A DNA stretch of 44,034 bases. Source: Mesoaciditoga lauensis cd-1655R = DSM 25116. GTDB taxonomy: Bacteria; Thermotogota; Thermotogae; Mesoaciditogales; Mesoaciditogaceae. Of this stretch, positions 1 through 44,034 are shown piece by piece. The DNA lies in assembly GCF_000745455.1 (NCBI RefSeq), contig NZ_JQJI01000020.1:1-44034 (forward strand), read 5' to 3'. A program made the position numbers and the translations under genes. Position 1 is the first letter of the stretch, and each line of letters begins with the position of its first letter. The notes beneath the pieces were generated by a model. The model saw only the letters and a program-made list of their open reading frames with translations, ran no database searches and was not told the origin of the DNA.

Positions 1-188
1 TCTATCGCTAATCTCAATTTTCGGCAAAAGAAATCAACGATGTAATTTCCTATTACCTCTTGCCTTCTAAATCTATACCCTAACATTTGACCTTTCCTCA
101 AATATTGCCATAGTAGCGTTTCGGATAAAGTCATGTCTTTTCTTAAATTCCTTGCAAGAACCTTTAATTTCTTATTCTTGGTAACCAT
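1..188 (-). CDS. DUF559-type endonuclease-like protein, N-terminal part
   Basis: The minus strand reads 62 codons from an ATG at 188 and runs off the window edge, so only the N-terminus is visible. The pattern (LARNLRKDMTLSETLLWQYL, then GYRFRRQEVIGNYIVDFFC) fits the DUF559 family, small proteins of about 110-130 residues related to very-short-patch-repair endonucleases. The aromatic/basic segment and the D of the IVDF strand are typical of that fold. A TGA lies immediately upstream of the ATG, so the start cannot be extended in frame. The ribosome site appears to be the GGGGG at the edge of the adjoining REP-like palindrome. The role is unknown; such genes are often stand-alone or near mobile DNA. 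Family call from memory of the motif; catalytic residues lie outside the window. Confidence 0.75.
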   Translation of the reverse strand, partial: MVTKNKKLKVLARNLRKDMTLSETLLWQYLRKGQMLGYRFRRQEVIGNYIVDFFCRKLRLAI

Positions 189-193
189 TCATT

Positions 194-271
194 CCCCCTA
201 CGGCAGCTCCGCTGCCACTTCCCCCGCAAGCGAGGGCAGACTGCTTATATAAAACGGCTCCGTTGACACTT
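194..271 (+). repeat. REP-like GC-rich palindrome, copy a
   Basis: Two consecutive hairpins, GGCAGC-tcc-GCTGCC and a CCCCCGC-aa-GCGAGGG variant, followed by GCAGACT and a degenerate second half (GGCTCCGTTGACACTTC). The same unit recurs at 1157, 2230, 21107, 34078 and 36129. It is far more GC-rich than the surrounding DNA and sits only between genes. Confidence 0.8.
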
Positions 272-329
272 CTACTTTTAGGGGTACTAAATCTTTGGTA
301 CTTTACAGTTTCCCAGAATCAAAAGCAAT

Positions 330-410
330 TCATGAGTTGCTTAACAGCTTTTTTACTTCGTCTAACGTGATGTCGAATATGTGATTTGCGATGTATTCGA
401 GAGTTTCCAT
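330..410 (-). CDS. possible 26-residue ORF downstream of hepT (doubtful)
   Basis: An ATG at 410, nine bases past the end of the first HepT gene, opens a short frame (starts METLEYIANH, ends VKKLLSNS) closed by TGA. No strong ribosome site is seen. It could be the remnant of a third small gene of the toxin-antitoxin cluster or chance. I do not recognise it. Confidence 0.2.
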   Translation of the reverse strand: METLEYIANHIFDITLDEVKKLLSNS

Positions 411-419
411 CTTTCTGTT

Positions 420-773
420 TTAAAAGTCGTCATTTTTCATATTCTCCCAGATGTCTATGATGATTGGTTTTATTCCTGGGAGATCATCTTTAACAACCTT
501 CCAAACTCTTGTTATGTTAACTCCAAAATAGTCATGAATAAGAATATCTCTCATGCCTGCCATCTTCTTCCATGGTACATTTGGATATGATTTTCTTAAA
601 TTGTCACTAATCTTCTTCGCGGCTTCCCCAATGATCTCTAATCTTCTCAAAACAGCATCTTGAACTTGCCTGTTTTCAAAAAAGTCTTCTTTGGTCAGTG
701 AATGAGTATATTCCTCTATGATACTAATGCTCTCCAAAATGTCATATATGTACAAATTCATATCACGTTTCAA
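420..773 (-). CDS. hepT: HepT-like HEPN toxin (RNase), module 1
   Basis: A 117-residue HEPN/DUF86 protein. HEPN toxins of this type cleave RNA (tRNA in studied cases). The motif R-x4-H-x-Y is present as RDILIHDY (about residues 76-83), where Arg and His are catalytic and the Tyr is the residue AMPylated by the partner MntA in characterised systems. The helical region around [11 protein letters not shown] is the usual HepT segment. The TTG start at 773 overlaps the TGA of the upstream mntA (TTGA), so the two are translationally coupled; an ATG four codons in (761) is an alternative start. Length is normal for the family. Toxicity is inferred from the family, not shown. Confidence 0.85.
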
Positions 774-1057
774 AGTATATGAACCTCTTCTCTCAAAATT
801 CTTTTTCTCAATGTAGGTTTGATGGTACTGTATTCGACAAGATCAACTTTTCTTCCAAGAGTTTCTTCGATCTCAATTTTCATTCCAACAAAGTCCAGTA
901 AACTTATATCACTGTCAATTTCCACTAATATATCAACATCACTGTTTTCGTTTTCCTCATTTCTTGCAACTGAACCAAATATGCCCGCCTTTTTTACGTT
1001 GTATTTTTTTAGTATGGGGAGTATTTTAACTTTGATATCATTCACATTCATTTTCAT
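770..1057 (-). CDS. mntA: MntA-like minimal nucleotidyltransferase antitoxin, module 1
   Basis: A 95-residue minimal nucleotidyltransferase. The signature G-S-x10-D-x-D is complete ([19 protein letters not shown], about residues 28-46), which in the family binds ATP and Mg for AMP transfer. In known MntA-HepT systems it neutralises HepT by adding AMP units to the Tyr of the HEPN motif. The ATG at 1057 follows a GGGGGTG ribosome site. It is the first gene of the pair and overlaps hepT by 4 bases. The acidic residue of the third strand appears as KVDLVEY. Complete and of normal length; I expect an active enzyme. Confidence 0.85.
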
Positions 1058-1124
1058 ACATCACCCCCATCATTCTTAAGTTATCAATTTACTTGTGAAA
1101 TACGGAATTTACATTTCTAATTGG

Positions 1125-1133
1125 ATTATATCA
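1125..1133 (-). promoter_or_regulatory. extended -10 element upstream of mntA module 1
   Basis: On the minus strand TG-A-TATAAT is an extended -10 box about 70 bases upstream of the mntA start. No convincing -35 is visible. The second module has a very similar box (TG-A-TAAAAT at 2110-2118), which suggests the same promoter design for both pairs. Confidence 0.4.
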
Positions 1134-1156
1134 TTAAGAAAAAGAGTGAGAAGTAA

Positions 1157-1256
1157 GCCCCCTTTGGCGGTTTCACCGCCACTTCCCCCGCAAGCGGGGG
1201 CAGACTTATTATATAAAATGGCTCCATCGACACTTTCCCCGTATGCGGGGCAGGCT
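1157..1256 (+). repeat. REP-like palindrome, dimeric copy b
   Basis: Hairpins GGCGGT-ttc-ACCGCC and CCCCCGC-aa-GCGGGGG followed by a spacer TTATTATATAAAA and a degenerate second unit (GGCTCCATCGACACTT, CCCCGtatGCGGGG). It fills part of the 369-base gap between the two toxin-antitoxin pairs. In the rest of that gap (1257-1426) I see nothing recognisable. Confidence 0.8.
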
Positions 1257-1426
1257 TTTATTATCTTTGGTTTGAAGGAAATGTATACGTTTTCAATTTC
1301 ATTTGACCTTAAAGGCGTGGTGAAAAAACACGTAAACTGAGAAGAAAAATCATGAATACACAAAGTTTGAAGGAAACTCTCGGAAGTGTGATGAATTAAT
1401 AAATTCAGCCGAACATACCACAAATT

Positions 1427-1777
1427 TTAATTTTCTTTAGTTAATTTGTTTAAGCTCTCTTTTATCAAAGGCTCTAACTTTGGTAGATCGCTTTTCAAAA
1501 TTTGCCATAATATTTGATAGTCAATGCCGAAATATTCATGGGCTATGATGTTTCTCAATCCGATCATACGTTTCCAAGGAATATTTGAATATTTTTGACG
1601 CAAATTTTCTGGAATATTCTTAGAAGCTTCTCCCAATATCTCAAGATTTCTAATAACGGCGTCAATGGTTTTATCGTCATGAACAAATTCAGAAAATGAC
1701 ATTCCGCTTATGTATTTTTTGATCTTCTCTATGGAAGTATAAATATCTTCAAAAAACATTTCGTACGTTCTTTTCAT
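1427..1777 (-). CDS. hepT: HepT-like HEPN toxin (RNase), module 2
   Basis: A 116-residue HEPN/DUF86 protein similar to the module 1 toxin (shared PWKRM-x-G-x-R core). The R-x4-H-x-Y motif is RNIIAHEY. The start ATG overlaps the TGA of the preceding mntA as ATGA, so coupling is tight. The two HepT proteins differ clearly across their length, so this is not a recent duplication. Expected role: RNase toxin silenced by AMPylation. It could alternatively act as phage defence by abortive infection, as proposed for some HEPN-MNT pairs. Confidence 0.85.
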   Translation of the reverse strand: MKRTYEMFFEDIYTSIEKIKKYISGMSFSEFVHDDKTIDAVIRNLEILGEASKNIPENLRQKYSNIPWKRMIGLRNIIAHEYFGIDYQILWQILKSDLPKLEPLIKESLNKLTKEN

Positions 1778-2073
1778 TTTATTTTTACGGCTTCTTTTAA
1801 GATGGACTTTCTCATTTTTTCTCTTATTGCACGCGGAGTTACAAGATCCACTTTCATTCCCAAAATTTTTTCTAAATACTCTTTTAAGTCTACGAACTCC
1901 AGACCTATGGGCTTGGAGAAATCAACGATAATATCCACATCACTGCCTTCTTTTTGCTCATTTCTGGCATAAGAACCGAATATCATTATGCTTTTGACTT
2001 TGAATTTCTCGCTCAGTATCTTTTCATGGTCTTTCATAATTTTTTTAATTTCTTCAAGCGATTTTGTAACCAT
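1774..2073 (-). CDS. mntA: MntA-like minimal nucleotidyltransferase antitoxin, module 2
   Basis: A 99-residue nucleotidyltransferase from the ATG at 2073, which has AAGGTG six bases upstream. Longer in-frame starts exist (TTG at 2100, ATG at 2088) but lack a better site. The motif GSYARNEQKEGSDVDIIVDF carries G-S-x10-D-x-D. The N-terminal helix (SLEEIKKIMKDHEKILSEKF) is typical of the DUF4062/MNT-like family leader. Partner of the adjoining HepT; same gene order as module 1. Confidence 0.85.
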   Translation of the reverse strand: MVTKSLEEIKKIMKDHEKILSEKFKVKSIMIFGSYARNEQKEGSDVDIIVDFSKPIGLEFVDLKEYLEKILGMKVDLVTPRAIREKMRKSILKEAVKIK

Positions 2074-2109
2074 CCTTAACACCTTCATTAAGAGGTTCAA
2101 CTTGTGTTT

Positions 2110-2118
2110 ATTTTATCA
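2110..2118 (-). promoter_or_regulatory. extended -10 element upstream of mntA module 2
   Basis: TG-A-TAAAAT on the minus strand, 37 bases before the chosen ATG. A weak -35 (TTGTAC) lies at a short 15-base spacing. Confidence 0.35.
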
Positions 2119-2229
2119 TAAAAAATCCCTGTACAAAGAAAACGCTAGCGCGTCCTGAAATGCATAAATTAGTGAGTAGTGAGAGGTAATCAGTGATGCA
2201 AACTCTATGTTTTTTCTCAAATTATGCAA

Positions 2230-2278
2230 GTCTGCCCCCGTGTGCGGGGGAAGTGGCAGCAAAGCTGCCGTAGGGGGT
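2230..2278 (-). repeat. REP-like palindrome, copy c
   Basis: Single unit in the opposite orientation to copies a and b: GCCCCCG-tgt-GCGGGGG, AAGT, GGCAGC-aaa-GCTGCC, then a GGGGG that can pair with the first C-run. It lies just past the end of the SLH-protein gene and may help end the long upstream operon, although there is no T-run. Confidence 0.75.
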
Positions 2279-2306
2279 CCACGTTTTGATACAAGTCTTT
2301 ATCAAT

Positions 2307-3215
2307 TCACTTTGCAAATAGAACAAATGCCACAGCCCCGATAAATGCCAAGGCTTCAAGCGTTTGGAAGAGGTAGATGTTGTTCAACGTGGATTTCAAT
2401 CCTGATACTTCTTTTTTCAATTCGGTATTTTCTTTCGTGAGCGTTTCCATTTTGGATGTTGCAGATGAGAGTTTATCCAGAGCGTCAGACATTTTTTGGT
2501 TTTCCATTTTTCTTTCGCTTTGCAGTGAGGAAATCGTCAAGTCTAAATTGGAAATATCGGTGCGCATTTTGGAAACCGTCGCGGATATAGACGTGGAGAG
2601 ATCTTTTACCTTTTTCATCGCCATTTCATTTTCGCTCTTCAAATCCGTATATTTATTTGAAAGAACATCCACTTGCGTTTTCAAAACCGCTTCGTTTTTT
2701 ATGGTTTCCGCGAGAAGGCTGGAAGGCGGAAGTGAATTCACGCTTTTGAGCGAGGCAACGATCTTTTGCATGGCATCAAGTTGTGTCTTCATTTGATCTA
2801 TTTGAGTTATTATGCCGCTTAAACTACTAGATGTGTTGGTGATGTACGCTTCGAAGTTGGAATACTTCTGCATGGCCTCTTCTATTTTTTGTATTTTCAT
2901 CGAAAGTTCGTTGGAAATGGCAACCGTTGTTGCGGATGTTGTACCATTTGTTTGCTGGCTCACCTGCGTTACGGGCTGAACCCTTCCTTGAATGTAATTG
3001 AGAAGGCTTGACAGTATCCGTGCAAGATCAGCTCTCGTCACGACAAGCGTTCCGTTGAAGTTGTTGTTAGAATCGAGTTTCATTATGTTATTTTGAACCA
3101 TCTCGACCACGTAAGGATACAGATCTGAAGACGGGCTTACGTCGTTTATCGTAATCGCCATGAAGATAGATGAAATCAAAAAGATCAATCCAATAAAAGC
3201 GATCGTTTTTCGCAT
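2307..3215 (-). CDS. SLH-domain, coiled-coil envelope protein (Omp-alpha/toga type)
   Basis: 302 residues. Order of parts: signal/membrane segment (about 1-22); one SLH-like domain (about 25-77, with SDLYPYVVEMVQNN and VTRADLARILSSLL, where TR matches the ITRAE-type SLH core); a long coiled coil (about 100-275); a hydrophobic C-terminal anchor (about 280-300, ALAFIGAVAFVLFA). This layout is that of Thermotoga Omp-alpha, which spans the periplasm between the wall and the detached outer sheath (toga). It begins 6 bases after the PEGA gene with a GGAGGT site and is the last gene of the long minus-strand operon. The role as a toga spacer is inferred from architecture. Confidence 0.75.
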   Translation of the reverse strand: MRKTIAFIGLIFLISSIFMAITINDVSPSSDLYPYVVEMVQNNIMKLDSNNNFNGTLVVTRADLARILSSLLNYIQGRVQPVTQVSQQTNGTTSATTVAISNELSMKIQKIEEAMQKYSNFEAYITNTSSSLSGIITQIDQMKTQLDAMQKIVASLKSVNSLPPSSLLAETIKNEAVLKTQVDVLSNKYTDLKSENEMAMKKVKDLSTSISATVSKMRTDISNLDLTISSLQSERKMENQKMSDALDKLSSATSKMETLTKENTELKKEVSGLKSTLNNIYLFQTLEALAFIGAVAFVLFAK

Positions 3216-3221
3216 TTTTTA

Positions 3222-4919
3222 TTACCTCCCGCTCAAAAAGAAATAGGTTTCAGATGAAAAATACGTCGTGTTCAGCGTTCCACTTTCAACTTCATCTCCA
3301 AGTGCATCGTAAGCTTCGTAAGAATGTTTGCCCCTTGTGAGCTGTATGGAAATGGGCGTTTGGCCCTTTTTTTCGCCATCGATCTTTAAAGTCAAAGGAT
3401 CCGGGTAGGAAATAAACGTTATCTTCACGCTATTGGGATCGATGAAACTGAATGTGTAAACTTTGTCTTTGGCCAGTAAGATCTTCTTTTCAACTTCTCC
3501 GTCATCCCATTTAATACGTAAAAGGTGCGTTTTCGCTTCAACTTTTTCACCGAATATGGGAGTTTTTCCCATGTCTTTACCATCAAGTGATACCTCCGCG
3601 CCAAGTGGGTACGACATCACAAAGAAGGTTGACATAGGTTGCAAGGACACATCCACTTCTGATACTTCTCCAGGTTTTATTTCAACGTAGCGTGAGAGCG
3701 TTGGATAATTGGGATTGAAGAATTCCACTTTGTAGACGCCCACCGCGGCATTCAGCGTGGCGGGTACGCTCGTCCACACCTGCCCGATGTGCACTATCGT
3801 GTTGGTTGAAGGATAGGAGTTTATGATCACCATGCCGGAATTTATCATGTCTCCATACACGTTTTTTATTTCTTGATTCAGCACGAATCTACCAAACCAC
3901 ACTTTTCCATCGTTTCCCACCATTTTAACTTCGTATTTCCCGTAAGGGAGCCTCATGCTCTTTTGCGTTTGGCCTATGAATTTTCCGTTCAGGGTAACAG
4001 CCGCTCCCATTGGATTAGAGGTGAATACCACAAGGCCCATTTTGGGCTTCAGTTTTACAACGTACTTTCCGCTTTCCTTCACGTTAATCTCACCTGTTGC
4101 GGGATATGCGTACTCTTGTTGTGCGCTGTATTTGTAAACGCCTTCGTTTAAGGTGAGCGTGCATGGGGCAACGAACGTTGTGGAAGCCATCGTGATGGCA
4201 GCCCCAGATGGAGATGAATCTATCGTAACCGTGAGTAATTTCTTCAAGTTAAAGTGAAGGTCTATCGGAGTGGCATTTTTAGGAATGTACACTATTGTGG
4301 ATAACGATGAATAACCTTCTGCACTGAAAGAGAGTGAATGCGTCCCACTTTGAAGGTATGTGGAAAAGGGCGTGATAAAGCTATTTTCATCGTCCAAAAG
4401 CAGCGTCGCATGAGGCGGCGTGGTTGTGATGACCACTTTTCCAGCTTTTTCAAGTTTAAAATGCTTTTTTACAATTCCAAAAGGTTGACTGACGATCGTG
4501 GTTTTTTGGGGAACGTATCCATCTTTTTCAACGATAACTTCGTGATTTCCCGCAGCCACCGTTATAGTGGCTGGCAAAGCGTACTCGCTTCCATCCACAA
4601 TTGCTTGAGCGTCTGAGGGAGTTGAGTCGATGAATATGTACGAGATCTGTTTAAGATTCACCTGAACCGTGGCCGGCACGGTGGACTTAAAAACGAATGT
4701 GTAAGGGAAGTAACCTATGTTTTCAACTTTTACATTCGCGCCAGCGCTAACTTCAAATGTGATCTTCCCGTAGATGTTCGTTTGCCCAACTAGCACGTTA
4801 TTCACGTACACCATCGACTGCGGTGGGTTCGTCACCAAAGTTAAAGATGTCGCAAATGCGTTTGCCATGAAGATAAAAAAGATAAAAACGAACGTTAAAA
4901 TGGCGAATTTAGCCTTCAT
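3222..4919 (-). CDS. PEGA-repeat surface/periplasmic protein
   Basis: 565 residues: a signal peptide (about 1-23, ending ANAFA) and then roughly eight repeats of about 70 residues, each starting with a beta strand and a turn such as TNPPQS, STPSDA, TTPPHA, SSPSGA, SNPMGA, SYPSTN, SYPLGA and SYPDPL. These are PEGA-type beta modules, found in extracellular or periplasmic proteins and thought to bind wall or surface components. No enzyme motif is seen. It starts 5 bases after the radical SAM gene and ends 6 bases before the SLH-protein gene, so it probably works with the latter in the envelope. Repeat count is by eye. Confidence 0.8.
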   Translation of the reverse strand: MKAKFAILTFVFIFFIFMANAFATSLTLVTNPPQSMVYVNNVLVGQTNIYGKITFEVSAGANVKVENIGYFPYTFVFKSTVPATVQVNLKQISYIFIDSTPSDAQAIVDGSEYALPATITVAAGNHEVIVEKDGYVPQKTTIVSQPFGIVKKHFKLEKAGKVVITTTPPHATLLLDDENSFITPFSTYLQSGTHSLSFSAEGYSSLSTIVYIPKNATPIDLHFNLKKLLTVTIDSSPSGAAITMASTTFVAPCTLTLNEGVYKYSAQQEYAYPATGEINVKESGKYVVKLKPKMGLVVFTSNPMGAAVTLNGKFIGQTQKSMRLPYGKYEVKMVGNDGKVWFGRFVLNQEIKNVYGDMINSGMVIINSYPSTNTIVHIGQVWTSVPATLNAAVGVYKVEFFNPNYPTLSRYVEIKPGEVSEVDVSLQPMSTFFVMSYPLGAEVSLDGKDMGKTPIFGEKVEAKTHLLRIKWDDGEVEKKILLAKDKVYTFSFIDPNSVKITFISYPDPLTLKIDGEKKGQTPISIQLTRGKHSYEAYDALGDEVESGTLNTTYFSSETYFFLSGR

Positions 4920-4924
4920 CTATC

Positions 4925-5842
4925 TCAAACCTTTCTGTCACCTATTCTAAAAGGTTTACGCTTAACTTCATCAAAGAAATTGTACAGTTCTTCGCCGGGA
5001 TCCTCGTTGTAATACGGGCGCGTACAATTCGGGCATCCCGACGTCAAAAACGCCTTTTCTGGAATGTTTTCCACATCTATGCCGTAATCCACTATTTCGC
5101 CTTCTTGCGTAAAGGAAAAATCTTTCACCGAACTCAAATCGTTTTCTATCACGTATCGTGCCACCTGTATTCTTCGATAACTTTCCATCGTGGGTTTTGG
5201 ATGCTTTTCAAGTTTGGTACCTTTCAACGGCGTGAATGCGAAAAGCCCAACGGTTATATGCCAATCGTGCATCTTTTGAATGAATTCCGCCATCTCTTTT
5301 TCGGTTTCTCCAAGCCCGGCTATCGCATGGGTGGTTATGCGATGAGGGAACGCTCTGGATAAATCTTCCAAAAGTTGCAATTGCGTTTTCAGGTTCCCTC
5401 CACGGTATTCTGGATAGAATTCTTCGCTCACTACGTCTGTGGCAACTCCAAGTCTTTCAACGCCGTTGTCAAACCACGTTTTCGCTTCTTTGACCGAAAA
5501 AACTCGCACGCTTGCCGATGTTGGTATTTTCAAATCTTTTATCTTTTTCAAAAATTCAAACGCTTCCGTTTGCGCGCTATCGGATGAAACGACTTGAAGG
5601 CATATCCTTTTGATCTTTTCATGATATTTTTCTATGGCTTCAACGATATCTCCCATAACGAATTTCGGCCACACCACCCTCGAAAGCATTTTCTCAGGCG
5701 TAAAGCTCGTTTTCGCCTGCGCGCAATAAGCGCAATCGAATTTGCACCTTTCGCCGAACATGGTGTATATAGTTTTCATATCCAATTTTGGCCCGGATTT
5801 TACAAGCTCCAAAAATCGGGCGCTGCCGTATGATAATCTCAC
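4925..5842 (-). CDS. biotin-synthase-related radical SAM protein
   Basis: 305 residues from a GTG at 5842 that overlaps the tsaD stop (GTGA) and follows GGAGGT at good spacing; a longer frame to 5914 exists but lies inside tsaD. The radical SAM motif C33-x3-C37-x2-C40 (RCKFDCAYC) binds the 4Fe-4S cluster. The C-terminal GCPNCTRPYYN segment is characteristic of the biotin-synthase-related group (COG2516) rather than true BioB, and provides further cysteines for a possible second cluster. The substrate is unknown. No biotin or lipoate genes are near. Placement between tsaD and envelope genes gives no functional hint. Confidence 0.75.
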   Translation of the reverse strand: MRLSYGSARFLELVKSGPKLDMKTIYTMFGERCKFDCAYCAQAKTSFTPEKMLSRVVWPKFVMGDIVEAIEKYHEKIKRICLQVVSSDSAQTEAFEFLKKIKDLKIPTSASVRVFSVKEAKTWFDNGVERLGVATDVVSEEFYPEYRGGNLKTQLQLLEDLSRAFPHRITTHAIAGLGETEKEMAEFIQKMHDWHITVGLFAFTPLKGTKLEKHPKPTMESYRRIQVARYVIENDLSSVKDFSFTQEGEIVDYGIDVENIPEKAFLTSGCPNCTRPYYNEDPGEELYNFFDEVKRKPFRIGDRKV

Positions 5843-6831
5843 TTTCCGACCTCCAGATTTGGAACGGCGTTCAAATCCAGGTCTGCAAAGACGCCCCTTT
5901 TGTAATACTGCCACCCCGCCGCGGCTATCATGGCAGCGTTGTCAGTACAGTATTTAAGCGGTGGGAAATGGAAGGAAATGCCGTATTCATCTTGAGCTTC
6001 TTCCGCTTTTTTACGAAGTGAAGAATTTGCCGCGACACCACCGGCCATGACGATGTGCGACACGCCGTATTCCTTAGCCGCCTTGACGGCTTTTTTCACC
6101 AACAAAGATGTCACGGTTTCTTGAAAGGAAGCGGCAACGTCTTCCACCTTTACCTCTTCGTTATCCCGCAAGAAATAGCGCACGTGCGTTTTCAATCCAC
6201 TGAAACTGAAATCGTATTTCCCCTTCGTCTTCGGTTGTGGAAATTTGTAAATTGCCTTACCATTCCTGGCTGCCCTGTCTATTTCTGGCCCGCCGGGATA
6301 AGGCAATCCAAGCATTCTGGCAACTTTGTCAAAGGATTCGCCAGCCGCGTCATCGATAGATTTTCCTATTATCTTGTAAGAGAACATGGATCCCATGTAA
6401 AGAATTTCGGTGTGCGCTCCTGAAACCATAAGCACCAAACAGGGAAGCGTTATGGATTTGTCAAAGAGAAAGACGGCATTCAAATGTCCCAGCATGTGGT
6501 TAACGGCTATCAAGGGTACTTTCCACGCGTAAGATAAAGCTTTAGCGTAAGAGATACCCACAAGCAAAGGCCCGGCTAAACCGGGCCCGTAAGTAACAGC
6601 AACAGCTGAGATATCCATGGGATCGACTTTCGATTCGTCCATAACCATTTTAACGAGAGGCGCTATGTTTTCAAGATGATGCCTTGAAGCTATCTCAGGG
6701 ACAACTCCGCCGTACAGCGCATGGGTGGCAATCTGTGATGCCGTTTTTTCGGCGATTATCTTCTCCCCATTCTCCACAATGGCTATGGATGTTTCGTCAC
6801 AAGAGCTTTCTATTCCGAATATCAACGCCAT
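5839..6831 (-). CDS. tsaD: tRNA N6-adenosine threonylcarbamoyltransferase TsaD
   Basis: 330 residues, normal for TsaD. It transfers the threonylcarbamoyl group to A37 of ANN-decoding tRNAs together with TsaB and TsaE. Motifs: N-terminal GIESSCDETS (phosphate loop of the ASKHA fold), metal-binding HMLGH (about residue 111), SGAHTE, and C-terminal MAGGVAANSSLR with the CTDNAAMIAAAG block. The start ATG has GGCGGAG upstream, 13 bases after clpX. No tsaB or tsaE is nearby. Confidence 0.95.
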   Translation of the reverse strand: MALIFGIESSCDETSIAIVENGEKIIAEKTASQIATHALYGGVVPEIASRHHLENIAPLVKMVMDESKVDPMDISAVAVTYGPGLAGPLLVGISYAKALSYAWKVPLIAVNHMLGHLNAVFLFDKSITLPCLVLMVSGAHTEILYMGSMFSYKIIGKSIDDAAGESFDKVARMLGLPYPGGPEIDRAARNGKAIYKFPQPKTKGKYDFSFSGLKTHVRYFLRDNEEVKVEDVAASFQETVTSLLVKKAVKAAKEYGVSHIVMAGGVAANSSLRKKAEEAQDEYGISFHFPPLKYCTDNAAMIAAAGWQYYKRGVFADLDLNAVPNLEVGK

Positions 6832-6844
6832 GCGATACTCCGCC

Positions 6845-8071
6845 TCATGCCGATTCTTTCATCTCTACTATCGGTTTCTTTCCGTTTTTAACGGTATCGG
6901 CCGTTACTATGACCCTGCGCACGTTTTGAAGGCTTGGTATTTCGAACATGACGTCCATCATCACTTCGTCCATGACGCTTTTAAGGCCTCTTGCACCCGT
7001 GCCACGCTTTTTGGAAAGTTTGGCTATCTCTATAAGCGCATCGTCTTCGAATTCAAGCTTCACGTTGTCGAGTTCAAGAAGTTTTTTGTACTGTTTGACC
7101 ACAGCGTTTTTCGGTTCCGTTAGGATCTTCACAAGCTGTTTTTCATCCAATTCTTCCAAGGTGGTGACAATTGGGAATCTTCCAACGAACTCTGGAATCA
7201 GACCATAATGTACCAGATCGTCTGGGATAACCTGTTTGAGAAGTTCGCTCACGCTTTCGTCTTTTTTGGATTTCACCTGAGCGTTGAATCCCATGGTGGT
7301 TTTTTGCACTCTTTCTTTTATCAGCTCTTCAAGACCGTCGAACGCCCCTCCAACGATGAAGAGAATGTCCGTCGTGTCGATCTTTATGAATTCCTGGTAA
7401 GGGTGCTTTCTCCCACCTTGTGGTGGAACGTTGGCAACGGTTCCTTCCACTATTTTCAAAAGCGCCTGTTGAACTCCTTCGCCCGATACGTCTCTTGTTA
7501 TGGAAACGTTTTGGGATTTTCTTGAGATCTTGTCAATTTCATCTATGTAGATTATTCCGTGTTTTGCGCGTTCAACGTCAAAATCGGCAACTTGTAAAAG
7601 CCTCAAAATTACGTTTTCAACGTCCTCGCCAACGTATCCAGCTTCCGTCAACGGCGTCGCGTCGGCTATGGCGAAAGGCACATCCAGAATCTTCGCCAAA
7701 ACGCGTGCCATCAGGGTTTTCCCCGAACCCGTTGGTCCTATGAGCATGATGTTGGATTTTTCTATTTCAACATCATCGAATTTCTTTCCCATGAAAACGC
7801 GCTTGTAATGGTTGTAAACCGCAACGCTTATCGTTCGCTTTGCCTTTTCCTGTCCGATGACGTATTTATCCAGTTCCGCTTTTATTTCAGCAGGCCCTGG
7901 AAGTTTTTTAACGCTTTTTTGACTTTTAGATATTTTGGGTTGATCGTGGAGTATGTCGTGAAACAATTCCACGCACTCGTCACATATGTAAACGTTGTTT
8001 GGACCGGCTATCAGTTTGTTTACTTCACTTGCCGGTCTTCCACAGAAAGAACAGAATTTCTCATTTTTCAC
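6845..8071 (-). CDS. clpX: ATP-dependent Clp protease ATPase subunit ClpX
   Basis: 408 residues. N-terminal zinc-binding domain with CSFC and CDEC pairs, Walker A GPTGSGKT, Walker [11 protein letters not shown], the RKHPYQEF segment, and a ClpP-docking loop that reads TTMGFNA (MGF in place of the usual IGF). It unfolds tagged proteins and feeds them to ClpP. The GTG start at 8071 overlaps the clpP stop (GTGA) and uses the GGAGGT inside the clpP 3' end. It follows tig and clpP as in many bacteria. Confidence 0.96.
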
Positions 8072-8706
8072 TCTTTTTTACCTCCGTTTTCGCCTCTCTT
8101 GGAAGAAATGACTTTATCCACCAACCCGTATTTCAACGCTTCTTGCGACGTCATGAAGAAATCCCTGTCGGTGTCTTTTTCTATCTTTTCCAAAGGCTGG
8201 CCCGTGTGCTGCGCGAGGATGGTGTTCAATTCTTTTTTCAACCGCATGATCTCGCGCGCCCGTATTTCTATGTCAACAGCCTGTCCTTCGGCTCCTCCAA
8301 GCGGTTGATGTATCATCATGGTTGAGTGTGGTAAAGCGTAGCGCTTTCCTTTCGTGCCAGCTGCTAGGAGCACCGCTGCCATCGAAGCCGCCATTCCTAT
8401 CGCGGTTGTAACGACATCACATTTCACAAACTGCATCGTGTCGTATATGGCCAATCCAGCGTTTATCTCTCCCCCTGGAGAGTTTATGTAAAGGTAAACG
8501 TCTTTGTCTGGATCTTGCGCTTCCAGGAAAAGCAGCTGAGCAACCACCAATCCAGATGTGTAGCTGTTTATTTCGCCTTCTAAAAATATTATCCTGTCTT
8601 TGAGAAGGCGGGAATATATATCGTAAGCCCTTTCGCTTCTTCCAGTCGTCTCTATTACGATTGGAACTCCTTGATCGTTAACGACTAAACCGTTGCGATC
8701 ATTCAT
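8068..8706 (-). CDS. clpP: ATP-dependent Clp protease proteolytic subunit ClpP
   Basis: 212 residues from the ATG at 8706, which overlaps the tig stop and has AAGGAGG upstream; an in-frame extension to 8754 would lie inside tig and is unlikely. Serine protease of the Clp barrel: Ser in GMAASMAA, His in MMIHQPLGG, Asp in [26 protein letters not shown] is the usual mature N-terminus. The Ser motif has GM where most ClpP have GQ. Forms ClpXP with the next gene. Confidence 0.96.
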
Positions 8707-10075
8707 CTGTTTTTTCCTCCTTGCTGGATTCCTCATTTTCCTCATCTTTCTCAACTTTTTCTTCTTTTTCAGGCTTTTTTTCCTCTTTTGATTCTTCTTT
8801 CGCTTCTTCTTTCTTTTCTTCGGCTTTCTTGACTGTTATTTTCGCGTTCTTCAAAAGTTCTTCCGCGACTTTGTTGTGAAGAAGTTCGTTCTTTATACGA
8901 TCGTGCAGGTCTCGATCTTTGGAAAGTGTCACTTTCAGCCTTTCGTCGCTGATGTTCATGGATGCGTAGTATTCTTTTGCCTTTTCAAAGATCTCTTCTT
9001 CTGTCACTTCTATGCCTTTTTCTTCCGCGATTTTCTCAACGGCTCCCTTTACCTTCAAGTAATTCTCGATCTCTTTTTTGAGAGAGTCTTTGTAAGCTTC
9101 TTCATCGCCGTTGAAATCTTTCAACGATTTTTCGTATTCTTTGTTCTCTTTTTGACGCATGATGACGTGGTTCACGAAAAGATCGAGCGAATGATCCGTC
9201 ATTTTAAGCTTCGTTTTGTTGGCCAATCTGTCAAGGATCACGTTCGATTCAAATGTTTTCATGAATTCATCGAAGGAGCCTTTTATCTTTTCCCTGAGCT
9301 TTTGTTTCAACGCTTCAAGCGTTTCCGCTTCGACATCCACCGTCTTGGCGAAATCATCATCTAAATTTGCCAACACTCTTCTGTGAATTGCCGTGATCTT
9401 CATGGTGTAGCTCGTCTTGTTTTCGTCTCTTTCATCCACGAATTCTATGGTGTCTCCAACCTTTTTCCCAAGTATATCTTGGAAGAGCTGGCTGGATTTT
9501 GGATCTTTAACAACGAAGTCAAAGGTTCTTGGAGTTTCTTCTTTGCCGGTCACGTGGTATTCTATTTCAACGTGATCCCCTTCTTCGACAACTTCATCTT
9601 CGCCTTTTGGTTCAAGTACGGCGTTCTCTTCTCTCAAACGTTGTAACTCTTCTTCCACGTCTTTTTCCACATCTTCTTCTCTCAGTTCAGGTATCTCTAT
9701 CTCTTCGCCTTCAAGCGATTCAACTTCAACTTCTGGGTAAAGATGTATTTCAAACGTAACTTCCGCTTTTTCGTTCAAGTCTATGGAAACCAAAGCCGGT
9801 GGAAGCATGACGTTCATCTTCTTGAACTCTTCTTCGTTGTAAAGCGCTTCCAATGCCACGTCCGCTACCGTTTCCTTAACCATGTCGTTTATTTTTTCGG
9901 TTCCAACGATGGTGTTCAACAGGTTTCTTGGCACTCTGCCTTTTCTGAACCCTTTGATTTTGACGTTTTTCGAAAGATCGGCGTAAACTTCCTCTTTTGC
10001 CTTCTCGATTTTTTCGTGTTCAAGCGTCACCTTGACGGTTTTTACATTTTCTTCCTCTTTGATGATTTCTAACAT
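8699..10075 (-). CDS. tig: trigger factor (ribosome-associated chaperone)
   Basis: 458 residues from the ATG at 10075 (GGGAG site); a frame extending to 10138 overlaps hslU and is rejected. N-terminal ribosome-binding domain with GFRKGRVP (signature GFRxGxxP), a short FKBP-like segment (about 145-225) that looks degenerate, and a helical C-terminal arm. Unusual: the last about 45 residues are almost entirely K and E ([10 protein letters not shown] and following), a charged tail beyond the usual end. It catches nascent chains at the ribosome. Gene order tig-clpP-clpX is the common one. Confidence 0.93.
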
Positions 10076-10103
10076 GTTAAACTCCCTTTCTATATTAATT
10101 TTT

Positions 10104-11492
10104 TTAAAGTATGTACGAGCTAAGATCTTCATTTTCAACGATCTCGCCTAACTTTTTATCCACGAATTCCTTGTTCACGATAACCGGGCTTTCAACGTCC
10201 GGTGCTTCAAACGAAACGTCTTCCATGAGCTTTTCCACTATAGTGTAAAGCCGCCTGGCTCCTATGTTCTCTTGCTTTTCGTTCATCTCAAAAGCCATGC
10301 GTGCTATTTCGGAAATTCCATCTTCCGTGAACTGTACATCCACGCCCTCTGTTGAAAGCAAAGCCTGATACTGCTTTATCAACGAATTCTTGGGTTCTAC
10401 AAGTATCCTTTCAAAATCATTTTGGGTAAGTGCATTCAGCTCAACCCTTATCGGGAAACGCCCCTGGATTTCAGGAATAAGCTCTGAAGGCTTGGACAGA
10501 TGAAAGGCCCCGGCAGCTATGAACAGCACGTAATCGGTTTTCACCATGCCGTATTTCGTGTTCACGTTTGTTCCTTCAACTATCGGGAGAAGGTCTCTTT
10601 GAACGCCTTCCCTTGAAACGTCTGGACCGCCTTTTGTCCCGCTCGCGACGATTTTGTCAAATTCATCCAGGAATACTATGCCGCGATATTGTGCCCTTTC
10701 CAACGCCTCCTGGATCATGTTATCTTTGTCGATGAGCTTTTCAGACTCTATGGGTAAAAGCAAGCGTCGCGCATCTTTTACCTTAACACGTTTCTTCTTC
10801 ATCTTTTTTGGCAAAAGGTTACCGAACATGTCTTGAAGGTCTATGTTCATGTCTTCCATGTTCATTCCACCTATAACTGGCATGACAGGTGTGTTGTCTT
10901 CCACTTCGATCTCTATTTCCATATCTTCCAATTCACCGTTGCGCAAACGCTCACGCATTTCATTCCTACGTGAAATGGCGTTCCTTCTCTCCTCCGGAGA
11001 AACTCTCGCTTGCGGTTGGTTCTGAAAGAATCCCAAAAATCCGGTCTGTGCTGGCCTCTTGACGCTCTCTGGCACTATCGCATCAAGTATCCTTTCTTCA
11101 ACGAACCTTTGGGCCTCTTTTTCAACTTTTTTCATCATTTCAGACTTAACGGTGTTCACACTCGCCTCGACCAATTCTCTAATTATGGATTCCACCGATT
11201 TTCCAACGTATCCAACTTCCGTGTATCTCGTAACTTCAACTTTTACAAAGGGTGAACCCGAAAGTTGTGCAAGTCTTCTCGCGATTTCGGTTTTTCCAAC
11301 GCCGGTTGGACCGACCATCAATATGTTTTTTGGAATGACATCCCTTTGCATGTCTTCGGGAAGTTTCATTCTTCTTACCCTATTTCTTAACGCCACAGCC
11401 ACAGATTTCTTTGCCTCTTCCTGGCCGATTATGTATTTGTTCAGTTCTTGAACTATTTGCTTTGGCGTCAATTCGTCTATAACCAAACTCAA
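10104..11492 (-). CDS. hslU: HslU (ClpY) ATPase of the HslUV protease
   Basis: 462 residues from a TTG at 11492, which has AAGGAGG eight bases upstream; the longer ATG frame (11528) would lie inside hslV and has no site. AAA+ ATPase: LNKYIIGQEEAKKSVAVALRNR, Walker A GPTGVGKT, a long I-domain, Walker B IVFLDEFDKI, sensor/arginine-finger region EIQGRFPIRVEL, and C-terminal GARRLYTIVEKLMEDVSFEA. It unfolds substrates for HslV. The I-domain holds a Met/Asp-rich insertion (around MNMEDMNIDLQDMF). Confidence 0.95.
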   Translation of the reverse strand: MSLVIDELTPKQIVQELNKYIIGQEEAKKSVAVALRNRVRRMKLPEDMQRDVIPKNILMVGPTGVGKTEIARRLAQLSGSPFVKVEVTRYTEVGYVGKSVESIIRELVEASVNTVKSEMMKKVEKEAQRFVEERILDAIVPESVKRPAQTGFLGFFQNQPQARVSPEERRNAISRRNEMRERLRNGELEDMEIEIEVEDNTPVMPVIGGMNMEDMNIDLQDMFGNLLPKKMKKKRVKVKDARRLLLPIESEKLIDKDNMIQEALERAQYRGIVFLDEFDKIVASGTKGGPDVSREGVQRDLLPIVEGTNVNTKYGMVKTDYVLFIAAGAFHLSKPSELIPEIQGRFPIRVELNALTQNDFERILVEPKNSLIKQYQALLSTEGVDVQFTEDGISEIARMAFEMNEKQENIGARRLYTIVEKLMEDVSFEAPDVESPVIVNKEFVDKKLGEIVENEDLSSYIL

Positions 11493-11505
11493 TTCAAGCG
11501 CCTCC

Positions 11506-12045
11506 TTAATTTCCTTCGATTTCCTCAACCGTTATGTTCGAGTTGGTGTATATGCAGATCTCACTCGCTATTTCCATCGCTTTAACGGCTATTTCTTTCG
11601 CATCCATGTCGGTGTTTCTGTAAAGTGCGCGCGCGGCTGCCAAAGCGTAAGAGCCGCCCGAGCCTATCGCCATTATCGGTTCATCTGGTTCTATTATTTC
11701 GCCGTTACCAGAAATCAAAAACATGTCCGCGCTGTCTGCCACCATTAAAAGTGCTTCGAGTCTTCTGAGTACCCTATCGGTTCTCCAATCTTTTGCCAGC
11801 TCGACGGCGGCTTTTTTCAAGATGCCATTTGCCTCTCTCAATTTCGATTCGAATCGATCGAAGAGCGTGAAGGCATCCGCAACCGATCCGGCGAATCCCG
11901 TTATCACTTTCCCGTTTCCAAGTTTTCTAACTTTTCTTGCCGTTGCCTTCATGACGGTTTGCCCCAGTGTTACCTGTCCATCTCCCGCCATAACGGTTTT
12001 TCCATTTCTTTTGACTGCCACTATCGTGGTTCCTAAAAATTCCAT
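11506..12045 (-). CDS. hslV: HslV (ClpQ) peptidase of the HslUV protease
   Basis: 179 residues, proteasome beta-like. A five-residue leader MEFLG precedes TTIVAVK, so Thr6 should be the N-terminal nucleophile after processing. [20 protein letters not shown] and [15 protein letters not shown] are diagnostic. GGAGGTGAACG precedes the ATG, within the end of the ddl-like gene. Forms the HslUV complex with the next gene. Confidence 0.96.
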
Positions 12046-12048
12046 CGT

Positions 12049-12942
12049 TCACCTCCGAAGAGAGGATTCCAGTGCACTTAATATTATTTCATCCATAAAA
12101 ACCCTTCCAGCTTTCGCAGATGCTGGAAGATCGCTGAAAACTGTCATCCCCGGAATGGCATTCACCTCCAAAAGGTAAACACCATCTTTTGAAATTATAC
12201 CATCAATTCTGGCAAAATCCCTTAACCCAAGTTTATGGTATATCTTTTTTGCCATGTTGGAAATGTTTTCCACTTCTTTTTTTTGAAGTGGAGCCGGCGC
12301 TATGAGCTTCGTACCGTTGATTTTGTATTTCGATTCGTAATCGTAAAAGGTATTCGACGGCAATATCTCCAAAATTGGAAGCACTTCTATCTTTCCGTTA
12401 ATTTCCACTACAGATATACTTATTTCCCTACCATCAACGTATTCTTCAAAAAAATGTTCTTCTTCTCTTTCCACATCACAATCTTTTTTCGTAAAGCACA
12501 GTTTCATTCCTAAACTGGAACCACCAAAGCGTGGTTTTAAAAGGCAGGGAAATTCTTCACATCTGTTCCACCATGCTGGCGTTTTGAAACCGTTTTTTAT
12601 GAAAAACTCCTTAGTTGCCATCTTATCAAAGGTAAGCTCACACGCACTTGGGCCAGAACCGGTGTATTTTATTCCGCGCTTTTCAAAGAACCTTTGAACG
12701 CTTCCATCTTCACCTGGTGCACCATGAAGGGCTATAAAACATGGTGATTCCACTTTTTCCAACTCTTCAAAGATACCGTTCCAAACGAAAAGTTTTGTCT
12801 CTACATTCCTGTTTTGCAGTATCTTTTGAACGTTTTTTCCACTCAGGATGGATACGTCTCTTTCGGGTGAACTTCCACCGCAAAGTATTGTTACCCTTGA
12901 AATTTTTCTATCAATCTTTTTTCGACTATTGGAGGAACCCAT
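12049..12942 (-). CDS. ddl: D-alanine--D-alanine ligase (ATP-grasp)
   Basis: 297 residues. N-terminal GGSSPERDVSILSG (Ddl signature GGxSxE), central ATP-grasp KPRFGGSSLGM, EEYVDGREISISVV, and metal-binding end LLEVNAIPGMT. Joins two D-Ala for peptidoglycan. The ATG at 12942 lies 52 bases inside coaD but has AGGAG upstream; the first about 16 residues are not conserved-looking, so translation could begin later, though no better start is visible. Somewhat shorter than typical Ddl (300-350). A second Ddl-like gene at 39.9 kb belongs to another pathway. Confidence 0.88.
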   Translation of the reverse strand: MGSSNSRKKIDRKISRVTILCGGSSPERDVSILSGKNVQKILQNRNVETKLFVWNGIFEELEKVESPCFIALHGAPGEDGSVQRFFEKRGIKYTGSGPSACELTFDKMATKEFFIKNGFKTPAWWNRCEEFPCLLKPRFGGSSLGMKLCFTKKDCDVEREEEHFFEEYVDGREISISVVEINGKIEVLPILEILPSNTFYDYESKYKINGTKLIAPAPLQKKEVENISNMAKKIYHKLGLRDFARIDGIISKDGVYLLEVNAIPGMTVFSDLPASAKAGRVFMDEIILSALESSLRR

Positions 12943-13367
12943 TTGTTTAATTCTCCTTTGAATTGTGCTATCTCTTTTACCATGGAAGAGGAAACGAAAA
13001 GGTATTTCAAGTCTGTCATGAGATAGATGGTTTCCAATTCCGGATACATTTCCCTATTTGCCAATGCCATTTCGAATTCATATTCAAAATCTTCCAATGC
13101 TCTTAATCCGCGTATAACCACTTTTGCGGAATGTTCTTTCACGTATTGAACGAGTAAACCAGAATGGCTATCCACTTTGATATTTTCAACATCTTTCGTG
13201 GCTTCTTTTATCATTTCCAGCCTTTCGTTTAATGTGAAAAACGGTTTTTTTCTTGGGTTGTTCATAACAACAACTGTAACTTCACTGAATATCTTTGCTG
13301 CCCTTTTTACTATGTCAAGATGACCATAGGTTATGGGATCGAACGTTCCTGGATATATCGCTTTCAA
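12891..13367 (-). CDS. coaD: phosphopantetheine adenylyltransferase
   Basis: 158 residues from a TTG at 13367 placed right after the upstream stop, with GAGGTG in good position; the ATG frame at 13439 runs through the end of the phosphatase gene and is rejected. Adenylyl-transfer to 4'-phosphopantetheine in CoA synthesis. Motifs: AIYPGTFDPITYGHLDI (T/HxGH nucleotidyl-transfer motif), VVIRGLRALEDFEYEFEMA, and YLFVSSSMVKEIA. Length matches the family (about 160). Confidence 0.95.
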   Translation of the reverse strand: MKAIYPGTFDPITYGHLDIVKRAAKIFSEVTVVVMNNPRKKPFFTLNERLEMIKEATKDVENIKVDSHSGLLVQYVKEHSAKVVIRGLRALEDFEYEFEMALANREMYPELETIYLMTDLKYLFVSSSMVKEIAQFKGELNKWVPPIVEKRLIEKFQG

Positions 13368-13369
13368 CG

Positions 13370-13996
13370 TCAGCACCTCACTTGGAAGATTTTTTTGTCT
13401 TCTAACCTTACGCAACTTAATTTCCCTCCGTACACACAACCAGTGTCAACACCAATTTTATCACTTTGAATCAACGGTTCTTCCATTGGGGTGTGTCCAA
13501 AAACCACAACGTATCCTTTTAGAGGTGCTTTTGAGTATATGAATTCATCTCTTATCCAGAGCATGTCCTTTTCTCGCTGATCTTCTATTTTTACATTCGG
13601 CTTTACCCCACCATGAACAAAGAAGTACTTTCCTTCTATGTGGTATATTTTCGTGTTCTCTATGAACTTTAAATGTTCCGGTGGAATGTTGTCTATATCG
13701 CCATAACTTTCAAGGGTTTTTCTTGCACCGTTGTATTCCCACAGTTCCCATGAATCCGGATCTCTTTTGATGTAGAATTCTTTGAACATCCATTCGTGAT
13801 TTCCCTTTATGAACACGGTTTTTTCATGTTCTTTGGAGAGATTTAACAAGAAGTCTATGACTCCTTTTGAATCTGGTCCTCTGTCGATGTAATCTCCCAA
13901 AAATACAAGAGTATCTTCCTGTTTTAGGGGAATTTTGTTTACAAGTTCAACCAATGAATCTTTACATCCGTGAATATCTCCTATCGCGTAGATCAT
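13370..13996 (-). CDS. PPP-family metallophosphatase (serine/threonine phosphatase or Ap4A-hydrolase-like)
   Basis: 208 residues with the full PPP metal-binding set: GDIHG (residues 7-11), GDYIDRG (about 34-40), KGNHEWM, VHGG and FGHTP. These bind two metal ions. Close relatives include bacterial PrpA/PrpE-type protein phosphatases and diadenosine tetraphosphatases; the sequence alone does not separate them. It is the first gene of the long minus-strand operon and begins beside the candidate origin region, with GGAGGT before the ATG. Possible link to stress signalling with the protease genes is inference only. Confidence 0.85.
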   Translation of the reverse strand: MIYAIGDIHGCKDSLVELVNKIPLKQEDTLVFLGDYIDRGPDSKGVIDFLLNLSKEHEKTVFIKGNHEWMFKEFYIKRDPDSWELWEYNGARKTLESYGDIDNIPPEHLKFIENTKIYHIEGKYFFVHGGVKPNVKIEDQREKDMLWIRDEFIYSKAPLKGYVVVFGHTPMEEPLIQSDKIGVDTGCVYGGKLSCVRLEDKKIFQVRC

Positions 13997-14036
13997 TTTT
14001 TACCTCCATTTTGAACTCTCATTTTTGTCCTTGGAC

Positions 14037-14437
14037 TTTTCAACGCTTTTTTCAACAGTCTGCTACTATTATTACTATAAGTATTATATATCTTTAGTAG
14101 TAGTAGGTACTGTTGAAATTGTTGAAAACTACTTCAAAGCCTTATGAAATCTGAATTTTTTGACTGTTGAAAACTTGTTGAAAACTTGTTGAAAAGTCGA
14201 AATTCCACTTTTTCAACAGTTGAAATTGTTGAAAACTTTCCAAAATCGACCTTGAAAAATGCTCTAAAAGCTTGTAAAATAAGGGATTTTCGCATCTAAA
14301 AGTTTTCAACAATCATTTTTTCCTTATTTCATGCGCCTTTCAAGAGTTTTCAACAATCGATTGTTGAAAACTTTTTTGGAAATTGTTGAAAACTACTTCA
14401 AAGCCTTATGAGAACTGAATTTTTTGACTGTTGAAAA
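14037..14437. other. oriC: candidate chromosome replication origin (oriC)
   Basis: A gene-free, AT-rich stretch with twelve exact copies of the 9-mer TTTTCAACA (or its complement TGTTGAAAA), starting at 14049, 14120, 14165, 14176, 14187, 14210, 14227, 14303, 14347, 14362, 14384 and 14429, plus near matches at 14037 and 14111. This differs at one position from the DnaA-box consensus TTWTNCACA. At 14049-14080 a box is followed by GTCTG and the tract CTACTATTATTACTATAA, the arrangement of a DnaA-trio unwinding element. At 14095-14128 the mirror image occurs (TAGTAGTAGTAG, GTAC, two boxes). Between them lies AT-only DNA (ATTATATAT). A direct repeat of about 55 bases (14119-14175 and 14384-14440) lies inside. 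Leftward and rightward genes diverge here. No dnaA or dnaN is in the window. Confidence 0.6.
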
Positions 14438-14541
14438 CTCAAAAATGGAGAAAAATGGAGATATATAAAGGAAAACATTAATATTTACGAATAAAATCCC
14501 ATATTTACTTGTATATGTCTAAAATCTCCATTTTTAGAGTT
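14438..14541. repeat. inverted repeat flanking an AT-rich segment upstream of groES
   Basis: ACTCAAAAATGGAGA (from 14436) is mirrored by TCTCCATTTTTAGAGT (ending 14541), with an extra GGAGAAAAATGGAGA copy between, around about 70 bases of AT-rich DNA. It could be a long hairpin in the DNA or a protein site; no function is evident. Confidence 0.45.
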
Positions 14542-14570
14542 TTGAAAGAAGGGGGTAATTGCGATAACAT
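14542..14570 (+). promoter_or_regulatory. groESL promoter
   Basis: -35 TTGAAA (14542-14547), 17-base spacer, -10 TAACAT (14565-14570). Initiation is expected near 14577, inside the CIRCE-like operator that follows. Confidence 0.65.
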
Positions 14571-14572
14571 AA

Positions 14573-14599
14573 TTAGCAGACAGGACATTCGAGTGCTAA
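14573..14599 (+). promoter_or_regulatory. CIRCE-like operator (HrcA site) of groESL
   Basis: TTAGCAGAC, nine bases, GAGTGCTAA. The right arm is a perfect CIRCE half-site; the left arm differs from TTAGCACTC at two positions. The 9-base spacing is canonical. Located between the -10 box and groES, it suggests HrcA repression relieved by heat. Confidence 0.8.
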
Positions 14600-14621
14600 A
14601 AATTAGAAGGGAGGCTTCAAA

Positions 14622-14888
14622 ATGAGAGTAAAACCAATTGGTGAAAGGCTTTTAATTAAGCCCATCAAAGAGGAACTGAAATCAGCGGGAGGTATAGTGC
14701 TTCCTGAAAAAGCAAAAGAAAAATCCCAAAAAGCAGAGGTTATTGAGATAGGAAACAGTGACGAAATAACGGTAAAAGTCGGAGACAAAGTCATATTTGC
14801 CAAGTATTCTGGAAATGAAATAAAAATTGACGATGAGGAATACATCCTTATCGATTGGAACGATATCCTCGCCAAAATAGAGGAGTAA
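14622..14888 (+). CDS. groES: co-chaperonin GroES
   Basis: 88 residues, slightly short for GroES (about 95). Starts MRVKPIGERLLIKP (usual MxIRPLxDRVLVKP), then SAGGIVLPEKAKEKSQ, the mobile loop that docks on GroEL, and the C-terminal strand EYILIDWNDILAKIE. Forms the seven-membered lid of the GroEL cage. GGGAGG precedes the ATG; groEL follows after 15 bases. Controlled by the promoter and CIRCE-like site upstream. Confidence 0.96.
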   Translation: MRVKPIGERLLIKPIKEELKSAGGIVLPEKAKEKSQKAEVIEIGNSDEITVKVGDKVIFAKYSGNEIKIDDEEYILIDWNDILAKIEE

Positions 14889-16523
<1,635 letters not shown>

Positions 16524-16545
16524 TGATAGGGCGGTAGAAGAATTA

Positions 16546-16580
16546 AAAAGAAAAGCGGGAATTCCCGCTTTTCTTTTTTT
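16546..16580 (+). terminator. rho-independent terminator of groESL
   Basis: AAAAGCGGGAATTCCCGCTTTT is a perfect self-complementary stem (given in halves: AAAAGCGGGAA and TTCCCGCTTTT) followed by CTTTTTTT. Confidence 0.93.
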
Positions 16581-16589
16581 GCTGGTTAA

Positions 16590-16892
16590 CTCATCTTGTG
16601 CATCAAGTTTAAGAAATCAATGAAAAAGTATTCGATGTTGAGAGTAAAGAGGAAAAATGAACCCTCCTCGCTGGCTAACGCCACCACTCCTCCCAGTCTT
16701 GGAAGGAGATTCAACAAGGTTGCTTCTCAAATAATTCCATTTTTAGAAGCTAAAGTATCAAATTTAACATAAATCTGTTCCCATTTGAGGGTATTTCGAT
16801 CAAACCTCCCCGTCAACTGACGTTGCTCGCGGCTTCGCCTTGGTCGGAAAAGCGAAAGAGGCGATGAATCCCGCTCAAAAGCTTTTTCATCA
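16590..16892. repeat. degenerate repeat region left of palindromic element copy 1
   Basis: Begins with CTCATCTTGTGC and TCAAGTTTAAGAA, also seen at 33661-33690 beside copy 4. Includes a REP-like segment (CCTCCTCGCTGGC around 16664-16712, mirrored by GGAAGGAG) and AAATTTAACATAAATCTG, which resembles 34065-34085. I see no gene in it. Confidence 0.5.
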
Positions 16893-17126
16893 CATTGAAG
16901 TGCTTCTCAGAACATATGAGATATGAGCTCTTCATCTGGAGATCCACAAATATGAGGTTGTGAGGCACAGGGTGTGCCGAAAAAGAAAAAGAGCGAATCC
17001 ATTCTGATAGGACTTAGAAAAGATTGCCTTTGTCGCTTGGAAAGCGAGTTTTTGGCTCACATGTTCTCACAGAGCGTTTTTGTAATATTTCTTGTAACAC
17101 CTTTCGTAATGTTCACACACAACATG
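16893..17126 (-). mobile_element. long palindromic element, family A, copy 1 (internally deleted)
   Basis: On the minus strand it starts with the family end CTCATGTTGTGTGTGAACATTAC and carries the small hairpin TCGCTT-tcc-AAGCGA, GGATTCGCTC, GGCACacccTGTGCC, CCTCATATTTGTGG and CATATGTTCTGAGAAG. It lacks the central GGCACGCTCAGACACTC hairpin arm of the other copies. Its outer end supplies the stop codon region of the adjoining HD-GYP gene. Confidence 0.7.
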
Positions 17127-17128
17127 AG

Positions 17129-19222
17129 TTAATCATTGTCATTCATTTTTTCAAAAATTTCTTTTATCTCTTCTACATTTTCAAGGAAGACTTTCAACAC
17201 TTGCGGATGGAAATGCTTTGGTGATACGCGAGCATCACCTTGAGATATTATTCTTAAAGCTTCTTCATGGGAAAAAGCTTTTTTGTATGGACGGTGAGAA
17301 CGCAGAGCATCGTAAACGTCAACAACGTGAACTATTTGAGCTTCAAGTGGTATATCTTCGCCTCGGAAGCCGCGAGGATAGCCGGTTCCATCGTAGTTTT
17401 CATGATGATACATAGCTATTTTGAGTGCCATCTCAAAGTAGTCAACATTTAATATCTTTTCAGCGTAGATTGTATGTTTTTTCATCTCTTCCCATTCGTT
17501 GGGATTTAATTTTCCAGGTTTTTGAAGTATTTCTTTGGCAATCAAAATCTTTCCTATATCGTGAAGGGGTGCGAATTCTCTTATTTCATTTACAAATTTC
17601 GTTGGCATGTGCATTTTTTCAGCTATTAAAGCCGCTATCTCTCCCACACGAAGGATGTGGTCCCCCGTGGTTTGATCGTAAGATTCAGCTATCGCGGCCA
17701 GTCTTCGTGCAAATTCAATATACGCATTTTTGAAAAGATCGCTGTTCAATTTGATGGATAAAAAGGCTTTAGCAACTTCTTGAAACGCTTTTGCGACTTC
17801 CAAATCTTTTGCTGAAAATGATTTATCAGAATCTTTTGCAAGATCGACACACATATTTCCATCCCATGTTTTTCCAATTGATAAAGGAATAAAGAGGCTT
17901 TGTTTGATCGGTTTGGCATTTTTCCTGAAAACCTCAGAAACTTGTGGTGGAAATTTTTGTTCGTTGTATTTTGATATGTCTACAATGGTCACCTCATCAG
18001 GGTTAAACATGTATTTCGCATCCAAAAAAAGCGCATTTAGTGCATCTTTGTTATGCCCAACAGCTGAAACAAAACTCCACTTTCCATTTTCTTTTTTGCT
18101 GACGCTGCCATAATCACCTTCTAAAACAAGTATCGCCGTTGAAAGCACTTTCCCCATGAAAATTTCTTCATTGTCTTTAAGCAAATCGCTTTGGGAAGAA
18201 AGCAGCTTCAAAATCTCAGAATATTTTTTTCTAATTGTGTTTTCCATTTGCATACTCTTTTGCAAATTCGCCTGAGCTTTTTTCAGTTTTTCATTGAAGG
18301 TTTCAAGCTCTTTGTTCCTTTCTACCAACTTAATGGTTGCTTTTTCTACTTTGCGTTTCAAGAGTTTGTTTGTGTATATTAAAGAAAATACGATCGCGCT
18401 TAGACTTATCAAAGCATAAATCAAGAGGCTCTTCAGCCAGGGAGGCATACCCAAAAATTCCACATTGTAGTTAAGATACTTATTGATAATTTGGTGGTAT
18501 TTAGAAGATGGATCACTTTTCATCTCTTTCAAATCGATATCTATTTTTCTCAACACGTTTAAAAGGGCAGGATTTTTCTTTGAAGCGGCAAAGACGATCT
18601 TCACAGGATCGAAAATTATAGAGGTTCCTTTTACATCATATTTTTTAGCATAGAGATCTACGTAAAGTCTTGTAACAACGCCTGCATCTACTTTCCCATC
18701 CTTAACAGCTCTTAACACTGAGGGATAATCTGGAAATTCCATGAATTTCACCGGTATTTCAAATTTTTCAAAAAGCTCACGAACGTTGTTAGGCCCTGTA
18801 TAGTACACATCACCTGACATAACTCCTATGGTTTTTCCTCTTAAAGAAAAAATATCGTTAAAGTTTTCATCTTTTCGTTGACATATATCCGCCCAGTTTA
18901 AATAAACAGGTTCTCTGGAAAAGTAAGCATATTTTGCTCTCTCTGGAGAATAAGCAACAGAGGTTAACAGATCTATTTTCCCCTCTTTTAGATCCTCAAG
19001 AAGATCTTTTAACGTTCCAAATTTATAAGTTATATTCCATCCTTCTCTTTTGGCTATGTAATTCAACAATTCTATGGATATGCCTGAAATTTTGCCATTT
19101 TCCATTTTATATGACAGAAAGTTATCATCATATGTGCCTACCTTTAACGTCAAGGCAGCAACACTGGAAGATATCAAAATAAAAAGAAAAAAAGAAAGTA
19201 AAAATAATCCTAGCTTTTTCAC
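17129..19222 (-). CDS. periplasmic-sensor HD-GYP phosphodiesterase
   Basis: 697 residues. Signal peptide (about 1-23); an SBP_bac_3-type amino-acid-binding sensor domain (about 24-250); one membrane segment (about 262-283, LLIYALISLSAIVFSLIYTN); a coiled coil; a GAF-like domain (about 340-490); and an HD-GYP domain (about 500-690) with PLHDIGKI, HTIYAEKIL, HHENYDGTGYP and DVYDAL. HD-GYP enzymes hydrolyse cyclic di-nucleotides, mainly c-di-GMP. It likely senses a small solute outside and lowers c-di-GMP inside. GTG start with GGAGG upstream. Single gene; repeat elements lie on both sides, and its TAA is formed at the edge of element copy 1. Confidence 0.9.
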   Translation of the reverse strand: MKKLGLFLLSFFLFILISSSVAALTLKVGTYDDNFLSYKMENGKISGISIELLNYIAKREGWNITYKFGTLKDLLEDLKEGKIDLLTSVAYSPERAKYAYFSREPVYLNWADICQRKDENFNDIFSLRGKTIGVMSGDVYYTGPNNVRELFEKFEIPVKFMEFPDYPSVLRAVKDGKVDAGVVTRLYVDLYAKKYDVKGTSIIFDPVKIVFAASKKNPALLNVLRKIDIDLKEMKSDPSSKYHQIINKYLNYNVEFLGMPPWLKSLLIYALISLSAIVFSLIYTNKLLKRKVEKATIKLVERNKELETFNEKLKKAQANLQKSMQMENTIRKKYSEILKLLSSQSDLLKDNEEIFMGKVLSTAILVLEGDYGSVSKKENGKWSFVSAVGHNKDALNALFLDAKYMFNPDEVTIVDISKYNEQKFPPQVSEVFRKNAKPIKQSLFIPLSIGKTWDGNMCVDLAKDSDKSFSAKDLEVAKAFQEVAKAFLSIKLNSDLFKNAYIEFARRLAAIAESYDQTTGDHILRVGEIAALIAEKMHMPTKFVNEIREFAPLHDIGKILIAKEILQKPGKLNPNEWEEMKKHTIYAEKILNVDYFEMALKIAMYHHENYDGTGYPRGFRGEDIPLEAQIVHVVDVYDALRSHRPYKKAFSHEEALRIISQGDARVSPKHFHPQVLKVFLENVEEIKEIFEKMNDND

Positions 19223-19228
19223 CTACAT

Positions 19229-19285
19229 AACCTCCACGTGAAGCGGGATCGAACTGCATTATACTATAACTCATGTTGTGCATGA
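19229..19285 (-). promoter_or_regulatory. possible promoter of the HD-GYP gene
   Basis: TATAAT on the minus strand, about 35 bases before the GTG start, with a poor -35 (TTCATG) 17 bases upstream that falls inside the end of repeat copy 2. If used, the mobile element contributes the -35. Confidence 0.35.
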
Positions 19286-19639
19286 ACATTACAAAAAGTA
19301 TTACAAGAGACATTACAAAAGTTCTCTATGAGAACATGTGAGCATCAAACATTGGAATACAATTCTTTTTGATTTAATATCCGCTTTCCAAGCGGTCAAG
19401 ACGATTTTTTTCGAAGTCCTGTCAGAACGGATTCGCTCCTTTTTCTATCTTACAATTCAAAATATGAGGCACGCTCAGACATTCATCCATGAGTGCTTCG
19501 CTTTCCCGGCACCTCCTGTGCCTCTCAACCTCATATTTGTGAATTTCCAGATGGGGATCTCATATGTTCTGACAAGTACTTCGAGGGTGAGATTTAATCA
19601 CTTTTTGAAATACTTTGTAATATTGGCACACAATGTGAG
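19270..19639 (+). mobile_element. long palindromic MITE-like element, family A, copy 2 (intact, with target duplication)
   Basis: About 370 bases with inverted ends CTCATGTTGTGC and GCACACAATGTGAG. It is flanked by a perfect 7-base direct repeat ACTATAA (19263-19269 and 19640-19646), the mark of transposition. Inside: hairpin CCGCTT-tcc-AAGCGG; a stem CCTGTCAGAAC / GTTCTGACAAG; a second stem TTCAAAATATGAGG / CCTCATATTTGTGAA; and two inner hairpins, CATTCAT-cc-ATGAGTG and GGCACctccTGTGCC, which together make a cloverleaf. No open frame encodes a transposase, so it is non-autonomous. Confidence 0.8.
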
Positions 19640-19675
19640 ACTATAACAATCTGCCACAAAAAACACGTGTTCTTT

Positions 19676-19703
19676 TTGAATTTCGATCCTCATGACATAT
19701 AAT
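19676..19703 (+). promoter_or_regulatory. promoter of the alpha/beta hydrolase gene
   Basis: -35 TTGAAT (19676-19681), 16-base spacer, -10 TATAAT (19698-19703). Initiation near 19710 excludes the earlier TTG at 19709 as a start codon. Confidence 0.75.
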
Positions 19704-19747
19704 TCAAGTTGCATAATTTTAATGAAAGAGGTGAAAAACTCAATTCC

Positions 19748-20650
19748 ATGTATTCTTCATCGAGAAAAGTGAATTTCACAATTGAAAAAAAGGATTCATA
19801 TTCTTTGCTCAGATTCAAAAGCCCGAAACCTTCAGGAATAGATGTCGTTGATAACGCAAAGGCACTCATCTTCTACCCTTCCAATGATACCACCAAAAAT
19901 GCGTTGATATTCGTGCACGGCACGGGGCAAAGAAATTTCGATCACCTTAAATATTATCCTCAATTTTTTTCTAAAAATGGTTATGTGACGTTGATGCCGG
20001 TGCTACCTTACCATTTTGATAGAACTCCTCCAGGCAAAAAAAGCGGAACCGCTTTCATAAAAGGGACGGATGTGGAATTGGCAGAACGTTTTGATCAGGC
20101 AGTAACCGACATCTTAACATACGTTGACTTTTTGGAAAGTAAGGGCTTTGAAAAGGTTGATATTATGGGCTTCAGTTTTGGTGGCATGATCGCTACCATT
20201 GCCATGGCGATAGATAAAAGAATAGAAAAAGGCGTGTTCGTGGTTACGGGCGGAAACTACGAATACATCACCTGGAAAAGCGTTGCCACCAAAATACTTC
20301 GCGTTTCATATGAGGAAAACAAAGAATGTAATCCTTCCGAATGTGCGTTGAAACATAAAATGTTTGACATTGCTGCAAAGAAATTCCATTCTTTAGACGA
20401 CTTAGAAGATTTACCGGTTTGTTTCACATATGATCCATCAATCTTTGCTCACCTTATACCACCAAGAAAGGTGCTCTTTTTCAAAGCCGCTTTCGATCCT
20501 TTTATTCCTTCCACTTCCTCAGATGATCTATGGAAAAGGTTGGGAAAACCTAAAAGATACGTTTTACCTTCTGGCCATTTGAGTGCCCATTTGATATTCA
20601 AAAAGTTTATAGCGAAAAAAAGCTTGGAATTCTTGAATAGCGCTGAATAA
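19748..20650 (+). CDS. alpha/beta hydrolase
   Basis: 300 residues from the ATG at 19748; an in-frame TTG at 19709 coincides with the predicted transcription start and is rejected. Serine-hydrolase features: HGTGQRNFDH (oxyanion loop), nucleophile Ser in GFSFGGM, Asp in KAAFDPFIP, and His in SGHLSAH near the end. It has no signal peptide, so it is probably cytoplasmic. It resembles dienelactone-hydrolase/ABHD18-like esterases; the substrate cannot be told. Two Cys (ECNPSEC) sit in the cap region. It is a lone gene between two copies of the palindromic element. Confidence 0.8.
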   Translation: MYSSSRKVNFTIEKKDSYSLLRFKSPKPSGIDVVDNAKALIFYPSNDTTKNALIFVHGTGQRNFDHLKYYPQFFSKNGYVTLMPVLPYHFDRTPPGKKSGTAFIKGTDVELAERFDQAVTDILTYVDFLESKGFEKVDIMGFSFGGMIATIAMAIDKRIEKGVFVVTGGNYEYITWKSVATKILRVSYEENKECNPSECALKHKMFDIAAKKFHSLDDLEDLPVCFTYDPSIFAHLIPPRKVLFFKAAFDPFIPSTSSDDLWKRLGKPKRYVLPSGHLSAHLIFKKFIAKKSLEFLNSAE

Positions 20651-20720
20651 CAAGATTCGTCGGTGAAAATTCATGAATTTTGAAAAGAACTCCTCCAAAT
20701 TATGCGAGTTGAATCAAGAA

Positions 20721-21060
20721 CTCACGTTGTGCGTGAACATTACGAAAGGTATTGCATGGAGACATATGAGCAACATTTGAATACAACATTTTGATTTAGA
20801 ATCCGCTTTCCAAGCGGTCAAGATGATTTTTTCGAAGTCCTGTCAGAACGGATTCGCTCCTTTTTCCATCTTAGCATGTAAAATATGAGGCACGCTCAGA
20901 CACTCATCCATGAGTGCTTCACTTTCTTGGCACGTCCTGTGGCCTCTCAACCTCATATTTATGAATTTCCAGATGGGGAGCTCATATGTTCTGACAAGTA
21001 CTTCGAGAGTGAGGTTTAATTTCTTTTTGAAATACTTTGTAACATGACGCACAACATGAG
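20721..21060 (+). mobile_element. long palindromic element, family A, copy 3
   Basis: Ends CTCACGTTGTGC and GCACAACATGAG. Shares the CCGCTTtccAAGCGG hairpin, TCCTGTCAGAACGGATTCGCTC, the GGCACGCTCAGACACTCATCC arm (given partly) and CATATGTTCTGACAAGTACTTCG with copy 2. The flanks (TCAAGAA and TAATTAC) do not match, so no target duplication is visible. Confidence 0.8.
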
Positions 21061-21106
21061 TAATTACGTTCCTAAAAGGCAGAACATTGATAAAATTCCA
21101 TACAAA

Positions 21107-21153
21107 TCCGCCCCCGCGTGCGGGGGAAGTGGCAGCAAAGCTGCCGAAGGGGG
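21107..21153 (-). repeat. REP-like palindrome, copy d
   Basis: CCCCCGC-gt-GCGGGGG, AAGT, GGCAGC-aaa-GCTGCC, then GGGGG. Same orientation as copy c. It lies about 65 bases beyond the stop of the Omp85-like gene. Confidence 0.75.
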
Positions 21154-21219
21154 CAAAGTTTTGAGAGGAACCAAAGAGAAGTGGAATGTTCGCGCACAGG
21201 TTGAGCTTTTAAATTAAAA

Positions 21220-22392
21220 TCAAAATTCCAAATAGAATTTCAATGACTTCCCAAAGAAAAGTTCAGGTTCAAGGCTACCAACGGGAGTTTTGAACTTTAT
21301 ACCTATTCCGATGGAAAATTTGAAATCATCCAAAGAGAATTCCCCACTTTTTATGAAAGCCTCCTGCAAAATGATCTCCGGAGTTAAAAAAGTCATCTGG
21401 GAAGATTTGGATATCTTAAAGGAAGAAGTGAATGGTACGCCTATCCTTTCTTCCAAAAGCGACATAAAAGGCGTAGAAAATGCTCTTAAATCGTATCCTT
21501 TTAAATCAGAAGTTTGCCCAAAGTAATATTTGGACATGAGGGGAGTATTTTCACCGTTGTAAACCGAATATGACCGCGTTAAGGTGTAAATTTGTGCAAT
21601 TATCCTGTAATAATATCTCATATCCAGATTGAGCGTCGTGAAATCTTCATTTACTCCTCGCTCTAATCCCGCATTCCACTTCAAATAGCTTCTGCCTTCA
21701 CCAAAATAAGAAATGTGCTTTAGCACAAAAGAGATGGAGTTAACGTTTGAATCGGTTTGGGAAAGATTTGTAGAAGAATTTGTTTTGCTCGTATAGGAAG
21801 CCATGAAAAGATTTCCCGCATCCCACTCATATCCCAATCCCACGGTAAATCCTTGTGAATCGTAATAAAACGATTTTGCCGGTGTTTGCCAATACAAATT
21901 CTTTAAATCACCGTATTCAGCTTTAAAAGAAAAATGGGTACCAAAAGCTCTAGGAGAAGACAATCCAACGGTATATCCACCCCAAAATACGCTAAAAGGT
22001 GAAAGATTGAAGAATCTCAGCGTTCCATACATTCCAACACCAAGGCCAAAGAGATCGTTGTTTTCAATTCCAACACCTTTTTCCAAATCTATAACGGGGA
22101 TAAAATGCGCCTTTTCTTTTAAATTGACGACAAGAATATAATCATCCCCAGTGGATTTCAAATCCATGTAAACGTCTGAAAAAAGTCCAGAATTCAACAG
22201 CGCGTTTTGAGATCTTTCAAGAGCATCGATATCAAGTTTCATGTTTTTTGTGTAATTTAACAAATTGAGAACGATGAATTCTTTGGTCGTCGTGTTGCCT
22301 TTCACTTCAACTTCCACGATACGATCTTTTGCAAATGCAAGAAAAGATAAAGAAAAAAGGAGAAGGAAGAAAATCACAAGATATTTTTTCAT
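21220..22392 (-). CDS. Omp85/BamA-like outer-membrane beta-barrel with one POTRA domain
   Basis: 390 residues. Signal peptide (about 1-21, ending FLAFA), one POTRA domain (about 24-95, VEVKGNTTTKEFIVLNLL and SGLFSDVYMDL), then a 16-strand-type barrel rich in alternating aromatics. FGQTSDLKGYDLRAF contains an LRGY-like motif of Omp85 proteins, and the chain ends in FYLEF with the aromatic C-terminus of barrels. BamA usually has five POTRAs and TamA three, so this is a minimal member. It overlaps the sugar-binding-protein gene by 4 bases (ATGA), placing it last in the ABC operon. Possible roles: outer-sheath porin, translocase or insertase; unknown. Confidence 0.8.
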   Translation of the reverse strand: MKKYLVIFFLLLFSLSFLAFAKDRIVEVEVKGNTTTKEFIVLNLLNYTKNMKLDIDALERSQNALLNSGLFSDVYMDLKSTGDDYILVVNLKEKAHFIPVIDLEKGVGIENNDLFGLGVGMYGTLRFFNLSPFSVFWGGYTVGLSSPRAFGTHFSFKAEYGDLKNLYWQTPAKSFYYDSQGFTVGLGYEWDAGNLFMASYTSKTNSSTNLSQTDSNVNSISFVLKHISYFGEGRSYLKWNAGLERGVNEDFTTLNLDMRYYYRIIAQIYTLTRSYSVYNGENTPLMSKYYFGQTSDLKGYDLRAFSTPFMSLLEERIGVPFTSSFKISKSSQMTFLTPEIILQEAFIKSGEFSLDDFKFSIGIGIKFKTPVGSLEPELFFGKSLKFYLEF

Positions 22393-23657
22393 TTTGAACG
22401 CTCCCTTTCAAGAATTTCGTCCACCTTTTTTGCCGCATTGTCAAAAGCTTGTTGAGGCGTTTTCACGTTATGTTTAACCTCTTGAAGCGCTTCGTAAAGT
22501 ATGTGTCTTATCTGGATGATATCCACGTTAACAGGACGCGGCCTGGCGTATGGAATGGAATCTATGGCAACCTTCAATTGAGGATATTTCTTCCATATCA
22601 ATCTTATTTGAAGGGAATTGAGAGCGGATTTTCTTACAGGAAGGTACCCCGTATTCTCGTACCAATACAACGTATTTTTTGTGTCTGTCATCCAGGTAAT
22701 GAATTGCCAAGCAGCCTTTTGTTTTTCGGGAGATATTCCCTTTATCATGGCTAGTGATCCTCCTCCAAGTGTCGTCACCGTTGCTTTGTGAGAAGGAAGC
22801 ATTGCCACCCCTAAATTCCATGGCAAATTATCGAGAGCGTATCTTATTCCTCCACTTGTCATCGGTCCCATCGCTATTTTTCCCATCATGAATGCTTGAA
22901 CACCTTCCTGATAGCTCATATTTCGCGGTGAAATTCCCATGTCAAACCAGCTTTTCCATTCTTTGAGCGCTTCCACGGCGGGTGGTTGATTCACCAGACA
23001 TTTAGTCATTGAATCATTGAAGATCCTTCCACCGTTTTGCCATATAAGCGGCTCGAATTCGTAAAAAGCTGTGCTCTCACCATTTACACCCCAAAAGAGC
23101 CCGTATTGGGTGGGTTTAGAATTTGGGCTTCTTCGAACCGTGAGTTTCTTCGCCATTTTCACCATTTCATCCCACGTTTTTGGAGGTTTGGTTGGATCCA
23201 GGCCAGCCCTTTGAAACAGATCTTTGTTGTAAAAAAGCATAAGGCAACTTATGTTGAACGGAATGGCAAAAACTCTCCCATTTATCACGACGGTTTTCCA
23301 AAAAGAATCAACAAAATCGTCTTTAAAGGAGGGAGTTTCTTCAACAAACTTTGACAAATCTAAGAGCTGAGAATTGGCGGTAAATATCCTTAAATGTTCT
23401 ATGTTCAATTGCACAACATCCGGTGTTCGATGGGAAAGGAAAGCCGCTTTGAGCTTTGTCACCATTTGATCGTAAGTTCCCTGGTATATCGCTATCACGT
23501 GAATGTTTGGATGGGTAGAATTGAAATCCGAAACAAGCTTATCCAAAGCTGGTTTTTGGTAATCAGCCATGGAATGCCAAAAAACAAGTGTGATCTTTGA
23601 AAAACCCATGGATAAAACGAAAACCGCTAACAACAGGAATACCATGTATTTCTTCAC
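22389..23657 (-). CDS. sugar ABC transporter substrate-binding protein (CUT1, UgpB/MalE type)
   Basis: 422 residues from a GTG at 23657 (AAGGGG eight bases upstream); the longer ATG frame at 23777 lies inside the permease gene. Signal peptide (about 1-19), then the SBP_bac_1 fold: ITLVFWHSMADYQKPALDKLVSDF, NIHVIAIYQGTYDQMVTKL, RVFAIPFNISCLMLFYNKDLF, and GGGSLAMIKG near the middle of the C-lobe. Binds a sugar or glycerol-phosphate-like solute outside the cell membrane. No lipobox Cys. Sits after its two permeases. Confidence 0.9.
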   Translation of the reverse strand: MKKYMVFLLLAVFVLSMGFSKITLVFWHSMADYQKPALDKLVSDFNSTHPNIHVIAIYQGTYDQMVTKLKAAFLSHRTPDVVQLNIEHLRIFTANSQLLDLSKFVEETPSFKDDFVDSFWKTVVINGRVFAIPFNISCLMLFYNKDLFQRAGLDPTKPPKTWDEMVKMAKKLTVRRSPNSKPTQYGLFWGVNGESTAFYEFEPLIWQNGGRIFNDSMTKCLVNQPPAVEALKEWKSWFDMGISPRNMSYQEGVQAFMMGKIAMGPMTSGGIRYALDNLPWNLGVAMLPSHKATVTTLGGGSLAMIKGISPEKQKAAWQFITWMTDTKNTLYWYENTGYLPVRKSALNSLQIRLIWKKYPQLKVAIDSIPYARPRPVNVDIIQIRHILYEALQEVKHNVKTPQQAFDNAAKKVDEILERERSK

Positions 23658-23662
23658 TTCTA

Positions 23663-24490
23663 TCACCCCTTTAAACCGGTTAAGGTTATGCTTTTTATGA
23701 AATGCTTTTGGGCAAAGAAATAAACTACCAAGATGGGTAAAGTTGCTATTATGGTACCAGCCATGAACTGTCCCCATTGAATGCCGCCTTGGGTCCTAAA
23801 CATCGCCAATCCAAGTTGAATGGTTCTCATATCAGGCACGTTGACCACCAGCAAAGGCCAAAAATATCCGTTCCATGACCACATAAAGGAGAAAACCGCA
23901 ATTGTGGAAATGGCAGGTTTTGAAAGTGGAAGAAAGATTTTTGTCAGTATTTGGAATTGGTTACACCCATCTATTATTGCGGCGTCTTCTAACTCACGCG
24001 GAATGGTTAAAAAGAACTGTCTCATGAAAAAGGTGCTGATAGCCGTGGCAGCGTAAGGAAGGACCAACCCTTCATAGGTATTTATCCAGCCGAATTTGGC
24101 AACGACGAGGTATTGGGGAATCATGAGGAGCTGAGAAGGTATCATCATGGTGGCTAAAAGAGAATAAAAAGCAAAGTTTTTTCCTTTGAAGTCCATTCTT
24201 GAAAACGCGTACGCCCCGAGTACCGCCGTTATGATTTGGAAAAGTGTTGTTGCCGACGCGACGACAAAGCTGTTGAGAATGTACCTTGCGAATGGTATTT
24301 TCGAAAAGATAGCCACGTAATTGCTCCATGTTGGATGAGCGGGAAAAAGAGAAAAAGGATTTCTGAATATCTCCCTTAAACTCTTAAAAGAGGTTGAAAA
24401 TGCCCAAAAGAATGGAAATAACATGACAACTGCGCCAAGTATCAGTATTGTATGTTTTAACAACGCCATGAGTGTCTTGGATTTATTCAT
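23663..24490 (-). CDS. sugar ABC transporter permease (MalG/UgpE type)
   Basis: 275 residues with six predicted membrane segments and the EAA loop as ELEDAAIIDGCNQFQILTKIFLPLSKPAI. Typical of the second CUT1 permease. The ATG at 24490 overlaps the stop of the preceding permease and has GAAGGGTG upstream. Its ATPase partner is not encoded in this operon beyond OppD/OppF. Confidence 0.93.
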   Translation of the reverse strand: MNKSKTLMALLKHTILILGAVVMLFPFFWAFSTSFKSLREIFRNPFSLFPAHPTWSNYVAIFSKIPFARYILNSFVVASATTLFQIITAVLGAYAFSRMDFKGKNFAFYSLLATMMIPSQLLMIPQYLVVAKFGWINTYEGLVLPYAATAISTFFMRQFFLTIPRELEDAAIIDGCNQFQILTKIFLPLSKPAISTIAVFSFMWSWNGYFWPLLVVNVPDMRTIQLGLAMFRTQGGIQWGQFMAGTIIATLPILVVYFFAQKHFIKSITLTGLKG

Positions 24491-25424
24491 AGTTCACCCT
24501 TCGTTCCAAAAATTTGAATTGGAAGAGCGTCGCAAGTAATATGATACCCATCAACAGGAAGGCGATAGCCATGGCATAACCCATGTTGTAATAGGAGAAA
24601 GCCTGCCTGTATATGTAAAACACCACAACCGAGGTGGTGTTAAGTGGCCCGCCAGATGGCGTCATGATTTGGACGGGTCCAAAGACCTGGAAAGAGGATA
24701 TGGTGAACATTATCAAAAGGAAAAAAGTTGAAGGCGATAAAAGCGGAAGGGTTATGTACCAAAATTTTTTCGTTTTGTTCGCTCCATCTAAAGAAGCAGC
24801 TTCATAATAAGAATCGGATATAGATTGCAAACCTGCTAAGTAGACAACCGTGGCATATCCCACATTTTGCCATATTCCCAACAGAATTATAACCACTAAA
24901 GCCAAACTTGGACCTTTTAAAAAGACAGGAAGGTTTATGCCAAATCTGTTAAAAAACATCTGACATACTCCAGTTGGATTCGTGAACCAATCTACACCTT
25001 GAAAGCCCATCTTCTCTATGATATGGTTGGCTATTCCCATCTGATTTTCGAAGATCCAGTTGAATCCCATCGCAGCTGCGATGGGAGAAGTTACAACTGG
25101 CATAAAATATATCATCCTATAAACGTTTACCCCTCTCATTTCTTTATCTTTGAGCAGTAGCGCGAAGAACAATCCGAATATCAATGAAAAGGGTATGACG
25201 CCTAAAACGTAGTACAAAGTGTAAAGCATTGAATTCCAAAATTGTTCAGATTTGAGTGCGTTGACGTAATTTTGAAGTCCTGAAAACACGGCGGGCGATG
25301 ACATGTTCCACGAGTAAAAGCTTATGAAAAAAGCATACGCCAGCGGAAAAAACACGAATACCGCCATCACCGTGAATGTTGGGGTTATGAAAAGATAAGC
25401 TTTTACACTCTTTTTATAAGCCAT
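24483..25424 (-). CDS. sugar ABC transporter permease (MalF/UgpA type)
   Basis: 313 residues, six membrane segments, EAA loop as YYEAASLDGANKTKKFWYITLPLLSP. First CUT1 permease. It starts 18 bases after the oppF-like gene without a strong ribosome site, so it is presumably read from the same transcript. Partner of the next permease and binding protein. Confidence 0.93.
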   Translation of the reverse strand: MAYKKSVKAYLFITPTFTVMAVFVFFPLAYAFFISFYSWNMSSPAVFSGLQNYVNALKSEQFWNSMLYTLYYVLGVIPFSLIFGLFFALLLKDKEMRGVNVYRMIYFMPVVTSPIAAAMGFNWIFENQMGIANHIIEKMGFQGVDWFTNPTGVCQMFFNRFGINLPVFLKGPSLALVVIILLGIWQNVGYATVVYLAGLQSISDSYYEAASLDGANKTKKFWYITLPLLSPSTFFLLIMFTISSFQVFGPVQIMTPSGGPLNTTSVVVFYIYRQAFSYYNMGYAMAIAFLLMGIILLATLFQFKFLERRVNYE

Positions 25425-25442
25425 ATCTGGTGCTCATGAAGC

Positions 25443-26456
25443 TTACATTTTCTTATCTTTGTCGTAAAGGTGACACGCCACCATTCTTCCATCATGCTCT
25501 ACCAATTTTGGCTCTTCTATTGAGCATATCTCTTTAGCATACGGGCAGCGTGTATGGAATCTACATCCCGTTGGAATGTTGATAGGGGATGGTATTTCCC
25601 CTTTTGGAACTATCTTTTCTCGTTTCAGCTTTGGATCAGGCACCGGCACGGCACCCATTAATATTTTCGTGTAAGGATGAAGAGGCTCCAAGAAAAGATC
25701 TTCCGTTTTCGCTATTTCCACGATTTTCCCCAAATACATGACGGCTATTCTATCGCATATGTACTTCGCACTTGCCAAATCATGAGTGATGAACAGGTAA
25801 GTCAAGCCGAATTCTTCCTTTATATCGATCATCAATTTCAATATCTGCGATCTAACTGAAACGTCCAACATTGCCGTGGCTTCATCGGCAACCACAAATT
25901 TTGGATTTGTTACTATTGCCCTTGCTATGACAACGCGTTGGCGCTGTCCGCCAGAAAGCTGTCTTGGAAACCGGTTGTAAAATTCTCTGGCGGGTATGAG
26001 GTTAACTTTTTCAAATAGAGAAAGTACTCTTTCTTTTCTTTCAGCAGGAGTGCCTATTTTATGAATCTCCAAAGGATGCGACACCGTTTTTCCTATTCTC
26101 ATGTAAGGATTGAGCGATGCCATTGGGTCCTGAAAGATCATTTGAAAATCTTTTCTTGATCTTCTGAGTTCTTCTTTGGAGAGTTTTGAAATATCTGTTC
26201 CATCAAAAATTATTTTGCCACTTGTCGGTTCTATAAGCCTTATTACCACCCTTCCGGTAGTAGTTTTTCCACTACCCGACTCACCGACAAGCCCAAGCGT
26301 TTCTCCCTTTTTTATTTCAAATGAAATGTCATCGATAGCTTTAACGGTTGGCCTTTCTCTTTTCAACAAAGCTTGAGTCCATGGAATTTTGAGTGGAAAA
26401 TATTTCTTGAGGTGTTCAACTTTCAGCAACGCTTGTTCTGTTTTCGTCTCTTGCAC
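25443..26456 (-). CDS. oppF: oligopeptide-type ABC transporter ATPase (OppF/DppF)
   Basis: 337 residues from a GTG at 26456 with GGAGG eight bases upstream (another GTG at 26465 directly abuts the site). Walker A GESGSGKTT, signature LSGGQRQRV, Walker B FVVADEATAMLDVS, and the C-terminal oligo_HPY region with four Cys-like metal/cluster positions (CRFHTRCPYAKEICS). ADEATAML replaces the common ADEPTSAL. It powers import with OppD. Confidence 0.93.
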   Translation of the reverse strand: MQETKTEQALLKVEHLKKYFPLKIPWTQALLKRERPTVKAIDDISFEIKKGETLGLVGESGSGKTTTGRVVIRLIEPTSGKIIFDGTDISKLSKEELRRSRKDFQMIFQDPMASLNPYMRIGKTVSHPLEIHKIGTPAERKERVLSLFEKVNLIPAREFYNRFPRQLSGGQRQRVVIARAIVTNPKFVVADEATAMLDVSVRSQILKLMIDIKEEFGLTYLFITHDLASAKYICDRIAVMYLGKIVEIAKTEDLFLEPLHPYTKILMGAVPVPDPKLKREKIVPKGEIPSPINIPTGCRFHTRCPYAKEICSIEEPKLVEHDGRMVACHLYDKDKKM

Positions 26457-27414
26457 TCTCTTCACCTCCGTATAGCCAACATTTCACCTTTCTTCCATCC
26501 ACTTCAAAAGTTGGAGGCGTTTTGGTCTTGCATATGTCTTTTGCATATGGGCAACGAGGCCAGTACCTACAACCTTTTGGAGGATTTTTAAGATCTGGAA
26601 GGCTTCCTGGAATGAACCGTAACTCCCTGTCCTCTAACTTGACGTTTGGTATGGATTCAAGCAAAGCCTTGGTATAAGGATGAAGGGGTTTTTCGTAAAT
26701 GGAATAAACATCCCCTTCTTCAGCCAAATGCCCAGCGTACATAACTATAACCTTATCCACAAGCTCCGCCACAACTCCCAAGTCATGAGTTATGAGGATC
26801 ATGGACATGTTTTTGCTTTTTTTCAAATCCCTGAGCACTTCCAATATCTGTTCTTGAACGACAACGTCCAAGGAAGTTGTGGGTTCGTCGGCTATCAATA
26901 TTGAAGGTTTCAACGCTATGGCCAAGGCTATCATTGCCCTTTGGCGCATTCCACCACTGAATTCGAATGGATAATTGTCCAAACGGGAACCGTCTATGCC
27001 AACTGATTTTAAGGCGTCCGTTGCTATCTTTCTCATTTCCTCTTCGTCCATCTTGGGATAATGCGCCCGAATCAATTCAAAGAAGTGATCTCTTATGCGC
27101 ATGATGGGATCCAACGAAGTCATAGGGTCTTGAAAGATCATGGAAATCCCTTCGCCTCTTATTTTTCTTATCTCTTCGTTAGACATTTTTGATAGGTCTT
27201 TTCCTTTGAACAAAATTTTTCCGCTTATCCTGGCGTTGGGAGGCAAAAGCTTGAGGATTGCCGTTCCCGTTGTGGACTTACCACACCCAGATTCTCCAAC
27301 AAGGCCTATAGTCTCTCGTTGATTTACAGAAAAAGATATATCATCCACCGCTTTCACGGTACCAGTTCGCGTCAAATAATCTATGCTTAAATTTTTAACT
27401 TCTAACACAGCCAT
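26416..27414 (-). CDS. oppD: oligopeptide-type ABC transporter ATPase (OppD/DppD)
   Basis: 332 residues from ATG at 27414 (GGTG upstream); a GTG at 27423 overlapping the permease stop is possible. Walker A GESGCGKST, signature FSGGMRQRAMIA, Walker B ILIADEPTTSLDV, and the C-terminal oligopeptide segment GCRYWPRCPYAKDIC. Works with OppF on the DppB/DppC permeases. Confidence 0.94.
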   Translation of the reverse strand: MAVLEVKNLSIDYLTRTGTVKAVDDISFSVNQRETIGLVGESGCGKSTTGTAILKLLPPNARISGKILFKGKDLSKMSNEEIRKIRGEGISMIFQDPMTSLDPIMRIRDHFFELIRAHYPKMDEEEMRKIATDALKSVGIDGSRLDNYPFEFSGGMRQRAMIALAIALKPSILIADEPTTSLDVVVQEQILEVLRDLKKSKNMSMILITHDLGVVAELVDKVIVMYAGHLAEEGDVYSIYEKPLHPYTKALLESIPNVKLEDRELRFIPGSLPDLKNPPKGCRYWPRCPYAKDICKTKTPPTFEVDGRKVKCWLYGGEESARDENRTSVAES

Positions 27415-27419
27415 TTCCT

Positions 27420-28304
27420 TCACCGCTTTTCTCCGATATTAGGATTAAGATATTCGTCTATCCCTTCAGCGAACATGCTGAATCCCAACACCAACAAAAT
27501 TATGGCTATTCCCGGGAAGACGACCATCCACCAATCATTTTGAAGCAAGAACTGCTGCCCTTTTGCCAAATCGTAGCCCCAGTCTGGAACAGGCGGCGCG
27601 ATTCCTAGACCCAAGAAACTCAAGCCGGCTTCGGTCATAACGGCATCGGCTATGTTCATTGAAAGCACCACTATAGTTGAAGGCAAAACGTTCGGTAAGA
27701 TGTACTTCCCTATGATCGTCATGGTTTTGGCACCGATCGAACGAGCCCCTTCAACGTAGAGTTCCGATTTTATGGTACTCACCTGGCTTCTTATAACCCT
27801 GTAATAAGTGGGTATGTAAACAACGGCTATAGAAAGGGCTATATTTACAACTCCAGGACCAAGCATTGCGGCTATCGCTATGGCGAGTATCAAGCCTGGA
27901 AAGGTGTAAATGGAATCCATTATCATCGTAACAATCCTATCGGTGGTCCCTCCTACATATCCAACGAACAAACCGGTTGGTATGCCGATGAAAGCGGCTA
28001 TCGATGTGGCTATAACCGCTATTAGAAGCGCCATCCTGGAGCCCCATATGAAACGGCTGAAAACGTCATATCCCAAGTTATCCGTTCCCATGATATGTCC
28101 CCATTGAGGGCTTAATAATGGAGTTCCAGAGGGTTTAATGGGGCTATATGGAGAGATAAATGGAGCAAAAATAGCCAAAAAGATGAAAAACGTCAACAGT
28201 ATTAAACCTATGAAGGCCAGTATTCCAGAAGAATCACCCAAAAGTTGGCGGAAACCATGGCCTATTCTTGAACTTATCATTTGATTACCGTATTCTTTGT
28301 CCAT
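27420..28304 (-). CDS. dppC: oligopeptide-type ABC transporter permease (DppC/OppC)
   Basis: 294 residues from the ATG at 28304, which overlaps the dppB stop (TGATG) and has GGTGAGGT upstream; a longer frame to 28331 is inside dppB. N-terminal OppC_N helix, then EGARSIGAKTMTIIGKYILPNVL as the EAA loop, and TEAGLSFLGLGIAPPVPDWG, diagnostic for OppC/DppC. Confidence 0.94.
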   Translation of the reverse strand: MDKEYGNQMISSRIGHGFRQLLGDSSGILAFIGLILLTFFIFLAIFAPFISPYSPIKPSGTPLLSPQWGHIMGTDNLGYDVFSRFIWGSRMALLIAVIATSIAAFIGIPTGLFVGYVGGTTDRIVTMIMDSIYTFPGLILAIAIAAMLGPGVVNIALSIAVVYIPTYYRVIRSQVSTIKSELYVEGARSIGAKTMTIIGKYILPNVLPSTIVVLSMNIADAVMTEAGLSFLGLGIAPPVPDWGYDLAKGQQFLLQNDWWMVVFPGIAIILLVLGFSMFAEGIDEYLNPNIGEKR

Positions 28305-29308
28305 CAGTACCTCACCCGCGGGTCTACCCACGCATTTATGATATCAACCAATATACTCACAATTGCCACGAAAAGTGCAAAGAAAACTATGGTCCCCTGT
28401 ATTGCCGGAAAATCTCTGTAGCTTATACGGGTTACAAGATAACTTCCTATGCCAGGCCAGGAAAAGGTCGTTTCGGTTAAAACCGCTCCGGCCAATAAGA
28501 GGGCGAATTCCAAACCCATTATCGTTAGGATCGGTGCCATGGCGTTCTTTAGAGCGTGTTTGAAAAGCACTTTTTTTTCAGATGCTCCCCTTGCCCGAGC
28601 AGCCACAACATATTGGCTTGACAGAGAAAGCAATACGTTAGATCTGACCATCCTTACGAATATACTTGAAATGACAACACCCAATGCAACAGATGGCAAC
28701 ACGAGGTGCTCAACGGTATCCAAAAGCACATCCCACTGAAGATTTAAAATGGAGTCAATAACATATAAACCAGTGTAGATATGGTTGGGAATCATAAAGG
28801 GAGAAGATCTTCCAGAAACCGGTAGCCAATGAAGCCACACTCCGAAAATAAGTTGAAGCATTATTCCAAACCAAAAGACGGGAAAAGAGTAAACGAAAAT
28901 CGAATAAACTCGAGCAGCTACATCCAAAGTTTTTCCAAAATGATAGGCCCCGTAGGTGCCAAAAAATATTCCTATCGATACGGCAACGATCATGGCGAAG
29001 ATGGTAAGCTCCAGCGTTGCCGGAAATTTCTGCATCAATTCTTGAATAACTGGCACGCCAGTGTAAGCAGAATTTCCAAAATCTCCTTTCGCTATATCTT
29101 TCAAATAATCCCAATACTGAACTATTATGGGTTTATCCAGCCCCATTTCATGTTCCATCGCTTTTATCACTTGTGGTGGAGCCTTAGGCCCCAATAAAGC
29201 CATAACCGGGTTTCCCGGTAATATCCTTAAAACAAAAAAGATGATCGTTAAAATTATGAGGACCATCGGAACCGCTAAAAGCACCCTTGTTATAATGTAA
29301 GTTTTCAA
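28304..29308 (-). CDS. dppB: oligopeptide-type ABC transporter permease (DppB/OppB)
   Basis: 334 residues from a TTG at 29308, eight bases after AAGGGG; a GTG at 29317 sits inside that site. Features: N-terminal RVLLAVPMVLIILTIIFFVL, the LPGNPVMALLG loop, the EAA loop VVAARARGASEKKVLFKHAL, and ETTFSWPGIGSYL. First of the two permeases of the importer. Confidence 0.94.
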   Translation of the reverse strand: MKTYIITRVLLAVPMVLIILTIIFFVLRILPGNPVMALLGPKAPPQVIKAMEHEMGLDKPIIVQYWDYLKDIAKGDFGNSAYTGVPVIQELMQKFPATLELTIFAMIVAVSIGIFFGTYGAYHFGKTLDVAARVYSIFVYSFPVFWFGIMLQLIFGVWLHWLPVSGRSSPFMIPNHIYTGLYVIDSILNLQWDVLLDTVEHLVLPSVALGVVISSIFVRMVRSNVLLSLSSQYVVAARARGASEKKVLFKHALKNAMAPILTIMGLEFALLLAGAVLTETTFSWPGIGSYLVTRISYRDFPAIQGTIVFFALFVAIVSILVDIINAWVDPRVRY

Positions 29309-29334
29309 ACGCTTCACCCCTTTTAAAACTTCTA

Positions 29335-29365
29335 AAAAAGGCTGGGCGTTTCACCCAGCCCTTTC
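29335..29365 (-). terminator. intra-operon terminator between the SBP5 gene and dppB
   Basis: On the minus strand GGGCTGGG-tgaaacg-CCCAGCC is followed by TTTTTT. It lies 15 bases after the binding-protein stop. Partial termination here would give more binding protein than permease, a common arrangement. Confidence 0.85.
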
Positions 29366-29379
29366 AACATGATAAGGTA

Positions 29380-30900
29380 TTATTTTTTGTACAAGAGGTA
29401 ATATCTGAATATTTGGACAGGATCCATCAAGATTCCGCCAACTTCCGGTTTCGCAACCACTTGTTGTTCTCCTTGGAAAAGAGGAACGTAAGGAGCCTCT
29501 TTTACCATTATGTCTTGAACAGCACTGTAAAGAGCCGTCCTGCCTGGTACGTCACTGAGCAACCTGGCATCGAGCAAGAGTTGGTCAACAGTCTTGTTGG
29601 AGTAGTACGAACCCATTGATGGGCTGGCTTTGCTCTCCAAGAATGGCCACATGTAATCATCTGGATCGAAGTAGTCTGGGTACCATCCAAGGAGGAACAT
29701 TCCCATAACGCCTTTCGTCCAGTAGTCTATGTAAGTAGCCCACTCTGCGTATTTAACTTCACATTTCACCAATCCCGTTGCTTCCAAATTGTTCTTAATG
29801 GTCAAAGCCAAATCGGATTCAGTTGAACCGTAATGGCTTGGCGTGTACCACAAGGATATTTTCAAAGGATTGCTCTTTGAGTATCCCAATGATTTAAGGA
29901 TCTCAATAGCCTTTTGTGGATCGTACTTAGGCATAACGTTCTTGTGTCCCCACATGCCATCTGGAATAAGCGTGTAAAGAGGAACAACCTGGGATTTGAA
30001 TATTTCAGTCGATATCTGTTTTCTGTTTATGGCGTAAGATATCGCTTCTCTTACTCTTGGATTGTCAAATGGTTTAACGTTGACATCGAAAACAACTTCC
30101 CTTATGAACGGGCTCTTTCCAACGTAAACCTTGAATTTGGGGTTGTTTTCTATCTGCGCAAATTGCTGTGGAAGGAGCGTCCTGTAAGCCACGTCAACTT
30201 CTCCGTTAAGCAAGGCCATGTAAAGGTTGTTTGCAGCCCTGTAAATCTTAAGGAGAATTATAGGAGTCTTGGCTGGCTTTCCGTAATAGTTTGGATTCCT
30301 TCTGAGTTCAACTTCTTGTCCTCTTACAAGCTTCGTGATCATGTAAGGACCGCTTGCAACTGGAAGGCCGTTGTAAACTTTATCGGCTGGATAAACTTTT
30401 GGATCCACAGGATAGGAAACTGTGAAAGCAAGGATGTTTATAAAAGGCGCAAACGGGTATTTCAAATGGATCTCAAAATCCAAGTCGTCTATAACCTTTA
30501 CGTCTTTTACCACATCAGCCAACAAGAACGAAGGGTTCTGTTTCAGCCTTATTACCCTATCGATGGAGAATTTGAAAGCTTGGGCGTTTATGGGATCTCC
30601 ATTCGAAAATTTCAGTCCGCTCTTGAGATGGAACGTGTACGTTAACCCATCCGGAGATATCTCCCAGCTTTTTGCCAAAGCCGGTACCAGCTTCGTCGTT
30701 CCGGGTATGTATTCCACCAATCCAGTCATGACGTTCTGCAAAATGTTATCCGAGAAATACTCGTAAGCTTTTGCAGGATCTAAAGAAGTCACCTTATCCG
30801 TTGTACCCACTATGACGTAATCTTTGGCCGACATTGCGAACATGGATACGGCCGACACTAACAAAATCAACGTTACCGCAAAAATTGCATACTTCTTCAA
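29380..30900 (-). CDS. oligopeptide/oligosaccharide ABC transporter substrate-binding protein (SBP_bac_5)
   Basis: 506 residues from a TTG at 30900, six bases past GGGGGTG; a GTG at 30909 abuts the site. Signal peptide (about 1-25, ending SMFAMSA), then the SBP_bac_5 fold: DKVTSLDPAKAYEYFS, LAKSWEISPDGLTYTFHLKS, LKFSNGDPINAQAFKFSIDR, and VREAISYAINRKQI. In Thermotogae such proteins often bind oligosaccharides rather than peptides, so the substrate is open. First gene of the nine-gene operon, with a strong promoter and an operator upstream. Confidence 0.94.
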   Translation of the reverse strand: MKKYAIFAVTLILLVSAVSMFAMSAKDYVIVGTTDKVTSLDPAKAYEYFSDNILQNVMTGLVEYIPGTTKLVPALAKSWEISPDGLTYTFHLKSGLKFSNGDPINAQAFKFSIDRVIRLKQNPSFLLADVVKDVKVIDDLDFEIHLKYPFAPFINILAFTVSYPVDPKVYPADKVYNGLPVASGPYMITKLVRGQEVELRRNPNYYGKPAKTPIILLKIYRAANNLYMALLNGEVDVAYRTLLPQQFAQIENNPKFKVYVGKSPFIREVVFDVNVKPFDNPRVREAISYAINRKQISTEIFKSQVVPLYTLIPDGMWGHKNVMPKYDPQKAIEILKSLGYSKSNPLKISLWYTPSHYGSTESDLALTIKNNLEATGLVKCEVKYAEWATYIDYWTKGVMGMFLLGWYPDYFDPDDYMWPFLESKASPSMGSYYSNKTVDQLLLDARLLSDVPGRTALYSAVQDIMVKEAPYVPLFQGEQQVVAKPEVGGILMDPVQIFRYYLLYKK

Positions 30901-30926
30901 AAAGAACACCCCCTTCTTTAATTTGC

Positions 30927-30948
30927 GTGTGATGTGAATAAATCACAC
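30927..30948 (-). promoter_or_regulatory. operator-like inverted repeat at the ABC operon start
   Basis: GTGTGAT, 8 bases, ATCACAC: a perfect 7-base inverted repeat starting at about the transcription start of the promoter at 30954-30982. The position fits a repressor. No regulator gene is adjacent. Confidence 0.65.
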
Positions 30949-30953
30949 AAACA

Positions 30954-30982
30954 ATTTTAACATCATAAACTTAAAGTGTCAA
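30954..30982 (-). promoter_or_regulatory. strong promoter of the ABC operon
   Basis: -35 TTGACA (30977-30982), 17-base spacer, -10 TAAAAT (30954-30959) on the minus strand. Near-consensus sigma-A type. Confidence 0.85.
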
Positions 30983-31028
30983 GAGGAATAAACAAATGTA
31001 AGATATTATATCGTTGTTGATTTATTAG

Positions 31029-32408
31029 TCATACTTTGTTCATTGTTTTCTCAAACATGGCGCGAGGAGTCTTCCACTTTCCGGGAAGGTACAATATGAA
31101 AGCGAGCAAAGCAGCGCCGGCATTAGACAATCCCATAGCCCACCATATCCCTTGAGAGCCTAAATTGAGACTCCATCCAAGAAGGAAGATCAACGGTATT
31201 CTCATAAACCAAAGCCTGGAGATCATCAACCACATACTCGCCACGGTATGCCCTGAGCCGTTAAACGCTGACATAAAAGACTGCATGCAGCCGAAGAAAG
31301 GCATGAAAAAAGCTATTATGAACATGAGGTTTGCACCTTGTGAGATAACGTTTTTGTTTGAAACGAATATTTCGATGAGTTGATATCTGAAAATTATCAT
31401 AACAAAAGAAATGGCCATCATCGTCAACACGTTTAAAATTAGAGTTTTTTCGACCGTTTCTTCCGCTCTTTTTACCTTTTTGGCTCCCAAATTTTGCCCT
31501 ACAATGGCCGAAGCGGAAGCACTTATTCCCATGGAAAACATCGTGGAAAGCGATATTATTCTGTTACCAACCCCAAAGGCAGCAAGGGTGTAGTTACCAA
31601 AATACGTGACGATGGCCGTCATAACCACAAAACCTACCGCTTGCCCCGTTTGGCTTAAACCAAGCGGAAGTCCTATTTTAAGTATTTGCTTTATCTTTCC
31701 AAAATCGGGGATAAAATCTTTCTTTCTCACCTTTAACCCGTTTTTTCCAGAAAACAAAAGGTAGTAAGCGTAAACGGTAAAAACCCCACGTGTTAACAAG
31801 GTGGCAAGCGCAGCACCGAAGACGCCGAATTTTGGAAATCCTGCCCACCCAAATATCAAGAGGGGATCTAAAATCATGTTGGCAATTACAGAGTAAAAAG
31901 ATAACTTCATAGGAGTAACGGTATCGCCGTACCCCCTTAAGAGAGAAGAGTAAACCATGAATCCAAAGGTAAAAGGTGTGGCCAAGAAAATAGTTTTCAT
32001 AAAGACAGAAGCCAAAGGAACCAGATCTTTCGATGCTCCCATCCATCGTACAATCGAATCGCTCAAAAAGAATCCGCCTAAGCTTAAACTAGCGGAAAGA
32101 AAAAAAGTTATCAAAAGTGTCTGTCCTACAGCTTCTCCTACCATTTCCTCTTCATTTGCACCGTGATGCTGAGAAACGAAAGAAGTGCCAGCCATTCCGA
32201 AACCACCAGCAAAAGAGATAACCAAGAATATAACCGGCCATGAGATGGTGGGAGCGTTTATCGCCAGAGCTCCCAATTTTCCAAGCCAAAAAGTATCAAC
32301 TATGTTATATAACGACTGAATTAGATTTGCGGCCACAAGAGGCCAAGAAAGTTTTATTATGTTGGAAATTACCGAGCCTTCAGTTAGGTTTCGTGCTTTC
32401 ACTCTCAC
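31029..32408 (-). CDS. MATE-family efflux transporter
   Basis: 459 residues, twelve predicted membrane segments in two homologous halves; SWPLVAANLIQSLYNIVDTFWLGKLG at the start and the second-half repeat IGLPLGLSQTGQAVGFVV are typical of MATE (NorM/DinF) Na- or H-driven drug/metabolite exporters. GTG start at 32408, 3 bases after the MFS stop, so the two are one operon. The substrate is unknown. Confidence 0.92.
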   Translation of the reverse strand: MRVKARNLTEGSVISNIIKLSWPLVAANLIQSLYNIVDTFWLGKLGALAINAPTISWPVIFLVISFAGGFGMAGTSFVSQHHGANEEEMVGEAVGQTLLITFFLSASLSLGGFFLSDSIVRWMGASKDLVPLASVFMKTIFLATPFTFGFMVYSSLLRGYGDTVTPMKLSFYSVIANMILDPLLIFGWAGFPKFGVFGAALATLLTRGVFTVYAYYLLFSGKNGLKVRKKDFIPDFGKIKQILKIGLPLGLSQTGQAVGFVVMTAIVTYFGNYTLAAFGVGNRIISLSTMFSMGISASASAIVGQNLGAKKVKRAEETVEKTLILNVLTMMAISFVMIIFRYQLIEIFVSNKNVISQGANLMFIIAFFMPFFGCMQSFMSAFNGSGHTVASMWLMISRLWFMRIPLIFLLGWSLNLGSQGIWWAMGLSNAGAALLAFILYLPGKWKTPRAMFEKTMNKV

Positions 32409-32411
32409 CGC

Positions 32412-33572
32412 TTAGAGCACCTCTTTAGGCTCTGGAAGCTTCAAAGAAAAGATGGCAGCCATGAGAAGCGAAAAGGCTCCGGCAATGAGGACTGGTTTTA
32501 AACCAATAGAGTTTATCGTCAAACTCATCCCCATGAACAGGAGACTGGATGTTCCCCAGGATATTCCCATACTCAAGCTCGACGCAATGCCTTTTCTCTG
32601 TGGCAAGAATCCTTGCATGTAAGAGATGTTCGAAGCCATCGTGAAAAAAGCGAAAAAAGACATGGAAATGTACATGCTTAGCATGATATAAATGTTGGTA
32701 GTTAAAAAAGTCGCAAATCCAAATGGAAAGGCTGCAAACAGAGAAAAAGCGTTGATTTTTTTAGCTCCAAATCTATCTGAAAGGAGGGCTCCAAGGTAAT
32801 TTCCAAACGTGCCAGCCAACGTCGCCAACGTCAAGAAGTATCCTCCCCACACGAGAGAATAATTAAGCTGTTTTAAATAAAGGGGAATCAAATTTGAAAA
32901 CATCAAAAGCGTTAAGGAGCGAAGTATTATGACGAGCATCAAACTTTTTACCCCTTTGACAGATATGGAATCTTTCAATCCAAATCCTTTCGCCTGGGTT
33001 ACATTGTCGAAACTCTCCTTGTATCTTGGTAGATATATCACGGAAAGCAAAGCCACAACTATTCCATATAGCGCCAGGAAATACATCGTTCTCATGCCAA
33101 AAAGCTTCACGTACCAAACTATCAAAGCGGGCGTAACCGCTCCTGCCAACGTTCCACCTATTGAAAACAAAGACATAGCGGTATTCGATTTTCGAAAACC
33201 TATTTTTCCAACGAACGCAGCGGCGTTTGGATGAAAGAACGCATTCCCTATCTTACCCAAAATCAAAAAGAAAATGAGAAAAACCAGGCTTTTTGTGCTC
33301 CCAATAAGAGGAATGAATATTGCTGAAAGCAAAATGCTTATCACTTGCATTCTCTTTTCTCCGATTTTCACGCCTAAAGCTGCTCCAAAAGGCTGTACAA
33401 AAGCGGCTATCACTCCCAAACTTGCCGAAATAAAAGCAGTGGCGCCCTGAGTTAAAGCAAATGTCGTCATTATTAAAGGGAGCAAGGGATTAAGCATGGC
33501 GCTGTAAGAATCGATGGTAAAATGATTTAAACTACACAATGTAAGTTGCGCTTTAGATGAAACTTCTCTCAT
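32412..33572 (-). CDS. major facilitator superfamily transporter
   Basis: 386 residues with about twelve membrane segments. FTIDSYSAMLNPLLPLI and GKIGNAFFHPNAAAFVGKIG (which resembles the FHPA motif of the fosmidomycin-resistance FSR group) point to a drug- or sugar-efflux MFS member. ATG with GAGGTGAAGG. First gene of the pair with the MATE exporter; a good promoter lies upstream. Confidence 0.9.
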   Translation of the reverse strand: MREVSSKAQLTLCSLNHFTIDSYSAMLNPLLPLIMTTFALTQGATAFISASLGVIAAFVQPFGAALGVKIGEKRMQVISILLSAIFIPLIGSTKSLVFLIFFLILGKIGNAFFHPNAAAFVGKIGFRKSNTAMSLFSIGGTLAGAVTPALIVWYVKLFGMRTMYFLALYGIVVALLSVIYLPRYKESFDNVTQAKGFGLKDSISVKGVKSLMLVIILRSLTLLMFSNLIPLYLKQLNYSLVWGGYFLTLATLAGTFGNYLGALLSDRFGAKKINAFSLFAAFPFGFATFLTTNIYIMLSMYISMSFFAFFTMASNISYMQGFLPQRKGIASSLSMGISWGTSSLLFMGMSLTINSIGLKPVLIAGAFSLLMAAIFSLKLPEPKEVL

Positions 33573-33609
33573 GCCTTCACCTCATAAGTTTAAGTTCGGT
33601 TCACGTACA

Positions 33610-33637
33610 ATTTTACACCCAAAAGGCAGATTGTCAA
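33610..33637 (-). promoter_or_regulatory. promoter of the MFS-MATE operon
   Basis: -35 TTGACA (33632-33637), 16-base spacer, -10 TAAAAT (33610-33615) on the minus strand, about 38 bases before the MFS start. Confidence 0.75.
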
Positions 33638-33698
33638 AATGGATGATTAGCGGGGAGCAACTCATTTTGTGCGTCAAGTTTAAGAAGTCAATTGAAAA

Positions 33699-34060
33699 CT
33701 CATGTTGCGCGTAAACATTACAAAAGGCATTACAAGAGACATTACAAAAATTCTCTATGAGAAGTGTGAGTCATATTTGACGGAGCATTTTGATTTAAAA
33801 ACCGCTTTTCAAGTGATCAAGACATTTTTTTCGAAGTACTTGTCAGAACGGATTCGCTCTTCTTTCCATCTTACAATTCAAAATATGAGGCACGCTCAGA
33901 CACTCATCCGTAAGTGCTTCGCTTTCTCGACACGTCCTTGTGCCTCTCAACCTCATATTTATGAATTTCCAGATGGAGAGCTCATATGTTCTGACAAGTA
34001 CTTCGAGGGTGAGGTTTAATCCCTTTTTGAAATGCTTTGTAACATTGACGCACGATGTGA
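33699..34060 (+). mobile_element. long palindromic element, family A, copy 4
   Basis: Ends CTCATGTTGCGC and GCACGATGTGA. The outer stem AAGTACTTGTCAGAAC / GTTCTGACAAGTACTT is a perfect 16-bp pair; inner arms as in copy 2. Flanks TTGAAAA (33692-33698) and TTCAAAA (34061-34067) match at 6 of 7 positions, a probable decayed target duplication. A further end-like piece (CTCATTTTGTGCGTCAAG) lies at 33661. Confidence 0.78.
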
Positions 34061-34077
34061 TTCAAAAGTTTAACATA

Positions 34078-34178
34078 AGTCTGTCCCCACTTGTGGGGGA
34101 AGTGTCGGCGGAGCCATTTTGTATAAGAAGTCTGCCCCCGCTTGCGGGGGAAGTGGCGGTGAAACCGCCGAAGGGGGT
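34078..34178 (-). repeat. REP-like palindrome, dimeric copy e
   Basis: First unit CCCCAC-tt-GTGGGG, AAGTGTCGGCGGAGCC; spacer ATTTTGTATAAGAAG; second unit CCCCCGC-tt-GCGGGGG, AAGT, GGCGGT-gaa-ACCGCC, GAAGGGGG. The H2 stem varies by paired changes (CCCCAC/GTGGGG versus CCCCGC/GCGGGG). It directly follows element copy 4. The rest of the 33.6-34.3 kb gap holds no gene I can see. Confidence 0.8.
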
Positions 34179-34290
34179 TGAGACTAACTCCCCACACTAT
34201 GGGTGATTTCTCAATTTTGCTTGAATGTCAAAAACTGGATAGGCTTCAAAAAATATTTTCATACACGTTAGGAAAAGAAGCATTTTAATT

Positions 34291-34326
34291 TTAAAGCCGT
34301 GCTGAAGAATCTTCAGTACGGCTTTA
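34291..34326 (-). terminator. terminator-like hairpin after trpB2
   Basis: Stem AAAGCCGT-x-CTGAAGA / TCTTCAG-x-ACGGCTTT (about 15 bp with one wobble) beginning 6 bases past the stop; the T-run after it is short and interrupted. Confidence 0.7.
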
Positions 34327-34332
34327 AACGAT

Positions 34333-35601
34333 TCACGCATACGCATTTAGATCTAACAAGCCATGACCGCTTAAATTGAAAACGATGACCTTCTTTTCTC
34401 CAGTTTTTATGGCTTCTTTCGCATATCGAATTGCTCCTGCGATGGCATGGCTTGATTCAGGTGCTGGTATTATTCCCTCCACAACGCTGAAAAGCTTCGC
34501 GGCATCGAAAGCTTCTTTTTGATCTATGGCAATGGCTTTCACGATTTTTTCATGTATCAACCTGCTTATTATCGGGGAAGCACCGTGGTATCTCAAACCT
34601 CCGGCGTGGATGGCAGGCGGAACGAAATCCTTTCCAAGCGTATACATCTTCAACAGCGGCGTTAACCCTGCCGAATCACCATAATCGTAGCGGTATTCGC
34701 CCTTTGTCAAAGATGGGCATGCGACGGGTTCACAGGCAACTATTTCCATTTTTTCATCTTTGAATTTATCTGGTATGAATGGCAATATGAATCCTCCAAA
34801 GTTGGAGCCGCCTCCAAAACACCCCAGGAGCACATCAGGTTTTTCGTTCATTACTTCCATTTGCTTTTTCGTCTCTTGGCCTATAACCGTTTGGTGAAGT
34901 AAAACGTGATCGAGAACGCTTCCTAAAGAGTAATTGACATTCTTAGATTTAAAAGCAACCTCAACCGCTTCACTTATCGCCATTCCAAGGCTTCCCGTTG
35001 TATTCGGATCTTTTTTCAAGAATTCTTTTCCTTTGTCGGTCAAAGCACTGGGACTTGGATGGATTTTTCCATCGAAAAGATTGACCATATGTTTTCGCGC
35101 AGGCTTTTGTTCCATACTTACCTTCACCATGAAGACTTCAACTTCCATACCCAATAATTTCGTAGCGTACGAAAGTGCGCTTCCCCACTGACCGGCTCCG
35201 GTTTCTGTGGAAAGTTTTGTTATTCCTTCAACCTTGTTGAAATAGGCCTGGGCAATTGCAGTGTTTAGTTTATGACTGCCTGTCGGACTAACGGATTCAT
35301 TCTTGTAATAAATGTGAGCTGGAGTGTTGAGGGCTTTCTCAAGCCCCACAGCGCGTATTAATGGAGTGGGTCTGTAAATGGCATAAGCTTCGCGCACTTG
35401 TTGTGGGATTGGAATTTCTCTTTCCGTTGTCATTTCCTGCCTTATCAGTTCTTTGGGGAAAATAGCTCCCAGTTTTTCCGGTTCCATTGGCTTTTTTGTC
35501 TGAGGATCTAGCGGTGGATCCAAGGTAAATGGCAGATCAGCTTTAACGTTGTACCAGTATTTCGGGATATCCCCTTCACTCAAATACACTCTTCTTCTCA
35601 T
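34333..35601 (-). CDS. trpB2: tryptophan synthase beta-like protein TrpB2
   Basis: 422 residues from the ATG at 35601 (GGAGG eight bases upstream; an ATG two codons earlier abuts the site). PLP-dependent indole plus serine to tryptophan. The PLP lysine is in [15 protein letters not shown], and the glycine loop is [11 protein letters not shown]. The long N-terminal region ([19 protein letters not shown]) and RPTPLIRA mark the TrpB2 subgroup, which usually acts without TrpA. No other trp gene is in the window. Expression looks controlled by a Trp-codon leader peptide and terminator/antiterminator immediately upstream (35624-35765). Confidence 0.94.
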
Positions 35602-35623
35602 GTTCATCCCCTCCTTTTCAATA

Positions 35624-35660
35624 TAAAAAAGCCGGGGACTTCTTTGTACAAGTCCCCGGC
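35624..35660 (-). terminator. trpB2 attenuator terminator
   Basis: Minus strand GCCGGGGACTT / AAGTCCCCGGC, an 11-bp perfect stem with an 8-base loop, followed by TTTTTTATAT, 23 bases before the trpB2 start codon. Confidence 0.92.
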
Positions 35661-35722
35661 ATTCTGGCTTTTTATTTCAAATTACAACACAAATCAGGTA
35701 CGCCCAGAATACCGGTCGTACC
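35656..35722 (-). promoter_or_regulatory. trp attenuator: pause hairpin and antiterminator
   Basis: Segment 1 GGTACG (35717-35722) pairs with CGTACC (35697-35702) as the pause hairpin. Between them CCGGTATTCTGG (35704-35715) can instead pair with CCAGAATGCCGG (35656-35667) over 12 bp with one G-U, which would disrupt the terminator stem. The first arm overlaps the last Trp codons of the leader, so a ribosome stalled there would favour the antiterminator. Confidence 0.85.
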
Positions 35723-35765
35723 ACCACCATGCTTTGTTTTCGAAACGGTTCTGAATTCGTGCCAT
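35694..35765 (-). CDS. trpL: Trp-rich leader peptide (trpL-like)
   Basis: A 23-codon frame from ATG 35765 (AGGAG ten bases upstream) to TGA 35694. Residues 13-15 are three consecutive tryptophans (NKAWWWYDRY), encoded by TGG TGG TGG at 35721-35729. Three Trp in a row in a short frame before a terminator and a tryptophan-synthase gene is the classic layout of ribosome-mediated attenuation. It starts only 24 bases after the 3' end of the tRNA-Val gene, so both must share a transcript or the leader promoter lies within the tRNA. Confidence 0.88.
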   Translation of the reverse strand: MARIQNRFENKAWWWYDRYSGRT

Positions 35766-35789
35766 TTTCCGTTTGCTCCTTTTTGATAC

Positions 35790-35864
35790 TGGTGAGTGCG
35801 GCAGGGATTGAACCTGCGACCTCTTCCGCGTCAAGGAAGCGCTCTCCCACTGAGCTACGCACTC
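35790..35864 (-). tRNA. tRNA-Val (anticodon GAC)
   Basis: Acceptor stem GAGTGCG/CGCACTC, D arm GCTC...GAGC, anticodon arm CTTCC-TTGACGC-GGAAG (anticodon GAC, reads GUC/GUU), T arm GCAGG-TTCAATC-CCTGC, discriminator A and an encoded CCA. All stems pair fully. It is the first gene of the unit that continues into the Trp leader. Confidence 0.97.
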
Positions 35865-35881
35865 ATCACCTCAACGATGGA

Positions 35882-35911
35882 ATAATATCATAACAATGGA
35901 ATAAAAGTCAA
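35882..35911 (-). promoter_or_regulatory. promoter of the tRNA-Val/trpL/trpB2 unit
   Basis: -35 TTGACT (35906-35911), 18-base spacer, -10 TATTAT (35882-35887) on the minus strand, about 18 bases before the mature tRNA 5' end. Confidence 0.8.
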
Positions 35912-36128
35912 GAAGTACTTAGGAATTTTAGGCGATGTTGCTTCTCATATGCGTATAAATTGAAAGATCAACCAGCTTTTCATCTGTATTAAGCACACTC
36001 CACAGACATTTTTGTACATCTTCTTAAAATGCCTTCCAGCACTTATGGGTAAAGAGTGAACAGTAAATAGTGAGAAGTGAGAAAAAGTGGTAAACAGTGG
36101 ATAAATATCGTACATTAAGATGGAGAAG

Positions 36129-36227
36129 ACCCCCTACGTCGGCTCCGCCGCCACTTCCCCCATAAATGGGGGCAGACTTTATAAAAATGGCTTTGCTGAC
36201 ACATCCCACACAAGCGGGAGCAGACTT
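36129..36227 (+). repeat. REP-like palindrome, dimeric copy f
   Basis: CCCCCTACGTCGGCTCCGCCGCCACTT in part, then CCCCC-ataaat-GGGGG, GCAGACTT, a spacer TATAAAAATGG and a degenerate second unit ending GCGGGAGCAGACTT. The stretch 35912-36128 before it shows only AGTGAGAAGTGAG-type short repeats and no gene. Confidence 0.75.
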
Positions 36228-36267
36228 ATGCGAAACTTCATCGCTGCTTCACTTTTTAGGAACAGGA

Positions 36268-36512
36268 TTAGAGGCACACAATGTGCCAAGAAAGCGAATC
36301 TGACAGAGTTTTTTCCTCTCTCCCCATTTTTCTTTTCGAAACACTTGCCAACACTTATGAACTCTCCATCTGGAGACTCACAAAAACGAGGTTGGGAAAC
36401 ACACGGATGTGTTGAGAATATTGAGTGCGCTTTGTTTCTTCTTTTTCTTCCCCTTTTTGAAGTTTGTGTCAAAACATATGAAGACGCCATACAAGATGCG
36501 AAATAACAGAGT
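36268..36512 (-). repeat. palindromic element, family C halves with a truncated family B unit between
   Basis: On the minus strand: CTCTGTTATTTCGCATCTTG and CATATGTTTTGACACAAACTTC (36512-36455), then a truncated B unit (36420-36335, CCTCGTTTTTGTGAGTCTCC and TCGAAAAG-side end), then CTCTGTCAGATTCGCTTTCTTGG and GTGCCTC (36317-36268). The same B-C order occurs in the opposite orientation at 43.66-44.03 kb. No coding capacity. Confidence 0.7.
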
Positions 36513-36543
36513 TTCTTCTTTTTTCTTCTTCCTCTTCTCCTTT

Positions 36544-36719
36544 ATCGAAACACTTGCCGGCACTTATGAACTCTCCATCTGAAGACTCATAAAACGAGGT
36601 TGGGAAACACACGGACGTGTTGAGAAAGCGAAGCACTCATGGACGAGTGTCTGAGCGTGCCTCGTTTTTTGAGTCGTAAGATGGGTAAAAGAGTGAATCC
36701 GTGATGGCAGGTGTTTCGA
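36544..36719 (-). repeat. palindromic element, family B, left copy
   Basis: Outer arms TCGAAACACTTGCCGGCAC and (opposite strand) TCGAAACACCTGCCATCAC; second stem TAAAACGAGG / CCTCGTTTTTTGA; inner hairpins CACTCATggacGAGTGT and ACACGgacGTGT. The core GGCACGCTCAGACACTC is shared with family A, while the stem sequences differ by paired substitutions. It mirrors the copy at 43659-43833. Confidence 0.78.
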
Positions 36720-36757
36720 TAAACATTTTTTGCATGTTAAAAATCGCAACTCTCATT

Positions 36758-38035
36758 TCACACATTTTCTGTTATCAACGAGAGCTCTTCATCTCTTGAA
36801 TCATAGTCAAGAATTTCCGCGTACAAGGCGAAATTAACTATCGTTTCGAAAAGTTCTTCTGGACGTTCATTAGGCAATTTTTCCATCAAGAATTCTTCAC
36901 ATTCTTCACGCGTGATCATCTTGTCTTCACTTTTCTCAACCAAATCCACAACGGCTTTTATCAAAGGGATTTTGAGTATTTGTTGTTTGAAAATGATTTT
37001 TCTTTCGTTTATATCAGACTCCAAGAATTTTTTACCCAACGTGGTAAACACCACATCATGGCGTGGTGTTTCAACGAATCCAAGCATTTCCGCAGCTAAC
37101 GCGATGGAAATCGTTTTACCGAAATCGCGCTTTATGTGCTCTGAAAGATCGAATATTTCCAGCCTTCCTTTGTTATCGTCCAAAACTTCCAGAAGCCCTA
37201 TGATCTCACTAACACTCACCAAAGGAATGGGAGCTATTTTCTCGTATATTGTGGATTTTGGAACTTCAGGCATTATGTTTTGCGTCAAGATGTTGTATAT
37301 GATATCCACCGTATTCAAAAACTCAACGGATTTCTGATCTCTTGGAAATGGAAGGGTGTTGTGATATATAGCCTTGACACTACCAGGATTTGATGCAAGT
37401 ATGAATATTTCATCTGCCATGTACACAGCTTCCTGGATGTTGTGCGTTACGATCAATATGTTCGAAAGTCCGGCAGCCCCTTCAGACCAAAAATCTAGCA
37501 CTTCTTCACGGAGGTTTTCAGATGTCAATGCATCCAAAGCACTAAAAGGTTCATCCATACATAAAACCTCTGGAGCCGAAACAAGAGCACGCGCTATGCC
37601 GACCCTTTGCTTCATACCCCCAGAAAGCTCTTTTGGATAAACATCTTCAAACCCTTCTAAACCCACGACGTCTATTATGTGTTCCACTATTTTTTCTTGC
37701 TCTTCGCTTTTAACGTTTCCTTTGAGACCAAGTTCTATGTTTTCTTTAACGGTTTTCCATGGGAAAAGAGCGAAGTTTTGGAAGACCATCGCCATTCTAT
37801 CGTTCACGCCGTTTTGGAGCTTTCCTTTGTAGTAAACCTCACCAGAAGAGGGTTTTAAAAGACCCGTGATAATTCTTAACAGCGTTGATTTTCCACATCC
37901 AGAAGGACCGAGAATTGCCGCAACCTTCCCGCTTTCCAAAGAAAAACTTATATTCTCCAGCGCCGTGAAATAGTTTCCTCCCGGCATTTTGAACTTCATG
38001 TTCACATTTTTCAACTCTATTATCGGTGTACTCAT
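36758..38035 (-). CDS. NitT/TauT-type ABC transporter ATPase with C-terminal AAA-associated domain
   Basis: 425 residues. ATPase domain (1-about 245): Walker A GPSGCGKST, signature LSGGMKQRVGIARAL, Walker B LCMDEPFSALDA, and switch His in VTHNI. The remaining about 180 residues (from ILTQNIMPEVPKS on) form a helical winged-helix-like AAA-associated C-terminal domain known from archaeal and some bacterial members of this family; it may sense a ligand or partner. It starts 10 bases after the permease. It powers the fused permease; the substrate (nitrate, sulfonate, thiamine-precursor or cyanate classes are possible) is unknown. Confidence 0.9.
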   Translation of the reverse strand: MSTPIIELKNVNMKFKMPGGNYFTALENISFSLESGKVAAILGPSGCGKSTLLRIITGLLKPSSGEVYYKGKLQNGVNDRMAMVFQNFALFPWKTVKENIELGLKGNVKSEEQEKIVEHIIDVVGLEGFEDVYPKELSGGMKQRVGIARALVSAPEVLCMDEPFSALDALTSENLREEVLDFWSEGAAGLSNILIVTHNIQEAVYMADEIFILASNPGSVKAIYHNTLPFPRDQKSVEFLNTVDIIYNILTQNIMPEVPKSTIYEKIAPIPLVSVSEIIGLLEVLDDNKGRLEIFDLSEHIKRDFGKTISIALAAEMLGFVETPRHDVVFTTLGKKFLESDINERKIIFKQQILKIPLIKAVVDLVEKSEDKMITREECEEFLMEKLPNERPEELFETIVNFALYAEILDYDSRDEELSLITENV

Positions 38036-38045
38036 TTGAATCCCC

Positions 38046-39728
38046 TCAATTCAAACTAAATTTTTCCATTGCCCATCTTTGCATGGGTCTCCATATCAAA
38101 CGGTTTATTGCCACAACACTCAAAGACATCACAACTATACTTAAAACAAGCAGTTGCATCTTTCCGGAAATCGTCACTTCGTTTATGAAAGCACCTATTC
38201 CCGTTGCTTCTAAAATTTTATGGTTGAACGTCATGTATTCTGTAACAATACTTGCGTTCCACGCACCACCCGCTGCGGTTATCATGCCCGTTATAAGGAA
38301 GGGCAGAACGGTTGGAATATAAAGCGTCGTCCAAACTTTGAATTTGCTCAATTTCAAAATTTCCGCCGCTTCTTTAAGTTGATTTGGTATGGAAGAGGCA
38401 CCTGCTATAACGTTGAATAATATGTACCATTGTGTGCCCAATAACATCAACAGAATGGAACTGTAATTCAAATCGGGAAAAAGCATTACGAACCATGGGT
38501 ATATCATCGGTGCCGGAAATGAAGCCAATATCTGCACTACCGGTTGGATCTTTTTTGAAACGGACACGTTCTTTCCTATCAGTATTCCCACAGGCAACGT
38601 CCAAGCCACGGAAATGGCTACCGCAGCATACACGCGCAGTGCTGTGAGTCCATCTTCAAACAAAATGGTATTTAAATCCATGATGTTTATTTTTCCCATA
38701 AAAGAGAAAAATTTCCACAACATCCATCCACTTATCAGACCCAGAATGGTGTAAAACACCACGCCACCAACTTTGCTTTGTTCTTGTTCGCTCTTTATTG
38801 GAATCGGCTTCACGTATTTTTTTGGAGCCTTGATGTTTGAAAAGAGTGTCCTAAAGAATTTAAGAACGTGGGAATTCCTTAATATGTCCAACACAAATGA
38901 TGTTGGTTCGTCTGCCGAGGCGTTTTCTTCAAATTTAAACTTATCTGACCAGGCCACAACGGGTTTCCAAAAAAACGTATCTATTGCGAGTATCATTAAA
39001 ATCATCGCCAATATCGCGTACAATTCACCGGGAACGTATCCGTTTTCAACAGCCGTTGCCATGTATGAACCTATGCCAGCTATTCTGTAACTTCTTCCGC
39101 CTAATGTGAAAGCTTCACAAACGGAAAGGAAGAACCATCCTCCTGCCATCGACATCATGCTGTTCCATACAAGTCCTGGCATTGCGAAAGGAACTTCAAC
39201 ATCCCAAAATATCCTCCACCCTGAGAGGCCGTATATTTTGGAAGCCTCTATCAGTTCCTGCGGTATGGATTTCAACGATTGGTAAAAGCTGAAAGTCATG
39301 TTCCACACTTGTCCGGTGAATATCATGATTATGGAAGCAATCTCCAGGCCCATAACGCTATGTGGAAAGAGGGCCATCATTCCCAGAACAAGACCTGGCA
39401 AGAAGCCTAAAACAGGGACCGATTGAAAAACGTCCAATAATGGGATGAGAACACGTTCAGCGTATTTGTTACGCGCAGCGGCGTAACCGTAAGCGAAGGT
39501 GAAAACGAGAGACAAACCGTACGCGGCGAAGCCCCGTGCCATTGAAAGAAAAGTGTATCCCACCAGCGAAACAGGGGACAGAGAGATGTTCGTTTGGTAA
39601 ACCAGAGGACCTGTCCAGTTTTTCGCCAGTATGCCAATTCCGTAGGCGAGAAAAGCCATAAAGGAGAGAACTACGATGTCGTAAATCGAAAATGATATGT
39701 TTCTTCCTATTTTTACTGTCCGATTCAT
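38046..39728 (-). CDS. ABC transporter permease with two fused BPD domains (NitT/TauT type)
   Basis: 560 residues: two tandem permease domains, each with its own EAA loop, IEASKIYGLSGWRIFWDVEVP (about residues 158-178; quoted in part) and EAAEILKLSKFKVWTTLYIP (about 470-489), joined by a charged linker near 290-325. One chain therefore replaces the usual homodimer. ATG start with GGGAGG. No substrate-binding protein gene is adjacent, which is unusual for an importer. First gene of the two-gene operon. Confidence 0.9.
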   Translation of the reverse strand: MNRTVKIGRNISFSIYDIVVLSFMAFLAYGIGILAKNWTGPLVYQTNISLSPVSLVGYTFLSMARGFAAYGLSLVFTFAYGYAAARNKYAERVLIPLLDVFQSVPVLGFLPGLVLGMMALFPHSVMGLEIASIIMIFTGQVWNMTFSFYQSLKSIPQELIEASKIYGLSGWRIFWDVEVPFAMPGLVWNSMMSMAGGWFFLSVCEAFTLGGRSYRIAGIGSYMATAVENGYVPGELYAILAMILMILAIDTFFWKPVVAWSDKFKFEENASADEPTSFVLDILRNSHVLKFFRTLFSNIKAPKKYVKPIPIKSEQEQSKVGGVVFYTILGLISGWMLWKFFSFMGKINIMDLNTILFEDGLTALRVYAAVAISVAWTLPVGILIGKNVSVSKKIQPVVQILASFPAPMIYPWFVMLFPDLNYSSILLMLLGTQWYILFNVIAGASSIPNQLKEAAEILKLSKFKVWTTLYIPTVLPFLITGMITAAGGAWNASIVTEYMTFNHKILEATGIGAFINEVTISGKMQLLVLSIVVMSLSVVAINRLIWRPMQRWAMEKFSLN

Positions 39729-39808
39729 CGGTAAGAACCTCCCCAGCCATCCTTCTCACCTCCATAAGAAATAAATAGAGCTTTGAAAAGACCTATTAAC
39801 CAAAATTC

Positions 39809-39838
39809 ATGATAACATTTTAAACTTGCATAAGTCAA
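39809..39838 (-). promoter_or_regulatory. promoter of the fused-permease/ATPase operon
   Basis: -35 TTGACT (39833-39838), 18-base spacer, -10 TATCAT (39809-39814) on the minus strand. It lies in the 186-base space between the two divergent operons. I see no equally good promoter for the plus-strand operon. Confidence 0.7.
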
Positions 39839-39914
39839 CGTTTTTGGAGTATTTTAATAGTGAGAAGCAAAAAGTAAGAAGTGAGTCCTAAGAATGTCAA
39901 AAGGAGGTGGAGAC

Positions 39915-40850
39915 ATGAGGTTCGTAATTTTAGCAGACGCAAACCCAGAGGAATTTGAAAAAGAAACCATCGAAGCTCTAAAAGACTCTTTGGAAATTAC
40001 CGATGAGACACGTATTTTGAATTTCACCCCTCTCTTTTTAAATGAAGTACAAAAAGGTGATGTTGTTTTCAACCTGGCGGTGGGCAAAAGACATGATTTT
40101 GCCCAAGGATTCATAGCCGCTGCATTAGAAAGTTACGGTGTTGAGTTTGTTGGCTCTCCAGCGTATACACATTATGTTTGTTTGGACAAATTCACGGCGA
40201 AATCTTTGTTAAGCGCTTATGGAATTTCCACACCCGCTGGAGCTATCTACGATGGAAAAGAGTGGCGTGGGAAGATTCCAGAACCTCCTTTAATCGTTAA
40301 GCCTTCTTCGGAAGGATCCGGCATAGGAATAGATGAAAAAAGCTTATGTGTTGATTTGGAAAGCGCTAAAAAAGTGGTGAAAGAGAAGTACCAGCAGTTC
40401 AAAGAGCCAATTCTTGTTGAAAAGTATATCGAAGGTAAGGAAATAACCGTGGGAGTATTAGGATTTGGTGGTAAAATAGAAGTGCTACCCCCGTTGGAAA
40501 TTGATTTTTCCAACTTGCCGCAAGGAATTGAAAGATACTACAGCAAACGTGTGAAAGAAGAATATGCACAACAAACTATCTATCGATGCCCAGCCGAACT
40601 GGACGAAGAAACTTTAAAATTTGTCAAGAAAACCGCGATCGAAGTCTTCAAAGTGGTAAGAGCTCGTGATTTTATAAGAATGGATATGAGAGTTTCAGAT
40701 GGAGTTCCTTATGTGATAGAAGTGAATTCACGTCCGGGATTGCATCCGATAATGAGCGATATTCCCAAAATGGTTAAGGCCATTTCCAAAGACTACAAGT
40801 GGTTAATTAAAACGATAACGAGAAGGGCTGTGACATCAATGGAGGTGTGA
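39915..40850 (+). CDS. ATP-grasp ligase (D-Ala-D-Ala ligase-like)
   Basis: 311 residues from the ATG at 39915 (GGAGG seven bases upstream; a start at 39894 lacks a site). ATP-grasp core: LIVKPSSEGSGIGI, LVEKYIEGKEITVGVLGF, RARDFIRMDMRVSDGVPYVIEV (quoted in parts) and NSRPGLHP. Relatives join a carboxyl group to an amine with ATP, as in D-Ala-D-Ala. The N-terminal domain lacks the Ddl signature GGxSxE (it reads DVVFNLAVGKRHDFAQG), so I expect a different substrate. First of three coupled genes with an opine-dehydrogenase-like and a B12 enzyme; one base separates it from the next. Confidence 0.85.
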   Translation: MRFVILADANPEEFEKETIEALKDSLEITDETRILNFTPLFLNEVQKGDVVFNLAVGKRHDFAQGFIAAALESYGVEFVGSPAYTHYVCLDKFTAKSLLSAYGISTPAGAIYDGKEWRGKIPEPPLIVKPSSEGSGIGIDEKSLCVDLESAKKVVKEKYQQFKEPILVEKYIEGKEITVGVLGFGGKIEVLPPLEIDFSNLPQGIERYYSKRVKEEYAQQTIYRCPAELDEETLKFVKKTAIEVFKVVRARDFIRMDMRVSDGVPYVIEVNSRPGLHPIMSDIPKMVKAISKDYKWLIKTITRRAVTSMEV

Positions 40851-40851
40851 A

Positions 40852-41994
40852 ATGGATAAGGTAAAGGAAGAATTCAAAAAAACAAGCAACCCAAATGAAT
40901 TGAATGAAAATTTGGTTTTCGCCGTTATAGGAGCCGGAAATACAGGACAGGCTCTTGCCGGATATTTAACGTACAAGGGCCATAAGGTAAGATTGTACGA
41001 CCGTTCAGCTTGGCGTTTTAAATATCTAAGGCACCACAACATGAATCTGGGAGATGCCTTTTCCAGTTCCCAGCACATAGATGTCATCACCACCGATCTC
41101 AGAAGGGCTGTGGAAGGTGCCGATGTGATAATAATTTCCGTTGTTTCCACGGCACATGCCGAAGTGGCTCAAAAATTATCTCAATTCCTTAAAAATGGAC
41201 AAGTAGTTTTGCTTCATCCAGGAAGAACCGGCGGCGCTTTCATATTCAAAAAAGTCGTTGAAGAGACGAAAAAGGATCTCCGCCTTACCATAGGAGAGTT
41301 CGAAACGTCGTTGTTTGCAACGCGAATAACACAAGAGGGTGCCAAGGTTCGGTATTACGGCGTCAAAAAGAACGTCCATTTGGCGATGATGCCGCCAAAT
41401 GATGCGATTAAAGTATGGCCCCTCATAAAGAACATTTTTCCTCAAGTCGAAATGGCTACAAACGTACTTTACACTTCTCTTAGCAATTATGGAGCCATGC
41501 TACATCCAGCTCCCGTGATATTCAACGTTGGAAGAATAGAAAATGGATTCAGGTACACCCATTACATAGAAGGTATAACGCCCTCCATAGCGAGATTCAT
41601 AGAAAAACTGGATTCCGAGAGAATAAAACTTGGGAAGTGTTTCAACATACGTCTTAGGCCTTTGACCGTTTGGTTGAGTGATGTTTACGGTTCTAAGGGG
41701 AACAACCTTTTCGACCTCTTGCAAAATACGAAAGCTTATCATTCCATTCTTGGGCCGGATACCATTCAGCATAGATATCTCATAGAGGACACCCTTACTG
41801 GATTGGTACCTATGCTTCATCTTGCAAGAAAATGTGAAATTCGTCTCCCTGCTCTAGAAACACTTGTGAACATGATCAACTATCTTGTTGATATCGATGT
41901 GATGGCCTTTGGAAGAAACCTCGAAGACATGGGATTAAGGAAGATGAAAGTAGAAGAGATCATAAAGTACGCTGAAAGTGGGGTGAAAGAATGA
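40852..41994 (+). CDS. NAD/NADP octopine/nopaline-dehydrogenase family protein
   Basis: 380 residues. Rossmann motif at 27-36 (GAGNTGQALA) followed by GHKVRLYDR, then a second helical domain with NYGAMLHPAPVIFNVGRIE (quoted in part), the HP...N element seen in opine dehydrogenases. The family reductively joins an amino acid and a 2-oxo acid, or reverses this. The first about 20 residues are an extra charged segment. GGAGGTG lies just before the ATG, and its end overlaps the B12 gene (ATGA). The pairing with ligase and mutase-like genes suggests biosynthesis or catabolism of an unusual amino-acid derivative. Confidence 0.85.
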   Translation: MDKVKEEFKKTSNPNELNENLVFAVIGAGNTGQALAGYLTYKGHKVRLYDRSAWRFKYLRHHNMNLGDAFSSSQHIDVITTDLRRAVEGADVIIISVVSTAHAEVAQKLSQFLKNGQVVLLHPGRTGGAFIFKKVVEETKKDLRLTIGEFETSLFATRITQEGAKVRYYGVKKNVHLAMMPPNDAIKVWPLIKNIFPQVEMATNVLYTSLSNYGAMLHPAPVIFNVGRIENGFRYTHYIEGITPSIARFIEKLDSERIKLGKCFNIRLRPLTVWLSDVYGSKGNNLFDLLQNTKAYHSILGPDTIQHRYLIEDTLTGLVPMLHLARKCEIRLPALETLVNMINYLVDIDVMAFGRNLEDMGLRKMKVEEIIKYAESGVKE

Positions 41995-43616
41995 AAATCA
42001 TTGGTGCATCTATTGGGAATTGTGTTCATGTGGCGGGTATTTTGTCTTTTTTGGGTTTGGCAAGATCTGTTGGACATGAAGTGATCTTTCTTGGCCCGGC
42101 TGTGCCTGTGGATGAATTGCTGGAAAAGGCACGCGAAGAAGATGCCGATATGGTAGCGATAAGTTACAGGTTAACTCCACAAGTGGCAAAAGAGCTTTTC
42201 AAAGAAATTGAAGAAAAGATACCAAAATACGGTTTGAAAAACAAAACATTCGTGTTTGGTGGGACGTCAAAAGTTGCAGAAGTTGCAAAAGAGTTCTCTT
42301 TCTTTTCTAAGGTGTTTTCAAAAGAAAGCCGCAGAGAGCTTGTCATGTATTTAAAAGGACAAACAAAAGAGAAAAAAGAAAAACTCATGCCTGCTCAAAC
42401 GCTTTTGAAAAGAATAGAGGAAGATGCTCCTTATCCACTTATCAGGCATCATTTTGGACGGCCAACGCTTGAAGAAACGATAAAAGGCATTGGGAAAATG
42501 GCAGAATCTGGCCTTATAGATGTCATTTCGTTAGCGCCAGATCAAAACGCCCAGCAGTACTTTTTTGAGCCTCACAAGATGAAAGCAGAACTTTCAGGGG
42601 CGGGTGGCGTTCCAATAAGAAAAAAGGAAGACTTCATGAAGCTTTACGAGGCTTCAAGGAGAGGAAATTATCCTTTAATGCGTTGTTATGCGGGAACCAC
42701 GCACATAGTTGAGATGGCGAAAATGCTTCATGAAACCATAAACAATGCGTGGGCTGCAATACCACTTTCGTGGTACAACGAATTGGATGGAAGAAGCGAA
42801 AGAAAGTTCGTGGACGCTGTTAGGGAAAATATGGAAGGCATAAAATGGAACGCCTCCCATGGATTACCAGTTGAGATAAACGAGCCCCATCAATGGACAC
42901 TTAGAAGCGCCCACGATACCATATTCGTCACGATGTCATACATAGCGGCTTACGTTGCCAAAAAATTGGGGGTAAAAAATTACGTTTCTCAGTACATGTT
43001 GAACACTCCTCCCGGCGTTAGCTTTGAAATGGATCTTGCAAAGATGTTGGCAGCCAAAAAAATGATAAGTACGTTAGAAGATGAGAACTTCAAAGTTATC
43101 ACAGAAGTAAGACCGGGATTGATGATCTTCCCGTCAGATATGGATGAAGCGAAAGGACAGCTTGGTCTTTCGCTAACCGAGGGGATGTTCTTGAAACCTC
43201 AGATAGTCCATGTCGTCGCCTTCACAGAAGCGGATCATGCTGCAAAAGCGGATGAGATCATTCAGTCGTTGAAAATAGCAAGAAGGGTTGTAGAAGAAAG
43301 TATTGAAGGCCTTCCCGACGTTTCCGAAATCAAAAGCGTCAATCAAAGAGTAGATGAGCTTATTTCCGAGGCCACATACCTGATAAATGAGATCAAAAAA
43401 CTTTCTTCATCCGAAGAACCGTTGTTGGATCCACAAACGTACGACAAAGCTTTGAAAATAGGATATTTGGATACGCCAAATTTCGTGGGTTCAAAAGTTG
43501 GACGTGGAAAGGTCGTAACTGCCATAATAGACGGCAAGTGTGAAGCCATTGATCCTAAAACAGGACACATTTTGAAAGAAAAAGAGAGGATTGAAAAGCT
43601 AAATAGCTCACGTTGA
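41991..43616 (+). CDS. B12-binding mutase-like enzyme (B12 domain plus glutamate-mutase-E-like barrel)
   Basis: 541 residues. N-terminal B12-binding Rossmann domain (about 1-125): CVHVAG matches the DxHxxG motif with the cobalt-ligating His kept but Asp replaced by Cys; SYRL fits SxL; FGGTS fits the GG element. The rest (about 140-480) looks like a TIM barrel of the glutamate-mutase E type (RHHFGRPTLEETIKGI, MRCYAGTTHIVEMAKM, SHGLPVEINEPHQW), followed by a helical tail. In classic glutamate mutase these parts are on two chains (MutS, MutE); here they are fused with B12 first. The reaction is not known. The last three codons and stop (TCA CGT TGA) lie within a sequence like the mobile-element end. 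Confidence 0.75.
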   Translation: MKIIGASIGNCVHVAGILSFLGLARSVGHEVIFLGPAVPVDELLEKAREEDADMVAISYRLTPQVAKELFKEIEEKIPKYGLKNKTFVFGGTSKVAEVAKEFSFFSKVFSKESRRELVMYLKGQTKEKKEKLMPAQTLLKRIEEDAPYPLIRHHFGRPTLEETIKGIGKMAESGLIDVISLAPDQNAQQYFFEPHKMKAELSGAGGVPIRKKEDFMKLYEASRRGNYPLMRCYAGTTHIVEMAKMLHETINNAWAAIPLSWYNELDGRSERKFVDAVRENMEGIKWNASHGLPVEINEPHQWTLRSAHDTIFVTMSYIAAYVAKKLGVKNYVSQYMLNTPPGVSFEMDLAKMLAAKKMISTLEDENFKVITEVRPGLMIFPSDMDEAKGQLGLSLTEGMFLKPQIVHVVAFTEADHAAKADEIIQSLKIARRVVEESIEGLPDVSEIKSVNQRVDELISEATYLINEIKKLSSSEEPLLDPQTYDKALKIGYLDTPNFVGSKVGRGKVVTAIIDGKCEAIDPKTGHILKEKERIEKLNSSR

Positions 43617-43658
43617 GCGTGAAGGAAGGATTTTGATTTCAAATAAAAAGGCGATCTT

Positions 43659-43833
43659 TCGAAACACATGCCATCACGAATTCACTCTTTTATCCATCTT
43701 GCGACTCAAAAAACGAGGCACGCTCAGACACTCATCCATGAGTGCTTCGCTCTCTCAACACATCCGTGTGTTTCCCAACCTCGTTTTTGTGAGTCTCCAG
43801 ATGGCGAGTTCATAAGTGCTGGCAAGTGTTTCG
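43659..43833 (+). repeat. palindromic element, family B, right copy
   Basis: TCGAAACACATGCCATCAC at the left pairs with GTGCTGGCAAGTGTTTCGA at the right; the second stem is ACTCAAAAAACGAGG / CCTCGTTTTTGTGAGT; inner hairpins are CACTCAT-cc-ATGAGTG and ACACatccGTGTGT. It is the mirror of the copy at 36544-36719. Confidence 0.8.
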
Positions 43834-43856
43834 ATAAGGGAAGAGGGAAGAAAAAA

Positions 43857-43951
43857 ACTCTGTTAGATTCGCTTTCTCGGCACGTCCTGTGCCTCCAACT
43901 CTGTTATTTCGCATCTTGTATGGCGTCTTCATATGTTTTGACAGAAACTTC
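43857..43951 (+). repeat. palindromic element, family C unit
   Basis: CTCTGTTAGATTCGC, GGCACgtccTGTGCC, CTCTGTTATTTCGCATCTTG and CATATGTTTTGACAGAAACTTC. It parallels the right half of family A (GGCACgtccTGTGCC...TATGTTCTGACAAGTACTTC), with different stem sequences. Confidence 0.7.
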
Positions 43952-43990
43952 AAAAAAGGAAAGAGAAAAGCGAAGAAAAAGCATGATTAA

Positions 43991-44034
43991 TCAAAACACT
44001 AGCCAGCACGAATTCACTCTTTTATCCATCTTAC
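43991..44034 (+). repeat. start of a further family B unit, cut by the window end
   Basis: AAAACACTAGCCAGCACGAA followed by TTCACTCTTTTATCCATCTTAC matches the beginning of the unit at 43659, so the B-C array continues past the window. Confidence 0.65.

Follow-up and report, generated by a model that had tools for sequence, protein, structure and literature searches.

The window analysed here, positions 1 to 44,034 (44,034 nucleotides) of contig NZ_JQJI01000020.1 from Mesoaciditoga lauensis, carries a gene for TrpB2, an enzyme whose physiological role is debated, with serine deaminase, tryptophan synthase and indole rescue all under discussion. The original prediction placed a ribosome-mediated trp attenuator directly ahead of this gene and suggested that the enzyme salvages indole when charged tRNA-Trp runs low. 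The locus raises the question of whether such an attenuator is present, what it senses, and which metabolic step it would control in this organism.

The whole feature is encoded on the minus strand, and read on that strand all the coordinates that had been given proved correct (Table 1). The original prediction mentioned neither the strand nor the tRNA-Val(GAC) gene directly upstream with its probably shared promoter, nor the phylum-wide distribution of the leader. The 23-codon leader ORF has its own Shine-Dalgarno sequence and the three adjacent TGG codons that had been proposed for it, and both the pause hairpin and the strong terminator, with its T-run ahead of trpB2, are present. The 12-bp antiterminator could be followed base for base: positions 35715–35704 pair with 35667–35656 in 12 pairs, one of them a G-U, at −20.3 kcal/mol. 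The 1:2, 2:3 and 3:4 pairings are mutually exclusive, with strand 2 lying inside 1:2 and strand 3 overlapping the terminator arm by 5 nt. When the window leader was compared with dinucleotide shuffles, its folding z-score was −3.2, and 1 of 200 shuffles folded equally well. The genome contains 31 TGGTGGTGG sites, and among the 30 that were examined as loci, a short ORF with a downstream terminator occurs at this site only; no further WWW leader of that kind came out of this three-Trp pattern search.

Table 1. Features of the trpB2 leader locus, in window coordinates, and leaders of lone trpB1 genes in other genomes, in the coordinates of their own loci.
Feature	Position	Strand	Basis or detail
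Promoter-like site, TTGACT, 18 nt, TATTAT	35882..35911	−	consensus match only; regional count of such sites no higher than in shuffles
tRNA-Val(GAC), encoded CCA	35790..35864	−	3′ end 24 nt ahead of leader ATG
Shine-Dalgarno AAGGAG of leader ORF	35776..35781	−	sequence; inside the 24-nt tRNA-leader gap
Leader peptide ORF MARIQNRFENKAWWWYDRYSGRT, 23 codons	35694..35765	−	homologous leaders in L004-L011
Leader start ATG	35765-35763	−	sequence
Leader stop TGA	35696-35694	−	sequence
Three adjacent Trp codons (sensor)	35721..35729	−	WW(W) in 63/71 Thermotogota trpB2 leaders
1:2 hairpin (pause hairpin, anti-antiterminator)	35697..35722	−	−13.7 kcal/mol
Strand 2, antiterminator 5′ arm CCGGTATTCTGG	35704..35715	−	pairing, covariation, masked folding
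Strand 3, antiterminator 3′ arm CCAGAATGCCGG	35656..35667	−	5 nt common to terminator 5′ arm
Intrinsic terminator 3:4	35631..35660	−	11 bp, 8-nt loop, −22.6 kcal/mol, then TTTTTTATA
T-rich tail of terminator	35622..35630	−	sequence
trpB2, 424 aa, sole trpB in genome	34333..35607	−	TIGR01415 profile
Lone trpB1 WWW leader (G037)	L215 5734-5796
Lone trpB1 WWW leader (G053)	L232 1482-1375
Lone trpB1 WWW leader (G054)	L233 1488-1381

Conservation of the leader extends well beyond this genome. All eight named Mesoaciditogales relatives (L004-L011), whose TrpB2 proteins are 73–96% identical, carry a WWW leader, and of 71 trpB2 genes surveyed across the Thermotogota whose upstream DNA could be read, 63 have a WW(W) leader. 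The other eight genes, from Thermotoga-like genomes of two genera (g34 and g35), have no leader upstream of trpB2, and all eight genomes have trpA. Two apparent exceptions, in G066 and G068, are counted among the 63, as longer upstream DNA revealed their leaders. In G068 (L235 380-1881) an inserted IS110-family transposase gene separates trpB2 from a WWW attenuator that is itself intact. In G066 (L234 1533-142, minus strand) a WWWW leader and a terminator lie ahead of a Peripla_BP_6 binding-protein gene directly upstream of trpB2, and this periplasmic amino-acid-type binding protein may serve in the uptake of Trp or indole and be controlled by the same attenuator.

The structural parts of the attenuator are also widely kept. 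In a uniform detailed analysis of 60 leaders, each with its antiterminator tested against 300 shuffles, a terminator was present shortly upstream of trpB2 in all 60, and the antiterminator (median −29 kcal/mol) beat at least 297 of its 300 shuffles in 57; the three leaders in which it did not rise above that level are those of G013, G082 and G097. The pattern is specific as well, since 428 ORFs in the examined loci yielded 29 matches to a WW leader with a terminator and all 29 lay ahead of trp genes or a substrate-binding-protein (SBP) gene, the targets being trpB2, a trpB1 or trpBA standing alone, the leading gene of a trp operon, and the SBP gene adjoining trpB2. Outside the phylum, a W-rich leader with a terminator occurred at 2 of 68 trpB2 loci (L026 and L081), and at neither did the antiterminator beat shuffles.

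Covariation was summed over 12 clade alignments, with the same pairing slid out of register serving as the control. For the antiterminator, 94% of cells were paired, compared with 36–52% when slid, and changes on both sides of a pair numbered 15 compared with 0–3. The corresponding values for the terminator were 96% of cells paired compared with 36–59%, and 18 both-side changes compared with 1–5. Within the window’s own clade, 98.6% of antiterminator and 98.5% of terminator cells were paired; antiterminator covariation there is modest, with two pairs changed on both sides and a score reached by 20 of 500 shuffles, and terminator covariation is strong, with none of 500 shuffles reaching the score. 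The covariance in related genomes that the original prediction had named as a check was thus found, with both the Trp codons and the alternative pairings kept through compensatory changes. On this comparative evidence we conclude that the leader attenuator is not a chance feature.

The spacing between the Trp codons and the antiterminator bears on how the device would be operated. From the first Trp codon to the start of strand 2 the median distance is 14 nt (IQR 13–15), across clades with entirely different strand sequences. A ribosome with a codon in its A site should, judging from toeprinting, protect about 12 nt past the first base of that codon, and a ribosome stalled at the first Trp codon would therefore mask the 5′ arm of 1:2 and end just short of strand 2. 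In our model, a ribosome whose A site holds the first Trp codon covers at most 3 nt of strand 2 in every leader. Masked folding of the window leader up to the terminator loop predicted the full 12-bp 2:3 helix for this ribosome position, and for a ribosome with its A site at the stop codon it predicted that 2:3 is impossible and that the terminator forms, so that the folding of the two alternative structures, also named in advance as a check, switched as expected between the modelled positions. Placing the third Trp codon in the A site left strand 2 only partly free and damaged the modelled 2:3 helix, so the critical codon is probably the first. The stop lies too far downstream in 20 of 60 leaders, where a ribosome modelled at the stop codon covers fewer than 4 nt of strand 2; blocking and termination in those leaders would therefore have to rely on the 1:2 hairpin. 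This corresponds to the textbook attenuation case of rapid ribosome release, in which the 1:2 hairpin does the blocking. Conservation, covariation and modelled folding together support the proposed reading of the element as a ribosome-mediated trp attenuator.

We infer termination and stalling in vivo as follows. RNA polymerase would most likely start at the tRNA-Val promoter and transcribe the tRNA and then the leader. With Trp-tRNA plentiful, the ribosome would reach the UGA at the base of 1:2 and cover strand 2, the 3:4 terminator would form, and the attenuated transcript would end as a tRNA-Val precursor plus leader. With Trp-tRNA scarce, the ribosome would stall at the first Trp codon and cover the 5′ arm of 1:2, and strand 2 would stay free; the stalled ribosome would allow 2:3 to form, the terminator would be precluded and trpB2 would be transcribed. 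TrpB2 could then convert scavenged indole, together with serine or phosphoserine, into Trp.

What this control would mean for the organism depends on the target gene and on the rest of the Trp pathway. The encoded protein is of the TrpB2 form, as had been predicted, scoring 649.9 bits against the TIGR01415 (trpB_rel) profile (cut-off 518.85) and failing the TrpB1 profile TIGR00263 (trpB; 157 bits against a cut-off of 392), and its gene is the single trpB of the genome. Searches for trpA, trpC and trpE, each of them positive in 14 of 14 control genomes, found none of these genes in the window genome, which is 99.96% complete. The description of trpB2 as a lone gene therefore turned out to be truer than the window itself could show, as the three genes are absent genome-wide. 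Because there is neither TrpA nor the upstream pathway, TrpB2 could make Trp only from free indole, and the attenuator here would control indole salvage. The absence of trpA, trpC and trpE strengthens the suggestion of indole salvage, which is the simplest reading of the role of TrpB2 here. PMC11917138, citing Hettwer and Sterner (2002) and Busch et al. (2014), describes TrpB2 enzymes as binding indole with high affinity and using O-phosphoserine.

Within the window’s family, the only one in which trpC and trpE were looked for, the three genes occur as a set or not at all: G000, G005, G006, G008 and G009 lack them, and G001-G004 and G007 have them. In the relatives with a trp operon, the operon has its own WW(W) leader, and operon-keeping genomes with an intact trpB2 thus carry two separate Trp attenuators. 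The second attenuator that had been envisaged at a main trp operon accordingly exists in these relatives and is missing from the window genome, where there is no trp operon. In G004, an Athalassotoga-type genome with a full trp operon, two short fragments of a decayed trpB2 are left (L108 8040-8180).

Across the phylum, only 9 of the 63 genomes with a leader have a trpA that scores over the cut-off; of the other 54, which lack it, 32 are at least 98% complete. Three more trpA-less genomes have a lone trpB1 behind a WWW leader and a terminator (Table 1). Since leaders precede both trpB2 and lone trpB1, it appears that a stand-alone Trp-forming enzyme of either type is under Trp-tRNA control in this phylum. 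The parts of the window attenuator, how they are conserved and arranged, and the lack of trpA, trpC and trpE can all be read from sequence, and the element is very probably a ribosome-mediated transcription attenuator that senses charged tRNA-Trp and controls TrpB2, the sole Trp-forming enzyme found in a genome without the pathway.

The position of the leader directly behind a tRNA gene is particular to a few genomes. In the window and in L004, L005, L006 and L008, no more than about 25 nt separate the end of a tRNA-Val(GAC) from the leader, and this gap, 24 nt in the window, leaves no room for a promoter between tRNA-Val and leader. In L007 and L009-L011, where ARAGORN found no tRNA upstream of the leader, the leader is instead immediately preceded by a promoter-like site, which in L007 is of the TTGACT...TATGATAT type. 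At the other Thermotogota leaders scanned, no tRNA was found. In the window, the site at 35911-35882 is the likely promoter of the whole transcript. We infer a shared transcript, such that tRNA-Val, leader and trpB2 are probably cotranscribed in the five genomes and the terminator of the attenuator likely also ends the tRNA transcript in them. We lean towards a history in which an ancient, phylum-wide Trp-tRNA attenuator followed the stand-alone enzyme through pathway loss, so that charging came to gate indole salvage, and in the window lineage was captured by the tRNA-Val(GAC) gene, placing trpB2 on the tRNA promoter and making the attenuated transcripts tRNA precursors.

Several other readings of the locus have to be weighed against a charged-tRNA sensor. 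The hairpin might bind Trp or another small molecule as a riboswitch, with the short ORF incidental, as for the Rfam ‘trpB motif’ RF04312. This family is the best Rfam match to the leader (25.8 bits, E 0.08, full length, 35722-35620), and it shares with the leader a hairpin followed by a terminator, an antiterminator in the P1 right shoulder and an occasional position before trpB; it was published from Firmicutes and Fusobacteria as a candidate riboswitch, for which a classic attenuator was not excluded (PMC11109978). However, the match is far under the gathering score of 59 bits, and the Trp run, start and stop of the leader are kept while the hairpin sequences differ completely between clades, unlike in an aptamer. 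As the spacing from the Trp codons to strand 2 is moreover fixed at ribosome length, a riboswitch seems quite unlikely here. In 390 domain-wide genomes and 43 of one class, no RF04312 member was found above the cut-off; weak loci numbered ten in the 390 genomes and one in the 43, and the ten, on inspection, resemble chance terminators and have no Trp leader. RF04312 may itself be a Trp leader-peptide attenuator, and the Thermotogota leaders raise the question of whether this orphan riboswitch candidate belongs to the same class of element. The idea that the hairpin is merely the terminator of tRNA-Val and the ORF a product of chance draws on a tRNA that ends 24 nt upstream and has no other terminator behind it. 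The same set of parts is nevertheless present in the leaders of L007 and L009-L011, where ARAGORN detects no tRNA, and in clades without an upstream tRNA, so that the relatives refute this idea as far as sequence allows, and its probability is close to negligible.

Two further readings concern the direction and the purpose of the control. The leader could act like TnaC of the tryptophanase operons, with free Trp stalling the ribosome and turning on a degradative TrpB2; both are short Trp-containing leaders before a PLP enzyme of indole or Trp metabolism, and TrpB2 is without a TrpA partner here. TnaC acts through Rho and one critical Trp. At this locus, by contrast, there is no Rho-type arrangement, and several Trp codons in a row, with an intrinsic terminator and an overlapping antiterminator behind them, make up the anatomy of attenuation, for which the direction of regulation should be the opposite. 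With the same device preceding biosynthetic trp operons in the same family, and with a standalone TrpB1 having given no indole release from Trp (PMC11917138), TnaC-like induction is very improbable. It is also conceivable that the attenuator is real and TrpB2 has another main job, such as serine deamination, the Trp control being a relic of a former trp operon. Thermotoga-like genomes do keep trpB2 without a leader, and a serine deaminase role has been proposed for TrpB2, although the deaminase activity reported is poor (PMC1854888). A relic would decay, yet the leader is kept in 54 trpA-less genomes and also stands ahead of the SBP gene adjoining trpB2 and of lone trpB1 genes, and we regard a relic as unlikely. 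That selection keeps a Trp-codon attenuator in those 54 genomes argues that trpB2 is there to supply Trp.

Mechanistically, the Trp-tRNA-sensing attenuator is a classical Yanofsky-type device, and thus of a kind already known. It shares with the enterobacterial and actinobacterial trp attenuator (RF00513, Trp_leader) a leader ORF with tandem Trp codons, the 1:2, 2:3 and 3:4 pairings and a U-run terminator before the gene. In contrast to that type, it controls one stand-alone TrpB2 where the genome has no trp pathway, its strand 2 begins 14 nt past the first Trp codon, and its leader follows a tRNA gene; a search with RF00513 gave no match to the leader even at E up to 10, and among the Rfam families there was no T-box match that would indicate a T-box riboswitch. 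The nearest published case is the candidate attenuator before trpB2A of C. diphtheriae, which likewise places a Trp attenuator before trpB apart from the main operon but differs in that its operon includes the partner trpA and the organism has the other trp genes (PMC1262725). The name ‘trpB2’ appears to denote the second trpB gene there. Searches of the open-access literature, which leaves out most subscription journals, turned up no prior report of a Thermotogota trpB2 attenuator, though an earlier one may exist.

The new parts are the TrpB2 target, the phylum-wide conservation through pathway loss and the tRNA-Val fusion. A 2010 survey knew leader-peptide systems only from Proteobacteria and Actinobacteria, to which Firmicutes were then added (PMC2965389), and ribosome-mediated attenuation now gains a phylum, with attenuator control placed on what would be a salvage gene instead of a biosynthetic operon. 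This reading is testable: expression should rise as Trp-tRNA charging falls, and indole should replace Trp only with trpB2.

The two loci outside the phylum that have a W-rich leader are of some interest in themselves. In the deltaproteobacterium UBA1386, which has no detectable trpA, trpB2 is preceded by the leader MTNAATNNWWWWRRL and a strong terminator (L026 2830-3000); the next genes encode a class I/II aminotransferase and an ORF that by eye resembles indolepyruvate ferredoxin oxidoreductase alpha, with no Pfam match. In a rumen Bacteroidales genome, a candidate leader, MCRANIFASNCWWRLKDISGQAL, stands before trpB2 with a terminator-like hairpin behind it (L081 2820-3000). Within the window, the intergenic stretches at 36320-36720 and 33940-34210, one on either side of the trpB2 locus, contain near-duplicate segments (such as CACTTATGAACTCTCCATCTG..GAGACTCA) that have the look of a dispersed repeat.
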